From: Zhongshania aliphaticivorans
Lineage (GTDB): Bacteria > Pseudomonadota > Gammaproteobacteria > Pseudomonadales > Spongiibacteraceae
Assembly: GCF_001586255.1 (NCBI RefSeq)
Contig: NZ_CP014544.1
Coordinates: 2,325,501-2,389,500, forward strand
DNA length: 64,000 nucleotides
Direction of reading: 5' to 3'
Made by a program: the position numbers and the translations under genes. This document shows, one piece after another, positions 1 through 64,000 of this stretch (position 1 is its first letter; every line of letters begins with the position of its first letter). The notes under the pieces were generated by a model. That model searched no databases and was not told the DNA's origin. It was given only the letters and a program-made list of their open reading frames with translations.

Positions 1-1448
1 TATTGGTGGTCACCGGGCCAACGGTCATTATGCCCCTACTAAAACACGCCAAGCTCAACCGCCGCACGGCATCCTATTTGAAGTGGGAGGGCATTATCAA
101 TGACCCCATTGGTGTGCTATTGGCGGTACTGGTTTACCAATACCTACTTTACTCAGGCGAAGGCCCTGCCCTGCAATCGATTCTCGCCAGCCTCGGCTTA
201 GCCCTCGGAGTCTCAATCGTGCTCGGCGGTGGCGTTGCCTATAGCTTGGGCTACGCATTTCGCCAGGGCTGGATCCCTGAATACCTGAAAGCACCCTCGA
301 TCATCGCTGCAGTGCTCGCGGTTTACGCCCTATCTGACCTCGCCCAACACGAATCAGGCTTACTGGCGACGACCTTAATGGGCGTGGTGATGGGCAATAT
401 GCGCCTGCGCAGCTTAGATGAAATGCGCCGTTTTAAAGAATACATCACCATTATTTTGGTCTCATTTTTGTTCGTGGTGCTCACCGCCTCTCTCACCATG
501 GACTCAATACGCGCCATTCACTGGCAACTCATTGCCATGGTGCTAGGCTTTGTTTTTGTGGTTCGCCCCCTCGCCGTATTTCTTGCCACCATCCGCACCG
601 ACTGTAGCTGGCAGGATCGCGTGCTAATGGGGTGGATCGCCCCGCGCGGGGTTGTCGCCGCAGCGTCCGCTGGTGCTTTTGCCCCAGCACTCATTGATGC
701 CGGATTCAGCGACGCCGAGTATCTGGTACCGGCGGTGTTTATGCTTATTTTCACCACTATCATCGCCCACGGCTTTTCCCTTGGCCCCCTCACCAAATTA
801 TTAAAACTGGGATCGGCTGGCAAAGGCCGAATTCTCATCGTTGGCGCCTCACCGTGGACCGTTGAACTGGCTAGCGCCCTGAAAAAAATAAACCAAGATG
901 TGGTTATTGCCGATACAGAATGGGGGCGACTGCAATCTGCCCGCCAACAGGGAATAGACACGTGGTTTGGCGAGGTGCTGTCTGACTTGGCCGAGGAAGC
1001 CATGGCCCTAGACAATATTTACACCGTGCTGGCCGCAACAGGCAACAACCATTACAACTCAATGGTATGTAACCACTTTGCGCCCCACCTTGGCCGCCAC
1101 CGCGTGTTTCAGCCCTACGACAGCGGCTATGAACGCCACAATCGCGTGGTGTCAGAAACTCGACGCGGCATTACCGCTTTCTCTGCCAATATTTCCTTTG
1201 CCGAGCTGTGGACCCGAATGATTCGTGGCTGGGGTATCCGCAAAACGATTATTACCGAGACTTACACCGAAAAAGACTTTTTGGCCAAGCTACCTGAAGA
1301 TGCCGTGCGGCTTGCCATTATCCCCGAAAGCGGCAAACTGGAATGGCTAAGCCAAAAACCCCGTAAACTACAGCCCGGTGATACGGTCATCAGTTTTGTA
1401 CCACCGGAGTCAAACGCCGAGGCCGTCGAGCCCGCCGTTTCGACCTAA
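1..1448 (+). CDS. Cation/proton antiporter with C-terminal TrkA-N-like domain (5' partial)
   Basis: This is the 3' part of a CPA1/NhaP-type monovalent cation:proton antiporter of the inner membrane. The reading frame is open to the window edge, so the start lies upstream; the TTG at position 3 is internal. About 270 residues of hydrophobic helices carry the conserved APRGVVAAA segment of the transporter core. A Rossmann-like cytoplasmic domain follows (RILIVGASPW, then a VIADTE strand end), which resembles a TrkA-N/RCK nucleotide-binding module that gates transport. The family exchanges Na+ or K+ for protons in pH and salt balance; the ion cannot be read from sequence. The gene is separated by about 110 bp from the defence operon downstream and is probably unrelated to it. 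Confidence 0.85.
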   Translation, partial: LVVTGPTVIMPLLKHAKLNRRTASYLKWEGIINDPIGVLLAVLVYQYLLYSGEGPALQSILASLGLALGVSIVLGGGVAYSLGYAFRQGWIPEYLKAPSIIAAVLAVYALSDLAQHESGLLATTLMGVVMGNMRLRSLDEMRRFKEYITIILVSFLFVVLTASLTMDSIRAIHWQLIAMVLGFVFVVRPLAVFLATIRTDCSWQDRVLMGWIAPRGVVAAASAGAFAPALIDAGFSDAEYLVPAVFMLIFTTIIAHGFSLGPLTKLLKLGSAGKGRILIVGASPWTVELASALKKINQDVVIADTEWGRLQSARQQGIDTWFGEVLSDLAEEAMALDNIYTVLAATGNNHYNSMVCNHFAPHLGRHRVFQPYDSGYERHNRVVSETRRGITAFSANISFAELWTRMIRGWGIRKTIITETYTEKDFLAKLPEDAVRLAIIPESGKLEWLSQKPRKLQPGDTVISFVPPESNAEAVEPAVST

Positions 1449-1560
1449 GCTAATGACCTCAACCAGCTCCGTAACCTGGCTATTCAAGCGTTAAGTTCGC
1501 AGCGCACGCGCTGTGAGCTTGCCGCGACCAAAGACAGCTAGTATTTAGAAAGGAAGCCCT

Positions 1561-2967
1561 GTGTTTCTCGACCGGATTTCAAATAATCTTTTTAAACCCT
1601 TGGCATCAAAGAACGCTCGGCTCTACGGTATCGGGCTTCACGCCCTCTACAAACGACTAATTGAAAGCCAGGAAAGCGGAGACGAATGCACCCCCAAGGA
1701 AGCAAAAGACTTCATTCGGCGCGAACTATTTAATCAGTCGCAAACCATAGAATGGCAAGACGAAGATGAACTTATTGCCGATACCGACACAGATCTGGCC
1801 GGCCGAATTTACAATCGACTCAGAGATACCGACTGGCTAATAGAAATGGACGAAATCGGCTATCGCCGAATTACTTCCTTTCCGCCCGACGCTGCCCAAT
1901 TGCTCAATGCGCTGTCCAGCCTCGGCGAACAAGGCGAACTCGATCTCGGCAGCATCTGCTTAGGGGTTTATTCCAGCTTAAAGAATGTGCTGGAATCACC
2001 CCGCGAAAATGCGCATCTAATTAGTTTTGCCGCAAAAAGTGCAAAGACTTTTTACGCAGAAGCTTCCGCATTATCGTTTACCACCCGCGAACTGGCCTAC
2101 CGCATGCTTAATCAAAGCAAGAGTTCGGAGCAACTCGACACTTTCTTTAACATCTTCATCAACCAAGTTTTTACTCGCGACTACAAAACCCTGCACAGCA
2201 AGGACAACCCCTACCGCTTTCGCGGCCGAATACTGAGCCAGTCTGCCGAAATCGCCTTTGACAGCAGTGTATTAAGCGAAGTCGTAAACGGTATTCTCAG
2301 CACCAGAAACGAAGCCAGCGCCGAATCAATACAAGATGAAGTGCGTGCTGAGCTGCAGGCCATCACCAAAGTATTCACCAATATCCCCACACTGATGGAA
2401 GGCATGGAGCGCTACCGCCGGTCTATGACTCGCCGCACCAGAGAGGCCATTCGCTACTCATATCGGTCCACACCTGATATTGGGCGGCGCTTAGACGCCG
2501 TTATCGGTAAAATTGCTAGCTGCAGTGCAGAGCAATTTCCGGCGCCCCTTGTCGGCGACACTTTCTTAGCAGCCCACCGACTCTATGAGCGACCAGGGAA
2601 AAAGGACAAAGCTGAAGCCACAGCCCTATCTCGACCACCGCCACCACTTGAGCAAATCGCACGAGACCGGGCGTTCAAGGCTTATCTCCAGCGTCGCATG
2701 GACAACCCCGTTAGGCTCAAAAACTACTTAGAAAAAAACCTCGGTGACAACGCCAAAATAACGAGCTGCGATATGCAAATCGACAATCTTGACGATCTGT
2801 TGGCCTATCTTGAGGTCAGAAAATTAATGGCGGGCTCCCAATCGAAAGGCGGCAATTACGCCGCATTAGCACAGCAATTTAATGTTCAAATCAATCCCGG
2901 CCACATTACCGAAAACGAATATGTTATCGCCCCACAACTCGTAATCCAAAGGGTAGAAGGATGCTGA
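1561..2967 (+). CDS. jetA: Wadjet defence protein JetA (kleisin-like)
   Basis: First gene of a four-gene Wadjet (JetABCD) operon, a bacterial SMC system that recognises and cleaves small circular DNA such as plasmids. JetA is the MukF-like kleisin that bridges the SMC heads. The 468-residue protein opens with an FLDRISNNLFKPLASKNARL-type N-terminus and is mostly helical, without catalytic motifs. Identification rests on its position ahead of clear jetB, jetC and jetD genes plus overall resemblance to JetA of the DUF5716 kind rather than DUF3375; the subtype is uncertain. It starts at GTG 1561 with an AAGGAAG ribosome-binding site just upstream, and its end overlaps jetB by 7 bp, indicating translational coupling. 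Confidence 0.82.
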   Translation: MFLDRISNNLFKPLASKNARLYGIGLHALYKRLIESQESGDECTPKEAKDFIRRELFNQSQTIEWQDEDELIADTDTDLAGRIYNRLRDTDWLIEMDEIGYRRITSFPPDAAQLLNALSSLGEQGELDLGSICLGVYSSLKNVLESPRENAHLISFAAKSAKTFYAEASALSFTTRELAYRMLNQSKSSEQLDTFFNIFINQVFTRDYKTLHSKDNPYRFRGRILSQSAEIAFDSSVLSEVVNGILSTRNEASAESIQDEVRAELQAITKVFTNIPTLMEGMERYRRSMTRRTREAIRYSYRSTPDIGRRLDAVIGKIASCSAEQFPAPLVGDTFLAAHRLYERPGKKDKAEATALSRPPPPLEQIARDRAFKAYLQRRMDNPVRLKNYLEKNLGDNAKITSCDMQIDNLDDLLAYLEVRKLMAGSQSKGGNYAALAQQFNVQINPGHITENEYVIAPQLVIQRVEGC

Positions 2968-3596
2968 GAGAATTTGAAAAAATCGTCGACACCAATTCCA
3001 ACGGCATCGACGCCGCAGAGCTTAAAGCTGTTGCCGCAAGACTGCGTGAACGGCAATTTATTTTCAAAGAAAGCCGTGCACTAGGACGTACTTATGACAT
3101 TCTGGTCAGCCAGCAAGACTATTTCGAAGACCTCTTTGCCGCCTTTGGCGACGAGTTCTTTGTCGACAATCACTTTGGCTACTGCGGCATTATCCCCAAG
3201 GCCAACCGTCCCGGCCTCAATCAGCTAGAGACTATTTTTCTGCTTATTTTAGCCAAAATGCACGACATGGAATGCCGTAAAGCCCGCTCTGAAAATGGCC
3301 GCAGCCAACCTAGCGAAGCCATCTTGTTAGATGAATATTGCCTTGCTACCGGCAGAGAGAAGCCCAAGCCACGCGACACTAAATCCGCATTAGACCGCCT
3401 AAGAAAAGCCGGTGTGATCGAACTTGGCAAAGTCAATGAACTGTCTGAAATGCAAGAAATTACTATCCTGCCGTCCATCATGCGCGTGGTTAGCGCCAAT
3501 TACCTCACCACACTAAGCGCCTTTACCGACAGCCCCGCAAGTGACGACGATCAAGACGAGGATGAATCAGAGACCGAAGCCGAGGACAGCCAATGA
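2961..3596 (+). CDS. jetB: Wadjet defence protein JetB (DUF4194, KITE/MukE-like)
   Basis: Second gene of the Wadjet operon. JetB is a winged-helix KITE subunit comparable to MukE that binds the kleisin JetA and helps the SMC complex hold DNA. The 211-residue length and the pattern of a winged-helix protein with a QLETIFLLILAKMHD helix fit DUF4194. The last about 20 residues are strongly acidic (DDDQDEDESETEAED), probably a disordered tail. It overlaps jetA by 7 bp at the front and jetC by 4 bp (ATGA) at the end. No enzyme activity is expected. Confidence 0.85.
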   Translation: MLREFEKIVDTNSNGIDAAELKAVAARLRERQFIFKESRALGRTYDILVSQQDYFEDLFAAFGDEFFVDNHFGYCGIIPKANRPGLNQLETIFLLILAKMHDMECRKARSENGRSQPSEAILLDEYCLATGREKPKPRDTKSALDRLRKAGVIELGKVNELSEMQEITILPSIMRVVSANYLTTLSAFTDSPASDDDQDEDESETEAEDSQ

Positions 3597-6500
3597 AAAT
3601 AATTACCCACCGCCTCATGCGAATATCACTGGTTAACTGGTATCTTTTTGAAAGCGACGACCTCGATATCAATGGCGAGTCGATCATGCTTACCGGTAGC
3701 AATGGCGCCGGAAAATCCACCATTCTCGACGCCATTCAAACCATCCTAGCCGGCGCCGACGAAAACAAGCTGATGTACAACGCAGCGTCTTCAGATGGGC
3801 GAGGTTCAGGCCGCTCAATTCGCTCATACGCCCTTGGCGAAGTTACCGAAGATAGCGGCAGCAACGAAAAATGCGAGCCCAGGCAAGTTGCCAACACCTA
3901 TATAAGTCTGTGCTTCCAAAAGCCAAACGGCGCCTACTACAGTTTTGGCTGCGCATTCTATGCCCGACAAGATCGCAGCAGCATCGACAAATACCTATTT
4001 TTAATTGACGGCTACGCCCTCTCAGCAAGCGACTTTTTACAAGACCAATCGGTATTGCCCTTCAAAGACTTTCAGCAACGCTTAGCCAGTATGCCCGGCA
4101 AAGCCACCGTTAGCGCAACCTCAACCGAGTTTCGCGATCAGGCCTGCGTCATGATGTCGGCCATGGGCGCTCATGCGGCTATTTCGCCAGATGTGCTATT
4201 TCGCACTATCAGCCAGGGTTTGCGTTTTCAACCGCAAAAAAACGTAACCGAATTCATCCGCAATCACATTCTGCCGAGTAAAAATATCGATGTGGTTCGA
4301 ATCGAAAACGATTACCGGCAATACAAAGATATTCTGAAGGACATCCAAAACGCCAAAGACCGTCTTGTTCGATTCAACGCTATCATCAAGCACTTTGACG
4401 CCTACAAAAGTCACTCTATAAAATCAGTGGCCTGTGAATGGGCATCGCGGGAAGCGCAAGTCTGCAAGGCCGACTTACGCTTAGAGAGCCTAGAAGAACA
4501 GCGCGACACGACGGTCACCGAACAACGGCATGAAGATACGCAATGCGCTGAATTAGAAGACAAGCTCACCAAGCTTGCGTCAACGCGCGACCAAGCACTG
4601 ACAGACAAAAATGATTCCGACTTAGCGGCTAAGATCGCCCTTTATCGCGAGCGTCTTGATCGCGTCAACACCGACATCAAGCCGTTGACGACCATCTTAA
4701 ATGAATGTCGGCGCAGCTTGAGTGCGATAGAGGCAATCCCGCTAAGCAACGGCATTGACGCCGCCAATCGCACTGAACTCCAAACCGTAATTAACGACAT
4801 TCAAGCCTGCACAGCCTTCGCCAAAGAAGATGTTTTTAATACGTGGCCCCAGAGTAAGGCGACGCTCAAGCACACCTTTGCTGCCGTCGAAAAACTCGCT
4901 ACACCGTTAACCAGCCTAACCCAAAGGGTGAGTGATTTAGACCGTAAAAACAGCGAGTACCAGAGCACAATCCAATACCTAACTGACGTTCACAAAACCC
5001 TTAAAGCGGGCCAAGCGAGTCTCAAACCACAAACCCAGGCCGTCATCCAGCTCCTCAAAGCCCATGATATTCAGGCAAGTCCAGTGTGTGATATGGCAGA
5101 GATCAGTTACGGCGAATGGCAGGAGGGAGTCGAGCGCTTTTTAGGTGTTTGGAACCGCGAGGCCTTGTTGATCGTCAATCCCGACGGCGAACCCGTCGAC
5201 ACGCCTACGCTTGAACGCGCACTCGCCATTTACCGCCGGGAGAAGAACACCAACCCGCGTTTGCGCGCGGTAAAATTATTAAATCCGGGAAAAATTCGTG
5301 CACCGAAAAACACCCCAAAAAGCGGTACCGCCGCAGCCCTGATCGAGTCCGACAATGTCGTTGTGCGCAATTATCTGCAAGGGCTACTGTACGATGTTGA
5401 GCTGGTTAACACCGAGGGCGAATTGCGTCAGTGCCACCGAGGCATCACCAAAGATGGTATGACCGCCGCAAACGGCACCATCAGCGGCGGCAATACCATT
5501 GAGTTTATTTTGTTTGGCCAAGCCGCGCGCCAGTCACAAGCAGAAAAGCTCCATCAAGATCTTGTTAATACCTTGCAAGAACACACTAAGGTCAAAGACC
5601 TGTTAGGCCCGCTCAAAGACATTAGCAACGAGCTAAGCCGCCACAAAACCGAACTACTAAAACAGCAAGACCAGACAATCGCGAGCTTCAGCACCCTTCA
5701 GCAGCTAAAAAAAGACGCCCAGCATTTTCAAGACTTAATAAAAGAACTGGAAGCCGACGACAGCTTTGCCGCACTTGAACGCCGCTTTATTGCAGCAGAC
5801 AAGGCCTGCACAGAATGTCGCAGTGCCATGGCGACAGCCCAGCAGCGGCGCGGCGAATTGCGCATGCAACTGCAGGAAATTGAGCGAAGTATCCCGCCAT
5901 TAAAAGATGAAATCGGCAAGGCTGCTACCGCCCGCGCCACCATTGAGTCACAGCCATTTTTTGACCAGCAGGCCTCCTCGGCGATGTTTGAACAATTGGC
6001 AGAAAAGTATAATGAAGACTTCGACACTATTCAGAATGACGCCTTCGCCAAGGCGAGAAATCAGGAGCGCAAGGCGACCGAAGCGAAAGAAAATGCCAAC
6101 CTAGAACTCAGTGAACTTGTGCATCGTCACGACTTGGAAGACAAGACTGAGCTAGTCGCCCTACCACCGCTTGACGCACTCAGCCGCTGCAGGGAATACG
6201 CCGACGCCATTGAAAAATCTGAGATCGCCGTACACGAGCACATTGCGGCAGAAACCCGAGAGATGATGATTCAGCATTTCCGCAGCGAAATCGCCTCAAA
6301 GCTAAAAGACAATATGACCGGCTTGCAAGGCACCTTCGACACCTTAAACAGCGCACTCACCCACTTGCACTTTAACAATACCCGCTTCAAATTCACCTCT
6401 CAGCTCGTTGAGATTGACACCCTCAAAGACGTGTATGCTTACGTCACGTTACCCGACGAAAGCCATATTCCCGGCGGACTCTTTGACGACGCGCAAGATC

Positions 6501-7057
6501 ACCCAGGTTTAACGATCATTGAGGAAGTCATTACCGATGGGCGCCTGCATGAGATTGCCGACTACCGCAATTTTTTCAGCTTTGACATCCAGACAATCGA
6601 CACCGAAACCGGTGCCAAGCGCCGTTTCTCAGACCTATTGAAAACCGGATCGGGAGGCGAACAGCAATCGCCATTTTACGTGGCCTTAGGCGCGTCGTTT
6701 ATGAACGCCTACAAGCTTCGCAAGCAAGGTGACAGTGGCGTTATTGGCGGCGCCTCTTTGGCTATTTTTGATGAAGCCATGTCAAAAATGGACAGTGTGA
6801 ACACCGCCGCTGCTCTCCAGTTCTTTCAAAGTCTTGGCCTCCAGATTATTCTGGCCGCGCCACCTGAAGCCTCGGTAAAAATCGCCCCCCATATTGACCG
6901 CACCATCACGGTAATCAGAGCAAATTCTCAGGTGTTTCTGGATAATCACCGCCATACCGACGCAGCAAAACTGTTGCTGGAGAGTGACAATCCGATTATT
7001 CACCCCGAGCTGGCGAATACCTTTATGGCTGCCGTGGAGCAAGAATTTGGACGCTAA
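3593..7057 (+). CDS. jetC: Wadjet SMC-like ATPase JetC
   Basis: SMC/MukB-like motor of the Wadjet complex, expected to extrude DNA loops using ATP. The 1154-residue protein has a Walker A motif GSNGAGKST at residues 35-43, long coiled coil (roughly 260-480 and 660-880), a central hinge-like globule near 500-640, an ABC-signature-like GSGGEQQSP at 1019-1027 and Walker B LAIFDEA with D1060-E1061. All ATPase elements are intact, so the protein should be active. It starts at the ATG inside the jetB stop (ATGA) and overlaps jetD. It could be mistaken for SbcC or MukB, but the neighbours and the toprim partner identify it as JetC. Confidence 0.93.
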   Translation: MKIITHRLMRISLVNWYLFESDDLDINGESIMLTGSNGAGKSTILDAIQTILAGADENKLMYNAASSDGRGSGRSIRSYALGEVTEDSGSNEKCEPRQVANTYISLCFQKPNGAYYSFGCAFYARQDRSSIDKYLFLIDGYALSASDFLQDQSVLPFKDFQQRLASMPGKATVSATSTEFRDQACVMMSAMGAHAAISPDVLFRTISQGLRFQPQKNVTEFIRNHILPSKNIDVVRIENDYRQYKDILKDIQNAKDRLVRFNAIIKHFDAYKSHSIKSVACEWASREAQVCKADLRLESLEEQRDTTVTEQRHEDTQCAELEDKLTKLASTRDQALTDKNDSDLAAKIALYRERLDRVNTDIKPLTTILNECRRSLSAIEAIPLSNGIDAANRTELQTVINDIQACTAFAKEDVFNTWPQSKATLKHTFAAVEKLATPLTSLTQRVSDLDRKNSEYQSTIQYLTDVHKTLKAGQASLKPQTQAVIQLLKAHDIQASPVCDMAEISYGEWQEGVERFLGVWNREALLIVNPDGEPVDTPTLERALAIYRREKNTNPRLRAVKLLNPGKIRAPKNTPKSGTAAALIESDNVVVRNYLQGLLYDVELVNTEGELRQCHRGITKDGMTAANGTISGGNTIEFILFGQAARQSQAEKLHQDLVNTLQEHTKVKDLLGPLKDISNELSRHKTELLKQQDQTIASFSTLQQLKKDAQHFQDLIKELEADDSFAALERRFIAADKACTECRSAMATAQQRRGELRMQLQEIERSIPPLKDEIGKAATARATIESQPFFDQQASSAMFEQLAEKYNEDFDTIQNDAFAKARNQERKATEAKENANLELSELVHRHDLEDKTELVALPPLDALSRCREYADAIEKSEIAVHEHIAAETREMMIQHFRSEIASKLKDNMTGLQGTFDTLNSALTHLHFNNTRFKFTSQLVEIDTLKDVYAYVTLPDESHIPGGLFDDAQDHPGLTIIEEVITDGRLHEIADYRNFFSFDIQTIDTETGAKRRFSDLLKTGSGGEQQSPFYVALGASFMNAYKLRKQGDSGVIGGASLAIFDEAMSKMDSVNTAAALQFFQSLGLQIILAAPPEASVKIAPHIDRTITVIRANSQVFLDNHRHTDAAKLLLESDNPIIHPELANTFMAAVEQEFGR
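7035..7049 (+). promoter_or_regulatory. Ribosome-binding site deciding the jetD start
   Basis: GGAG at 7035-7038 lies inside the last codons of jetC, eight bases before TTG 7047. This supports a translationally coupled jetD start overlapping the jetC stop (7055-7057) by 11 bp. Confidence 0.6.
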
Positions 7058-8273
7058 CCCCCTCGCCCACAGCCTCTTGCTGCAATGTCTGAAACGGCTA
7101 AACAAAACGAGTGCGCTGGTGTGCGAAGGCAAAATCAATATTACGCCCAGAAGTCATAACGACTACCTCACGGCCTCAACCCCCGATCGGCTAGCCGCCC
7201 ACGACTATTTAAATGCGCTCGCGAGGCAAGTTCCCCAGCTTCAGATTTGTTACCACGCCGAGGGCTTTGACGAAATACCAATACTCAAGAGTATCGTCAT
7301 CGGCAATACCCGCGCCGTGCTAAAAGCCCTAAATATTGACGTCCTCGCGGAGGTCATTGAAGCTGACATACAGTTGCTGCAAACCCAGCTTCAAACGGCC
7401 CCGAGCTGGCTTCAAGACGCATTTCGCGAGCTTGCTGACACGTGGCGAAATAGCAAAAGCATTCATCGCTTTTCAAATAATCGCAAAGACGCCCTGCTTC
7501 TCGGCATTCGCTTTGCGAGCTGGCTAGCCGCGCAAGACAATTTGAATATCGATTTTCGAACCGCAAGTGTAAAGGCCTTCGGCGACTCTAAAACCTTAGA
7601 AAACAATCTCCCCGCTATCACCGACGTTTTAATATTGAGTGGCCGCCACGATCTAAGTATCGCGTACAGCCACGCTGAGATCTTGGCTGAATGGGGCGTC
7701 AGCAAATTTTCCCCGCTGTTGCGCATCCGTGGCAAGTGCCGTCTAGAGCTGCGCAATTCAGCAATTTCTACACTGGGCGCCACGCCTTATATTGCCATGC
7801 CGCTTGAGCAATTGACGGCTATATCCCTTGCCAGCCCTAGTCCTTATATTTTGTTGATTGAAAACTTAAGCAGTTTTGAACGCTATTGCCGAGAAATCGA
7901 CGACGACGGCGTAATCATTTACACCTCTGGCTTCCCGCCAAGGCAATGGATCGCACCAGTGCAGCGCCTCATTGCAGCCGTTCAGTGCCCGGTATACCAC
8001 TGGGGCGACATAGATCTTGGCGGCTACCAAATACTCGCCCACCTAGATCGCCAGCTTGACGGAAAAGTGATTCCCTTTCGTATGTTTAACGAGCCAGCAT
8101 CAAATGAAAATAGAATAGATTTAAAGGCACTCACCGATACCATAGCGGCAGCAAGCAATTCGCATATCAGCCACCTTCACAAGCTTATTAGCGAAGCGCT
8201 CAAGCAAAATAAGGTCGTCTGCAGCGTCGAGCAGGAATCTCTTGACCCCGTGTCGCCCTTACACTTTGCATGA
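7047..8273 (+). CDS. jetD: Wadjet nuclease JetD (DUF2220, Topo VI A-like toprim)
   Basis: Effector nuclease of the Wadjet system: a topoisomerase VI subunit A-like toprim enzyme that cuts DNA once the SMC complex has tested its topology. The toprim acidic residues are visible as E272 (LLIENLSSF) and D321/D323 (HWGDIDLGGY), counted from the proposed start, so the catalytic site appears intact. I choose TTG 7047 as start because GGAG at 7035-7038 sits eight bases ahead and the resulting 408-residue length fits the family. The longest open frame begins at GTG 6984, which would give a 74-bp overlap with jetC and no good ribosome-binding site. The gene ends the operon; no T-rich terminator follows. 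Confidence 0.88.
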   Translation: MDANPLAHSLLLQCLKRLNKTSALVCEGKINITPRSHNDYLTASTPDRLAAHDYLNALARQVPQLQICYHAEGFDEIPILKSIVIGNTRAVLKALNIDVLAEVIEADIQLLQTQLQTAPSWLQDAFRELADTWRNSKSIHRFSNNRKDALLLGIRFASWLAAQDNLNIDFRTASVKAFGDSKTLENNLPAITDVLILSGRHDLSIAYSHAEILAEWGVSKFSPLLRIRGKCRLELRNSAISTLGATPYIAMPLEQLTAISLASPSPYILLIENLSSFERYCREIDDDGVIIYTSGFPPRQWIAPVQRLIAAVQCPVYHWGDIDLGGYQILAHLDRQLDGKVIPFRMFNEPASNENRIDLKALTDTIAAASNSHISHLHKLISEALKQNKVVCSVEQESLDPVSPLHFA

Positions 8274-8368
8274 CAGGCCATAAACCCGCATCGACATTTT
8301 CAACAATTAACGGTAAAACAAGCTACATCTAGCCAGCCTACGCATAATATAAACACGAGGAGCTCGTT

Positions 8369-9283
8369 ATGAAATCACTTCGCACCCCCGACAATTGCTT
8401 TAGCCATTTGGCCGACTACGACTTTACGCCAAACTATATCCATGTTGACGACACCGAGGGCGGCAGTTTGCGCCTGCACTATGTTGATGAAGGCCCAAAA
8501 GATGCACCGCCGATTTTGCTGATGCACGGTGAGCCAACGTGGAGTTACCTATACCGCAAGATGATTCCAGGCTTGGCTGCAGCAGGGTTCCGAGTTATCG
8601 CCCCAGACTTAATTGGCTTTGGCCGTTCAGACAAACCAAGCGAGCGCAGTGATTACACCTACCAGCGTCACGTAGATTGGCTCCGTGCACTGTTAGATGA
8701 ACTCGACTTACAAGACATCACCCTGTTCTGCCAAGATTGGGGCGGACTGATTGGACTGCGCTTACTGGCCGAAGAAAATAACCGTTTTAGCCGCTGCGTC
8801 GCCGCAAATACCATGCTGCCCACAGGCGACCACCACCCTGGCGATGCCTTTGTGCAGTGGCAGCAGTTGTCTCAGAACATTCCTATTTTCGCTACAGGTA
8901 AGATCATTGCTGGCGCCTGTGTTAAGCCCGTAACGGCCGATACGATTGCCGCCTACGATGCGCCCTTCCCTGACGAAAGCTACAAAGCGGGCGCTCGGCA
9001 ATTTCCCATGTTAGTACCGATTTCCGCAGATGACCCAGCCGCGATTCCCAACCGGCGCGCATGGGAAATTTTAAGCAAAATGCAAAAGCCGTTTTTAACC
9101 GCATTCAGTGATAAAGACCCAATTACAAAAGGCGGTGACGCAATTTTCCAGAAAAGGATTCCCGGCTGTAGGGGCCAAGCCCACACAACGATTACAGATG
9201 GCGGGCATTTTTTACAAGAAGACCAAAGCGAACGCTTGGTTCAGGTAATTTTGGAATTTATTACGGCGACACCCCAAAACTAA
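8369..9283 (+). CDS. Haloalkane dehalogenase (alpha/beta hydrolase)
   Basis: Predicted cytoplasmic haloalkane dehalogenase that hydrolyses carbon-halogen bonds of alkyl halides to alcohol plus halide. The 304-residue protein shows the family signatures in order: HGEPTW at 53-58 (oxyanion loop), nucleophile elbow QDWGG with D123 and halide-binding W124, and catalytic H280 in DGGHFLQED; an acid is likely in SDKDP near 248-250. Positions match the DhlA/DmbA type closely (DhlA uses D124/W125). It starts at ATG 8369 behind GAGGAG. It stands alone on the plus strand before a convergent group of catabolic genes. Substrate range cannot be judged; epoxide hydrolases are related, but the W after the nucleophile favours dehalogenase. 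Confidence 0.87.
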   Translation: MKSLRTPDNCFSHLADYDFTPNYIHVDDTEGGSLRLHYVDEGPKDAPPILLMHGEPTWSYLYRKMIPGLAAAGFRVIAPDLIGFGRSDKPSERSDYTYQRHVDWLRALLDELDLQDITLFCQDWGGLIGLRLLAEENNRFSRCVAANTMLPTGDHHPGDAFVQWQQLSQNIPIFATGKIIAGACVKPVTADTIAAYDAPFPDESYKAGARQFPMLVPISADDPAAIPNRRAWEILSKMQKPFLTAFSDKDPITKGGDAIFQKRIPGCRGQAHTTITDGGHFLQEDQSERLVQVILEFITATPQN

Positions 9284-9317
9284 AAAGCCGAGGGAGAATC
9301 AACTCCCTCACTTTTTA
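9282..9317. terminator. Bidirectional terminator between convergent genes
   Basis: A perfect 7-bp stem (GAGGGAG 9290-9296 with CTCCCTC 9303-9309, 6-nt loop) has T-rich tails on both sides (AAAAAGCC before, ACTTTTT after). It can end transcription of the dehalogenase gene on the plus strand and the SnoaL-like gene on the minus strand. Confidence 0.8.
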
Positions 9318-9328
9318 CGTCTAGCTTA

Positions 9329-9772
9329 TTAAAGCGCCATAAAATCGGGCACATTAAACACCCAACTCTTCTCTTCTTTACGCTCGCTAATACGCCAACC
9401 TGCATCGGTGCGGCGATAGCGATCAACATACCAAAGCCCAAGCATAAATACCTGAGTCTCTTCACCAAGTGGCATTTCCATCGGGTTAAAGCACATCACA
9501 CGGCCACTGGCGGTATCGCCAGTTACCGTGATTTGAATATTGGCGTTCAGGTGCTGGGTGGCACTAAAGGCGGGCAGCGCCTCTTTCAGAAAGTCGATGG
9601 TACTTGATAAATCACCAACCGTGCCACCAAACGCGCTGTAATCGATATGGGCGTCAGGGGTAAAAATGTCCGTTAATTCCAGTGCCGCTTTACGATCAAT
9701 AATATCGGCGTAGTGATACAGCATGTCTTGGATCTCAAATCGATCTGACATTTCCTGTAAAGATAGGGCCAT
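9329..9772 (-). CDS. SnoaL-like / NTF2-fold protein
   Basis: A 147-residue protein of the SnoaL-like (NTF2-like) superfamily, whose cone-shaped fold holds small hydrophobic substrates; members include ring-hydroxylating dioxygenase small subunits, ketosteroid isomerases and polyketide cyclases. Family traits are the N-terminal helix RFEIQDMLYHYADIIDR, the FTPDAHIDYSAFGG strand and the C-terminal YRRTDAGWRISER strand. It begins at ATG 9772 after AAGGAG. No catalytic residue can be assigned confidently. It lies downstream of an amidohydrolase-family gene on the same strand with an 82-bp gap, so the two may serve the same degradative route. Confidence 0.75.
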   Translation of the reverse strand: MALSLQEMSDRFEIQDMLYHYADIIDRKAALELTDIFTPDAHIDYSAFGGTVGDLSSTIDFLKEALPAFSATQHLNANIQITVTGDTASGRVMCFNPMEMPLGEETQVFMLGLWYVDRYRRTDAGWRISERKEEKSWVFNVPDFMAL

Positions 9773-9854
9773 GGTACATCTCCTTGTTAAGGTTTTTATT
9801 GTTGTTTTAATACTATACTGATTGACCTATAGCCCTATCGCGATCACCAAAAAA

Positions 9855-10724
9855 TTAATCGAGTTTAAACACCCGACGAGCATTTTCGCGTAAGAACTTC
9901 GGCCATACTTCGTCTTTAAACGGCACATTCGGCATATCTTTAAAAATGCGATCCAGCGACAAGCCCATGGGGAAATAGCCCGCATACATGACTTTATCTG
10001 AGCCGCGGCTATTCGCAAATTTAACAATTTCTTCTGGGTAATGCTTTGGCGCAAAAGCGCTGGTCATGTAATACAAATTGGGGTATTTCAGCATGAGCTT
10101 CCACGCTAATTTTTCCCATGGTTCGGCACCGTGGCGCATCACTACTTTCAATTCAGGGAAAAACCAACATACCTCATCAAGCAGTTCCACTTTCTGCGGC
10201 GCCATTGGCAGACGTGGGCCGGGAACACCGACGCAAGGGCAAAATGGAATATCGAGTTCAACGCATTTGGCGTAAATCGGATACCATTTTTTATCGTCAT
10301 AGGGCACTTGTGGGCACAGACCTGAGGCAAAGCCGGTTATTGCTTTAACACCAAATTCTTTGTGCAGGCGCACGATTTTTCTGACTTCGTCCATGCCGTT
10401 ATTGGGATTAACTTCCAGCGAGCAAAAAAAGCGATCTGGATGGCGGCGCAGCGCTTCCTTGGCAATCTCGTTGTGATCGTCAATGCCGAGCATGGCGCGT
10501 TCAATATTATGCTTGTCCATTTGTTCAATGGTGTAAGCAATATAATCTTCTTTTTTGCCGCTCTCAGGAATGTCCTTAAACATATACTGAGCGGGCATTT
10601 TAAACATGGTGCGGCTTTCTTCATCCATCAGCAGCGGCTTCATAAACTCATACCACTGGCTATTGTCCTCGCCCGGTACGCTGAGCATTAGGTCTATTAC
10701 TTTAATGTCGTTGGGCATTGCCAT
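9855..10724 (-). CDS. Amidohydrolase family 2 protein, atypical metal site
   Basis: A 289-residue TIM-barrel protein of the amidohydrolase-related family 2 (decarboxylases and hydrolases such as ACMSD). Family features visible are HPDRFFCSLEVNP, GVKAITGF, MRHGAEPW and a C-terminal NARRVFKLD helix. Two usual metal-ligand motifs look missing: the N-terminal D-x-H-x-H is replaced by IDLMLSVP, and the late GSDYPM-type Asp is replaced by YAGYFPMG. It may therefore be metal-free, use other ligands or have lost catalysis. It starts at ATG 10724 (MAMPND) after AGGAG. Neighbours are the SnoaL-like and HIT genes, all minus strand. The substrate is unknown. Confidence 0.75.
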   Translation of the reverse strand: MAMPNDIKVIDLMLSVPGEDNSQWYEFMKPLLMDEESRTMFKMPAQYMFKDIPESGKKEDYIAYTIEQMDKHNIERAMLGIDDHNEIAKEALRRHPDRFFCSLEVNPNNGMDEVRKIVRLHKEFGVKAITGFASGLCPQVPYDDKKWYPIYAKCVELDIPFCPCVGVPGPRLPMAPQKVELLDEVCWFFPELKVVMRHGAEPWEKLAWKLMLKYPNLYYMTSAFAPKHYPEEIVKFANSRGSDKVMYAGYFPMGLSLDRIFKDMPNVPFKDEVWPKFLRENARRVFKLD

Positions 10725-10742
10725 GGATCGGCTCCTGTTAAT

Positions 10743-10861
10743 TATTTCATAATGGCCGGGTGCGCCAATTTAGACTTCACATTCTTCACGATATGCCCAC
10801 AGCCCTCAATAACATAAGACGTCATCGGGATAGCAAAAACGGTCAGTTGGGAATTGCCGAT
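10743..10861 (-). pseudogene. Possible remnant of a hydrolase C-terminus
   Basis: Immediately after the HIT-gene stop codon the same frame stays open for 39 codons to a TAA. It reads a protein-like stretch containing SYVIEGCGHIVKN and KLAHPAIMK. The G-x-GH-x-V pattern resembles the catalytic-His end of an alpha/beta hydrolase. It may be a decayed gene remnant or chance; a 27-codon ORF from an internal ATG is also possible but has no clear ribosome-binding site. Confidence 0.25.
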
Positions 10862-11311
10862 TCAGCCTTTAGTCAAGGCCTGACGAATGTCTGCGGCAAT
10901 TTCAGCTAGCGCGCTTGGCGCCGCAGGTCGACGACCATGAATGAGCTTTGGGCCGCCGTGGTGACTAGGAATAAGATGCATATGGTAATGAAAGACGGTT
11001 TGCCCCGCCGCACGCCCATTAAGCTGATGAATCGCCAATCCTTCGGCCTTACTAACACGCTTAATAATCGGCGCAAGTCGCTTTGCGTGGAGTGCAACAG
11101 CGGTCATCTCTTCACCGCTTAAGGTGAAGAGATTGTCATGGTGCTTAAGGGGAATAATAAGAGTATGGCCAGCACTGACCGGCGAAATATCTAAAAAACT
11201 CAATACTTGCTCGTCGCGATAAAGAATATGCGCTGGCGCTTTACCCGCAATGATTTTACAAAAAATACAATTTTGCGCTACTGACTCATCGCCGAATAAG
11301 CCTTGCTGCAT
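10862..11311 (-). CDS. HIT family hydrolase
   Basis: Histidine-triad nucleotide hydrolase of 149 residues, cytoplasmic. The signature HYHMHLIP places the triad at H108, H110 and H112, H112 being the expected nucleophile for nucleoside phosphoramidate or dinucleotide substrates. An N-terminal CIFCKI pair (C15, C18) is the usual zinc half-site of the HinT/Fhit-like group. The first about 12 residues precede the domain and might be trimmed if translation starts later, but no better start is seen. It sits on the minus strand between an MBL-fold gene and the atypical amidohydrolase. Confidence 0.88.
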   Translation of the reverse strand: MQQGLFGDESVAQNCIFCKIIAGKAPAHILYRDEQVLSFLDISPVSAGHTLIIPLKHHDNLFTLSGEEMTAVALHAKRLAPIIKRVSKAEGLAIHQLNGRAAGQTVFHYHMHLIPSHHGGPKLIHGRRPAAPSALAEIAADIRQALTKG

Positions 11312-11359
11312 AGTCCCAATACCCTAATTATCAATTAAAACCCCCAGCAGACCCTGGCG

Positions 11360-12460
11360 CTAAACCTCCATTGGCCCAGTATCGGGTTCATACACCCCGC
11401 GATAAGGGGAGCTTTGGGGGTCGACACTGCGAAAGCGATAAACGCCCTCGTCGTCGAGCTCACGCTGCATGCGCCCCTCTGCACACAAGTAATGAAGGTG
11501 GGCAATCGCTTCGCCTAGCGCCAGGCTAAGCTGGTCCATTGCCACTTCCCGCGCGAACATAATACTGAACAGTTCGATCGCTTTTTTGGGTTCAATGCAG
11601 GCTTTTTCAATAGCCTCCAAATGCCCTTCGTGATGGGCAATCAAATAATCCAGACGCGCGTGAACCCCGTAAAACGGCGCATTATGCGCAGGCATCACTA
11701 AGGTGTCGGGGTCGAGATCGGCGCGAAATCGCCGCAGCGCATCGAACCATTCTGCCAATGGGTTTGCTTCGGGCTCCAAGGGCATGACGCTAACATTTGA
11801 GGTAATGCGGGGAATAATCTGATCTCCCGACAACATCAGTTTATCTTCAGCACAATAGAGCGACACATGCTCTGGTGAGTGCCCCGCTCCCGTCATGACC
11901 CGCCAGGCGCGACCACCAACATTCAATACCTGGCCTTCGGCCAAACACCGATACGCCGTTGGCAGGGGTTCAACAACGGAGCCAAACCCCTTAAAACGGG
12001 TGGCCATTTGCTGTAAGTAGTCCCGCTCGACTCCCGCGCGGCGGTAATACTCTTCAGTAGTCCAGCTTAAGCTGCCACCGCCAATACTCGTAAACGTGCG
12101 CGCAGCATAATACTCGCGAAAGCTCATATATAAGGGCACGCGCAAATGTTCACACAGCCAACCCGCTTGACCAATATGATCGGGGTGCATATGAGTACAA
12201 ATAACACCGACCACGGGCTTACCCGCCATTGGTCCGGCGAGTAGCAGCTCCCAGCGCTCGCGAGTGTCACCAAGGTTTATGCCGGTATCTATTATCCACC
12301 AACCGGCGTCATCCTCGAGCACATAGAGGTTAATGTGATCCAGCGCCATCGGCAGCAACATTTGCAGCCAGTAAACACCTTTGGCGACTTCCAGCCACTG
12401 GCCTTTTTCTGGCACATCGGCAAAAGGGTAAGAAATTCCCGTTTTCGAATCACTACTCAT
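11360..12460 (-). CDS. Metallo-beta-lactamase-fold hydrolase
   Basis: A 366-residue MBL-fold metallohydrolase with a dinuclear-zinc site: CTHMHPDHIGQ (H-x-H-x-D-H) in the first third, GAGHSPEHV with the next His, SGDQIIPRI with the bridging Asp, and MPAHN. The C-terminal about 110 residues form the helical, winged-helix-like region common to MBL proteins of the LACTB2 or thioesterase-like type. No signal peptide is visible, so it is likely cytoplasmic. The reaction is probably ester, thioester or lactone hydrolysis, but the substrate cannot be inferred. It follows the IorB-like gene on the same strand after a 60-bp gap. Confidence 0.85.
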   Translation of the reverse strand: MSSDSKTGISYPFADVPEKGQWLEVAKGVYWLQMLLPMALDHINLYVLEDDAGWWIIDTGINLGDTRERWELLLAGPMAGKPVVGVICTHMHPDHIGQAGWLCEHLRVPLYMSFREYYAARTFTSIGGGSLSWTTEEYYRRAGVERDYLQQMATRFKGFGSVVEPLPTAYRCLAEGQVLNVGGRAWRVMTGAGHSPEHVSLYCAEDKLMLSGDQIIPRITSNVSVMPLEPEANPLAEWFDALRRFRADLDPDTLVMPAHNAPFYGVHARLDYLIAHHEGHLEAIEKACIEPKKAIELFSIMFAREVAMDQLSLALGEAIAHLHYLCAEGRMQRELDDEGVYRFRSVDPQSSPYRGVYEPDTGPMEV

Positions 12461-12520
12461 AATTCATCCATTTATTACTCAAGCCAAGACAATGAGTTCT
12501 TCGCCACTGCCTTGAATAAT

Positions 12521-14683
12521 TCACCCTAAGCGCAGGGGTAATTGCCGCAAACGCTGACCAGAGGCGGCGAACACCGCATTGGCTAAAGCCGGTGCCAAGG
12601 GCGGCACACCGGGCTCGCCCACACCGGTCGGCGCGTTGGCGCTGTCGACGCGATAAACTTCAATATCAGGCGACTCATTCATTCTTAGCATTTCGTAATC
12701 ATGGAAATTACTCTGCTGAACAGCACCATCTTCTACCGTAATCTCGCCTTTGAGGGCCGCAGTCAAGCCAAACACAATACCACTTTCCATCTGCATAGTG
12801 ACAATGTCAGGGTTAATCGCCATGCCGCACTCTACCGCGCACACCACTTTATGGACTTTAATCTTGCCGTCCACTATCGACACATTCACCACTTGCGCAG
12901 TAACCGTCGAAAACGACTCATGCACTGCTACGCCTTGAAACTGGCCAGCAGGTGGGTTCCCCCAATTGGCTTTAGACGCGGCCAACTCCAGCACCTTGCG
13001 ACGCCGCGAGTCTTTGGCTAAATGTGCCAGGCGGAAAGCCACCGGGTCTTGCGCTGTGCGATGAGCCAGCTCGTCAATAAAGCTCTCCATAAAGAAGGCA
13101 TTTTGGGAATGCCCCACCGAACGCCAATAGCCGAGCGGAACAGTGGTTTTTTGCTCCACATAATCGGTGCGCATATAGGGGAACTCATAATCAGAATGTG
13201 CCAAGCCCTCTGAGGCAGCCGGGTCGGTATCGCTAGCAAGACCCCCGATTTTTTTGTGGAGCCCGTTAGGAAGCCATTGTGGCAACAAGGTATTGGTAAC
13301 GTACTGCACAAAGCTGCCAATAATACTCGGCGCAACAATCTTGGCCTGCAAGCTGGTGACGGTCGCGTTATCAATCATTGCGCTCATGGCAACGGTGGAG
13401 TTCGGACGATAAAAATCGCCCCGCATATCGTCCTCGCGACTCCACACTACCCGCACTGGTTTGCCACTTAGCTGGGCAACTCGCGCCGCCTCCACCAAAT
13501 AGTCGGGCATAATACGACGACCAAAACCGCCGCCGAGCATTTGATTGTGAATACGAACCTGCTCGCGTTTAAAGCCCGTAGCATCGGCGATTTCTGACAT
13601 GGCGATATCGGGCGATTGATTACCCGTCCAAATTTCAACACCCGTCTTAGTGACCACGGCCAAGGCATTCATTGGCTCCATTGTCGCGTGGGCAAGATAA
13701 GGCACATCGTAAACGGCTTCAAACAACTCGCCCGTCGCGGCACTTGCTTCGCCTTTTTCTTCAACATTTTTGCCTTCTTCACTGCCGAGCAAACGATGTC
13801 GCTCGTCACGTAAGGCTTTGCTGCTGACCCCGGCGAGAGGGCCTTTATCCCAAACCACATCAACGACGTTGGCCGCTTGGCGCGCCTGCCAGTAGCTATT
13901 CGCCAGCACAGCAACTGCACCGTCTACCTCAAAAACCGACGTCACCCCCGATTTCGTCAACGCCTCGCTTGCATCAAAACGCTTCACCTTGCCACCAAAT
14001 TGCGGGCAGCGCAGTAATACTGCCGTTAACGCATCTGGGTATTGAACATCTATTCCGAAGTCAGACTTACCGGTCACTTTAGCCAAGGCATCTAAGCGCT
14101 GATTATGGCGGCCAATATACTGAAAATCCTGTGGCGACTTGAGCTTCACCTCGGTTGGGGTCGGGAGGCCTCGGGCAATCGGCAGCAAGGTAGCAAATGT
14201 CACCTCGCCCCCAGCGTAAACGACGCTGCCATTTTTAAGGGTGAGCGCCGATTCCGGCAGTGATAAATGCTGGGCGGCCGCGGTTTTTAACATCGCCGCG
14301 ATGGTGGCTGCCGCCTCGCGCACTATGCTGTAGCTCAATTTTATCGAGGAGCTGCCGCCAGTAATCATGACGTAAAATTCAGGGTCGCGAAAATCCGGGT
14401 AAAACTCCGCCTGCTGCACTGTAATCAGACTCGGCTCCATATTCAGCTCTTCGGCGGCCATGGTTGCCATGCCGGTGTACACGCCCTGGCCCATCTCAGA
14501 TTTATGCAATTGCAAAATCACGTCGCCATTGGGGCTAATTTGCAAAAAGGCATTGGGCTGCAAATCTGTTGCCGAAAAATGCGGGTATTCTGGTTTCGCA
14601 CAGCCACTAAGGTTAAAACCAATGGCCAAGCCGCCGCCCAACACCGCGCCGCTTTTAATAAAACTGCGTCTAGAGAGAGTCAT
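12521..14683 (-). CDS. iorB: Molybdenum hydroxylase large subunit (IorB-type)
   Basis: Molybdopterin-binding large subunit of a two-component aldehyde or N-heterocycle oxidoreductase, like isoquinoline 1-oxidoreductase beta. The 720-residue protein begins with a twin-arginine signal (SRRSFIK, residues 4-10) followed by a lipobox-like LSGC with C28, so it may be a Tat-exported, lipid-anchored periplasmic enzyme. Molybdenum cofactor motifs include GGGFGRR and, near the end, GEPGVPP with the expected catalytic Glu. It overlaps the small subunit gene (TAATG). A maturation pair (XdhC and MobA-like) is present at 55.4-56.9 kb, not adjacent. The substrate is unknown; isoquinoline specificity should not be assumed. 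Confidence 0.85.
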   Translation of the reverse strand: MTLSRRSFIKSGAVLGGGLAIGFNLSGCAKPEYPHFSATDLQPNAFLQISPNGDVILQLHKSEMGQGVYTGMATMAAEELNMEPSLITVQQAEFYPDFRDPEFYVMITGGSSSIKLSYSIVREAAATIAAMLKTAAAQHLSLPESALTLKNGSVVYAGGEVTFATLLPIARGLPTPTEVKLKSPQDFQYIGRHNQRLDALAKVTGKSDFGIDVQYPDALTAVLLRCPQFGGKVKRFDASEALTKSGVTSVFEVDGAVAVLANSYWQARQAANVVDVVWDKGPLAGVSSKALRDERHRLLGSEEGKNVEEKGEASAATGELFEAVYDVPYLAHATMEPMNALAVVTKTGVEIWTGNQSPDIAMSEIADATGFKREQVRIHNQMLGGGFGRRIMPDYLVEAARVAQLSGKPVRVVWSREDDMRGDFYRPNSTVAMSAMIDNATVTSLQAKIVAPSIIGSFVQYVTNTLLPQWLPNGLHKKIGGLASDTDPAASEGLAHSDYEFPYMRTDYVEQKTTVPLGYWRSVGHSQNAFFMESFIDELAHRTAQDPVAFRLAHLAKDSRRRKVLELAASKANWGNPPAGQFQGVAVHESFSTVTAQVVNVSIVDGKIKVHKVVCAVECGMAINPDIVTMQMESGIVFGLTAALKGEITVEDGAVQQSNFHDYEMLRMNESPDIEVYRVDSANAPTGVGEPGVPPLAPALANAVFAASGQRLRQLPLRLG

Positions 14684-15189
14684 TACACGTTCTCCTTAAC
14701 AGTTTCAGCAGGGGTATAGTGCTGTACGGCGAGTTCTGACGCGCGGTGGATCGCTTTGCGAATCCGCGGATAGGTGCCACAGCGGCAGATATTACCCGAC
14801 ATGGCGGCATCTATTTCAGCGTCATTGGGTGCATTGTTATTAGCGAGTAAAGCCACGGCCGACATGATTTGGCCCGACTGGCAGTAGCCGCACTGGGGAA
14901 CATTCATTTCCAACCATGCTTGCTGAACCGGATGCAAACGATCATCTGCCGCCGCAAGACCTTCAATGGTAGTAATCTCACGGCCATTGATAAATTCAGC
15001 CGGATAACTGCAGCTCCGAATTGGGCTGCCATCCAAATGCACGGTACACGCGCCGCACAGCCCCATACCGCAACCAAATTTGGTGCCGGTCATGGCCAGA
15101 TGGTCACGCAACACCCACAACAGCGGCGTACCTTCATCAACACTTAAGGTCTGCTGCTGACCGTTTAAAGTAAACCTTAAATCCGCCAT
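14683..15189 (-). CDS. iorA: Molybdenum hydroxylase [2Fe-2S] subunit (IorA-type)
   Basis: Small iron-sulphur subunit that passes electrons from the molybdenum centre. Two [2Fe-2S] clusters are marked by C40, C45, C48, C60 (plant-ferredoxin type) and C100, C103, C135, C137 (alpha-helical domain, CGYCQSG and ICRCGTY), all intact. I start at ATG 15189 ([10 protein letters not shown]), preceded by GGAGAGG, rather than at 15222, because family members begin with this strand. The protein has no signal of its own and is probably carried across the membrane with the Tat-signal-bearing large subunit. Its stop overlaps the iorB start by one base. No cytochrome subunit is found nearby. Confidence 0.88.
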
Positions 15190-15363
15190 GTCCTCTCCGA
15201 TAACATTTTTGCAATGGGCCACACTATACCGGCCTAAAGCAGCAATGTCCTGTTACAAAATGTGCATAATTAGGCCGCGCGCGCCCCTAACAATATCAAC
15301 GCAGAACGCCGCTAAATACCCGCCAACATAAACAAATATCACTCGAACTAACGCAAAAATGGC

Positions 15364-15402
15364 AAAAAAAAAGCGGCGGCAACCCCCAGGATTGCCACCG
15401 CC
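15364..15402 (-). terminator. Rho-independent terminator after the OMP gene
   Basis: On the minus strand a 10-bp stem with one G-T pair (GCGGTGGCAA with TTGCCGCCGC, about 9-nt loop) is followed by nine T residues. It lies just past the stop of the outer-membrane barrel gene. Confidence 0.9.
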
Positions 15403-15419
15403 TAATTGAACTTAATCGT

Positions 15420-16085
15420 TTAAAAACGTAAGACAAAATCCGCAGACAAAGTATTGGCCGACATATTCACCGACTCGTCATCGTCCAGCACATAATGATC
15501 GTAACCTATTTGGATATCAGCGTTACGAGCTACCGCAAAGCGCAGCCCAATACCAATATAGGGGTCTGTACCCTCTACCGAGAATTTACCCTTGCGACTA
15601 GTGTCCTCTAAGGTACCCGCAAACTCCCAAGCATAAACCCCAAACCGAGCATACGCCCCCATTGGCTCGTGAGCCGGGGTATGCACTTTTACCCCTAAAA
15701 ACACGCCATCAACATCGGCGTCCATATCCACCCGCCCAGCACTATAGCCATTATTCAAAACTTGCGAACCATCAGAAACACCGCTGGCGGTTAACTTACC
15801 TAGGTCAACAAAACCCATTTCTAGCGCCAGCTCAGGGCTAAAACCAAAACCCACACCAAATCGAAGACCATTCGTTTCATTATCTATTTGCACATCCGAC
15901 AGCGAGCCATCACCAAAGCTGTACCGAAAATCCGACGCTTCAAAATCGTACTCTGTCGCACTGAGTCCGCCAAACACATACATACTCGGGCCACCGCGAT
16001 AAGGGCTGCCACTGTCATGCTCGGCAAGGACAAAATTAGGAAGTGCAACAAGCGTGGCAAGCGTCATAGCAGGAAGTAGTTTCAT
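15420..16085 (-). CDS. Outer-membrane beta-barrel protein
   Basis: A small barrel of 221 residues. The start chosen is ATG 16085, preceded by AGGAG, giving a clean signal peptide (MKLLPAMTLATLVALPNFVLA, cut after ALA-like NFVLA). The longer frame from 16160 lacks such support. The mature part shows alternating amphipathic strands with aromatic girdles, for example FGGLSATEYDFEA and GVFLGVKVHT, and ends ADFVLRF with the terminal Phe required for Bam insertion. It resembles OmpA-like/OmpW-like eight-stranded proteins without a peptidoglycan-binding domain. Its role is unknown. It is monocistronic with its own terminator. Confidence 0.8.
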   Translation of the reverse strand: MKLLPAMTLATLVALPNFVLAEHDSGSPYRGGPSMYVFGGLSATEYDFEASDFRYSFGDGSLSDVQIDNETNGLRFGVGFGFSPELALEMGFVDLGKLTASGVSDGSQVLNNGYSAGRVDMDADVDGVFLGVKVHTPAHEPMGAYARFGVYAWEFAGTLEDTSRKGKFSVEGTDPYIGIGLRFAVARNADIQIGYDHYVLDDDESVNMSANTLSADFVLRF

Positions 16086-16535
16086 GGCAGTGCTCCTAAT
16101 TAAGTATGCCCGCAGTATGCTCACCGTTAACTTAATCCTGCCTGAACAAGTCAGTGGCATAATTCACTCATTAGTGTGCCTGCGTCGTACCGTATCAATC
16201 GCGATGTATGCACCAATTTAGCGTTGCGCGCTTAAGCTTGGTGCGACAGAGCTGAAATATGCAAGCAAACGTATTTCGTGCCACACGGCGTTCGACGACA
16301 TTAGCTGCCAACTATTACTCACAAAAGTGTATCGACCTCACTTAGCCCCCCACTTGAGCAAATAAATGCTGTCACACCAACTTGGCTTACTTGATGCATT
16401 GAAGTAATCAATAGCGTTAGTAATAACTTGCCACGTTGCTGTAACACTAGGGTCAAGTATTACCGTTAAGATGCTAAGGCAAAGCACTTCACGACTCGCT
16501 AATTCACCAATAAAGCACTGAACGAGGAAGCACAT
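16086..16535. other. 450-bp divergent intergenic region
   Basis: This gap separates the divergently transcribed outer-membrane protein and fatty acyl-CoA reductase genes and must hold both promoters. Apart from a weak promoter-like pair on the plus strand, no repeat, RNA gene or convincing small gene is seen; an 84-codon minus-strand frame across it has no family traits. Confidence 0.6.
16436..16463 (+). promoter_or_regulatory. Candidate sigma70 promoter for the acyl-CoA reductase
   Basis: TTGCTG at 16436-16441 and TATTAC at 16458-16463 are spaced by 16 bp, about 70 bp ahead of ATG 16536. It is only a moderate match and is read by eye. Confidence 0.3.
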
Positions 16536-18071
16536 ATGGATACCGCCAGCAGTAACGTCTCCCAGACTTTGCAACTCCTCAAAGGAAAGCACGTCTTAAT
16601 TACCGGCACCACCGGCTTTGTCGGCAAGGTCATGTTGGAAAAAATTATGCGTACCGTTCCCGGTATCGGCGGTGTTTACTTAGTTATTCGCGGCAATAAA
16701 AAGCACGCCAATGCGGGTAGCCGCTTTGCCAATGAAATAGCCACATCGTCGGTCTTTGAGCATTTAAAACTCAACTCTGCCAGCTACTTTAACGACTTCT
16801 GCGACAATCGTATTCACTGCATAAGCGGTGAAATTAGCGAACCCCAATTTGGCCTGCCACGCAGCGAGTTCCGCGCACTTGCCGGTAAAATCGACGCGAT
16901 AGTGAACTGCGCTGCCAGTGTCAATTTTCGTGAAGAGCTCGACCGCGCCCTCGCGATCAACACTCACAGCTTGCGCAATATTGTCGAGTTGTCAGATATC
17001 GCAGGCAATATTCCTGTTATACAAGTCTCAACCTGCTACGTTAACGGCTTCAACAAAGGCCCTATTCATGAAACCGTGGTCAAGCCAACACGCGGTGAAC
17101 TCACTCAGCACAAAAGTGGCTACTTCGAGGTGTGCAGTTTAATCGAAGAACTAGAATCAAAAATTGCTGATGTACACAGCAAATACCAGGGCAAAGAACT
17201 TAAAAGCCAACTGATTGAGCTCGGTATTCGTGAAGCCAATGCCCTAGGTTGGAATGATACTTACACATTTACTAAATGGCTGGGGGAGCAAATTCTTTTA
17301 AAATCGCTAAGGGGTTACTCACTCACCCTTTTAAGACCGTCAATAGTTGAAAGCACGCTAAACGAACCGGCACCGGGTTGGATCGAAGGCGTGAAGGTTG
17401 CCGACGCGATTTTGCTCGCCTACGCCAAAGAAAAAGTAAGCTTTTTCCCCGGCAAACGCAGTGGCGTTATCGACGTTATTCCCGCCGACTTAGTGGCTAA
17501 CAGCATTCTACTTTCACTCGCAGAGCAGTTTAAAACCCCGGGCAACCACCACGTTTATCAGTGCTGCAGCGGCGGAGCAAACCCACTCACCCTAGGCACG
17601 TTTATCGACCATTTGATGGCTGAGGCCAAAGAAAACCACGGGGCTTACGACAAACTGTTTGCACGGCGCCCTCGCAAACCTTTTATTGCAGTGAATAAAC
17701 GCCTGTTTAATGCCATTACCTTGTGCATGAGTTTTGTACTGCTTATTGCCAGTCAAACCCTTGGCAAGCTAGGCTGGAAGCGGAGTCTTAAAGCCCGCCG
17801 CAACCTTGATGCGGCCATAAGTTTATCGACCATATTCTCGTTTTATACCGAACCAGAATATACCTTCCACAACGACAAGCTCATTAATTTAGCCAAGCGC
17901 ATGGGGCCCGCAGACCAAGCGCTGTTTCCGGTAGATGCCCGCGCAATAAACTGGGAACACTACTTGCGTAAAGTTCACATGGCGGGCCTCAACTGCTACG
18001 CCTTAAAAGGCAAAAGCCAAACCGCGACAAACAGAAAAATTGTGGCTACAAGCCAAAAGCAAGCAGCTTAA
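16536..18071 (+). CDS. Fatty acyl-CoA reductase (alcohol-forming, Marinobacter type)
   Basis: NADPH-dependent reductase expected to convert fatty acyl-CoA (or acyl-ACP) to the fatty alcohol used in wax ester synthesis. The 511-residue length, the Rossmann motif GTTGFVG at 24-30, the extended-SDR pair Y243/K247 in YTFTKWLGE and long stretches such as ASVNFREELD, LRPSIVES and AYAKEKVSFFPGKRSG correspond closely to the Marinobacter aquaeolei FAR of about 512 residues. The C-terminal sterile domain is complete. Start ATG 16536 follows GAGGAAG. No wax synthase (WS/DGAT) gene is in the window. Thioester-reductase or NRPS-type domains are less likely because of the C-terminal half. Confidence 0.92.
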   Translation: MDTASSNVSQTLQLLKGKHVLITGTTGFVGKVMLEKIMRTVPGIGGVYLVIRGNKKHANAGSRFANEIATSSVFEHLKLNSASYFNDFCDNRIHCISGEISEPQFGLPRSEFRALAGKIDAIVNCAASVNFREELDRALAINTHSLRNIVELSDIAGNIPVIQVSTCYVNGFNKGPIHETVVKPTRGELTQHKSGYFEVCSLIEELESKIADVHSKYQGKELKSQLIELGIREANALGWNDTYTFTKWLGEQILLKSLRGYSLTLLRPSIVESTLNEPAPGWIEGVKVADAILLAYAKEKVSFFPGKRSGVIDVIPADLVANSILLSLAEQFKTPGNHHVYQCCSGGANPLTLGTFIDHLMAEAKENHGAYDKLFARRPRKPFIAVNKRLFNAITLCMSFVLLIASQTLGKLGWKRSLKARRNLDAAISLSTIFSFYTEPEYTFHNDKLINLAKRMGPADQALFPVDARAINWEHYLRKVHMAGLNCYALKGKSQTATNRKIVATSQKQAA

Positions 18072-18075
18072 ACTC

Positions 18076-18104
18076 GCGACTGCGCGGTTCCGTCGCGCAG
18101 TCGC
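18076..18104. terminator. Strong hairpin between convergent genes, no T tract
   Basis: A perfect 11-bp stem GCGACTGCGCG / CGCGCAGTCGC with a 7-nt loop lies between the ends of the acyl-CoA reductase and the SRPBCC gene. Neither side has a T run, so it may stabilise or stall transcripts rather than act as a classical terminator. Confidence 0.55.
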
Positions 18105-18112
18105 TCCGACTA

Positions 18113-18574
18113 TTAATCTCGAGCCCAGGCCTCCGCCAAAGCGGCCAACTGCTCGGCCACCACCGTCCAGCCCTCAACAAACCCCATTTCCTCATGCCGC
18201 TTCATCGCGGCCTCGTTCCAATGTCGCGCACTGGCGGTATAGCGCGTACCCTGCCCTTGCGCACTAATTTCTAAAAAACCAATCATAAAGGCATCACGTG
18301 GCTGCCAATCGACGGTAAGCGCGTCCGTAAACACAAAGCGCACACCCGGTGTGAACTCAAGTACGACGCCCTCAGTAAGCTCCCGCTCGCCATCGGGGCC
18401 GCACATTGCCAGCGCAGCGCGGCCACCGGCGCGCCAATCTAAGTCGATCACCTCTGTACGCCACGGTTTAGGGCACCACCACTCTGGCAGACGCTCAATC
18501 ATCACCTGCCACACCGTGTCTGGCGGGGCATCAATAAAACGACTAACACTCAGTTCAAACGGTGGCTGACTCAT
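18113..18574 (-). CDS. SRPBCC / AHSA1-like domain protein
   Basis: A 153-residue START-like (SRPBCC) protein of the AHSA1 type. The helix-grip features are FELSVSRFIDAPPDTVWQVM at the N-terminus, a LPEWWCPKPW turn, GGRAALAMCGPDG, EFTPGVRFVFTDAL and a C-terminal helix GFVEGWTVVAEQLAALAEAW. Such proteins bind hydrophobic ligands or act as co-chaperone-like stress proteins; no enzyme is assigned. It is convergent with the acyl-CoA reductase, separated by a hairpin, and seems to be a single-gene unit. Confidence 0.8.
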   Translation of the reverse strand: MSQPPFELSVSRFIDAPPDTVWQVMIERLPEWWCPKPWRTEVIDLDWRAGGRAALAMCGPDGERELTEGVVLEFTPGVRFVFTDALTVDWQPRDAFMIGFLEISAQGQGTRYTASARHWNEAAMKRHEEMGFVEGWTVVAEQLAALAEAWARD

Positions 18575-18940
18575 TAGACTACTCCCAAGCTAAATTGCAG
18601 ATTCAATTAAAAGTCGTGACCAAACAACAAGCCCCTGGCGCTGAATGATCCCCCTGTTTAGTCGAAATCCGACGGCGTATTTCGACATTGCAAGGCAACA
18701 TTACATAACACTCGGCAAAATCTAGCTAACAGCCTCGACGTACTGTGAGAGAATAGCCGCAATAATATGCAATTTAATTGCATTCGCTACCTCTGATGCC
18801 CTGAACTGCCAACGTCAAGGCTATGGAGCAAACGCCTAGCCAGCGTGGTATGTCTTAATTAAGCACTGCCGACGGTATCGCTAATAATTTTAGGCATATA
18901 GCGCTCGGGGTATATCAACTGAATTAATTTGGTGAACAAA
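18575..18940. other. 366-bp intergenic region
   Basis: This gap lies between the divergent SRPBCC and asparaginase-like genes. It contains one clear inverted repeat (listed separately) and is otherwise without recognisable genes. Both promoters are presumably here, but none is convincing by eye. Confidence 0.5.
18661..18686. repeat. Perfect inverted repeat, possible operator or hairpin
   Basis: GTCGAAAT (18661-18668) and ATTTCGAC (18679-18686) form perfect 8-bp arms around a 10-nt spacer. The site is about 255 bp upstream of the asparaginase-like start and about 90 bp upstream of the SRPBCC start. It could be a regulator site or an RNA hairpin. Confidence 0.5.
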
Positions 18941-19978
18941 ATGAATAGCAAGATTGTTGTTATAACCACCGGAGGGACGATAGGCTCCATCCTGCAATCT
19001 GGCGCCGTCTCGGTAGATTTATCTGCAAACAAAATTGCCAAAGAAATAGAACTAGCAAAGCAAACACTGGGCTATGACATTGAAGTCATATCGCCAATAA
19101 ATAAAAACTCCGAAGCATTGGCACCCAGTGATTGGCTAGATATCTTATTGAGCATCCAAACAGCCTGCGAAACCGATGCAAGTGGTATCGTTGTAACTCA
19201 CGGTACCGACACCCTTGCTTATACAGTATCAGCAGCGGTGGCCTTAGGGCATTTATGGAATAAGAAAATTTGCTTTACCGGCGCATTTTACTCACCCGAC
19301 AACCCGTCTTCAGACACCTCTTTGAGCCTTTTAGCTGCGTTAGAATTTGCCGCGTCAAGCCATCCGGCAAGTGGCGTTTTTGTCGCGTTCAGATCAAACG
19401 AAAACAATAGTGAGGCCAGAATCCTCAATGGCTTCGACGTTAAGCCCATGAGCTTTGACGACTCTTACTTTGGCGCCTTATATAATAATGTGCTTGCAAG
19501 CTACTCCCTAAAATATGGCTTATCCGACCCCATACCCAGCAAGAACATAACACACCCCAAAATTGAAACTACCAGCCTGCCTGACAAAAAAGCCATTGAA
19601 GCAGCCCAAGCCAAAATATGCTGCATAACACTCTACCCCGGCATAGATAAAAGCGTCCTCCAAGCCGTCACAATGGGCCGAGACATCGTCATTATCGAGC
19701 TATACCACAGCGGGACAGGGCCCTATGGCGCGGACTACAACGACCTTATTGAACACCTGCGCGAACACGCAGATAAAACACTCTTTCTATTGGCGTCTTT
19801 CCCGAGCGAATATATACAAACCCCCTACGATAGTAGCCGAGCCCTTATCGACGCCGGGGGCTGCATTTACAAAGATGTGCAATCGCACTTCTTATACGTT
19901 TTCTCACTGCTATCGCTTGCCCTCGGAAATACCAATGAGCAGATCAAACGCCAGCTCGCGGATTGGCAAATGGGTTAG
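18941..19978 (+). CDS. Asparaginase-like protein
   Basis: A 345-residue member of the asparaginase/glutaminase family, whose canonical reaction is L-asparagine to aspartate plus ammonia. The first active-site motif ITTGGTIGS and the second, THGTDTLAYT, are intact. The catalytic Lys region (usually R-x-x-K) reads ARILNGFD, so that Lys may be absent. There is no signal peptide, indicating a cytoplasmic protein. The start chosen is ATG 18941, six bases after GGTGA, instead of the TTG at 18929. Base use is more AT-rich than its neighbours, and it lies beside a tRNA gene, both compatible with transfer but not proof. Confidence 0.75.
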   Translation: MNSKIVVITTGGTIGSILQSGAVSVDLSANKIAKEIELAKQTLGYDIEVISPINKNSEALAPSDWLDILLSIQTACETDASGIVVTHGTDTLAYTVSAAVALGHLWNKKICFTGAFYSPDNPSSDTSLSLLAALEFAASSHPASGVFVAFRSNENNSEARILNGFDVKPMSFDDSYFGALYNNVLASYSLKYGLSDPIPSKNITHPKIETTSLPDKKAIEAAQAKICCITLYPGIDKSVLQAVTMGRDIVIIELYHSGTGPYGADYNDLIEHLREHADKTLFLLASFPSEYIQTPYDSSRALIDAGGCIYKDVQSHFLYVFSLLSLALGNTNEQIKRQLADWQMG

Positions 19979-20075
19979 AGCAGCAAGATGCATCAATCCG
20001 AACAGCCAAGGGTTTATAAGGCATCCGTTAATGGGCACAACCGAAAAATATTAAGGGAGGTTAAAACATAAGGTT

Positions 20076-20162
20076 TGGTGCCCGGGGCCGGACTTGAACC
20101 GGCACGACATTGCTGTCGGGAGATTTTAAGTCTCCTGTGTCTACCGATTTCACCACCCGGGC
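20076..20162 (-). tRNA. tRNA-Leu (UAA anticodon)
   Basis: The minus strand reads a complete 87-nt class II tRNA. Acceptor GCCCGGG pairs with CCCGGGC before A and an encoded CCA. The anticodon stem GGAGA/TCTCC encloses CTTAAAA with anticodon TAA. A long variable arm (CGACAGCAATGTCG) and the T arm GTTCAAGTC follow. The variable arm and anticodon identify leucine. Confidence 0.97.
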
Positions 20163-20303
20163 TAAAGGGTTCTGGCGTGAGAGCCAGTAATGATACAAAA
20201 ACCTATGAACAACGGCTTTTGGGTAGCGCTAGTGCTTTAAAAGCGTTCGCAGTCTACTGATATGATTCAAAAAAATCAACGGCTTAGGGGCTTTAATTAC
20301 TGC

Positions 20304-22631
20304 CTAATTGGCAATTACCGCCAGACGCGCCCGTTGCCGGGCACGATAGCGCAATGACAGCACTAATGCGGCCAGTAGGCCCGCCATTGTCCATAGCGGG
20401 TATTTAAGGCCATAAACCAATGGGCTCAGGCCCACCCGGGTGATTACCCGCAGCGTGGTTGAGCCTGCAATAGTCTCTGCTATTGGTGGTGAGTATTGAT
20501 AATAGGTGGCCACCAAGCTGCGCCCCCAGCTGTAGGGCAGCAATACGGTGTCGCGAAAATTGCGCAATACTTGTACATCTGGCGCCATATAACTGCCATA
20601 GGCCGCAGTGGCGATAAAGCAGGCTCCGCCGCCGCCACCGCCACTACTTCTGGCTGCCGGTGTTGCTGGCGGCGCTTGACCTACTGATATGGCAAGAGCG
20701 CTTGCCGCTGCCTCCGCATTAATTAGGCCGTCACCACTTACATCGTCGTAGCCATTGGCTGCGCGACGACCATTTACGTCGATAGCAGTATTCTTTACTG
20801 CGGCAATCAACTGCGCAGGCGTCGCTGTTGGGTAGGCTTCCTTATAAAGCGCAAAAACCGCAGCAGCATTAGGCGCAGCAGCGGAGGTTCCGTAAAAGTT
20901 GGGGAAGTTATCTGGCTCGCCATCTTCTGGCGCCACATTGGCAGACGACACCCCCAAAAAGGTGTTGTTGTTGCCGTCAACTGCAGCAAAGCTGGGTACT
21001 TCGCGATTTTCTACTTGATAATTGCCGTCTTGATCAAACTGTAAGCGATTCGTGCCGCCCCTTGAGGTAAAAGGTTCTGGGTCGATACCAATGGTATCGT
21101 AGCCTTCTGGACGAAATTCTGGCGACTCCCACCACGGCACGGCCGCGACTGACGCAACGTTGCGAGCCATTGAGTGACCCCAAACAGCAACGCCATTATA
21201 GGGGTACTCAACATTGCTAGGCGTATCGCCTGTAATCAACATCCGAAACTCTAAGCGAATACCCGCCTTTTGCGGAATGTCGTCTTGGTTGCCATCAAAA
21301 TGCTCAACTGCAATATAAAAAACTTCGGTGTTAGGCCCACTCTCTAAGGTCACAAACTCAAAGGCGTCACCGCTTGGATTGCCGGTTGTTCCCTGCTCAT
21401 TTTTCCCGGCATCGACGTAGTCTGGGTTAGCTTCGTTGAACGCAAGCAAACTCGGCGTACGCGTCGCGTATAAATCGAGATCTATTTGTGCGCCATTGGC
21501 AGGACTAACCGACGCATTGGGCTGGTTCCAATTCAGTACAACATAAGTTAATGAATTAGGTGCAAGGGTAATGGCCAAAAACTGATCACTGCCATTTGAG
21601 CGCCAGTTATGTAGGTCATTGCCCGTTGGCACTGCACTAACACCCGGCTCATCTATACTGGTATTTGAATCTTTAAACAGGAAGCGATAGGCCTGATCGG
21701 CGTCATTACCCGCAGCAGTTAAGTAAGGTATACCCGCCGCCACACAGCGACTGGCCGCGAGTGCGGGCAAGTCGTCTTGATACACGCTTTCGCTGAGAAA
21801 CAAAATGTCATCAACGACAATATCCGCTTGCCCCGGGCTGCATAGGCGATCTATGGCCTCAGCCAATTCAACCCGGCTTCTGCCTGCCGCGTGAAATAAA
21901 AAATTGGCGCCCGGCGCAACGTCATAGGCCAACTCAGCCATGGCAGCCCCTTCGTCGGTGCGGTCTTCGACATCGTCTCTAAGCAGGCCAATTGAAGCCG
22001 GAAGGTCACCACTATCTTGAGAGCGGCTGCCCTGCAGATTACCGGCAGCATAGAGTGCAGGCACGGTGTTGTCATCGCGCATTGCACTGGTCTGGGCAAA
22101 GCTGTCTGAAATTATCCCAATGGTCTGACCATTACCATTTACGCCCAGGGTGTTGCTGATAATATCGGAACGCATCGCCCGACCTGCCCGGCTAGTAACC
22201 GAGCCAACCCGCAGTACCGAGGGTGTTTCTAAATTAAGCGAGCGGATGTTGCTGAGTTCGGCCAAGGCAAGCAGTGCAAGGGCTGAAGATGTTCTAACCG
22301 ACGCATATTTGCCATTACCGCTTAAGAATAGTAGCTGAATGCCCTGCTCAGCTAAAAACTCCTGCAAACCAATGTCATTATGAAGATGTAACTCAACGAC
22401 CATGCCTTTCTGCCCGCTGCTGCTGCCGCGCAGTAAAGCCTGCTCGTGGCCAATATCGAGTAAAGGCTGACGATTGCCCCCAACAGCCCGCTGCAGTTGG
22501 CTGTCCATTTTAGCGAGCGCTGGCGAGGTTTGTGCAAGCTTCTGCTTTATATTGGCTTCTGCAAAAACACCGGTGCTAAGCAGACTAATGCTAAACACCA
22601 GTATTGTTGGCCAGCTATTTTTTACGCTCAT
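20304..22631 (-). CDS. Secreted S8-like peptidase with Glu at the His position and CFI-box C-terminus
   Basis: A 775-residue exported subtilase-related protein. After a signal peptide (about 1-24) and a propeptide-like ferredoxin-fold region (about 77-141) comes a peptidase domain with D176 (IGIISDSF), oxyanion N309 (TAAGND) and nucleophile S583 (YGTSAAAPN). Where subtilisins have the His of HGT, this protein has E227 in [18 protein letters not shown], suggesting a Ser-Glu-Asp arrangement as in sedolisins. The C-terminus has a glycine run, then [10 protein letters not shown] (671-680), a partly conserved tail and a membrane helix (about 741-764) with an Arg-rich end. That is the layout of CFI-box C-terminal surface anchors. 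It overlaps the small upstream gene by 17 bp. Confidence 0.8.
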
Positions 22632-23097
22632 CGAATGCCTTCAGGGATAATTCCCGCTTGGGTATATCAGTGCTCACTGACACTGCTGTAACTCCTTCAA
22701 TCGCGACTAGCTGCTGCAATTGCACTCGGGTTTTAACCCAAAGCCTAAGACGCTGATTAACCGGATTCATGTAGTCTAATGTATAGCCTGCGTTTTTGAT
22801 ATTTGCGACCATCGCGTCAACATTTTTCGACCAATAGCGAATATCTACCAATAAGCCCAATTCTGGATCAATGTGGATCGCCAGGCCTTTCGCGGTTATA
22901 CGCCACAAAGACTCATCTAGATTCACCAAAGTGTCTAAAGGCGCATGCAAAACCACATTTTGAATAGTGGCCGCGTCGCGGCTCTCGCGCTGGCGATCCG
23001 CCTCTTGGTTGGTACAAGCAAACAACAAGCCGCCCACTGCAACAAGGACTAAGCACAGGTCAATGACAGCCGTAACATACTGTTTTAGCGTTAGCAT
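22615..23097 (-). CDS. Putative lipoprotein co-transcribed with the S8-like peptidase
   Basis: A 160-residue protein not recognised as a known family. It has an N-terminal hydrophobic segment (about 7-28) ending in LLFACTN, close to a lipobox with C28, so a membrane-anchored periplasmic lipoprotein is likely. The C-terminal part [20 protein letters not shown] recalls the end of the propeptide-like region of the downstream peptidase ([20 protein letters not shown]). It could thus be an inhibitor- or chaperone-like partner; this is an inference. Start ATG 23097 follows AGGAG. The 17-bp overlap with the peptidase gene implies translational coupling. Confidence 0.65.
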
Positions 23098-23231
23098 TAG
23101 TTCTCCTATCCTGTGCCGATAAACAGCGCAATTTATCCATGCCCGTTAGTTTAACGGTTGCGGCCGCCGTAATAAGTAAGGGATTCACACAGGCCCAGCC
23201 ACCAAATTGCACTCTTGACATCGACCGCCAA

Positions 23232-23255
23232 CATATATGAAAATTCGAATATATT
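23232..23255. promoter_or_regulatory. Candidate ArsR operator
   Basis: An AT-rich dyad (ATATAT on both sides of ATTCGAAT) sits about 20-40 bp before the arsR start at 23275. The location and TTCGAA core are typical of ArsR/SmtB binding sites, so autoregulation and arsenite induction are expected. Confidence 0.55.
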
Positions 23256-23274
23256 AACCAAGGTCGCGCCCACT

Positions 23275-23604
23275 ATGCCACTACCCCAATTTTTCAAATG
23301 CCTTGCGGAGGACACTCGGCTTAAAATTTTGCTGCTACTTAAAAGCCATGCCGAGCTGTGTGTTTGCGACCTGACACTTGCTCTTGCTAGCAGCCAACCG
23401 AAAGTGTCTCGCCATCTTGCCGAACTTAAAAAGCATGGCTTAGTGAGTGACGAGCGGCGGGGAAAGTGGATTTACTACCGTTTAAACACCGCGCTAGCGC
23501 CGTGGCAGGAGTCGGTAATCGCGCTGGCATTAAGCAATACACCCGATTTTATTCACGCCGAAAACACACTACTGAACAGTCACCTAAATGAGCGCTGTTG
23601 CTAA
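23275..23604 (+). CDS. arsR: ArsR family arsenite-responsive repressor
   Basis: Winged-helix repressor of the ars operon. From the proposed ATG 23275 the protein is 109 residues; the alternative TTG 23215 adds 20 residues that overlap the probable operator, so the later start is preferred. The family motif ELCVCDLT holds C29 and C31, the arsenite-sensing pair of classical ArsR, followed by the recognition helix SQPKVSRHLAELKKHGLV. Two more cysteines end the protein. Arsenite or antimonite binding should release the operator and derepress arsC and acr3 downstream. Confidence 0.9.
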   Translation: MPLPQFFKCLAEDTRLKILLLLKSHAELCVCDLTLALASSQPKVSRHLAELKKHGLVSDERRGKWIYYRLNTALAPWQESVIALALSNTPDFIHAENTLLNSHLNERCC

Positions 23605-23637
23605 TTTGCGCGCGCCTTCACTCTACCGAGTACGATC

Positions 23638-24120
23638 ATGACCACGCCATTTAAGATTTTATATATCTGCACCCACAATCGCTGCCGCAGCATTTTATGC
23701 GAGGCCATTAGCAACGCAGCGGGCGCAGGTGCAATTGAGGCGCGCAGTGCGGGCAGCCAACCTAGCGGCGAAGTTCACCCTTTGAGCCTGCGATATTTGG
23801 ACGAGCTAGGCATTGCAACTACTGAGCTGCGCAGCCAGTCCTGGGACGAGCACCGCAATTTTGCGCCGGATTTAGTTATTACGGTTTGCGACAGTGCTGC
23901 CGGCGAAGCCTGCCCACTGTGGTTGGGCAGCGCCCAAAAAGTGCATTGGGGATTGGCCGACCCATCAAAACTCACGGGCAGCGATAGCGAGATCGCCGCA
24001 GGGTTCCACGCTTGCATCGCAGAAATTCAGCGCCGTACCGCCGCGCTTCTGGCCTTAAACCTGGGCGCATTGCCAGCCGATGAGCGACTCACGGCCCTGC
24101 GCACGCTCGGCGCACACTAA
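23638..24120 (+). CDS. arsC: Arsenate reductase, thioredoxin-coupled
   Basis: Cytoplasmic arsenate reductase of the low-molecular-weight phosphatase fold that turns arsenate into arsenite for export. The 160-residue protein has the P-loop CTHNRCRS with C11 and R17 and a pair of resolving cysteines, C84 and C92, in [11 protein letters not shown]. This matches the three-cysteine relay of thioredoxin-dependent ArsC (C10/C82/C89 in Staphylococcus). It lies 33 bp after arsR and 26 bp before acr3, in one operon. The distant glutaredoxin-coupled ArsC type is excluded by the motif. Confidence 0.92.
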
Positions 24121-24146
24121 ACTACTTTTACCTTTCGGAGTATTAC

Positions 24147-25151
24147 ATGGGATTATTTGAACGTTACCTGAGCGTTTGGGTGGCACTGAGCATTGTGGTC
24201 GGCGTTGCGTTGGGGCAGGTCTTTCCCGCCCTCTTCAGCCTTGTTGCCAGCCTCGAAGTAGCTCATGTTAATTTAGTGGTAGCAGTGCTTATTTGGATCA
24301 TGATTTACCCAATGATGATCCACATTGATTTTGCGGCCATGAAGGATGTTGGCAAAAAGCCAAAAGGCTTAGCCCTTACGCTGGTTGTGAACTGGCTGAT
24401 AAAGCCCTTCACCATGGCGCTCATCGCCTGGCTATTTTTTGACGTGCTGTTTGCCCGCTGGGTCGACCCCCAATCCGCCAGCGAATACATTGCTGGGATG
24501 ATTTTACTCGGCGTAGCACCCTGCACGGCAATGGTCTTTGTTTGGAGCCAACTCTGTAATGGCGACCCAAATTACACCCTGGTCCAAGTTTCAATAAACG
24601 ATATTATTATGGTGTTTGCCTTTGCGCCGATTTGCGCCCTTTTACTTGGCGTTAATGCTATTACCGTGCCGTGGCAAACTCTGCTGCTATCTGTGTTTTT
24701 ATATGTGCTTATTCCCCTTGCTGCTGGTTACCTCACCCGCAAACTCATTAGTGGCAACGGCATTACCAAGCTCGGTAAAACCCTCAAACCGTGGTCTATT
24801 TGCGGCTTATTAACCACCATCGTGCTGCTCTTTGGCTTTCAGGCTGACGTTATTATTAGCAAGCCCCATATTATTGTGCTTATCGCCATTCCGCTGCTCA
24901 TTCAAACCTATGGCATTTTTGCCTTGAGTTTTTTTGCCGCGCAGCGCCTGCGCCTGCCCTTTAATATTGCCGCGCCAGCCTGCATGATCGCCACGTCCAA
25001 CTTCTTTGAGCTAGCGGTAGCCGTAGCCATTTCGCTGTTTGGCTTGAACTCGGGGGCAGCGCTAGCAACTGTGGTTGGCGTATTGGTTGAAGTGCCGGTG
25101 ATGTTGTCGCTAGTGTATTTTGCAAATCGTAATCAGCATCGCTTTGGGTGA
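24147..25151 (+). CDS. acr3: Arsenite efflux permease Acr3
   Basis: Ten-helix inner-membrane arsenite exporter of the ACR3 (BASS superfamily) type, 334 residues. Typical features are the N-terminal [21 protein letters not shown], the MIYPMM helix, [11 protein letters not shown], and [13 protein letters not shown] with the conserved Cys thought to bind arsenite. It follows arsR and arsC in the same direction and is expected to be derepressed by arsenite. It is not an ArsB-type antiporter. The start ATG 24147 is preceded by CGGAG. Confidence 0.93.
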
Positions 25152-25257
25152 TACCGCTCGATGCTTGACGGGAGACAGGAGCCCCAAAAGCATGTTGATA
25201 GTGTGGGATGTGGCGGGGCTGAGGCCTGATGTTTAAGGGCATTCGCTGCGCTCACAT

Positions 25258-25282
25258 GGATCCCTGCCTGCGCAGGGATGAC
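25258..25282. repeat. REP-like palindrome, copy 1
   Basis: GGATCCCTGCCTGCGCAGGGATGAC contains an imperfect palindrome (ATCCCTGC...GCAGGGAT) of REP type. Its reverse complement, GTCATCCCTGCGCAGG..., parallels copy 2 at 25486, so the two are inverted relative to each other. Confidence 0.6.
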
Positions 25283-25464
25283 TTCATGTGCGGCAGGGAT
25301 GACATGATCTGCGCAGGAATGGCTTCATGTGCGGCAGGGATGGCTTGATATGCGCACATACGACTTGATGCGCGCACGTGTGACAAGGTTTAGGGAGACA
25401 TAATTTGATGTGCGCACGTATGACGAGGTGTCGGCAGATATAACTTAATTGGCTCGGCGTGAGC
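25283..25464. repeat. Degenerate 20-21-bp tandem repeat, about nine units
   Basis: Consecutive units of 20 or 21 bp run from 25283 with approximate consensus TTgATgTGCGCAgGgATGAC. Units at 25283, 25324, 25345, 25365 and 25405 are the clearest; those at 25385, 25425 and 25445 are badly decayed but keep the spacing. The second half of each unit resembles the right half of the adjoining REP-like palindrome, suggesting origin by repeated duplication of it. There are no unique spacers, so it is not a CRISPR array. Confidence 0.65.
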
Positions 25465-25485
25465 GCAAATAGGCGCGAAAAGTTC

Positions 25486-25511
25486 GTCACACCTGCGGAG
25501 GCAGGTGTCTA
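25486..25511. repeat. REP-like palindrome, copy 2 (terminator-like)
   Basis: A perfect 8-bp stem ACACCTGC (25489-25496) / GCAGGTGT (25501-25508) with a 4-nt loop, flanked by GTC and CTA as in REP units. On the minus strand it directly follows the stop codon of the small ORF at 25509-25583 and is followed by a short TTTT, so it may end the yibL transcript. Confidence 0.65.
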
Positions 25512-25583
25512 TTCTAGCGACGACGCTACAATAATGTCGCCTTTACGAACGCGATAGCCGCTTTTGGTTTTAGCCTTTCCCAT
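25509..25583 (-). CDS. Possible 24-residue basic small protein after yibL
   Basis: A short frame beginning 13 bp after the yibL stop and ending exactly at a terminator-like hairpin. The product contains MGKAKTKSGYRVRKGDIIVA, is lysine/arginine-rich and looks protein-like rather than random. The ribosome-binding site is weak (GAG about 10 bases upstream), so translation would rely on coupling with yibL. I do not recognise a family. It could equally be untranslated 3' sequence. Confidence 0.4.
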   Translation of the reverse strand: MGKAKTKSGYRVRKGDIIVASSLE

Positions 25584-25596
25584 CCCTAAGCGCTCT

Positions 25597-25953
25597 TTAG
25601 AATTTTGCAGGCGCGTAACCAGTCACTTCACTAATACCCATTTCCTTACCGAGTGCGGTCAGCGGATGTACTACAACCAAGCCCCGCACCGTTTTTTTGA
25701 ATTTACCCATATCGGCCTGCTCGGCTTTGGTCAAGGCTCTACTAAACCCAAGAGCCTTGAGCTCTTCCGCCTTGCCCGCATTTTGCGCCCCGCGCATACC
25801 TTTAATGCTGGCCACTTTACGGCTTAAAGTACTGAGCTCTTTTTTAAACTGCAGCACTGACTTTTGATCATCCCGCAATTTAGCCGCTTCTAATTTACGG
25901 CGATACAGATCAATTTTATTATTCAGTTGCTGGATATCTTGATTCAAATTCAT
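25597..25953 (-). CDS. yibL: YibL-like ribosome-associated protein
   Basis: A 118-residue protein corresponding to E. coli YibL (DUF2810), reported to associate with ribosomes. An N-terminal coiled coil (about 1-55, LNQDIQQLNNKIDLYRRKL) leads to the highly conserved block with TKAEQADMGKFKKTVRGLVV and HPLTALGKEMG. The start at ATG 25953 is chosen because it follows a GAGG site and gives the family length; an upstream extension to 25986 is unsupported. The molecular role is unsettled in the family. It may be co-transcribed with the 24-codon ORF downstream. Confidence 0.88.
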   Translation of the reverse strand: MNLNQDIQQLNNKIDLYRRKLEAAKLRDDQKSVLQFKKELSTLSRKVASIKGMRGAQNAGKAEELKALGFSRALTKAEQADMGKFKKTVRGLVVVHPLTALGKEMGISEVTGYAPAKF

Positions 25954-26169
25954 GGCGTAAACCTCACTCTGGGTGCGCACACGCACACCTCTGCGCCAGT
26001 GCTTATTAGCACGGGCCTAATAATTGGCGGCAGTATAGCAAGAAGTCTCGACTCGAATTGAGTCAACTAAGCCAGTTCAACAAAATTACCTTATAAAGCG
26101 CTGACGAGACCACCCGAAACGGCGAATAGGGGCAGTGGCCTGCCCTTGGGTCACTGTTGAGCTTAAATG

Positions 26170-29100
26170 CTAAGCTAAATCGCTTACTTGCTTGCGCTGA
26201 GCCGCTTGCCCAGCGAGTAGATCGTCTGGCTGCTCGTTGTCGGGTTGCGATTTAGGGAAATATTTTAAGAAATAGGGTCTACGCAACACCAGAAACGCTG
26301 CAGGCACAAAAAACAGAGACAAAATCGTTGTCAGCACGGTGCCACCGGCTAGCACAATCGCAAATGGTGGCCAGAACCCGCCTCCAGATAAAATAAGAGG
26401 TAGTAAGCCCACCACCGTTGTTATTGTGGTGGAGCTGATGTGCTTAGTACATATCGCTACCGTCTCAACAATTTCAACTCGATTCCCCGACATTGCCAAC
26501 GGCGAGGCTTTGAGCTCTGTCAAAATAACAATTGCCGCGTTAACCGCTAAGCCCATTAACCCCATTAAGCCGAGAATCGCTGTAAAACCGAATGGGAACT
26601 GCGCAAACCAAAGGCTCAACATGCCCATACCCGCCGACTGGATAGCCACAATAAAGACCAAGGCGGACAATCTAAAGGAATCGAAGGCCATTACCACCGT
26701 CACGACCAGTAGCACCAGAATAATTCCAACGCTCCCTAACAGTTTACCCACCGTGTTATTGCGCTCTTCAGCTTCACCGCCAATCTCTAGCTTATAGCCG
26801 TCGGGAACCACAAAGCCATCATTCTCTATGTTCGCTTTTATGCGATTAAGCACCACCGCTGGTAGCACTCCATTGCCGACATACACCTCAACGGTATTCA
26901 TTCGCATACCGTCCCGGCGTGATATTTTGGCTTGCGCTGGGCGTAAACTAACATCAGCCAAGGCCGACAAGGGGCGCGAGCCCGTTGGCAGCGCCAAGGG
27001 AAACGACATCAACATATCGACGCTCAATTGCTTAACCTGTGCGCCGGATACCCGAATTGGAATTTGTTCAGTGCGGTCAAGCAAGCTACTACTGACCACA
27101 CCGTCGACACTCGCCGCCAGTAACCGTGACAAATCTTTTAAGCCAACCTTGCTGCGCTGAGCCTCACTCTCATCAATATCTAACCAAACTTTTGGCACAA
27201 CTTCAGCGAGCGAATCACGAGCGTGAATAACATCCTTGGTTTCTAGGACGATGCGTCTAAGCTGATCACCGAGTCGTTTTAACTGGGCTATATCATTTCC
27301 ATACAAGCGCAGCTCAACCGGAGCATTAGATGGCGGCCCCTGCGCCAAGCGCTGAACCACAATTTGGTAGTCAGGAAACGCCGCATCTAGCTCAGTTTGC
27401 AATTCACCTACTAAGCGATTGGCAGCCCTAAAATCGACCATCGTGATCATCGCTTGCGCGTAATTAGATGAACCGTCGCGACTGTCTTTTAAATTGTAAT
27501 AAAACGACGGCCCATTTTGCCCAACAAACCAATTTAAAGCCCTTATTTCGGGATGCGCGTTGATAAGCGTACTGACTTTCTGGGTCGCTTCTAACGTGCG
27601 ATGTATGCTGGTTCCCGCGGGAAGAAATAGCTCAAAATTAATCATGTCCCGGTCTGACGGCGGGAAAAACTGTTCGGGCAAGGTGTTTATCAAAAAGAAG
27701 CCGCACAGCGGCAAGATTGACGCCAACAACATCACTCGGCGAGGTCTTAGCAAAACCCACCCGAGTACGGACCTAAAGTAATTATCTAATTTCGGATGAC
27801 TCGTGCCGCTGCGTTGCTTTTTGTCCAACCACCGCCCGGCTATAGGGGCTATGATCAGCAAAGAAATGAGCCAAGAACCGGCTAGCGAAAATATAACTGC
27901 ATAGGCTAACGGACCTACAAATTCGCCAGCGGGTCCTGCCATTAAAACAATGGGCATAAACGTTAAAATAGTCGTTAGTGTTGAGCCCAGCAGCGGTATC
28001 CAAAGGTGACGTAACGCTTTAGTCGACGCGGCAACAGGCGAAAAACCACTACGACGATTACGCATTACCGTATCAACAACCACAATCGCATTGTCGACCA
28101 TAATACCCAGCGCAACTATTAGCCCTGTGACCGACATCTGATGGATCGGCAAGTCAAAGAAACGCATACAGGCAAGCGAAAACATCATCGTTAACGGCAA
28201 TGACACGGCCACAATAACCGCCGACCTCAAGCCCAGGGTATAAAGTAAAATAATAAAAATGAAGATAAAACCGAGTAAAATATTATTTACCAATTCACTG
28301 AGCCGAACATCGTTGTAGCGCTCTTGTACGAATAGCTCTTGCACCCCGACTTCTTCGGGTAAAGTTTTCTTAAACTCGGCAACTTCCTGCTGCAGCCTTT
28401 CTGTCCAATGATCGCCCCGGCGGTCAGACAGCATCCGCGACCCCACTGCCACACCGCGCTGACCGCCAATTATTGCAAATTCAGACGGCGAGTCTGGCTC
28501 GCCGCGATATATTGCTGCAATATCTTGCAGCTGCAATGAGCCGCCGCTGGCTAACGTTAACAGCGGCGTACGACGAACCCGCTCAAGCTCATCAAAACCA
28601 CCCTCTAGCTCGAGCGACAGCCGCTGCGTGGCATTACTCAATTCACCAGCCGCCGTTTTAGCGTCACTACTGCTTAATAAGGCCGCTATTTGCGGTACAT
28701 CTAGCCCTACCGCAGCCGCTTTGACGAGATCAACTTTAACTTGAACCTCTTCCGCTGGGGCGCCATAGAGCTTCACTAAATCCGTTCCAGACAGACCGCG
28801 CAGTCGGCTGGCCAATTCTTCGGCATAGCGACCAAGGCGCAATTCGTCAACCTCACCTTCGCCCTGCCAAACAAGCGCGCCGATCCACGTAAAAGCGTGG
28901 CCACGCTCAGTATCAACAACAGGCGCTGACGCGCCCGCTGGCAGCAAGTGTCGCGACTGTTCAATTTTGTCGCGTATTTCTGCCCATAGCACCACATTCT
29001 CATCGCCGTAAATTTCGTCTTTCAGCTGCACTACGACGATCGACACCCCAGAGCTAGAGTGGGATGTGACATGAATAACTTCGGGAATACGGCGAATCAC

Positions 29101-29301
29101 GTCTTCTAAGGGCTCAGATACCAGTGTTTCGATCCGTTCCGCACTTGCGCCGGGAAAAGCAGTAATCACCAGCGCATGCCGATTGGTCATCTGCGGGTCT
29201 TCCATGCGCGGCAAACTGCCAATGGCAGCAAGCCCCGCCACCAAAATAAGGGCAAACGCCAGCGCGACCATCCGCGGGTTATTAAGGAGATTTTGGCTCA
29301 T
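26170..29301 (-). CDS. RND family efflux transporter, inner-membrane subunit
   Basis: Proton-driven RND (AcrB/MexB-like, HAE family) pump of 1043 residues. The order is TM1, a large periplasmic loop, TM2-6, a second loop and TM7-12. The proton-relay helix reads ALGIMVDNAIVVVDT in TM4, with a conserved Asp of the family. The N-terminus (NNPRMVALAFALILVAGLAAI, then LPRMEDPQ) is typical of the acriflavin-resistance subgroup. It is 5 bp downstream of its periplasmic adaptor, forming a two-gene operon controlled by the divergent TetR gene. No outer-membrane channel gene is nearby, so a TolC encoded elsewhere is presumably used. Substrates are unknown. Confidence 0.9.
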   Translation of the reverse strand: MSQNLLNNPRMVALAFALILVAGLAAIGSLPRMEDPQMTNRHALVITAFPGASAERIETLVSEPLEDVIRRIPEVIHVTSHSSSGVSIVVVQLKDEIYGDENVVLWAEIRDKIEQSRHLLPAGASAPVVDTERGHAFTWIGALVWQGEGEVDELRLGRYAEELASRLRGLSGTDLVKLYGAPAEEVQVKVDLVKAAAVGLDVPQIAALLSSSDAKTAAGELSNATQRLSLELEGGFDELERVRRTPLLTLASGGSLQLQDIAAIYRGEPDSPSEFAIIGGQRGVAVGSRMLSDRRGDHWTERLQQEVAEFKKTLPEEVGVQELFVQERYNDVRLSELVNNILLGFIFIFIILLYTLGLRSAVIVAVSLPLTMMFSLACMRFFDLPIHQMSVTGLIVALGIMVDNAIVVVDTVMRNRRSGFSPVAASTKALRHLWIPLLGSTLTTILTFMPIVLMAGPAGEFVGPLAYAVIFSLAGSWLISLLIIAPIAGRWLDKKQRSGTSHPKLDNYFRSVLGWVLLRPRRVMLLASILPLCGFFLINTLPEQFFPPSDRDMINFELFLPAGTSIHRTLEATQKVSTLINAHPEIRALNWFVGQNGPSFYYNLKDSRDGSSNYAQAMITMVDFRAANRLVGELQTELDAAFPDYQIVVQRLAQGPPSNAPVELRLYGNDIAQLKRLGDQLRRIVLETKDVIHARDSLAEVVPKVWLDIDESEAQRSKVGLKDLSRLLAASVDGVVSSSLLDRTEQIPIRVSGAQVKQLSVDMLMSFPLALPTGSRPLSALADVSLRPAQAKISRRDGMRMNTVEVYVGNGVLPAVVLNRIKANIENDGFVVPDGYKLEIGGEAEERNNTVGKLLGSVGIILVLLVVTVVMAFDSFRLSALVFIVAIQSAGMGMLSLWFAQFPFGFTAILGLMGLMGLAVNAAIVILTELKASPLAMSGNRVEIVETVAICTKHISSTTITTVVGLLPLILSGGGFWPPFAIVLAGGTVLTTILSLFFVPAAFLVLRRPYFLKYFPKSQPDNEQPDDLLAGQAAQRKQVSDLA

Positions 29302-29306
29302 TCGGT

Positions 29307-30374
29307 TTACTCCTGGGCCAAAATAACATGCAATTCAGGCGCCAGGCGATGAATGCCACCACTGACAACACGGTCGCCACTGCGTAGCCCGCCACTTAAA
29401 TATACTTGGCCTTCATATTGATAAAGGACTTGCACCGAGCGTTTTTTTAACTGAAACCGGCCCTCTTCCCTCGACACTATCTGGTAAACGGCCCAGGTTC
29501 CACGCACGTCTTCGAGCAATGCCTGCAGTGGCACCCAAAAGCCCGCAACCTGACGTGTCTCGGGCAAAATTAAATACGCGGTATTACCGTCAACAGCAGG
29601 GGCATCAACCGGCATGCTAACGCGCACCGTGCGCGTTTGCGTGCGCCAATCAAGATTTTGCGAAACCGAAATAAGGTTCGCTTGCCATTCGCCAAAATCA
29701 CCCATTACGGGTAAAGGTTGACCAACAACGAGATTGCGACCCAGCTGGTCAGATATCCCAAACACTGCCTCACTGCGACTGGATTGCACAATTTGCATCA
29801 GTGGCTGCCCGGCTGCAACCAGCACTCCCGCTTCTAATTGCATACCGGCAATTTCTCCGGCAAAGGGCGCAAGGAGCTTGGATTTTTGTATGCGTAAGGC
29901 CACACCCTGAAGTTTTGATTCAACTTGCGCTAACTGCGCAGCCGTCGCTTGGCGCTTTGATACCAGGGTCTCCAGCTGACCTTCCGACACGTACGCCTTT
30001 TCGCGCAATGCCTGCAGGCGAATGAGGTCTTTATCAACCTGCGCGAGACGAGTACTTACTTCGATCCGCGCCGAATTAAGTTCAGTTTGCTCAATCTCCA
30101 AGCCACGAGTGTCTAAGCTTGCAAGCACCTGCCCCGTCTCGACACGCTCGCCGTCTTCAACGCTCACGCTCATTACTTGCCCAGCAAGCTCGAAGCCGAT
30201 CTCTGCGCGCTGGCTACCGATGACGCGCCCGGCGAATAGGCGTTGCGCCTCATAGGACGACTGCTCTTGAATAGTCAGGTAATTCACTGGATGCAGTCGT
30301 GTTTCAGCCTGCGCCCCCACCAGAAGAAAATTCGCTAAACATAGTAGCGTCGCTGCAGTATAAAAGCGTTTCAT
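29307..30374 (-). CDS. RND efflux periplasmic adaptor (MFP)
   Basis: Membrane-fusion protein linking the RND pump to an outer-membrane channel. From ATG 30374 it has 355 residues with signal peptide MKRFYTAATLLCLANFLLVG (cut near AQA-ET). A lipoyl half-motif (GRVIGSQRAEIGFELAGQV) follows, then a short alpha-hairpin (about 100-150), the second lipoyl half (APFAGEIAGMQLEAGVLV) and a beta-barrel region. An in-frame ATG at 30383 is an alternative; the longer frame to 30473 crosses the promoter and operator region and is rejected. The gene is first in the pump operon, just behind the TetR palindrome. Confidence 0.87.
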   Translation of the reverse strand: MKRFYTAATLLCLANFLLVGAQAETRLHPVNYLTIQEQSSYEAQRLFAGRVIGSQRAEIGFELAGQVMSVSVEDGERVETGQVLASLDTRGLEIEQTELNSARIEVSTRLAQVDKDLIRLQALREKAYVSEGQLETLVSKRQATAAQLAQVESKLQGVALRIQKSKLLAPFAGEIAGMQLEAGVLVAAGQPLMQIVQSSRSEAVFGISDQLGRNLVVGQPLPVMGDFGEWQANLISVSQNLDWRTQTRTVRVSMPVDAPAVDGNTAYLILPETRQVAGFWVPLQALLEDVRGTWAVYQIVSREEGRFQLKKRSVQVLYQYEGQVYLSGGLRSGDRVVSGGIHRLAPELHVILAQE

Positions 30375-30424
30375 TGCCAACATTCTCAAGTGGATCCAGA
30401 TTGGCACGAATATAGATAAATCAA

Positions 30425-30439
30425 ACTGGACTGTCCAGT
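30425..30439. promoter_or_regulatory. Perfect palindromic operator for the TetR regulator
   Basis: ACTGGAC-T-GTCCAGT has perfect 7-bp arms around one base, centred between the divergent adaptor (start 30374) and TetR (start 30490) genes. Position and symmetry make it the likely TetR binding site controlling both directions. Confidence 0.75.
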
Positions 30440-30489
30440 CTATTTTATTTAAATTAGCATTACAAAAATGCAATCACGGATACTGTAAC

Positions 30490-31101
30490 GTGCAAGAGAA
30501 ACGCGCCCGCTCCAAAAGCGAAGAAAAACGCCAGCAAATCATCCTCTCTGCAGGAATGCTGTTTGTCGAACACGGCTTTGAAAAAGTCAGTATGGAAGGC
30601 ATCGCCAAGACTGCCGGGGTTTCCAAGCAAACGGTATACAGTCACTTTGGCAACAAACAGCAGCTATTCACCGCCGCAATCGAGTCCAAATGTGACGAAT
30701 ACGAGCTCGTCCCCGAAAAGCAAAGCAGCGCAATGGGCTGCGAGGCTTATCTCACTTATTTCTGCAGCCACCTCGCCTCGCTGCTGAGCAGCCCCGAAGC
30801 AATTGGTATTTTTCGGGTTTGCGTGCGCGAAGGCGGTAATACCGAAGTTGGCGAACTGTTTTGGGCCGCAGGGCCAGATAAAATCAGACAGCGCCTGAGT
30901 AACTATTTAAACGAGCAAAACCAGTTAGGTCATTTACGCATCGACAATATCGACTTCGCCGCAAGCCAGCTCATCGCAATGATCCACAGCGAGGCGCAAT
31001 TTCGCAACTTACTGTGTATTGGCAATTCAAAGTCTGCCACTGAACTACAAAACTATGCCCAGCATTGCGTGCGCATGTTTTTAAAAGCCTACCAAACGTA
31101 A
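30490..31101 (+). CDS. TetR family regulator of the RND pump
   Basis: A 203-residue one-component repressor. The N-terminal helix-turn-helix is clear: KRQQIILSAGMLFVEHGFEK, then ISMEGIAKTAGVSKQTVYSHF-like sequence (here VSMEGIAKTAG and SKQTVYSHFGNKQQLF). The C-terminal ligand domain resembles AcrR/TtgR-type regulators with a TetR_C AefR-like end. It starts with GTG 30490 and is divergent from the efflux operon, with a perfect palindrome between them. Binding of a pump substrate should lift repression. The inducer is not predictable. Confidence 0.88.
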   Translation: MQEKRARSKSEEKRQQIILSAGMLFVEHGFEKVSMEGIAKTAGVSKQTVYSHFGNKQQLFTAAIESKCDEYELVPEKQSSAMGCEAYLTYFCSHLASLLSSPEAIGIFRVCVREGGNTEVGELFWAAGPDKIRQRLSNYLNEQNQLGHLRIDNIDFAASQLIAMIHSEAQFRNLLCIGNSKSATELQNYAQHCVRMFLKAYQT

Positions 31102-31114
31102 TTCTGCAGCAGTC

Positions 31115-31684
31115 TTAGTCCTCGAGTTCTTTGTGGAGCGCTGGCGCCGCCCCCGAATCGAGCGGAGGCTTTGCCCCGTCGGTTTGCGCGGCCAACGACG
31201 AGTTTGCCGTCAATTTAATAACCGCCTTTTGCAGCATCATACTATTTGGGTAGACCACTGTGGTGCCGTCATCCCGCCGAATAAGCACATGGAACAAAGC
31301 AATTTCTAAAATTCGGCCGCTAATATCATCGTCTTTATCCACCACCCTAATGCGATCACCAATACCATAGGGGAAGGCAAAAAAGATAATCACGCCGGCA
31401 GTTAAATGACTGAGCATTGACCACTGTGCAATCAAGGCAATGCCAAGCACCGCCAAAAATGACGATATAAAAATGAATACTTGGTGGTAGCCCAGGCCTA
31501 AGAAAAAACACACGAGCACAAAGCCCAACAGCAAGGTCCCAAAATTCAAACTCTTGCGAACATAGCCCACGCGCAAGGCGGAACGCTGATTTTTCTCAGC
31601 AAAATTAATCAACATGGTGTTGAGCACACGGTTCAAATAAAACATGACACCGACGGCAAGTAACACAATCAAAAACTTATTCAT
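31115..31684 (-). CDS. Small MscS-like mechanosensitive channel protein
   Basis: A 189-residue protein with two or three N-terminal membrane helices and an MscS-type pore and beta domain. The pore-lining helix is around AVLGIALIAQWSMLSHLTAGVIIF, then FAFPYGIGDRIRVVDKDDD, GRILEIALFHVLIRRDDG and YPNSMM as in MscS homologues. The usual C-terminal vestibule is mostly absent, so it is a short form. It may act as a gate for osmotic down-shock or as a signalling scaffold. It overlaps the transglutaminase gene by 4 bp (ATGA), indicating co-expression. Confidence 0.8.
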   Translation of the reverse strand: MNKFLIVLLAVGVMFYLNRVLNTMLINFAEKNQRSALRVGYVRKSLNFGTLLLGFVLVCFFLGLGYHQVFIFISSFLAVLGIALIAQWSMLSHLTAGVIIFFAFPYGIGDRIRVVDKDDDISGRILEIALFHVLIRRDDGTTVVYPNSMMLQKAVIKLTANSSLAAQTDGAKPPLDSGAAPALHKELED

Positions 31685-33690
31685 TTACTGGTATATCCCA
31701 TTGCACTATTACTGCGTTCTAAGTACTTTTGTGGGCGACGCCCACGTTTTAACGACTTTAAATTCTCTTGGTAAGAAACACTGTCTTCGGGTAAATAACT
31801 GCACAGGCTAAATAACCGCGTTTGCTCTCGCAACCAGGCCGCCCAACAAGCGTGCCCTGCCGCGACCCGCCGAAGGTAATCGTCCGGTGTTTCTCCTGCG
31901 CGACGCGGCACCCCCTTTCTTGCCAGCGCGGCGCAGCTAGCAAGGTAATAGCGTGCGGCCAAGTCCTCGCCAGCACGCTTAGGTAAACGCAAACTAAAGA
32001 AGGCAGCCAAGCACAGCGGTATGCCCCCAGCCAACATAATGACTAACATCAAGCGCTGGGGGTTAATATCACCAAGCACTCGCAAGAGAAAATCATTTTG
32101 GGTGCCGGAATCATAATTGAGTATCCAGCGCGCCCACGCGTAATTAATATTATCAACAAAATATCGGAAACGCTTAGCCCATTCGTACTTGCGCAGAGAC
32201 AATGGCGACTCGCCCAAATACCCCTCTTGATCCCGCAGCATTGCTTCTGCGCCTAAACGAATACGATTGGGGGCCACCGTGGCGGTTGGATCTACCCGCA
32301 ACCACCCCTGCCCCTCAATATACACTTCTGCCCAGGCGTGGGCGTCGGACTGATTAACCAATAGGTAGCCATCGCGATCATTAAACTCACCACCTTGGTA
32401 GCCCACCACTATCCGCGCAGGCACCCCTGCCGCGCGCATTAAATACACAAAACTACCCGCAAAATGTTCGCAAAAGCCCTGACGGCTATCAAACAAGAAC
32501 TCATCGACATTACTCTCTCCGAGTAAGGGCGGTGTGAGGGTGTAAATAAACGGTGTTTGCTCAAAATACCGAATTGCCGCAGCAACCCGGTCTTGGGCGT
32601 CTGGCCACTGCGTCTGCCACTGCGCTGCCAGCGCCTCGGCTCGTGGGTTAGCCGCCCGGCCTAAGCTCAAATTTTTACGACTTAACGCCTTATTGTCGAC
32701 CAGAGCTTGGCCCAAATTACTGTTCACGGTGTACTGCAAGCGGCCCGTTATTGGTCTGGCCGGTAACCATAAATGCTGATTGCTGTAATAAACATCATCG
32801 CGGCTTACCACCGCCTGAGGTAGCGTGTACAACCATTTATGGCTGCCCGGCTCCAAGGTTACGGTGTAATTCAACTGCGGCTCGGCCAATACCGGAGGAG
32901 GCATTTTATTCGACCATAACGACCAGCTACTGCGAGTCCAACGCCGACCATCAAAATCATCGAGCACCAACCCTCGCCAGTATAAATCGTGGGAGGCTGG
33001 CATGACGCCGTTAAATCGCACTCTGAAAGCCAGCGCGCCAGACTGACTTAATTTAGCAATATCGCCAAACTCCAGCGAGTCAGACATGCCCGTGGTCGCC
33101 TGCCCGCCGGGCAATGGCATGGTCCACAATGGCCCAATACGGGGGAATATCACAAACAACATCAGCATCAATGGCAGGGATTGCAAGGCCATGACGGCGA
33201 CCACACGCAACATCGGCAGGGTCTTTGCACGTCTGCGCTGCAGTGCTTGCTGGGCCAATAGCAATACTGCAATCTGCAATAGCGCCATAATGAGTGCGCC
33301 AATCTGCTGAGAAAACAGGAGTCCGCAAGCAACAATGAAATAACTGAGCATTAATATAAGCCAGTGATCTCGCGCCGTTTTGAGCTCTAATAATTTAAGT
33401 ACAACCGCTAAAACCAAAATGGTGACCATGGCTTCTAACGAAAACAATGATGGAAACGAGAAGTAGACGCCGCCAAGGGTGCTCAGTGCAATACACGCCT
33501 TGATCCAGCGCGCGGGAAACGACCACGCAGCGCTAACAATGCGCCAATACCAGAGAGCCACAAATGCCCACACCGCGAGTATCCACACCGGCAACACGCC
33601 GAGCTGCGGCGCCAAGGTCACCAATTGCGCCAACAGCAGCCAAATGACGGCCTGGCGCTGCGCGACAAAATTAATATTCGCGGTCGTCAT
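31681..33690 (-). CDS. TgpA-like transglutaminase-domain membrane protein (DUF3488)
   Basis: Integral membrane protein of 669 residues like Pseudomonas TgpA: about six N-terminal helices (DUF3488, residues 10-190), a periplasmic transglutaminase-like domain and a C-terminal helix near 545-570 with a cytoplasmic DUF4129-like tail. The papain-like triad is visible as Cys in GFCEHFAGSF, His in SDAHAWAEVY and Asp in GWLRVDPTA. It is physically linked with MoxR and DUF58 genes, the normal neighbours of this family, but the substrate of the group is unknown. It abuts the DUF58 gene without a gap. Confidence 0.9.
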   Translation of the reverse strand: MTTANINFVAQRQAVIWLLLAQLVTLAPQLGVLPVWILAVWAFVALWYWRIVSAAWSFPARWIKACIALSTLGGVYFSFPSLFSLEAMVTILVLAVVLKLLELKTARDHWLILMLSYFIVACGLLFSQQIGALIMALLQIAVLLLAQQALQRRRAKTLPMLRVVAVMALQSLPLMLMLFVIFPRIGPLWTMPLPGGQATTGMSDSLEFGDIAKLSQSGALAFRVRFNGVMPASHDLYWRGLVLDDFDGRRWTRSSWSLWSNKMPPPVLAEPQLNYTVTLEPGSHKWLYTLPQAVVSRDDVYYSNQHLWLPARPITGRLQYTVNSNLGQALVDNKALSRKNLSLGRAANPRAEALAAQWQTQWPDAQDRVAAAIRYFEQTPFIYTLTPPLLGESNVDEFLFDSRQGFCEHFAGSFVYLMRAAGVPARIVVGYQGGEFNDRDGYLLVNQSDAHAWAEVYIEGQGWLRVDPTATVAPNRIRLGAEAMLRDQEGYLGESPLSLRKYEWAKRFRYFVDNINYAWARWILNYDSGTQNDFLLRVLGDINPQRLMLVIMLAGGIPLCLAAFFSLRLPKRAGEDLAARYYLASCAALARKGVPRRAGETPDDYLRRVAAGHACWAAWLREQTRLFSLCSYLPEDSVSYQENLKSLKRGRRPQKYLERSNSAMGYTSK

Positions 33691-34644
33691 TTAAAAGACC
33701 GCCAGTTCGCGCAGAACCTTGCTCAGCTGCCCGCTGCCAGAGCCTGACGCCACGGTAAGTTTTGGCAATTTTAAACCGTAAGCCAGACCTTGTTTGTCGC
33801 AGTCTAGCGCCCAGGCACAAAGTGTACTCAAGCGCTCTTCCACACTGAGGCCCTCTAAGCTATCCCAATCTAAAATCAACTCATCGGCCTGAGACTGTTC
33901 ATATTGTTTTACCAGTAAACCCTGGCCCTTGGCGTAAGCCTTCCAAAAAATTCGCCGAGGTGACTGCCCCGCCTGATAACGATTAAAGCCACTGAATTCA
34001 TCGCTATCATTGCTACGATCAGGAATATGTCCCTCGCCGCTGTCAGCGCTGTTTAACAAGGGACGCAAACAGCGCGGCCGCGGATAAACAAGGCAATGCC
34101 AATCTAAGGACGGTGCACTCCAGCAGCGCAAAATCCCTAAAGGGTAGCGCGACGTGACTTCCATCCGCCCCGGCCGCAAAGCGCCGCGCTTCTGTGTAGG
34201 GTATTTAATAATGACGTTAGCTGCGCCCATCTCGGCGTCGATATCGCACACTTCCATTTGTTGATTGGGAAAGCCAACATTCAAGCGATGGCGATCTCGC
34301 CGCCCAGCCTCCAAGTGCAGATGAAAACTGGCTAATTCACCGGCAAATACCGGCTCAGCCGCACCGGCGCGCAGCAACAGCCCAGATAGATTTGCGTAGG
34401 TGTGTAATATCGCCACCAGAAAAATGCTGAATAACCAAAAGCATAAGGCAAAGATTAAATTATTCTGATAATTAATGGCCAGCAGTAGCAAGCCCATCAA
34501 CATGATGGCAAAGCCCAAGCCAGCACTGGAGGGAATGATAAAAATACGGCGTTGATTGAGGGTGATTTCACTACAGCGCGGACTGCGTTTGTCTAACCAG
34601 CTATTAAAACGGCGACGAAATAACGCTCTAATCCGGTTTTTCAT
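33691..34644 (-). CDS. DUF58 domain protein
   Basis: A 317-residue protein with two membrane helices near residues 37-80 (SAGLGFAIMLMGLLLLAINY and ALCFWLFSIFLVAIL) and a DUF58, vWA-like cytoplasmic C-terminal half. The DUF58 signature is RYQAGQSPRRIFWKAYAKGQ. DUF58 proteins pair with MoxR AAA ATPases as assembly or activation partners. The gene lies between moxR (2-bp gap) and the transglutaminase gene (adjacent), clearly one transcription unit. Function beyond that is unknown. Confidence 0.85.
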   Translation of the reverse strand: MKNRIRALFRRRFNSWLDKRSPRCSEITLNQRRIFIIPSSAGLGFAIMLMGLLLLAINYQNNLIFALCFWLFSIFLVAILHTYANLSGLLLRAGAAEPVFAGELASFHLHLEAGRRDRHRLNVGFPNQQMEVCDIDAEMGAANVIIKYPTQKRGALRPGRMEVTSRYPLGILRCWSAPSLDWHCLVYPRPRCLRPLLNSADSGEGHIPDRSNDSDEFSGFNRYQAGQSPRRIFWKAYAKGQGLLVKQYEQSQADELILDWDSLEGLSVEERLSTLCAWALDCDKQGLAYGLKLPKLTVASGSGSGQLSKVLRELAVF

Positions 34645-34646
34645 CG

Positions 34647-35576
34647 CTATACCACTACCGGTACCTGTGACAATAAGCGCTTAATTAAATCCGGGCCATC
34701 ACCTTGGCCGTCGGCAGCTGCCTTGAGTCGATGGGCGGCAACGGGTTCTAGCACCAATTGGATGTCGTCGGGCAACACATAGTCACGCCCTTGTAACATC
34801 GCCCAGGCCTTCGCGCATTGAATAAGTGCCAATGCGGCGCGGGTAGACAGGCCAAAAGCGTAGTGGGAATCTTGACGGGTAAAACCGATTAGACGCTGCA
34901 CATACGACAGCACGCTGTCGCGAACTTCAATTGCGTCTACCGCATTTTGCAGGGCAATAATCTTTTCGGCATTGAGCAAGGCTCGCAGCTGGCTTAACAC
35001 CGAGCGGGGATCACCACCCGCCAGCAAGCGCCGCTCCGAGCGCTCATCGGGGTAACCGAGTGAAATCCGCATCAAAAAGCGGTCGAGCTGGGACTCCGGC
35101 AACGGAAAGGTTCCAGACTGGAACCACGGATTTTGGGTCGCCATAACAAAATAAGGCTGGGGCAAAGGACGCGTTTCGCCTTCAATGCTGACCTGCTGTT
35201 CAGCCATTGCCTCAAGTAATGCGCTTTGCGTCTTTGGGCTGGCGCGATTGATTTCATCAACGAGTAAAAATTGAGTAAAAATTGGCCCCGGATGAAAATG
35301 AAAAGCGTTGCTGTTACGGTCGAATACCGAGACCCCTAGAATATCGGCCGGCAACAAATCGCTGGTAAATTGCATGCGCTGGTAGTCCAGCCCGGTGACT
35401 CTGGCAAAGGCCTGGGACAGGGTGGTTTTTCCAACGCCGGGCACGTCTTCAATTAGCAGATGACCCCGCGCTAATAAGCAGCACAAGGCTTGCTGTACTT
35501 GCCGGTCTTTACCTAAGACAACTCGCCCGATCTCTGCACTTACCGCCGCTAACACAGCCAATTGATCAGACGGCAT
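34647..35576 (-). CDS. MoxR-type AAA+ ATPase
   Basis: A chaperone-like AAA+ ATPase of 309 residues. Walker A is LIEDVPGVGKTT (about residues 42-53), Walker B is FLLVDEINRASPKTQSALLE, and a sensor ATQNP and an LPESQLDRFLM segment follow, all MoxR hallmarks. I begin at ATG 35576 (MPSDQL) rather than 35612, since the shorter form gives the family N-terminus. Either choice overlaps the end of metZ, by 11 bp with this start. It heads the moxR-DUF58-tgpA-mscS group. Confidence 0.92.
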   Translation of the reverse strand: MPSDQLAVLAAVSAEIGRVVLGKDRQVQQALCCLLARGHLLIEDVPGVGKTTLSQAFARVTGLDYQRMQFTSDLLPADILGVSVFDRNSNAFHFHPGPIFTQFLLVDEINRASPKTQSALLEAMAEQQVSIEGETRPLPQPYFVMATQNPWFQSGTFPLPESQLDRFLMRISLGYPDERSERRLLAGGDPRSVLSQLRALLNAEKIIALQNAVDAIEVRDSVLSYVQRLIGFTRQDSHYAFGLSTRAALALIQCAKAWAMLQGRDYVLPDDIQLVLEPVAAHRLKAAADGQGDGPDLIKRLLSQVPVVV

Positions 35577-36777
35577 CGAGGCCACGCTGTAAGTCGGCGC
35601 GCAAATCCGCAATATCTTCTAGGCCGACCGCGACGCGAATCAAATTGTCTTTAATGCCCGCCTCCGCGCGCTGTTCTGGACTTAAGCGACCATGCGTGGT
35701 CGTCGCGGGGTGCACGATGGTGGTTTTAGCGTCGCCGAGATTAGCCGTAATCGACACCAACCGCGTGGCATCAATAAATCGCCACGCCGCCGCCTGATCC
35801 CCGCGCACTTCAAACGACATCACCCCGCCAAAGGCCTTTTGCTGAGCTGCAGCTAAAGCGTGTTGGGGGTGATCTTCTAAACCTGAATAATGAACTTTGT
35901 CGATATTCGGCTGCGTTTGCAGCCACTGCGCCAAGGCCAGCGCACTGGCCGAGTGCGCCATCATCCGCAGGCGCAAGGTTTCTAGCCCCTTGAGGAAAAC
36001 CCAGGCATTAAAGGGGCTCATACTCGGACCCGCAGTGCGAATAAAGCCTAAGACTTCATCCATATGCTCGCGACGGCCTACGACCGCGCCACCCACACAG
36101 CGACCTTGGCCGTCTAAATATTTAGTCGCCGAGTGCACCACAATATCGGCGCCCAAGGCTAAAGGCAACTGCAAGGCGGGTGTGCAAAAACAGTTATCTA
36201 CCACCAACAAGCAATTGTGCTTATGGGCAATATCCGCTAGGGCGCGAATGTCCGCCACTTCCGACAATGGATTAGACGGCGTTTCGAGAAACAGCAGCCG
36301 GGTATCGGCACATATCGCAGCTTGCCACGCCTCGGGGTCGACCAAGTCGACAAACGTAGTGCGTATACCAACTTTGCCCAAAAATTTAGTGAGTAATACC
36401 GTGGTAGTACCAAACACGCTGCGGGAGCAGACGATATGGTCTCCGGTCTTAAGCAGGGCCATACACGTACTGAGAATAGCCGCCATACCCGAGGCCGTCG
36501 CCACCCCCATTTCGGCGCCTTCTAGGGCCGCGATGCGTTCTTCAAACGTGCGCACGGTAGGGTTGGTATAGCGCGAGTACACATTGCCGGGCTGCTCGCC
36601 AGAAAACCGCGCTGCGGCTTCAGCGGCTGAGGCAAACACATAACTTGAGGTCGTAAATATTGGCTCTGAATGCTCGCCTTCCGCGGTACGGCGCTGACCA
36701 CCGCGCACCGCGCGAGTATCAAGTGCAGCGGCGTCGAGAACCGCCACGCGCTGAGCTAAATATTCCTGTTCAGTCAT
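35566..36777 (-). CDS. metZ: O-succinylhomoserine sulfhydrylase
   Basis: PLP enzyme of the Cys/Met metabolism family that makes homocysteine from O-succinylhomoserine and sulphide. The 403-residue protein shows the N-terminal YTNPTVRTFEERIAALEGAE and the cofactor Lys in HSATKYLDGQGRCVGG, followed by GPSMSPFNAWVFLKGLETL. Placement directly after purF matches the metZ locus of pseudomonads, which separates it from metB/metC paralogues. It lies 25 bp downstream of purF and overlaps moxR at its end. Confidence 0.93.
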   Translation of the reverse strand: MTEQEYLAQRVAVLDAAALDTRAVRGGQRRTAEGEHSEPIFTTSSYVFASAAEAAARFSGEQPGNVYSRYTNPTVRTFEERIAALEGAEMGVATASGMAAILSTCMALLKTGDHIVCSRSVFGTTTVLLTKFLGKVGIRTTFVDLVDPEAWQAAICADTRLLFLETPSNPLSEVADIRALADIAHKHNCLLVVDNCFCTPALQLPLALGADIVVHSATKYLDGQGRCVGGAVVGRREHMDEVLGFIRTAGPSMSPFNAWVFLKGLETLRLRMMAHSASALALAQWLQTQPNIDKVHYSGLEDHPQHALAAAQQKAFGGVMSFEVRGDQAAAWRFIDATRLVSITANLGDAKTTIVHPATTTHGRLSPEQRAEAGIKDNLIRVAVGLEDIADLRADLQRGLDAV

Positions 36778-36802
36778 GTTTTCTACCTAGACCAATCTAC
36801 TT

Positions 36803-38323
36803 TTATGATACGTCATTATGCAAGCCAATCAGCGCGCCGTCACCACTGCTGGCATTACGCTCATTTTGACTATTGTCATTGCGATCTGCTGCCAATTTAT
36901 CGAGGTATGCTTGATCGACATCACCGGTAATATAGTCGCCATTAAACACCGAGCACTCAAAGTCATTGATCTTAGGGTTACCTTCCGAGGAGCAATGCAC
37001 TAAGTCATCAAGGTCTTGATATATAAGCCAGTCTGCGCCTATTTCAGTGCGAATCTCTTCCACTGTGCGACCGTGGGCAATGAGTTCATCGACTGACGGC
37101 ATATCAATACCGTAGACATTGGGGTAGCGAACTGGGGGCGCTGCCGAGGCAAAATACACCTTGCGCGCACCGGCATCCCGTGCCATTTCAATGATCTGCT
37201 GACAGGTCGTGCCCCGGACGATGGAGTCATCCACTAGCATGACGTTTTTGTCTTTAAACTCAAGACCGATGGCATTGAGCTTTTGTTTTACCGATTTTTT
37301 CCGGGCGCTCTGCCCAGGCATAATAAAAGTACGGCCGATATAGCGGTTTTTTACCAAACCTTCGCGGAATTTAACGCCTAATTTTGCCGCCATTGACTGT
37401 GCAGCAATACGGCTAGAGTCCGGAATGGGCACAATAACGTCGATATCGTGGCCGGGGTGATCTCGCAGAATCTTTTCTGCCAAACGCTCGCCCTGACGCA
37501 GCCGAGATTTATAAACCGAAATGCCGTCCATAATCGAATCGGGCCGCGCAAAATACACATGCTCAAAAATACAGGGCCGGTAATCCGCCGCGTCGGCACA
37601 TTTGCGTACGTGAATTTCGCCAGAGGTTTGGATATAGACCGCTTCACCCGGCGCAACATCGGCGACTAATTTATAACCCAGCGCGTCTAAGGCCACGCTT
37701 TCTGAGGCCAGCATATATTCTTTGCCGCCAGCAGATTCACGCACGCCATACACTAAAGGACGGATACCGTTTGGATCGCGGAAACCAATAACACCGTAAT
37801 TGGCGATCATCGCCACCACGGCATAGCCGCCCTTGCAGCGATTATGAACACCGCTAACCGCTGAAAAAACATCATCGGCTTCAGGCACTAATTTACCCAG
37901 TTTCTGTAATTCGTGTGCGAAAACGTTAAGAAGAACCTCAGAATCTGAATCTGTATTGAGGTGGCGTAGATCAGACTGGAATAGCTCTTGGGACAGTTCA
38001 GCGGCATTGGTTAAATTGCCATTGTGCGCAAGACTAATACCGTAGGGTGAATTGACGTAAAACGGCTGCGCCAATGCGGGGCTTGAGCTACCCGCTGTTG
38101 GGTAGCGAACGTGGCCGATGCCGATATTGCCAGTTAAGCGCTGCATGTGTCTGGTGTGAAACACATCCTTTACTAGACCATTGCCTTTGCGCTGATTTAG
38201 CTTGCCATCGGCAAAGGTCACAATACCGGCGGCGTCCTGGCCGCGGTGTTGCAATACCGTTAAAGCATCATATAAATCTTGATTTACGTTGGACTTGGCG
38301 ACTATGCCTGCAATGCCACACAT
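36803..38323 (-). CDS. purF: Amidophosphoribosyltransferase
   Basis: First committed enzyme of purine synthesis: PRPP plus glutamine to phosphoribosylamine. The 506-residue protein begins MCGIAGIV, so C2 becomes the N-terminal nucleophile after Met removal. The glutaminase domain occupies about 1-235, then a phosphoribosyltransferase domain with the PRPP loop [14 protein letters not shown]. It lies 36 bp downstream of cvpA, the conserved cvpA-purF pair. No PurR site could be picked out by eye. Confidence 0.97.
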
Positions 38324-38359
38324 GCAGTACTACCTCAATTAAGGTGAAGATCAATGCGT

Positions 38360-38884
38360 TTATACGGAGTTGTTCGACATTAACGTCGACACCCAGTTAA
38401 CCACATCGTTGAAGCTCTGCTCTGACCAGTCCTTCATCAACAGAAACTCGGGTATCAGCTGCGATTCCTTCCACCACTGATCATTTTCTATACCCGTCAA
38501 TAACGACGGAAGTAAAACTAAAGCGGCCAACACCACAATCAAACCACGGGTGGTGCCAAATATCATACCCAATAAGCGATCTGTGCCGCTAAGACCGGTG
38601 CGTTTAACCACCATGGCAATAAAGTGGGTTAGCAAACTACCCAGTACCAAGGTGCCGCCAAACAGCAGTACGTACGCCAAAATTTCTCGCAGGTAAATTT
38701 TATCAACCAGATTTTCAAGTAGGCCTACGGCTTGGCTATGGAAAGCAACACTGACAAAAAATGCCACCGCCCATGAGGCCAGTGACAGTGCTTCTTTGAC
38801 AAAACCACGAATCAAACTAATTAGTGCAGACAGGGTGACAACGCCAATAATGGCCCAATCTACCCAAACTAAGGTGCTTAGCAC
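38360..38884 (-). CDS. cvpA: CvpA family membrane protein
   Basis: A 174-residue inner-membrane protein with four predicted helices (WAIIGVVTLSALISLIRGF and LSLASWAVAFFVSVAF first; the segment RGLIVVLAALVLLPSLL last). The GFVKEALSLASW motif is typical of CvpA, required for colicin V export in E. coli and linked to envelope stress and purine loci. It sits between dedD and purF, as in most gammaproteobacteria. Confidence 0.93.
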   Translation of the reverse strand: MLSTLVWVDWAIIGVVTLSALISLIRGFVKEALSLASWAVAFFVSVAFHSQAVGLLENLVDKIYLREILAYVLLFGGTLVLGSLLTHFIAMVVKRTGLSGTDRLLGMIFGTTRGLIVVLAALVLLPSLLTGIENDQWWKESQLIPEFLLMKDWSEQSFNDVVNWVSTLMSNNSV

Positions 38885-38980
38885 TCTAAACAGCTCCCGT
38901 GGAATTTCGAGACGCGAATTCTAGCAAGCTCGCGCCCCCAGCCCAAGTAAGATTTCACTCCGGGCATTAAATTGACATTG

Positions 38981-39598
38981 CTATGGCTCAAAGCGATTAA
39001 CGATAGACTTAACATTGAATCGCGTATTAATTGCGCCTTGCTGAGCAACAGCCTTGTCTTCGCTCAACACCGGCCCTACCAAGACTCTGTGCAAACGCTT
39101 GCCACCACGTTCTATTTGATCTGTAAACGCTTTATAGCCCGCGCCTTGTAGTGACTTTTTAAGGGCGGCCGCATTGTCGGCATTGCCAAACACCCCCACT
39201 TGCACCACCCAGGCTAATGGCAGGCCGTGCTTATCCAACCCGGGCTTCTTCGGCGCCTCGCTGCTTGGCTGCTGCACCGCGGGTTTTGCCGCCGGAGCAG
39301 TGCTTGGCTTTGGGGCCGCCGCAACCACCGGAGGACGCGATTTGCTTTGCACCGGCGCGGAGGACACCTCATCGTCTATACGAGGAACAGGCTGCGGCGG
39401 CACAAGCTCAGTGTCAGCCGATGTAATACCTTCAGGTCGCTCTGGCTCCGCCTCAAGCAAGGGTTCAAATTGTGGCGCCGCCGGAATTTGACTATGGCGA
39501 TCAAGCTTAGAGGCCGCCGGACCGGTAAACAGCAAGGACCACAAAATGACGCCGCCGCAGAGTAACACCAAGGCACCAATTAAGCGCTGTCTCATCAC
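38981..39598 (-). CDS. dedD: SPOR-domain cell division protein (DedD-like)
   Basis: A 205-residue inner-membrane anchored protein. One N-terminal helix (about 5-27), a Pro/Ala-rich periplasmic linker (about 40-125) and a C-terminal SPOR domain (LAWVVQVGVFGNADNAAALK to the end) match DedD, which binds denuded septal peptidoglycan and helps constriction. It overlaps the folC stop by 4 bp and precedes cvpA. The low-complexity linker explains the long frames seen on the other strand. Confidence 0.9.
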   Translation of the reverse strand: MMRQRLIGALVLLCGGVILWSLLFTGPAASKLDRHSQIPAAPQFEPLLEAEPERPEGITSADTELVPPQPVPRIDDEVSSAPVQSKSRPPVVAAAPKPSTAPAAKPAVQQPSSEAPKKPGLDKHGLPLAWVVQVGVFGNADNAAALKKSLQGAGYKAFTDQIERGGKRLHRVLVGPVLSEDKAVAQQGAINTRFNVKSIVNRFEP

Positions 39599-40908
39599 AA
39601 TGTATTCCCCTTGGCGGTTATGACCGAACTCACGTCGACCCCGCCACGCTCGGACAAAAACAACATGGCTTCTGCCACGGTGAAAAAAGAGCCAAAAACC
39701 ACTACACGGTCACCGCTCGCTGATTGCGCTATAGCCTGCTGAATACTTGCCGCCACGCTGCCACCGTACTCGACTCCGCTGACTTGCTGAGCCATTAACA
39801 TACCGGCTACGTCACTCGCTCCAGCGGCACGGCTATTTCCATCTAAATCTGCCAACCACCAGTTCTCGAAACATGGCTGTAAAATACTGAGTATTTCCGC
39901 AATAGCCTTATCAGCCATAACCGCAAAAACGCAACGACTACGACCGCTAACGGGATATTGCTGCAAATGTTGGCGCAGTGTAACAACTGCAGCGGGGTTA
40001 TGCGCGACATCTAAAACAATATCAACGCCATCTAAGGCAATATGTTGGCAGCGACCCGACAGCTCGACAAGCGACAAGCCGCTTCTCACCGCAGCGTCAG
40101 AAACATTCAAATCCAGATACTGCAAGGCTTGCAGAACGGTTGCGGCATTGTCGAGCAGTACGCTGGGTAGCGGTAAGCCATGGTATTCGAGCTTATCGCC
40201 CTGTGCATCCACGCCCTGCCAATCCCACTGGCTTGTTGATTCGCTATAAGAAAAGTCGCGATCTCGGCATAAAACAACTGCGCCAATATCACGCCCGTAG
40301 CTCAACACCGACTGCGGCGGGTTCACATCCCCCACCACCGCAATTCGACCTTGGCGAAAAACCCCAGCTTTCTCGCGGCCAATGACCTCGCGGTCGCGCC
40401 CTAACCAAGCCTCATGGTCAATCGCAATAGAGCTAACAATGGCAATATCGGCGTCGACAATATTCACCGCGTCTAAACGACCGCCAAGCCCCACCTCAAG
40501 GATGACAACATCGAGCTCCGCACGCTGAAAAAGCCATAAGGCAGCCAGCGTGCCAAACTCAAAATAGGTCAATGACGTGGCGCCGCGAGCTTCATCGATT
40601 GCACTGAATGCGGCGAGCAACTCATCGTCGCTCACATACCGGCCGGCAATGACAATACGCTCGTTGTAATGAACAAGATGGGGCGAGGTGTACGTGCCAA
40701 CCCGATAGCCTTCAGCACCGAGAATGGCGCTACTTAGCGCAACACAACTGCCTTTGCCGTTTGTACCCGCCACCGTGATAACAGGCATAGCTAGGGCAAT
40801 ATTAAGGGCCTTGGCTACAACGGAAACCCGTTCAAGACCCAAATCAATCGCACGGGGGTGCTGACATTCCAGCCATTGCAGCCACTCTTCAAGCGTCGTA
40901 AAGCGCAT
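39595..40908 (-). CDS. folC: Folylpolyglutamate/dihydrofolate synthase
   Basis: Mur-ligase-fold enzyme that adds glutamate to dihydropteroate and folates. The 437-residue protein has the ATP loop TVAGTNGKGSCVAL, the folate-site region GTYTSPHLVHYNERI and EVGLGGRLDAVN. A C-terminal domain with DVAHNPAAV completes it. It overlaps dedD at the end and lies 14 bp downstream of accD, in the conserved accD-folC-dedD cluster. All expected motifs are intact. Confidence 0.95.
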   Translation of the reverse strand: MRFTTLEEWLQWLECQHPRAIDLGLERVSVVAKALNIALAMPVITVAGTNGKGSCVALSSAILGAEGYRVGTYTSPHLVHYNERIVIAGRYVSDDELLAAFSAIDEARGATSLTYFEFGTLAALWLFQRAELDVVILEVGLGGRLDAVNIVDADIAIVSSIAIDHEAWLGRDREVIGREKAGVFRQGRIAVVGDVNPPQSVLSYGRDIGAVVLCRDRDFSYSESTSQWDWQGVDAQGDKLEYHGLPLPSVLLDNAATVLQALQYLDLNVSDAAVRSGLSLVELSGRCQHIALDGVDIVLDVAHNPAAVVTLRQHLQQYPVSGRSRCVFAVMADKAIAEILSILQPCFENWWLADLDGNSRAAGASDVAGMLMAQQVSGVEYGGSVAASIQQAIAQSASGDRVVVFGSFFTVAEAMLFLSERGGVDVSSVITAKGNTL

Positions 40909-40922
40909 CGCCTTTATCGTGC

Positions 40923-41792
40923 TTAATGGGTGTAATGCGTAAGGCTAGACAGTATTCGACTAAGGGTGTCACGCATATCAGCTCGACGCACAATCATATC
41001 GATTGCGCCGTGGGCCAATAAAAACTCGCTGAGCTGAAAGCCTGGCGGTAATTTTTGACGAATGGTTTGCTCAATAATATTAGGACCTGCAAAACCGGCC
41101 CGCGCGCCCGGCTCGGCAACATTAATATCACCAAGTAAAGCCAAGCTCGCCGACACGCCACCGTAGATAGGGTCGGTCATTACCGACACATAGGGCACGC
41201 TGTTCTGCTTCATGCGTTCAAGTACTGCACTGGTCTTGGCCATTTGCATTAAGGAAATAAGCGCTTCTTGCATGCGCGCACCGCCAGAAGCCGAGAAACA
41301 AATCAATGGCCAGCCTTCTTTCATGGCGACATTGGCAGCTTGGGTGAATTTTTCACCTACAGCAGAACCCATTGAACCGCCGTGGAAGTTAAATTCAAAA
41401 GCCACAACCACAACAGGCAGACCTTTAACCTTACCGGTATAGGCGACAAGTGCGTCTTTTTCACCCGTCGACTTTTGCGCTGCGGTCAAACGGTCGCGGT
41501 ATTTCTTTTTGTCTTTAAATTTGAGGCGATCAACAGGCTCGATATGGGCAAGAATTTCCTCTCGGCCAGCCTCATCGAGAAACAAAGCAATACGCCGACG
41601 TGCACCAATGCGCATGTGGTGGTCACATTTAGGACAAACGTCCATATTGCTTTCCAACTCGGGACGATACAAAACCGCCTCGCACTTCACGCACTTTTTC
41701 CATAGACCTTCCGGCACCACACCTTTAGCGCTGCGCTTTTCCGACTCTACCCGACGCACTCCCGAAGGAAGAATTTTGTCTACCCAACTCAT
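40923..41792 (-). CDS. accD: Acetyl-CoA carboxylase carboxyltransferase beta subunit
   Basis: Beta subunit of the carboxyltransferase that forms malonyl-CoA for fatty acid synthesis. A four-Cys zinc ribbon at C34, C37, C53 and C56 is followed by the crotonase-like core with [20 protein letters not shown] and [12 protein letters not shown]. The 289-residue length is normal. The alpha subunit is not in this window. It starts a short run accD-folC-dedD, with 156 bp to trpA upstream that may hold a promoter. Confidence 0.96.
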
Positions 41793-41948
41793 AATCCGTT
41801 CCTGTTAGTTATCCAGCCGTTGGCTGAATGTACAAAACCACTACACAAATATTCTATAAAAAACAGCTCAGTCCGGGCGCCACTTTAGCGTATTCACACG
41901 AAAAATGGCAGCATCACACCGACCTTTAAATCACGTAATACGCAGTCA

Positions 41949-42758
41949 CTATGCGTCTATCGCGGCGCGCATTTCACCGATCAACGAAAGTACTGAGGGA
42001 ATCCAAACGCTATCTCCCTGACTCCGATCGGCACTGGCCAAGCGCTCGATCAAGGCGCTACCGACAACAACGCCAGCACACAGCGGCGCCAAGGCAGCAG
42101 CAGAGGCACCGTCTTTAATGCCAAAACCGACCGTAATCGGCAGATCTGTGTGCGCCTTAATATTATTTAATAGCTGAGTGACCGCTGAAATATCAAGGTT
42201 ACCAGCACCCGTCACCCCTTTTAAGGCAACGCAATAAAGGTAGCCGCTTGCCAATGCAGCAATTTTGGCGATACGGGTATTGTCCGTGGTCGGCGCGAGC
42301 AGGAAGATATTATCAACACCGGCCGCTTTCAGTATCCGGCTCGGCTCTTCGGCCTCCTCTGGTGGCATATCAACGGTCAACAAACCGTCTACCCCCGCCG
42401 CCGCTGCGCGCTCAGCGAACACCTCATAGCCCATGCGCTCGATCGGATTCGCATAACCCATTAATACCACAGCGGTTTTGCTGTCAGTCTGACGGAACTC
42501 GGCAACCATCGCCAAGGCCATCGTCAATGATACCTTGTGAGCCAAGGCGCGCTCGTGGGCTAACTGAATAACTGGACCTTCCGCCATGGGGTCGGAAAAC
42601 GGCACCCCCAATTCAATAATATCGGCGCCTTGGCGAACCAGCTCATGCATTAAGCTCACAGTTACCGAAGGCTCAGGGTCGCCGGCAACAATATACGGTA
42701 CCAAGGCCTTGCGGCCCTGGGTTTTTAAACTTGTAAATAAAGCAGCTAAACGACTCAA
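41949..42758 (-). CDS. trpA: Tryptophan synthase alpha chain
   Basis: Splits indole-3-glycerol phosphate to indole inside the TrpAB complex. The 269-residue TIM barrel has the catalytic Glu at 49 and the second acid at 60 in IIELGVPFSDPMAEGP (Glu here where enterics have Asp, a common variant in this group). The phosphate-binding end GVVVGSALIE is present. It is 12 bp downstream of trpB. Confidence 0.96.
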   Translation of the reverse strand: MSRLAALFTSLKTQGRKALVPYIVAGDPEPSVTVSLMHELVRQGADIIELGVPFSDPMAEGPVIQLAHERALAHKVSLTMALAMVAEFRQTDSKTAVVLMGYANPIERMGYEVFAERAAAAGVDGLLTVDMPPEEAEEPSRILKAAGVDNIFLLAPTTDNTRIAKIAALASGYLYCVALKGVTGAGNLDISAVTQLLNNIKAHTDLPITVGFGIKDGASAAALAPLCAGVVVGSALIERLASADRSQGDSVWIPSVLSLIGEMRAAIDA

Positions 42759-42770
42759 AATACTTCCCCG

Positions 42771-43994
42771 TTATTCAATCCCAATACCGTCGAGTGTTGC
42801 GACGGTATGAATGTCTTTATCACCACGGCCAGACAGATTCACTACGATATGCTGCTCCGGACTCATGGTTTTAGCCAATTTTTCGGCATACGCGACGGCG
42901 TGAGCAGACTCTAGCGCGGGCATAATACCTTCAACTAAAGTGAGTTTGCGGAATGCCGCCAAGGCCTCATCGTCGTCGATTGCAACATAGTTCACGCGCC
43001 CCATGTCCTTCAACCACGAATGCTCAGGACCAACACCGGGGTAATCAAGGCCCGCTGAGACCGAGTGGGTTTCAATAATTTGCCCCGCTTCGTCCTGCAT
43101 TAGGTAGGTGCGGTTACCGTGCAATATTCCCGGAATACCGTCGTTTAAAGGCGCAGCGTGTTCACCGCTCGCGACGCCGTGCCCGCCAGCTTCAACCCCG
43201 TACATGGCCACGCCTTCGTCGTTAAGAAAGGGGTGAAATAAGCCGATAGCGTTAGAGCCACCGCCAACACAGGCAACCAAGGCGTCTGGTAGGCGGCCAT
43301 TCTGAGCCAAACACTGTTCCCGCGCTTCGCGGCCAATAACCGATTGAAAGTCTCGAACTAACATCGGGTATGGGTGCGGGCCCGCCGCAGTGCCAATAAT
43401 GTAAAACGTGTCGTCTACATTGGTTACCCAGTTGCGCATGGCTTCGTTCATGGCATCTTTCAGCGTGCGCGAACCGGATTTAACCGAAATCACCTCAGCG
43501 CCGAGTAATTTCATGCGATAGACATTTAGGGCCTGACGCTGAATATCCTCTTCGCCCATAAATACCTGGCAGCTCATGCCCAAACGCGCAGCAACGGTTG
43601 CCGTCGCAACGCCGTGCTGGCCCGCACCGGTTTCCGCGATCACATGTTTTTTACCCATGTATTTGGCCAACAACGCTTGGCCAACCGTGTTATTTACTTT
43701 GTGCGCACCGGTGTGATTAAGATCTTCACGCTTAAGGAAAATCCGCGCACCACCCACTTCTTCTGACCAACGTTTGGCGTAATAGAGTGGTGATGGACGC
43801 CCCACATAGTGGGCCAGGTCATGGTCAAATTCCGCTTGAAACCCAGGGTCTTTGCGCAAGCGCTGGTAGGCCGCAGCCAATTCGTCTAGCGCAAAAATTA
43901 AGGTTTCGGAGACAAAGCGACCGCCATAGGGGCCAAAATGGCCGCTGGCGTCTGGAAACTGGCTAAAATCAGGTGTTACTACCTTACTACTCAC
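42771..43994 (-). CDS. trpB: Tryptophan synthase beta chain
   Basis: PLP enzyme joining indole and serine to tryptophan. K99 in [11 protein letters not shown] binds PLP; the phosphate loop GGGSNAIG and the glycine-rich [18 protein letters not shown] segment are intact. The 407-residue length is that of the standard TrpB1 form. The trpF stop directly precedes its start (adjacent genes), so trpF-trpB-trpA form one operon for the last steps of tryptophan synthesis; the trpE/D/C genes lie elsewhere. Confidence 0.97.
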
Positions 43995-44630
43995 TCAATC
44001 CTCCCGTCGGTCAGCTTGGCTGACCGCTTCAATAAAACGTGTCATGGCGTGGGCACATTTAATACCCGGCGCAGATTCAACGCCGCCACTGACATCCAAG
44101 GCATAGGGTTTACAGCTCGCAATTGCAGCCCCGGCATTATCTGGTCGCAAACCGCCAGCAAGAAGCAAGGGCCGTTCACTATTGGTGGGAAGCCGCGCCC
44201 AGTCGAAAGATTCCCCCGTGCCGCCCGGCACACCCGGTTTATAGCTGTCGAGCAATATTGCCGAGGCACTGGCATAGGCCTGCATCGCCTCTGCCACATC
44301 GACGCCATCACGCATCCGTATCGCTTTCATATAGGGTTTAGCAAAAGACGCACAATACGCTGGGGTTTCATCGCCGTGAAACTGCAACAAATCCAGTTCA
44401 CACACGGCTAATACCTGCCTGACTTCTTCGGCGTCGGCATTAACAAATAGCCCCACCTTACTAACAAAGACCGGTAGCCCCGCCATGAGTTCGGCTGCCT
44501 GTGCAGCACTCACACTGCGCGGGCTTTTTGCGTAAAAAACAAAGCCCAGGGCATCCGCACCGGCACGTATCGCTGCCGCAGCGTCTTCAGCTCGGGTAAT
44601 ACCACAGATTTTTACGCGGGTACGGGACAC
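43995..44630 (-). CDS. trpF: Phosphoribosylanthranilate isomerase
   Basis: Single-domain (beta-alpha)8 isomerase of 211 residues catalysing the Amadori rearrangement before IGP synthesis. The start VKICGITRAEDAAAA carries the catalytic Cys, and the catalytic Asp is in ILLDSYKPG; the phosphate-binding LDVSGGVESAPG is present. The monofunctional form (not fused to TrpC) and its location between truA and trpB follow the Pseudomonas pattern. Confidence 0.95.
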   Translation of the reverse strand: MSRTRVKICGITRAEDAAAAIRAGADALGFVFYAKSPRSVSAAQAAELMAGLPVFVSKVGLFVNADAEEVRQVLAVCELDLLQFHGDETPAYCASFAKPYMKAIRMRDGVDVAEAMQAYASASAILLDSYKPGVPGGTGESFDWARLPTNSERPLLLAGGLRPDNAGAAIASCKPYALDVSGGVESAPGIKCAHAMTRFIEAVSQADRRED

Positions 44631-44705
44631 TTAGATGAACAGCCAGGCAATTAATTGGAGCGAATATTAACAAATAAGCTAGGGACGTGTCTGTAAAAGG
44701 CCACC

Positions 44706-45554
44706 TCAGGACACAAGAAAATCAGGACCTAAGTGGGTTTTGGGCAAATTAAAGTGTTCGGGGTAAGTTACATCAACCAAATACAATCCATCGGGCTTGG
44801 CGGTAACCCCGCCCTTGCTGCGATCGCGCCCCTCTAAAACTTGACGTGTCCAGCCCGCTGGCATTTCACCACTGCCGACTGCAATAAGCACGCCTGCGAT
44901 ATTCCTCACCATATGATGCAAAAACGCGTTGCCAGCGATATCAATGACGACATAGCGACCACGACGACTCACATTGGCAAAATGGATGTTGCGCATTGCG
45001 GTATTTGACTGGCAAGACGCCGCCCGAAATCCGCTAAAATCCTGCTCACCCAACAATACCTGCGCTTCTTCATGCATCAGTTTTTCATCTAATTCGGCGT
45101 CGACCAAGGTCACGCCATGCACAAGATGCGCTGAGCGTCGGGGTTGATTGAGAATAACGTAGCGATAGCGCCGGGCTGTTGCCGAAAAACGCGCGTGAAA
45201 ATCATCCCGCACCTGTTGCGCCCATAGCACCGCGATGTCTTTTGGTAGCTTGGCATTCACCCCGGCAACCCAAGACCGCAAAGAGCGACTTGCTGGCGCG
45301 TCAAAATGAACAATTTGATGAGTGGCATGCACGCCTGCGTCTGTTCGACCGGCGCACATCACGGTTACCGGCGCAGCAGCGATTGCAGAAATGGCTTTTT
45401 CGAGCCGCTCCTGAATAGTCGCCACCTGCGGTTTTAACTGACTCTGCCAGCCGCGATAAGCACTCCCTTGGTATTCAAAGGCAAGTGCTATGCGACTTCC
45501 TAAGGGTAATAGCTCATCGGCAAAGCGATCGAAGCTCGTCATGCCAACTGCCAC
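44706..45554 (-). CDS. truA: tRNA pseudouridine(38-40) synthase
   Basis: Converts uridines 38-40 of the tRNA anticodon stem to pseudouridine. The catalytic Asp is in CAGRTDAGVHATHQIVHFD, and AFLHHMVRNIAGVLI is the conserved C-terminal motif. The 282-residue frame begins MAVGMTSF; a start at the second Met is possible. It begins 9 bp after the fimV stop, the conserved fimV-truA-trpF order. Confidence 0.96.
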   Translation of the reverse strand: MAVGMTSFDRFADELLPLGSRIALAFEYQGSAYRGWQSQLKPQVATIQERLEKAISAIAAAPVTVMCAGRTDAGVHATHQIVHFDAPASRSLRSWVAGVNAKLPKDIAVLWAQQVRDDFHARFSATARRYRYVILNQPRRSAHLVHGVTLVDAELDEKLMHEEAQVLLGEQDFSGFRAASCQSNTAMRNIHFANVSRRGRYVVIDIAGNAFLHHMVRNIAGVLIAVGSGEMPAGWTRQVLEGRDRSKGGVTAKPDGLYLVDVTYPEHFNLPKTHLGPDFLVS

Positions 45555-45563
45555 ATCTGATGA

Positions 45564-48500
45564 TTAACCAATAATATCCAACAATGCCTGCGCATCACTT
45601 TGCTGCTGTATATCGCCTTCTACGAGTACTTCTTCAAGCATTTCGCGAGCGCCGTCACTATCACCCATATCTACGTAAGCGCGAGCGAGATCAAGCTTAG
45701 TGGCCACAGATTCGGTATCGAGTAAATTATCAAACTCGCCCTCACCCTCATCAGCATCAAACTCGTCGAAACTCAAATCTTCTACGGCGATACCCTCGCC
45801 CTCATTTGCTTTATTCGTCGTTTCCGCGCTCGCTAATTCACCGCTCTCTAACCCGGCGTCAGCGGCATCGACAAAAAACTCATCGTCCGCCGCGACCGCA
45901 GCAGTTTCACTGCTCTCGGTAGACAAATCTAAATCCGCGACTGGACTTAGCGGCGCGTCGAAATCTGTCAAATCAAGGTCTAAATCAGCATCAGAGCCCT
46001 CAAATGAGAGTAACTCGTCGTCGTTTTCCACATCGAAGCTAGAGAGATCTAAATCAAGATCCAAATCGCTATCCGCTGCTAATGACGACAATGTATCCCC
46101 ATTCGCGCTACTGCTTGGTGGCAGGGTATCTGGCTCAGAGCCGTTTGCGGCACTTGCTTCAGCTTCTTCCGCCTCATCTAGCGCGGCAAAATCAAATTCG
46201 AAATCATCTTCATCAGAAAGCGCGCTGTCATCTTTGCTATCTAAACCCGCGTCTTCCGCAGTAGCAGCCAGGTCCGCATCGCCCTTACCCAAATCGACGT
46301 CGTCGAAATCCGCAAAATCAAAAGACGCTTTTTCGCTCTCTCCCGCCGAGTCACTGACGGCGGCATTAGGCTCAAAATCAAAATCGAGGTCGGCTAAATC
46401 GACATCCAGCGAGGCAAGAGCATCGGCCTCAGCATTTCGGACTGAATCGTCAAGGGATTTGCTATCAGAGGCCACGTCATCACCTAGCTCCCCTTTATCA
46501 CCCTGTTCACCACCTGCAGCCTCGGGTGCGCGAGTATTCGCAAAATCGACACCGAGTTCATCACTGCCAGTCTCGTCTAATTCTAGCGACGCGAGGTCAT
46601 CGCTAGCAGAATCCGCTTTATCCGCATCCAAATCACTGAGTTCAAAGTCCAGATCGTCACCAAGCTCAAAATCCAATTCTGATTCAACAAGCTCAGCGGT
46701 CGAATTGCCAGCGACAGTCAAGTCATCAAACTCATTTTCGGCATCGAGCCAGTCACTTACGCCATCAATAGCTGACATTGATTCTTTAACACGGGCAATC
46801 GCAGCGGCATCACCCAAGCTGCGCAATCCAGCAAATGCCTCGGTAAAGTTTTCACGGTCGCGGGTATCCAAATAAATATCCACTAACTTAACGTGTAAAT
46901 CTGCGTTGTCTGGGTCCTGGGCAATCGCTGTTTTTAATAAGCTGGCGGCTTGATCGTAACGCCCATAGGCAACATAAATATCTGCCTCCGCAACAATATC
47001 GCCGGTTTGAGGCTGGACTGACTCAGTTTCAACGGCGCTGACAGTAATTTCGCCCTCATCCATACCGAGGTCGTCAGTCGCGTCAGTGGCAGCATCAAGT
47101 TTGTCAAAATCGAAATCATCGGCATTAAAAGACGGCTCACTATCTTCGCCAGCAATATCGCTCAACTCTGTCGCTTCAGTATTGCCTATATCAAAATCAA
47201 AGTTATCGCGTTTAGCCGAAAACACATCGGCATCTGCCACATCACTTGACGCCAAGCTAGCTTCAAAGGCGGCCAGATCGGCCTCACTATCAGCCTCATT
47301 GCCACGGCGGCGCAGAATCAAAATAAGCAAGGCCAAAATTGCCACGCCTAAACCGATTAATTTCACAAAACCATTGCTAAGCCAGGCCTGCGCAGTGGCC
47401 ATTAAACTGGTGTCTGATGACGCCGTGCTAGTCTCGATGGGAGACTCTGCTTCAGGAGCGCTTGGCGTATTCGCCACCGCCGGACCAGCATCTGGTTCGG
47501 AGCCTGCCACTAATGCGCCGCCGTCATTGTCTGCTAACGGAGCCATTGCCTCTTGTTCGTCGTCTTGACTAATTGCTTCGTTTTCAGCAAGTGCCGCCAC
47601 CGCAGCGTCGCCATCGCCTTTCGCCAAACCGGTTTGCAAGGCGGCTAACTGGGTATTTTTCAGTGTAATTAAATTTTGCAGCGTGCGAATCTGCTTTTCC
47701 ATTTCGAGGACGCGCGCTTGCATAGCGCCATTCTCTAACACTGATTTATCGAGATTCTCCTGCTCTTCCCGCACCTTTTGACGGAGAGCTTCAACTTCAT
47801 TGCCTGCGGCGGTATCACTGCCAGCGCTACCGACTGAAAATTTAACCGCCTGCTCCTCAACGGCAGGCGCCTCCCGACCGGTCTTATCTGTCGCATCTAG
47901 CTGGGGCGCGCGCGCTGGAACAGCGTTCGATGACGCCGTGCTTAAAGTGGCTTTTTTATCGGCAGCAACGCGATTGACTTTTTCGCCACGCCACTCTCTG
48001 GCTTGGTTGCGAATTTCGTCAACGGCTTGGTCGTGGTTAATTTCGTGAACTTCAGCCTCGCTAGGGATCCGTAATATATAACCAGATTTAATCCGATTCA
48101 CATTGCCGGCAACAAAAGCTTTTGGATTCTTTTTAAGCAGGGCCAGCATAGTTTGCTGAGTGGTCACATAAGAGCTCGGACGCAGATTTTCCGCAATTTT
48201 CCACATGGTATCGTGGTGCTGAACCCGGTATTCAGTGGGATCTGCAGCTGCGGGCAAACGCTGTTGCTGGTCAACGTCACGCACCAAAGGTGCAGTACGA
48301 TTAGCCACGCCGATACTGCCACCCGGCTCGCGATTAGGAGCAGTATCTTGAACGACAGCAGCTTTAACCGCTGGCGCACTCGGCGCAACACTACGCGCCA
48401 CATTGACTGTCGGCGCCGGTGACGCTTTGGCAAATACCGGTAAATCTAATAAAACCGTATATTCTCGGTTCATTTTACCGTTGGGCCAACGCACTTCCAC

Positions 48501-48830
48501 AATGAAGTCTAAGTAAGGTTCTTGAACGGTATTCGTAGTGGTAACGATGATGCGACCATTGCCGCCGCCCTGCAATTCCACTTGGAATTCAAGGGAACTC
48601 AGAAACTGGCTGCGTTCTACGCCAGCATTTTCAAAAGCGGTATCGTCAGCAAGTGCGATTCTAATTTGCTCAACATCAAGCTCACCAACATCTCGCAGGG
48701 GAATTTCTGCACGAAAAGGCTGATTTAGCGCAGAGCTAAGCGTCAGCTCACCTAAGCCGAGTGCGCTCGCTAATCCGCTATGCAGGGCACTCGTTACCAG
48801 TACCGCAGTCGCAAGCCTCTTCCTAACCAT
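45564..48830 (-). CDS. fimV: FimV-like polar hub protein
   Basis: A 1088-residue inner-membrane protein needed for polar localisation and type IV pilus/twitching assembly in pseudomonads. The order is signal peptide (1-24), N-terminal beta domain (GLGELTLSSALNQPFRAEIP), LysM peptidoglycan-binding domain (about 205-260, YRVQHHDTMWKIAENLRP), a coiled coil near 345-405, a single TM helix (about 488-510) and a very acidic, repetitive cytoplasmic region. It ends in the FimV C-terminal TPR motif (ATKLDLARAYVDMGDSDGAR). The low-complexity Asp/Ser region creates a 391-codon shadow frame on the plus strand. No other pilus genes are in the window. Confidence 0.93.
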   Translation of the reverse strand: MVRKRLATAVLVTSALHSGLASALGLGELTLSSALNQPFRAEIPLRDVGELDVEQIRIALADDTAFENAGVERSQFLSSLEFQVELQGGGNGRIIVTTTNTVQEPYLDFIVEVRWPNGKMNREYTVLLDLPVFAKASPAPTVNVARSVAPSAPAVKAAVVQDTAPNREPGGSIGVANRTAPLVRDVDQQQRLPAAADPTEYRVQHHDTMWKIAENLRPSSYVTTQQTMLALLKKNPKAFVAGNVNRIKSGYILRIPSEAEVHEINHDQAVDEIRNQAREWRGEKVNRVAADKKATLSTASSNAVPARAPQLDATDKTGREAPAVEEQAVKFSVGSAGSDTAAGNEVEALRQKVREEQENLDKSVLENGAMQARVLEMEKQIRTLQNLITLKNTQLAALQTGLAKGDGDAAVAALAENEAISQDDEQEAMAPLADNDGGALVAGSEPDAGPAVANTPSAPEAESPIETSTASSDTSLMATAQAWLSNGFVKLIGLGVAILALLILILRRRGNEADSEADLAAFEASLASSDVADADVFSAKRDNFDFDIGNTEATELSDIAGEDSEPSFNADDFDFDKLDAATDATDDLGMDEGEITVSAVETESVQPQTGDIVAEADIYVAYGRYDQAASLLKTAIAQDPDNADLHVKLVDIYLDTRDRENFTEAFAGLRSLGDAAAIARVKESMSAIDGVSDWLDAENEFDDLTVAGNSTAELVESELDFELGDDLDFELSDLDADKADSASDDLASLELDETGSDELGVDFANTRAPEAAGGEQGDKGELGDDVASDSKSLDDSVRNAEADALASLDVDLADLDFDFEPNAAVSDSAGESEKASFDFADFDDVDLGKGDADLAATAEDAGLDSKDDSALSDEDDFEFDFAALDEAEEAEASAANGSEPDTLPPSSSANGDTLSSLAADSDLDLDLDLSSFDVENDDELLSFEGSDADLDLDLTDFDAPLSPVADLDLSTESSETAAVAADDEFFVDAADAGLESGELASAETTNKANEGEGIAVEDLSFDEFDADEGEGEFDNLLDTESVATKLDLARAYVDMGDSDGAREMLEEVLVEGDIQQQSDAQALLDIIG

Positions 48831-48970
48831 ATTATCACCGTCTGTGTCTTAGCACTCAGCTCTCAGCGGCTACACTGAAATACTGCTTTTTATATTAAGT
48901 AAATCTACCTTGCGGAATCCACGCAATGCGAAGACCAGCTGCATCTCCAAATCACATGCGTAGATATTAG

Positions 48971-49936
48971 CTAGATGTTGATTTTAATCAAGTTTTTAAG
49001 CAGCTCAATAATGTTAAACACCGCACCTTTACGGAGATTATCACCGACAACAGTACAACGAAAGGCCGTTTCGTCACGTCTGTCGTAATAAAGTTGGTCT
49101 ATATCGATACAATCACTGCCTTGCAAGCACACTGGCGAAGCTTGTTCTGCGTCTTCATTTGGAAATAAACGGAAGCGTGAATCCTCGTTTAACCGACCGC
49201 GCAGTGCCGACAAATCAGGCCGCTCCTCACAGGCCACCCGCAACATAATTGTGTGACCATAAAAGACCGGCACCATCATGACATTGGCAATAACTGTAAT
49301 ATTGTCACCCAGCAAGCGACTTAAATTATGCTCTAACTCAGCCGCTGCGCGATCGGCAGACTGCGGCAGTACATTAAAGGCAATCTGCTGACCAAGCGCC
49401 GTGGTGTCAGGGGTTTGCCCGCCGAGCAGGCGCGCAGTCTCAGCCGCTAGCGCTTCGATACCATCGCGCCCCGCCACCGATACCGCTTGCGCAACACTAA
49501 TATCAACCCGCTTAATGGTCGTCGGCGCCAATTGCTGAAGCAACGCCGCGACATGACTAGTGGCGGCATCCGCGATTGCGAATAGCTTGCCCGCCGCAAC
49601 CTCAGCACCCTCGCAAAACATGGCCACATCATCGCGCTGCGCCAAGGTATCGGTGGCGTCTAACACTACAATACCGGCGTCACAAGCGGCGTCCACCAAG
49701 GCGGCATCGCTGCCGACCTCGGGGAGAAATATAGCCAGATCTAAGGCGCTAAAGTCAGCGGTGTCCGGCGCCTTTACCGCAACCGGACGACCGCGAAACA
49801 TAGCAGTTTCGCCCTCGGCATCTGCCGCAAACACGCTCGCAGTTTCAATGCCAAGCTCCATTCCAGACAAGGCTTCCAGCAGTGACTCGCCTTCAAGTCC
49901 GGTGGCACCAAAAATCGCAACGCGTTTAAAGGCCAT
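48971..49936 (-). CDS. usg: Aspartate-semialdehyde dehydrogenase-like paralogue (USG-1 type)
   Basis: A 321-residue protein with the Asd fold, a Rossmann start VAIFGATGLEGESLLEAL and a dimerisation half. The catalytic Cys motif of Asd (GGNCT) is replaced by AIADAATSH, so dehydrogenase activity is unlikely. It matches the USG-1 class found directly after asd in pseudomonads. Its true start is ATG 49936, overlapping the asd stop (TAATG) with GGAGA nine bases upstream; the frame to 49996 overlaps asd more deeply. The function is unknown. Confidence 0.88.
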   Translation of the reverse strand: MAFKRVAIFGATGLEGESLLEALSGMELGIETASVFAADAEGETAMFRGRPVAVKAPDTADFSALDLAIFLPEVGSDAALVDAACDAGIVVLDATDTLAQRDDVAMFCEGAEVAAGKLFAIADAATSHVAALLQQLAPTTIKRVDISVAQAVSVAGRDGIEALAAETARLLGGQTPDTTALGQQIAFNVLPQSADRAAAELEHNLSRLLGDNITVIANVMMVPVFYGHTIMLRVACEERPDLSALRGRLNEDSRFRLFPNEDAEQASPVCLQGSDCIDIDQLYYDRRDETAFRCTVVGDNLRKGAVFNIIELLKNLIKINI

Positions 49937-51054
49937 TACTTGATATCTCCAAGCAAAATTCGCAGCATCCGGCGCAGCGGCTCGGCAGCGCCCCACAACA
50001 ACTGGTCACCTACAGTAAAGGCCGACAGATACTGCTCGCCCATATTCAATTTGCGCAAACGACCAACGGGCACATGAAGCTTGCCGGTGACGGCGGTCGG
50101 CGTGAGTTTGGCGAGAGTTTCGGCGCGATCATTAGGCACAACTTGCACCCAGTCATTGGCACTGGCCAAGATGCTTTCCACTTCGTTAATCGCAACGTTT
50201 TTGTTGAGCTTAATTGTCAATGCCTGGCTATGGCAGCGCATAGCGCCAATACGCACGCAGTTGCCGTCAATGGCGATAGGCGACTGTTCGCGGCCAAGAA
50301 TTTTATTGGTCTCGGCTTGGCCCTTCCACTCTTCGCGGCTCTGACCATTTTCCAGCTGAGTATCAATCCACGGCAGTAAGCTGCCCGCCAAGGCGTGACC
50401 AAACTGTTCTTTAGGAAAGGCATCGCTGCGCATCATCTCGGCGACTTTACGGTCAATATCGAGAATATTAGAGCGAGGATCGGCCAATTCGTCGGCAACG
50501 CAGTCCCGTACAGTGCCCATCTGGTTAATCAATTCACGCATATTTTGTGCACCGGCGCCGCTAGCCGCCTGATATGTTTGAGCGCTAACCCACTCAACCA
50601 AGCCTTCACGGAATAAACCGCCAACAGCCATCAGCATTAAGCTCACGGTACAGTTGCCGCCGATAAAGTTTTTAACGCCGCGGCTCAAACCGTCTTTAAT
50701 CACGTCGAGGTTAACGGGGTCGAGGGTGATGATCGCCGAGTCATCCATACGCAGTGAAGAGGCCGCATCAATCCAGTAGCCATCCCAACCGCCCTCGCGC
50801 AAGGCGGGAAACACTGACTTGGTATAGTCGCCACCCTGGCAGGAAATAATAATGTCCATTTGCCGCAATTCAGCCACATCATTGGCGTCTTTTAAGGCCT
50901 CGATATCACGACCAATCGTAGGGCCCTGTCCACCGACATTAGAGGTGGTGAAAAATACCGGCTCAATACTGTCAAAGTCTTTTTCATCTAGCATCCGACC
51001 CATCAATACTGAGCCAACCATACCGCGCCAACCTACAAATCCTACTTTTTTCAT
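49936..51054 (-). CDS. asd: Aspartate-semialdehyde dehydrogenase
   Basis: NADPH enzyme reducing aspartyl phosphate to the semialdehyde for Lys, Met, Thr and DAP synthesis. The 372-residue protein has [17 protein letters not shown] for NADP binding, catalytic C135 in [10 protein letters not shown], and His in the [13 protein letters not shown]-like [10 protein letters not shown] segment. It is the gram-negative Asd type with an intact active site. It is followed by its Cys-less paralogue with a one-base overlap and lies 74 bp after leuB. Confidence 0.97.
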
Positions 51055-51128
51055 AATGACTCCTAAAGCTGTTTTGCGACCAGCGACACCGCCAGCGCTA
51101 ATATCTACCGCGAAAAGTCTTGTGCGCC

Positions 51129-52211
51129 TTAGAGCGCAGCGATAACGGCATCGCCCATTTCTACGGTGTTCACGAGGGTGCTGCCCGGCGAGAAGATATC
51201 ACCAGTACGCAGCCCCTTGTCCAGTACTTTGCTTACGGCGTCTTCAATCGCTTGCGCCGCATCCGGCTCTGCCAGCGAATAACGCAACATCATCGCCACC
51301 GACAAAATCGTCGCCAATGGGTTTGCTTTGTTTTGTCCTGCAATATCAGGCGCCGAACCGTGACAAGGCTCGTACATACCCCGGCCATTCACATCCAGCG
51401 AGGCGGACGGCAGCATGCCAATTGAACCCGTGAGCATGGCGGCGGCGTCAGACAAAATATCACCAAACATATTACCAGTAACCACTACATCAAACTGCTT
51501 GGGTTCGCGAATCAGCTGCATGGCGGCATTGTCGACATACATATGACTCAGCTCAACATCGGGGTAGTCCTTGGCCATGTCGTCCATCACTTCTCGCCAC
51601 AGCATGGTTACTTCCAAGACATTGGCTTTATCGACAGAGCACAGGCGACCACCGCGCTTTTGCGCCGCCTCAAAAGCGACTTTACCGATGCGCCGAATCT
51701 GGGACTCGTTGTACACGTAGGTGTTATAGCCTTCGCGCTCGCCATTTTCTAAAACTCGAATACCGCGAGGCTGGCCAAAATAAATACCGCCGGTCAGCTC
51801 CCGCACGATCAGAATATCCAAACCCGCAACCAACTCGGGCTTCAGCGACGAGGCATTTGCCAACTGCGGATACAAAATCGCGGGACGTAAATTACCAAAC
51901 AAATCCAAACGCCGACGAATTTCTAATAAACCTGCCTTCTCAGGGCGCTCTGCAACCGGCAGTTTATCCCACTTAGGACCACCCACTGCACCCAGTAGAA
52001 TTGCATCAGCCCGGGCGCACAGTTCAAAGGTCGCCTCGGGCAACGCACTACCGTGGGCATCAATAGCAGAACCGCCCACTAAGGCATGCTCTAAATTTAA
52101 ACCCAAGCCAAAACGGGTATTGATGTTTTCTAAGACCTTCACCGCTTCGGCCATGATTTCATGACCAATCCCGTCGCCAGGTAATACTGCAATCGTTCTT
52201 TGTGTAGACAC
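51129..52211 (-). CDS. leuB: 3-isopropylmalate dehydrogenase
   Basis: Oxidative decarboxylation of 3-isopropylmalate in leucine synthesis. The 360-residue protein has the N-terminal [19 protein letters not shown], the substrate loop [14 protein letters not shown] and the NAD site [20 protein letters not shown], all intact. It is third in leuC-leuD-leuB, 46 bp after leuD. Confidence 0.97.
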
Positions 52212-52257
52212 CTTATATTCCTTTTAAAATAGCTTTTACTGTTGCTAAACCAATTTA

Positions 52258-52908
52258 TTAAGCGATGTGCTCACGAAACAGCCACGGCGACTTCGTCATC
52301 AACTTACTCTCATAGGCGCGAATGTCATCGGCGTCTTGCAGCGTTAAACCAATATCGTCCAAGCCGTTAACGAGGCAGTGCTTGCGGAATTCATCTACCT
52401 CAAAGGGGATCGACTCGCCTGCTGGAGTAATTACCGTCTGCGCGGGCAAGTCTATTTTGAGCTTATAGCCTTCATCGGCATACATTGCAGCAAACAGCTC
52501 AGCCACTTTGGCCGCTGGCAAAACAATCGGCAAAATGCCATTTTTAAAGCAGTTATTGAAGAAAATATCGGCAAAGCTCGGCGCAATCACGCAGCTAAAG
52601 CCGTAATCTTCTAATGCCCAGGGCGCGTGCTCGCGACTTGAGCCGCAACCAAAATTTTCTCGTGCCAACAAAATTTCGGCGCCTTGATAACGCGGCTGGT
52701 TTAAGGGGAAGTCTGGGTTTAGCGGGCGCTGACTATTGTCGCGACCCGGCTGCCCTTCATCAAGATAACGCAGCTCATCAAACAAATTAGGACCAAAGCC
52801 GCTGCGCTTGATCGACTTTAAAAACTGCTTGGGAATAATCATATCGGTATCTACATTTGCGCGATCCATTGGCGCCACAATACCGTCTAACACTGTAAAT
52901 GCTTTCAT
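52258..52908 (-). CDS. leuD: Isopropylmalate isomerase small subunit
   Basis: Swivelling domain of isopropylmalate isomerase, 216 residues from ATG 52908, preceded by GAGGAA. The family N-terminus [20 protein letters not shown] and the block with [18 protein letters not shown] are conserved. The longer frame to 52944 would run into leuC and is rejected. Its start is 10 bp after leuC, so the two subunits are made together. Confidence 0.96.
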
Positions 52909-52918
52909 AGCCAATTCC

Positions 52919-54355
52919 TCAAATCCAGTCTCGAACATCAACAAAATGACCTGCTATCGCCGCTGCCGCTGCCATCGCGGGGCTCACCAAATGGGTGCGA
53001 CCACCAAAGCCCTGACGGCCTTCAAAATTGCGGTTAGAGGTCGAGGCGCAGTGCTCGCCCGCGCCGAGCTTATCGGCATTCATGGCAAGGCACATTGAGC
53101 AGCCTGGCTCGCGCCACAACAAACCCGCTTCGATAAAAATTTTATCTAAACCTTCGGCCTCGGCCTGCTTCTTAACCAAGCCAGAACCAGGCACAACCAA
53201 AGCCTCTTTCACATTGGCAGCCACTGTTTTGCCGCGTACAACAGCGGCTGCTTCGCGCAGATCTTCAATTCGTGAATTGGTACAAGAGCCAATAAATACG
53301 CGATCTAATTTAATATCGGTAATCGCCTGGCCCGCTTTCAAGCCCATATACTCCAGCGCCCGCTCACAGCCGCTGCGCTTGGCAGGGTCAGTGTAATCAT
53401 TGGGGCTAGGTACAATGCCATTGATCGGCAACACCATCTCGGGGCTAGTACCCCAGGTGACTTGGGGCAGAATATCGGCGCCATTAAGCACGACCGTGGC
53501 ATCAAATACCGCGTCATCGTCGCTGTGCAGGGTGCGCCAGTACTTAACCGCTTCATCCCACTCTGCAGCGCTGGGCGCAAAGGGACGACCGTTAACGTAG
53601 TCGAGGGTAATATCGTCTACCGCAACCATACCGACACGAGCGCCGCCTTCAATCGCCATATTACAGATGGTCATACGACCTTCCATAGACAGCTTGCGAA
53701 TCACCTCGCCACCAAACTCAATTGCGTAGCCAGTGCCACCCGCCGTACCGATTTTGCCAATAATGGCCAGCACCACGTCTTTTGCGGTTACGCCGGGACC
53801 CAGTTCACCGTCGACCCGCACCAGCATGTTTTTGCTTTTCTTTTGTATCAGGCACTGGGTGGCAAGGACGTGCTCAACCTCAGAGGTGCCAATACCGTGG
53901 GCCAATGCCCCTAGGGCGCCATGAGTAGCCGTGTGGGAATCACCACACACCACGGTCATGCCTGGCAGAGTTGCGCCCTGCTCTGGACCAACCACGTGCA
54001 CAATGCCTTGGCGCACATCATTTATTGAAAATTCGGTAATACCAAATTCGCTGCAATTCTCGTCTAAGGTGCGCACTTGAATACGCGACACCTCGTCGGC
54101 AATGGCCTCTACCCCGCCGCTGCGCTCAACCGCTTCGGTGGGCACATTGTGGTCTGGCGTTGCCAAATTTGCCGTTACCCGCCAGGGGCTGCGCCCCGCC
54201 AAACGCAGGCCTTCAAAAGCCTGTGGCGAGGTGACTTCGTGTACCAAATGACGGTCGATATACAGCAGCGCCGTGCCATCGTCGCGCTCTTTGACCAAGT
54301 GAGCCGCCCACAATTTGTCGTAAAGTGTTTGTCCTTTCATATCTTGACCAGCCAT
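52919..54355 (-). CDS. leuC: Isopropylmalate isomerase large subunit
   Basis: Aconitase-family [4Fe-4S] subunit of isopropylmalate isomerase, 478 residues. Cluster cysteines lie in [12 protein letters not shown] and [11 protein letters not shown], with [11 protein letters not shown] in the first third. The chosen start is ATG 54355 behind GGAACAGGA; an internal ATG at 54340 is the alternative. It leads the leuCDB operon and is divergent from a LysR gene across about 130 bp. Confidence 0.97.
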
Positions 54356-54453
54356 ATCCTGTTCCGCCGTACTGACTAAAAAGAGTAATTTTCAGAGCTG
54401 CAATATTACGCAGGCACATCAAATAACACAAATTCATATTTTTCATTATTTGC

Positions 54454-54468
54454 ATTCCATATAAGAAT
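54454..54468. promoter_or_regulatory. Candidate LysR-type T-N11-A box
   Basis: ATTCCATATAAGAAT contains TTC-N7-GAA, a T-N11-A dyad, 16 bp ahead of the LysR start (54485) and about 100 bp from leuC. It is a plausible site for autoregulation and leuC control. Confidence 0.5.
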
Positions 54469-54484
54469 ACAAATACAATTCGGC

Positions 54485-55363
54485 ATGGATACCGAATCTT
54501 TAAAAGCTTTTCTCGCCGTCGCCGAACAACAATCCTTTTCGCTGGCAGCAGAACAACTGCATATTACCCAACCCGCGGTGAGCAAACGCATAGCCGCCTT
54601 GGAGCGGCAATTAAGCTGCAAATTATTTGACCGCATTGGCCGCAACATCCATTTAACCGAGGCCGGTCGCGCGCTCATGCCCCAGAGTCGGCGCATACTG
54701 CAAGACATTAAGGAGGCCGTGCGCAGCATTCACGACCTGCGCGGCTCGGTTAGTGGCCGCCTGTCGATGGGCATAAGCCACCACATAGGCTTACACCGCC
54801 TGCCGCCAGTATTGCGCGAGTTCAGCCAGCGCTATCCCGAGGTAAAACTCGATATCGACTTTATGGATTCAGAACTTGCCCACCAGCGCATTTTGCATGG
54901 CGAGATGGATTTAGCGGTGATCACCCTATCACCCAGCGACGATCAACAACTGCTATCGATCCCGATCTGGGAAGACCCACTGTCCGTCACCGTGGCCAAA
55001 GACCACCCTCTGGCCAAGTTCAACACCGTGAGCGCCGACATGCTCAGCCAACACACCGCGCTACCGCCTGGCTTAAACACCTACACAGGGCAAATCATTA
55101 AGGAGTTATTCGACCGGCAGGGCCTGAGCATGAACATTGGCATGTCGACCAACTATTTGGAAACCATCAAGGTGATGGTCAGTATTGGCTTAGGTTGGAG
55201 TATTTTGCCGCTCACCCTACTCGACGACACAGTAGTGGCGCTGCAATGGCAGGGCCAGGCCTTGTCGCGCACCCTGGGCTGCGTACACCACCGCAGCCGC
55301 AGCTTATCAAATGCCGCCGACGCATTTATCGAGTTACTGCTGGCAGAGCGCGCGCCAAAATAA
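54485..55363 (+). CDS. LysR family regulator divergent from leuC
   Basis: A 292-residue LysR-type regulator. The DNA-binding helix-turn-helix is FLAVAEQQSFSLAAEQLHIT, then QPAVSKRIAALERQL. The effector-binding domain covers about 90-290 (MGISHHIGLHRLPPVL). Divergence from leuC, also seen in pseudomonads, suggests control of leucine biosynthesis or a metabolite-linked response; direct evidence is only the dyad between the genes. It ends 2 bp from the convergent MobA-like gene. Confidence 0.88.
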   Translation: MDTESLKAFLAVAEQQSFSLAAEQLHITQPAVSKRIAALERQLSCKLFDRIGRNIHLTEAGRALMPQSRRILQDIKEAVRSIHDLRGSVSGRLSMGISHHIGLHRLPPVLREFSQRYPEVKLDIDFMDSELAHQRILHGEMDLAVITLSPSDDQQLLSIPIWEDPLSVTVAKDHPLAKFNTVSADMLSQHTALPPGLNTYTGQIIKELFDRQGLSMNIGMSTNYLETIKVMVSIGLGWSILPLTLLDDTVVALQWQGQALSRTLGCVHHRSRSLSNAADAFIELLLAERAPK

Positions 55364-55365
55364 AC

Positions 55366-55965
55366 TTACTCCGGCCGCAGGCGCGGTTTCAGCCTGAGTA
55401 ATAGTTCCGCCATTTGCGCTGGGGTATCCGCGTCTTGGTAAATCCCTTTGTCGCCCACAACCACTTCTTCAACAAATTTAGCCTGACTTGTTAATACCGA
55501 CTTTGCGCCAACATCGCCACGCAACTCGCACAATTGCGGCCAGAAGTTGCGACCAAACCCAACTGGGTGGCCCCGTCGCCCCGCACACACCGGCATCACA
55601 ATAGTGTCTGGCTTAAGAATTTTTGCGACTGCAAGCAGCGATTCTATTCGCAACAGCGGCAAATCCACCGGCAGAATCAATACCCCCTGCGCCGACGACT
55701 TTAAGCCTAAATGCGCGACCCCATCAGCTATGCTATGCCCCATACCCAAGCTAGCGTTGGCCGACAAAATGCACGGCGCATCGATACGAGCAGAAACATC
55801 GTCACCCGCGTCAATGACCACCGAAACATTAAGACCCGCTTTGCGCGACCGCCGCACCAAGGCATTCACCAATACCCCACCGTGAGGTAGTGGTGCAAAA
55901 CGTTTATCTGCCTCGCCAAAGCGCCGGCTTTTTCCCGCCGCCAATATCAGTATGGGCAAACTCAT
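55366..55965 (-). CDS. MobA-like nucleotidyltransferase (MocA type)
   Basis: A 199-residue NTP-transferase. The N-terminal ILAAGKSRRFGEADKR is the nucleotide-binding loop, and VDLPLLR and GRRGHPVGFGRNFWPQL are conserved. In this family MobA adds GMP and MocA adds CMP to molybdopterin; pairing with XdhC points to the MocA (cytosine) form that serves xanthine-oxidase-type enzymes. It overlaps the xdhC-like gene by one base, so the two are co-translated. Its client may be the IorAB enzyme at 12.5-15.2 kb. Confidence 0.82.
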   Translation of the reverse strand: MSLPILILAAGKSRRFGEADKRFAPLPHGGVLVNALVRRSRKAGLNVSVVIDAGDDVSARIDAPCILSANASLGMGHSIADGVAHLGLKSSAQGVLILPVDLPLLRIESLLAVAKILKPDTIVMPVCAGRRGHPVGFGRNFWPQLCELRGDVGAKSVLTSQAKFVEEVVVGDKGIYQDADTPAQMAELLLRLKPRLRPE

Positions 55966-56945
55966 TAGTTTGCTGGCACCTCATTGTCTGCTCGCCGCTT
56001 TCCTGCCCGCAATTGCGTTAACTGCGCCATAATCGCCACGGCGATTTCCATGGCAGATTTACTGCCAATCGGCAGCCCAACCGGGGCGTGCAATTGTTGT
56101 AACTGCTGATCGCTAATATCGAGCTCCCTCAAACGGACACGACGCTTATCGGATGTTCGCTGAGAACCAAGCGCCCCCACATAAAACAAGCTTTGGGTTA
56201 GGGCCTGCATTAATGCCATATCATCGATCCGTGGATCGTGGGTCAAGGTCACCACCGCCGTAAACGTATCGCCGTGCTCACTCACCGCATCATCGGGCAT
56301 GTCCGCCAATAGCTCAGCACCATTAACCGACCACTGTTTACGGCGATCTTCTCGTGGATCACAAACCAAAACCCGATAATCCATAGCGAGCGCTATTTCG
56401 GCAATGCAACGCGCCAATTCATTCGCGCCGATGAGTAACAATTGGAAGCGCGGACCAAAATCTTGCTGCAGCCTTTTGTCATCAATGTGTAGGGCCTGAC
56501 AACTACTCACGGCGCTAAGCTGCCAATCACCTGTTGCCAAACCCACAGTGCGACGTATGGGCTGGCGCGCCGCCAGTGCACTACTTAATTCCTCGAGCAA
56601 ATCACAGCGAATTTTATTGGGTGACAAAGGCTCAAGCAAAATATGCATGCGTCCGCCACAGGGCAGACCAAAACGCTCATTCTCCTCTGGGCTCACCCCG
56701 TATTCCAATAATACTGGCTCAGCGACAGCAAGCTCTCCGCCTTGTAATTTGGCGAGCAGCTCATCTTCTATACAACCGCCAGACAAGGAGCCATGCACAT
56801 TACCCTGCTCATCTAAGGCCATTATAGAACCCAATGGCCGAGGCGAGGCGCCAAAGGTTTTTACTACGGTACACAGCCAGCCGGATTCACCCCGCTGCAA
56901 AAATGCTAAGGCCGCTGCCAGCACTAATTGATCTATTGTTTTCAC
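55965..56945 (-). CDS. XdhC family molybdenum-cofactor insertion protein
   Basis: A 326-residue XdhC/CoxI-like protein, which binds and sulphurates molybdenum cofactor and delivers it to xanthine-dehydrogenase-type hydroxylases. The N-terminal domain has TVVKTFGASPRPLGSIMALD and GSLSGGCIEDELL; the C-terminal Rossmann part has LLIGANELARCIAEIAL and YVGALGSQRT. It is a two-domain full-length form, upstream of and overlapping the MobA-like gene. No hydroxylase gene is adjacent. Confidence 0.87.
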   Translation of the reverse strand: MKTIDQLVLAAALAFLQRGESGWLCTVVKTFGASPRPLGSIMALDEQGNVHGSLSGGCIEDELLAKLQGGELAVAEPVLLEYGVSPEENERFGLPCGGRMHILLEPLSPNKIRCDLLEELSSALAARQPIRRTVGLATGDWQLSAVSSCQALHIDDKRLQQDFGPRFQLLLIGANELARCIAEIALAMDYRVLVCDPREDRRKQWSVNGAELLADMPDDAVSEHGDTFTAVVTLTHDPRIDDMALMQALTQSLFYVGALGSQRTSDKRRVRLRELDISDQQLQQLHAPVGLPIGSKSAMEIAVAIMAQLTQLRAGKRRADNEVPAN

Positions 56946-56975
56946 TCGATATGACCTTGCACTTAAATTTCAGCC

Positions 56976-57000
56976 AAAAAAAACGCCGCTGACGCGGCGT
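56976..57000 (-). terminator. Rho-independent terminator after the first TonB receptor
   Basis: On the minus strand a 7-bp stem ACGCCGC / GCGGCGT with a 4-nt loop is followed by seven T residues, 27 bp past the receptor stop. It separates the receptor from the xdhC-like gene. Confidence 0.92.
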
Positions 57001-57027
57001 TATATTCGTTTATCCCTTAGGACAAAA

Positions 57028-59613
57028 TCAATACCAGCGGTAAGTGGCCTGCAGCGCGATGGTGCGTGGCGCCTCTACGAAACCGTAGTGACCTGCCGCG
57101 CCAAAGATGCTATTCGCTAATGGCGTATCATTTGAGTAAGAGATTGTTGTTTCATCAGTCGCATTCTTAACCAACAGAGCGGCTTCCCAACCAGCGGTCA
57201 CATCAGCTAAAGAGAAGCGTAAGTTAGTTTTAATATACGCATCCTGCTCCTGACTTGGATCAAGGTTCTGCGAAGAGTTGTAAGCACCAGTGAAGACAAA
57301 GTCAGCACCGCCGCGGAACTCTAAATCCTTGCTCACCATCGTGGTGTAAACAAAGGTCATATTACCTGAGTAGTCTGCCACATACTGGTTAGTCTTACCC
57401 TTGTAATCACAGTAAGGATTGCCTTCAACCATATAATCTGGCGTCTGCCCCTGGTAACACTGGCCATTTTCAAAGTCAGTAAACTCAAAGTCTAAGAATG
57501 CCAAGGCACCAGTCATCATCAAGTTTTCTGTCAGGGCCATACGACCGTCTAGCTCAATACCCATGGTAGTTGCTGCGCCAGCGTTACCGACGTTAAAGCC
57601 CAAGGTACCATCAAAAATACTAACCTGAAGATCATCATACTGGGTGTAGAAAGCTGCAATATTCAACTCAGCCGCGCCATCTAGCAAAGTTGTTTTAGCA
57701 CCCGCCTCCAAGCTAGTGGCCTGCTCTTCATCATATTCGAAGCTACCAACTAAAATGATTGGATCAGAATCAGGGTTTTGCAATGGACGGATCACATTAG
57801 CCTCGGGAGAGGCATTTGAGCGCGCGTCGTAACCACCAGACTTATAACCAATGCTTGCCGTTGCATACAGCATCACATCGTTGCTCCAGTCGTGCTGGAT
57901 ATTCAACGACGGCGCTAAATTCCCGCCCTTACGCGAGCCGCTAAGGTTATGTCTTTCTGCAGAAAAGTTCTTCGCAACAACTGTGTCAATTTCACCTTCA
58001 GCGCGAATTTCACCAGTACTGATATCGCTGAAGTTTAGGCTGCGGCTACCTTCCTTCTCTTCATAAGAATAACGCAGACCAAGGGTCGCGCGAGTCAGAT
58101 CGGTTACATTCCACGTGGCTTGCACGAAACCTGAGATCAAGTCTGTAGTAGAACTAAAGTCGCGAGGCGTACCAAGATTTACTATTTCATCACCAGCGTC
58201 ACCTATGCCACCAAGCTCTAACACACCCGCATCAAATAGCGGCTGGAATAGCGGTGCCAACGGCGTACCTGCAACCTGGGCCTGGGTGACGTTATCGAAT
58301 GGACCACCCGTAGCATCGAACGGAGGACGTTCTCCGCGAGCACCGGCTTCCTGGATATCTGCGGCATTCAACAACTGCGGAAGAATATCGCTTTCGACAC
58401 GAATACTGTCGAAGAAATCTAACTCACTGTGTTGAAAGAACGCACCAGCAATAAACTCAAAGGTTTCGCCAACGGGCGACACCCAGCGAAACTCCTGGCT
58501 AAACTGATTGTATTCTTCTTCTGCCGCAACACTGAATACTGAAGCGCCGGTAAAATCACAGTCGCACAATTCAGAGGTTTTATAACCAAGTACACCCGTA
58601 ATAAAGGTAAAGGTATGATCGCCCCAAACGTAATCCACGTTCAGTGTTACGTTATGGGTATCGTTGTAGCTGTAATCACCATTAGATGAACGCTTATAGT
58701 CTTGATAGTTGTTCAAAACCGACGAGTCCGCATCTACGGTTACGAGATTTACTGGACCAACATTAATCTCAGTAAAATCTAATATTTGACCATAGGTACG
58801 ACCATTAAACGCATCTGTATCAGAGGTCGACGCTTGGTCATTAATAATTTCGATTTGACGACCATTTACATCGAATTGGCCAATTTCAAATTTTAATGCC
58901 GCTGTTAAATCTGCGGTCGCATCCCACACGAACATAGCGCGTATTGTCTGCTCGTCACGCTGAGGCTCATCACGGTTAAGCGTCAAGTTCTCCATATGGC
59001 CGTCGATTTCACGTTTGCGAATCGCCAAACGACCACCAATATTGTCTGTCAGCGGACCAGAAACAACAAAGTCCAAAACTCGCTCGTTGGTTTCCGCTTC
59101 AAAAGTACCAGACACCAAGCCTTCAAACTCTTGACCAGGCCGCGCTGAGATCAGACTCAAGGCCCCGGCAATACTGTTTTTACCAAAAAGTATATTTTGC
59201 GGACCACGCAAAACCTCGACCCGCGCCAAATCCAAGAACGGTGCACGTGTTAATTGCGCGCGACCGTAGCTAACGCCGTCGAAATACATACCAACTGACT
59301 GTTCGAAGCCAGGGTTAATACCCGAGCCAATACCGCGAATGTAAATATTAGTACCGATACCGGTTTCTGACATGGTCAGGTTGGGGACGTAAGCTTGCAG
59401 GTCTTCTACCTTGCTAATGCCCGCCTCCATCATTTTATCACCAGATACCGCGTTGACTGATACTGGAACGTCTTGAAGACTTTCGGCACGTAAAGTGGCC
59501 GTAACGATAACTTCCTCGAGTACGCCGGCTGCTTGACTGTGTGCTGAACACAACAGAAGACCAGCGGCTAAAGCAGATAAGCGAAAGTCGGAAATGGTTC
59601 TTTTCAAGGTCAT
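57028..59613 (-). CDS. TonB-dependent receptor 1
   Basis: Outer-membrane active-transport receptor of 861 residues. After a signal peptide (about 1-28) there is a TonB-box-like EVIVTA, the plug domain (about 45-160, with VEVLRGPQNILFGKNSIAG), and a 22-strand barrel ending in YRWY. It is the FecA/CirA-like family with a wide substrate range (siderophores, vitamins, carbohydrates, aromatic or terpenoid compounds). No Fur box is recognised upstream. It is a close paralogue of the next receptor, differing mainly by an extra loop of about 70 residues around 420-490. Start ATG 59613 follows GGAGGTC. Confidence 0.92.
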   Translation of the reverse strand: MTLKRTISDFRLSALAAGLLLCSAHSQAAGVLEEVIVTATLRAESLQDVPVSVNAVSGDKMMEAGISKVEDLQAYVPNLTMSETGIGTNIYIRGIGSGINPGFEQSVGMYFDGVSYGRAQLTRAPFLDLARVEVLRGPQNILFGKNSIAGALSLISARPGQEFEGLVSGTFEAETNERVLDFVVSGPLTDNIGGRLAIRKREIDGHMENLTLNRDEPQRDEQTIRAMFVWDATADLTAALKFEIGQFDVNGRQIEIINDQASTSDTDAFNGRTYGQILDFTEINVGPVNLVTVDADSSVLNNYQDYKRSSNGDYSYNDTHNVTLNVDYVWGDHTFTFITGVLGYKTSELCDCDFTGASVFSVAAEEEYNQFSQEFRWVSPVGETFEFIAGAFFQHSELDFFDSIRVESDILPQLLNAADIQEAGARGERPPFDATGGPFDNVTQAQVAGTPLAPLFQPLFDAGVLELGGIGDAGDEIVNLGTPRDFSSTTDLISGFVQATWNVTDLTRATLGLRYSYEEKEGSRSLNFSDISTGEIRAEGEIDTVVAKNFSAERHNLSGSRKGGNLAPSLNIQHDWSNDVMLYATASIGYKSGGYDARSNASPEANVIRPLQNPDSDPIILVGSFEYDEEQATSLEAGAKTTLLDGAAELNIAAFYTQYDDLQVSIFDGTLGFNVGNAGAATTMGIELDGRMALTENLMMTGALAFLDFEFTDFENGQCYQGQTPDYMVEGNPYCDYKGKTNQYVADYSGNMTFVYTTMVSKDLEFRGGADFVFTGAYNSSQNLDPSQEQDAYIKTNLRFSLADVTAGWEAALLVKNATDETTISYSNDTPLANSIFGAAGHYGFVEAPRTIALQATYRWY

Positions 59614-59714
59614 ATGACCTCCAGATGCAGTTAATTTTTATATGCTGCCACCTGACTGAGTCAGCTGGACTAGCGGCCTATATAAAGTCGTCGTTATTAT
59701 ACGTTGCTAGCAAA

Positions 59715-59733
59715 ATGTTTGCATCGAAAACAT
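59715..59733. promoter_or_regulatory. Candidate operator upstream of receptor 1
   Basis: ATGTTT-N7-AAACAT (19 bp) is an inverted repeat about 100 bp upstream of the receptor start. It is a possible regulator site; no family can be named. Confidence 0.35.
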
Positions 59734-59869
59734 ATAGCATTTTTACTAATGGTTCAATGAAATGGCATTTTTAATAAGCATAGCGACTATAGCCACCTAA
59801 AATAATCGTCTGTTTTATGTAGTTAAGGCTGAGCGATATAGAACAACTCGTTTAAAGACTAACATGATA

Positions 59870-59905
59870 GACCAGCCCTCATTGAGAGCTGGTCGTCATT
59901 TTTTT
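59870..59905 (+). terminator. Hairpin with T run at the end of receptor 2
   Basis: GACCAGC (59870-59876) pairs with GCTGGTC (59888-59894), with a T run at 59898-59905 on the plus strand. In the direction of the minus-strand receptor gene it has no T tract, so its direction of action is unclear; it may block antisense transcription or protect the 3' end. Confidence 0.45.
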
Positions 59906-62261
59906 ACCAGCGATAACTCGCCTGCACCGCTACGCTGCGGGGACGCTCAACGAACGCGTAGTGACCGATACTACCGAAACTACTGTTCGCTAATGGCACG
60001 TCATTTGAGTAAGAAATAACGTCTTCATCAGTTAAGTTCTTACCGATTAAAGCAAGCTCCCAACCTGATTTCACGTCTGCTATTGCTAGGCGTGCATTCA
60101 CTTTCACGTAGCCATCTTGCTCTTGGCTAGGATCTAAGTTTTGCGAAGAGTTGTAATCATCAGTAAAGACAAAGTCTGTACCTGCGCGCAACTCTAAGGC
60201 ATCACCGAACTCGCGAGTGTAGGTAAAGGTAACATTACCGGAGTAATCGGCTACGTACTGGTTGGTCTTACCTTTGTAATCACAATATCTCGCAGTTGGT
60301 GTAATCTGATCTGGTGTTTGTCCTTGGTAGCACTGACCTTTTTCAAAATCGGTGAATTCAAAGTCCAAAAAGGCCAAAGCAGCGCCCATCATCAAATTAT
60401 CGGTCAGCGCAAAACGACCATCCAATTCGATACCCTTAGTCTCTGCGGCACCAGCATTACCCACATTAAAGCCGAGGGTTCCGTCAAAAATGCTCACCTG
60501 AAGATCATCATATTTAGTAAAGAAAGCCGCAATATTTAGCTCGCCACGACCATCCATAAAGCTGGTCTTAGCACCAATTTCAAAGCTGGTTGCTTTCTCT
60601 TCATCATACTCAAAGGAACCATCAATCGATCCGCCCGGCGAAGCGTTTGAACGCGCGTCAAAACCACCCGACTTATGACCAATACTCGCTGTTGCATAAG
60701 CCATTACGTCGTTATTGACGTCGTATTGAACATTTAATGACGGCGCCAAATTACCGCCTTTTTGAGTGCCTTCTAAGTCATGACGCTCGACCTTAAAGAC
60801 GCCGGCAAGTACAGCGTCGACTGTGCCAAGCGGACGCTCATTACCATCAAGATCTGCTACCGTCAGGTCTCGAGTACCCTCCTTCTCCTCGTATGAATAC
60901 CGTAAGCCCAAGGTCGCGCGCAAACGATCTGAGGCATTCCAAGTGGTTTGCCAGAACACCGACCACAATTCAGCATCGCTGGTAAAGTTTCGCGGTGTTG
61001 TGGTATTTGAAATCGAAGCCCCGGCAGCGGGCGAGCTTAATGCATTTCCTACAACATTCGGCAGAATCAAGCTGTCGATGCGGATCTCATCATAAAAATC
61101 CAACTTACTTTTTTGGTAGTACGCGCCGCCAATATGTTCAAAGGTCCCACCTGCGGCCGACACCCAGCGCGCTTCCTGGCTGTATTGGTCATACTCTTCT
61201 TCAAAGGGCACGCTAAAGACCGGTGCGCCAGTAAAATCGCAATCACACAGCTCAGCAAATTCATAATGCATCAAACCGGTAATAAACGTTAAGGTGCTTT
61301 CACCCAAGGCGTAATCCACATTTAAGGTGAGGTTCTTGGTGCGGTTATTACTGTAGTCACCGTTTGATGAACGCTTGTAGTCTTGAGTTGTATTCAAAAC
61401 TGACGGTCCCGCGCCCAAAGCAGTTAACATTTGCGAATACTTTAAGCCCGCAAATGGGAAGGGAGCAGCAAAAGTAGTGACTTGGTCATCAACTATCTCC
61501 ACCTGGCGACCCAATACATCAAACTTACCAAGCTCAAACTTAAGCATTGCGGTTAAATTCTCTGTGGCGTCCCAGTCGAGAATGGCGCGAATGGTACTTT
61601 CATCGCGCTGTGGCTCATCACGATTCAAGGTGATGTTTTCGATATAGCCGTCCATCTCGCGCTTACGTAAAGCAATACGACCACCTAGGGTGTCGGTGAT
61701 CGGACCTGACACCATAAAGTCTACGACTTTTTCGCCATGATCTGGTTCGTACAAGCCTGAGATCATGCCCTCATTTTCTTGCCCTGGACGGGCAGATATC
61801 AAACTCAGTGCACCGGCGATACTGTTCTTACCATAAAGAATATTTTGCGGACCGCGCAAGACCTCAACGCGGGCAAGATCGAGAAACGGCGCGCGGGTCA
61901 GCTGGCCACGGCCATAGGATATGCCGTCAAAATACATTCCCACCGACTGCTCAAAACCGGGGTTAATACCGGAGCCGATACCGCGAATATAAATATTGGT
62001 TCCTATAGCTGTCTCAGACATTGATAAATTGGGAACATAGGCTTGAAGATCTTCTATTTTATCAATGCCCGCCTCAGCCATTTTTTCACCAGACACTGCA
62101 TTTACCGACACCGGCACGTCTTGCAAACTTTCGGTACGCAAGGTGGCCGTAACCAGCACTTCTTCGAGTGCAGGTGCGGCAAATACTGCAGTATTTGTAC
62201 AAAGCCCCACAGCAATGGCCAAAGGCACTAAATGGCGGTTTGATTTTGAGTGCTTTTTCAT
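59904..62261 (-). CDS. TonB-dependent receptor 2
   Basis: A 785-residue outer-membrane receptor with the same build as receptor 1: signal peptide, TonB-box-like EVLVTA, plug with RGPQNILYGKNSIAGALSL and barrel ending in SYRW. Long blocks are nearly identical to receptor 1, so the two arose by duplication. Start ATG 62261 is preferred, with GGAGA seven bases upstream; a TTG at 62276 would lie within that ribosome-binding site. The gap of 290 bp to receptor 1 suggests separate promoters. The ligand is unknown. Confidence 0.92.
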   Translation of the reverse strand: MKKHSKSNRHLVPLAIAVGLCTNTAVFAAPALEEVLVTATLRTESLQDVPVSVNAVSGEKMAEAGIDKIEDLQAYVPNLSMSETAIGTNIYIRGIGSGINPGFEQSVGMYFDGISYGRGQLTRAPFLDLARVEVLRGPQNILYGKNSIAGALSLISARPGQENEGMISGLYEPDHGEKVVDFMVSGPITDTLGGRIALRKREMDGYIENITLNRDEPQRDESTIRAILDWDATENLTAMLKFELGKFDVLGRQVEIVDDQVTTFAAPFPFAGLKYSQMLTALGAGPSVLNTTQDYKRSSNGDYSNNRTKNLTLNVDYALGESTLTFITGLMHYEFAELCDCDFTGAPVFSVPFEEEYDQYSQEARWVSAAGGTFEHIGGAYYQKSKLDFYDEIRIDSLILPNVVGNALSSPAAGASISNTTTPRNFTSDAELWSVFWQTTWNASDRLRATLGLRYSYEEKEGTRDLTVADLDGNERPLGTVDAVLAGVFKVERHDLEGTQKGGNLAPSLNVQYDVNNDVMAYATASIGHKSGGFDARSNASPGGSIDGSFEYDEEKATSFEIGAKTSFMDGRGELNIAAFFTKYDDLQVSIFDGTLGFNVGNAGAAETKGIELDGRFALTDNLMMGAALAFLDFEFTDFEKGQCYQGQTPDQITPTARYCDYKGKTNQYVADYSGNVTFTYTREFGDALELRAGTDFVFTDDYNSSQNLDPSQEQDGYVKVNARLAIADVKSGWELALIGKNLTDEDVISYSNDVPLANSSFGSIGHYAFVERPRSVAVQASYRW

Positions 62262-62466
62262 CAACGTCTCTCCCAAAGAGATTTATTGTAATTATTTCCG
62301 CTCCATTAGCGGTGCACCATCAGCGCACATATAGGGGCTAATACACAGTCTAGTCGGGAATCCGGTAATGTAAAATGTGAATAACCCCTATAAGCGCCAC
62401 TGAATGGCACAAGACATGCTATGAATAGTAGTAGCGCTTAGATCAGGGATATCGGCAGGAAATTGG

Positions 62467-62940
62467 CTAAAAAACACCGAGTGCGAGACCAGCAGCAAAG
62501 CCCGCCCCCAATTCTTCAGCTTGCTGAAAGGCCTCCGCGTTAGGCTCGCCGTGGCAGATAATCGCTTCAGTGACACTGCGCCACGCATAACCTTTTGCTA
62601 TCCGCTGCCATTGTCGCAAGGCATTGCTGCCGTCGTTGCCACTGCAAATAAATACGCCGTATGGCCGGATAAGCTCCCGCGCCAGTACCGGGTAAAAGCT
62701 TCGGTCAAAAAAATCCTTCATTCCGCCGGCTAGCGCACCAAAGTTTTCCGGCATAAATAATAAAAGACCGTCGCACCACATGATGTCGCGAGTGCCAGCC
62801 TCGGCAGCGCGGAGTAGCCGAGTTTCAAGCTCAGGCTCTGCCCTTATGGCCGCGTCATGGGCGGCATAAGCCAGGCGCTCATTCCTACCCGACTGGCTGT
62901 GATATACAATCAACAGGTGTTTGGATCTGGCATCAGCCAC
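62467..62940 (-). CDS. Flavodoxin-like / NADPH-dependent FMN reductase fold protein
   Basis: A 157-residue protein with a flavodoxin fold. The first strand and phosphate loop read LLIVYHSQSGRNERLA, and GLLLFMPENFGALAGGMKDF and GVFICSGNDG mark the FMN-binding loops. It probably binds FMN and transfers electrons or reduces quinones. GTG 62940 is chosen because AGGGA lies six bases upstream; a TTG at 62946 would sit directly on that site. It is divergent from the glyoxalase-family gene. Confidence 0.78.
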   Translation of the reverse strand: MADARSKHLLIVYHSQSGRNERLAYAAHDAAIRAEPELETRLLRAAEAGTRDIMWCDGLLLFMPENFGALAGGMKDFFDRSFYPVLARELIRPYGVFICSGNDGSNALRQWQRIAKGYAWRSVTEAIICHGEPNAEAFQQAEELGAGFAAGLALGVF

Positions 62941-63019
62941 AAGCAATCCCTTAAATACAAGCTAAGCATTAATGAAAAAAGCGCGACAAACGCCAATGTA
63001 AAACCAAGGAAATAACGCC

Positions 63020-63460
63020 ATGAAATTTTTACACACAATGATTCGGGTGAAAAATCTCGACGCGTCATTGCATTTTTATTGTGAGCTACTCGGCCTCAAA
63101 GAGGTTCGCCGCTACGATAATGAAAAAGGGCGTTTCAGCCTCATATTTCTCGCGGCACCTAATGATTTTGAAACGGCGCAGAAAACCCAGGCACCGACTA
63201 TCGAGCTTACTTATAACTGGGACCCAGAGGATTATCAAGGTGGCCGCAATTTTGGTCACCTCGCTTTTCTCGTCGATAATATCTACGAAAGCTGCAAGAC
63301 CCTGCAGGACGGCGGCGTCACCATAAACCGCCCGCCAAGAGATGGCCACATGGCTTTTGTACGCTCACCGGACAACATCTCCATTGAATTATTACAGCGC
63401 GGCGACGCACTGCCACCCCAGGAACCGTGGCTATCGCTAGCAAATTGCGGCGAATGGTGA
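63020..63460 (+). CDS. gloA: Glyoxalase I-like VOC protein
   Basis: A 146-residue vicinal-oxygen-chelate protein matching lactoylglutathione lyase, which isomerises the methylglyoxal-glutathione hemithioacetal. The four metal ligands of GloA are in place: H5 (MKFLHTMIR), E62 (TIELTYN), H80 (FGHLAFLV) and E123 (SIELLQ). The sequence NWDPEDYQGGRNFGH carries the usual active-site loop. The length is slightly above that of E. coli GloA (135). It ends 4 bp from the convergent last gene. A non-GloA VOC enzyme remains possible. Confidence 0.85.
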   Translation: MKFLHTMIRVKNLDASLHFYCELLGLKEVRRYDNEKGRFSLIFLAAPNDFETAQKTQAPTIELTYNWDPEDYQGGRNFGHLAFLVDNIYESCKTLQDGGVTINRPPRDGHMAFVRSPDNISIELLQRGDALPPQEPWLSLANCGEW

Positions 63461-63464
63461 GCAC

Positions 63465-64000
63465 TTAAAAAATCCCAAAAAACCAGCCACCGCTCTTCAA
63501 ATCTTTTTCACAGCGAGCCAATTGCGCAGTGTAGGTCTGGGAGCGGGAAGTGACTTTGCTCGCAACTCGCTTCAGCCAAGGCTTACTATTGTAGCTGCGT
63601 CGTTTAAAACCGCCGTGCCCCTCATGGTAGGCCATATAGAGACTGTAGGTGTCGGTGGGGCTAATACCGACCATGCGGTTGCTGACATTATTATACCAAC
63701 CGATAAAATCGATAGCGTCGGCAAAATCGTCGCGATCTGCCCCCCAATTTCCAGATTTATCAACATACCATGCCCAGGTTGAGTCCTTGGCCTGAGCGTA
63801 ACCGTAGGCATCAGACATACGACCTGCCGGAATAAAACCCAGCCAGTACTTTTTTGGTGGCTTAGCCTTGGCCACAAAGGCCGACTCTTGATACATAATC
63901 GACATCATAACGGGAATGGGTGAATTCCATTTTTTAGATGCCGACTTCGCGTCGCCGTACCAATCGTCCTTTTCACGAAAAATCGAGCAAATATCACCGG
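63465..64000 (-). CDS. Lytic-transglycosylase-like protein (5' partial)
   Basis: The frame is open across the right edge of the window; the ATG at 63908 is internal. The visible part reads CSIFREKDDWYGDAKSA, then PVMMSIMYQESAF with the catalytic-Glu motif of SLT-type lysozyme folds. It continues with AYGYAQAKDSTW and YMAYHEGHGGF as in a group of proteobacterial transglycosylase-like lipoproteins. It likely cleaves peptidoglycan in the periplasm. The missing upstream part should contain a signal or lipobox. Confidence 0.78.
   Translation of the reverse strand, partial: GDICSIFREKDDWYGDAKSASKKWNSPIPVMMSIMYQESAFVAKAKPPKKYWLGFIPAGRMSDAYGYAQAKDSTWAWYVDKSGNWGADRDDFADAIDFIGWYNNVSNRMVGISPTDTYSLYMAYHEGHGGFKRRSYNSKPWLKRVASKVTSRSQTYTAQLARCEKDLKSGGWFFGIF

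Follow-up and report, generated by a model that had tools for sequence, protein, structure and literature searches.

A probable complete type I Wadjet operon of the DUF5716-JetA branch in Zhongshania aliphaticivorans

The jet genes and their starts

The window analysed here is a stretch of 64,000 nucleotides from Zhongshania aliphaticivorans, whose genome consists of one contig of 4,204,359 bases. Between positions 1561 and 8273 of the window, the list of open reading frames holds four frames on the forward strand in the order jetA, jetB, jetC, jetD. The jetA gene (1561–2967) has a GTG start at 1561 with AAGGAAG upstream, and encodes a kleisin subunit of 468 residues assigned through DUF5716 and Pfam PF18982 ('JetA'). 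It is followed by jetB (2961–3596), which encodes a KITE subunit of 211 residues carrying DUF4194 and recognised by its reading frame together with PADLOC and Pfam profiles, and by jetC (3593–7057), which encodes an SMC ATPase of 1154 residues identified by its frame, by profiles from the same two collections and by its motifs. The last gene, jetD (7047–8273, with a probable TTG start), encodes a Toprim nuclease of 408 residues, recognised from profiles, motifs and an AF2 model searched with Foldseek. Adjacent genes overlap by 7 nucleotides (jetA/jetB), 4 nucleotides (jetB/jetC) and 11 nucleotides (jetC/jetD, counted from TTG 7047). The original prediction, of four overlapping genes in Wadjet order, is borne out by these coordinates.

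The start of jetD deserves comment. The mechanical call of open reading frames had placed it at GTG 6984, a start which was rejected on the boundary of the JetD profile and on the Shine–Dalgarno sequence. The best JetD profile, from its position 2, begins only at residue 25 of the GTG version, equivalent to residue 4 of the TTG version, which makes the GTG unlikely; a GGAG at 7036–7039 precedes TTG 7047. From these features TTG 7047 is most likely the start of jetD. The residue numbers first proposed for JetD (E272, D321 and D323) agree with this start, as do those proposed for the motifs of JetC with the frame given above.

Profile identity and subtype

The Wadjet types were reportedly defined by Doron et al. 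in 2018. In PADLOC, type I Jet profiles rank first for all four subunits, the best matches being JetA1 'DUF5716' (240 bits, E 1e-71), JetB1 (296 bits, E 3e-89), JetC1 (554 bits, E 2e-166) and JetD1 (530 bits, E 1e-159). The highest type II or III match of any subunit is JetC2 at 56 bits; among the matches listed, type III is represented by JetC3 (30 bits) and JetD3 (14 bits), against the 554 and 530 bits obtained for type I. In Pfam, JetA matches PF18982 'Wadjet protein JetA' (196 bits, E 1e-57). JetB matches DUF4194 (47 bits, E 3e-12) and scores 25.7 against MksE, slightly under the cut-off of 27. JetC matches AAA_29 and SbcC_Walker_B above cut-off, the latter at E 3e-18, whilst JetD matches JetD_C (57 bits, E 2e-15) and DUF2399 (30 bits), with no match to DUF3322 at E up to 1. 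In NCBIfam, none of the four proteins attains the cut-off of a model, JetC scoring 20.5 bits against the type II model TIGR02680, for which the cut-off is 462.85.

JetA had been described as DUF5716-like rather than DUF3375-like, and the subtype had been left in question for that reason. PF18982 is the sole Pfam match of JetA at E up to 1, DUF3375 (PF11855) not being matched, so the description holds. The subtype is now settled as type I, since PADLOC, which places both the DUF5716 and the DUF3375 JetA under type I, files this JetA there. The identities proposed for the other subunits stand as well: all four proteins match type I Jet profiles in the PADLOC run, and the last protein is recognised as JetD by both profile and fold. 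An identity of JetA with MukF or MksF was considered and rejected, as no such model matched in Pfam or NCBIfam. Judged by these matches, which lie well outside what chance would give, all four components of type I as PADLOC defines it are present in the operon. According to the available part of its description, PADLOC's Wadjet definition requires the full gene set (PMC9252829).

Active sites and predicted folds

The three motifs of JetC that had been read as intact are all present: Walker A (GSNGAGKS) at 35–42, the signature (SGGEQ) at 1020 and Walker B at D1060–E1061. The Toprim acids of JetD are likewise in place and are conserved in relatives. An alignment of 43 JetD proteins, comprising the window protein, those of 41 loci found by a JetD search and the genome's second JetD, shows E272, N273, W319, G320, D321 and D323 in every one; E395, Q396 and E397 are identical in 42, the remaining protein having a gap. 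Conservation of the DxD is partly selected, because this stretch was among the JetD search patterns; E272 and E395/E397 belonged to no such pattern. For MksG of C. glutamicum, the accessible portion of one study reports that E236 and D279 bind metal, that alanine mutants are drastically impaired, and that E349 and E351 correspond to glutamates proposed as JetD nucleophiles (PMC10123090). Residues of the window JetD were matched to those of MksG by chain order and fold. At 40 of the 41 loci found by JetD, matches to JetA, JetC and JetD occur in that order; the exception, L031, lies at a contig end and starts within jetC.

The part of a review available to us reports that, in the type I system of P. 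aeruginosa, an N-terminal IFDR motif of JetB is a contact with JetD (PMC10586767). The pattern is not found in the window JetB and occurs in one of 54 JetB rows, whose N-termini, taken from the first possible start, are uncertain; either the pattern is therefore too coarse or not all JetB proteins have the motif. The window JetB begins MLREFEKIVD, and the FEK within it may or may not be the counterpart of IFDR.

That the operon is a decayed or silent Wadjet remnant is scarcely credible, given four uninterrupted reading frames and the presence of the motifs. The one observation in its favour is that a scan upstream of jetA found no sigma-70-like site, though shuffled DNA yields as many such sites as the region itself (5.9 expected against six found in the scan).

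The AF2 model of JetD, built from 21 sequences, has a pLDDT of 87.9 and a pTM of 0.78. Foldseek matches it to MksG (8b7f, E 2e-10) and to JetD of P. aeruginosa (7til, E 7e-8), followed by topoisomerase VI-A and Spo11. The TM-scores are low, at 0.28–0.40 (0.28–0.37 for 8b7f and 7til), with large rmsd, and the match therefore shows domain content rather than close superposition. In the accessible part of the review cited above, 8b7f and 7til are themselves said to differ by an inter-domain hinge (PMC10586767), and for the modelled JetD such a hinge difference may account for the low scores. As modelled, JetD carries the Toprim acids and a CAP-Toprim fold. The JetA model has a pLDDT of 79 and a pTM of 0.41, and with this pTM its fold matches amount to weak support. 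The best is the Wadjet-II JetABC complex 9qe0 (E 2e-7), MukBEF/MukF kleisins are also among the first, and JetABC of P. aeruginosa (8dk2) is matched only at E 0.04. The likeness to MukF counts for little, because similarity of fold is expected of any kleisin. Single-sequence phmmer searches of the PDB give 8dk1 as the best match to JetC (E 2e-6), with MukB (3euj) also found, and no relative of JetA, JetB or JetD.

The site in other members of the genus

The operon is preceded by an antiporter-like gene (3–1448, forward strand) and followed by a haloalkane-dehalogenase-like gene (8369–9283, forward strand), both named by reading. A search for the upstream gene found it in every one of 18 genomes of the genus. 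In six of the 17 congeners (G017, G003, G005, G016, G009 and G006) a homologue of the downstream gene stands directly beside it, with some 50–130 bases between the two, and in 17 of 17 some gene from outside the operon stands within 1.5 kb after the upstream gene. No jet DNA was found at this site in the 17 congeners over the 1.5 kb beyond the upstream gene. Relative to the nearest congener, G002, the segment missing at the same site corresponds to 1431–8331 of the window. Between the same flanks, G002 and G008 carry a gene for a protein of about 200 residues which reads as a TetR-family regulator and which is missing from 1449–1560 of the window. A Wadjet remnant in these two genomes was considered and rejected, the 0.7–0.8 kb between the flanks having no blastn match to the jet genes. 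On this comparison of sequences, the jet genes open up a neighbourhood which the 17 congeners keep closed.

A search for jetC in these congeners gave no close match. Matches at E 2e-6 in G004 and at E 1e-8 in G010 fall in DUF3375-type systems, and a second match in G004 and the match in G011 are short and lie at the P-loop end. A foreign base composition was also rejected: the G+C fraction of the operon, 0.507, is that of its surroundings (0.512), and thus says nothing on foreign origin. On reading, as distinct from a dedicated search, no integrase or repeat was noticed at the operon edges.

A second Wadjet interrupted by a transposon

A second Wadjet operon, of the DUF3375-JetA type, was located by profiles on the opposite strand at 2286461–2296494 of the same contig (G000:C1; L093:3462–13495). 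It lies about 31 kb upstream of the window operon, edge to edge, with about 36 kb between the jetC matches of the two. Its jetA (DUF3375, 507 bits), jetB, jetC and jetD are all recognised by profile. All three ATPase motifs (Walker A, signature, Walker B) are found in the second JetC; the second JetD has E277 and the DxD, and matches DUF3322, unlike the JetD of the window.

Between jetA and jetB of this second operon is a Tn3-family transposon encoding a transposase of 1010 residues. Its ends are 65-base inverted repeats (91%), and the five bases TATTC flank it on both sides as a duplication. With the transposon inserted into the 3' end of jetA, the last codons of that gene are now transposon-derived, and jetBCD stand 3.2 kb further from jetA. 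Related transposon pieces occur elsewhere in the genome, at 1960703 (94% over 1.3 kb) and at 1979684–1982348 (about 70%). A literature search returned no report combining Wadjet, Tn3 and 'transposon insertion'. One strain with Wadjet types II and III together is described in the available portion of a published study (PMC8954581).

Next to the second Wadjet, at L093:14725–15942, is a gene for a DUF4143 AAA ATPase matching the PADLOC candidate PDC-S01. Beside it are a gene for a protein of 385 residues without a family and an open reading frame with a GMP synthase C-terminal domain.

DUF5716 and DUF3375 branches across the order

The window operon has much in common with type I systems of the DUF3375 branch, represented by C. 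glutamicum, which matches PF11855 in a profile search, and by the second system of this genome. Both branches have the same four genes, a DUF4194 JetB, a Toprim JetD and an SMC JetC with an SbcC-type Walker B. The JetD profiles of the two align over 310 columns (E 8e-19), whereas the DUF5716 JetA of the window aligns with DUF3375 JetA over only 112 N-terminal columns (E 6e-5, probability 66%), and the window JetC falls outside the DUF3375-type JetC clade. With Wadjet type II (L149 and L150; the solved N. vireti Wadjet-II) the general architecture is shared, and the JetD match to DUF2399 is a further likeness. By sequence the JetA profiles of the two do not match (probability 0.6%, a value based on two type II rows only), and type II JetC is longer and sits on a long separate branch of the JetC tree. 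The DUF5716-type JetABCD of Aestuariicella albida (L002) shares the four genes and their order with the window operon. It provides the best JetD match in the JetD search (32% identity) and a JetA that is 37% identical, and is strongly diverged. L002 and G260 are probably the same species, because their JetC proteins are identical.

PF18982 is matched in 90 of the 293 genomes of the order (in 89 above cut-off) and DUF3375 in 30. A JetD_C match lies 3–12 kb downstream on the same strand at 27 of 30 DUF3375 places, compared with 18 of 93 PF18982 places. The count of PF18982 places lacking such a match, 75 of 93, is an upper figure, because the JetD_C search may miss diverged JetD proteins and contig ends may hide them; in G207, jetC itself is cut by a contig end. 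Six JetD-less operons (G038, G045, G056, G092, G128 and G141) were read for 2.3–3.0 kb downstream, and no JetD was found. Many PF18982 places score 56–114 bits, against 196–325 for the window's kind, and these low-scoring places may, by sequence, be MksF. Both JetA families occur in nine of the 293 genomes, one of which (G238) is under the PF18982 cut-off, and both branches occur with JetD in three (the present genome, G000, together with G194 and G216). Co-occurrence of the two branches as a rule was rejected, as it does not exceed chance expectation (Fisher p 0.22). In G194 (C1:316830–335235) a DUF3375-type and a DUF5716-type Wadjet adjoin on the same strand, with their jetA genes about 12 kb apart.

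Since most DUF5716 JetA places show no JetD, JetABC by itself could have a chromosomal role as well. The window operon might then be an MksBEF-like, chromosome-organising condensin with a jetD gene alongside, plasmid loss being a side effect. MksBEF-like JetABC operons have DUF5716 JetA, JetB and JetC in common with the window and, unlike it, no JetD, the subunit which separates the window operon from such a condensin. Apart from the 18 of 93 places given above, the condensin reading can draw on families f26 and f37, in which high-scoring JetA is listed in 12 and 10 genomes, respectively, and JetABC without D, resembling a core condensin, was read in two genomes of each; it can also draw on the best JetC match among 57 relatives, which belongs to the JetD-less operon of G038 (38% identical). 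It is very unlikely nonetheless. In the window, jetD overlaps jetC by 11 nucleotides and keeps its catalytic residues, and an operon missing at its site in 17 of 17 congeners, where no close jetC was found, is unlike a housekeeping condensin.

Trees of JetC were made from 48 and 44 rows by a quick method and contain several long branches. The DUF3375-type rows form one clade with a support of 100. The window JetC pairs with that of G038 at supports of 88 and 91, below the program's 95, and the two lie inside a set with Aestuariicella (support 99). The JetD-less rows need at least three changes on these trees, and one sits beside the window's operon. In one tree, backbone forks with a support of 83 are drawn open, the DUF5716 rows are not one clade and long branches meet. 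The trees agree with a change in JetD content inside the DUF5716 branch, in a direction that they do not give. In G038, the JetABC operon without jetD lies on C7 (L098:11543–17185), with other genes after jetC. On another contig of G038 is a DUF3375-type Wadjet, and behind it another JetD_C piece, in which one stop was read.

A type I Wadjet of the less-studied branch

A complete, intact-looking type I Wadjet operon (JetABCD) belonging to the DUF5716-JetA branch best explains the four genes and how they are ordered, their type I profile matches, the preserved motifs, the match of JetD by fold and the lack of the operon at this site in the congeners; to this reading we give a probability of about 0.9. 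The complete Wadjet first proposed for this locus is thereby supported. In the available part of the review already cited, JetABC of Wadjets is described as extruding loops until a small circle is fully reeled in, whereupon JetD is activated and cuts (PMC10586767). As the single-sequence PDB search gives no relative of JetA, JetB or JetD, the mechanism is carried over from distant members of the family. By homology with these characterised systems, the kleisin JetA, the KITE protein JetB and the SMC ATPase JetC would assemble into an SMC motor dimer, which extrudes loops of DNA with ATP. The shape of the DNA would be sensed when both motors collide on a small circle, which would switch on the JetD Toprim nuclease; the resulting double-strand cut would remove plasmids, and the chromosome and linear DNA would escape cutting.

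The window operon is an ordinary type I Wadjet of the less-studied DUF5716-JetA branch, and for its JetA, JetB and JetD no solved structure is visible to a single-sequence search. A more far-reaching reading, which we consider rather doubtful, is that the DUF5716-JetA Wadjets, at present grouped with type I, differ in function and make up a subtype of their own, with a different kleisin, a JetB without a clear IFDR contact and a JetABC core found with or without JetD (at least three changes), both branches being kept in one cell for different plasmids. If this were true, the genome of the window would be a natural test case, with one branch intact and the other hit by a transposon. The window operon and the JetD-less operon of G038 also form a pair for asking whether MksBEF-like condensins arise from Wadjets that lose the nuclease, a possibility already raised in the accessible part of the same review (PMC10586767). 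This genome carries two Wadjet branches at once, one of them interrupted. Because of that interruption, the intact Wadjet of the window may be what still keeps plasmids out.
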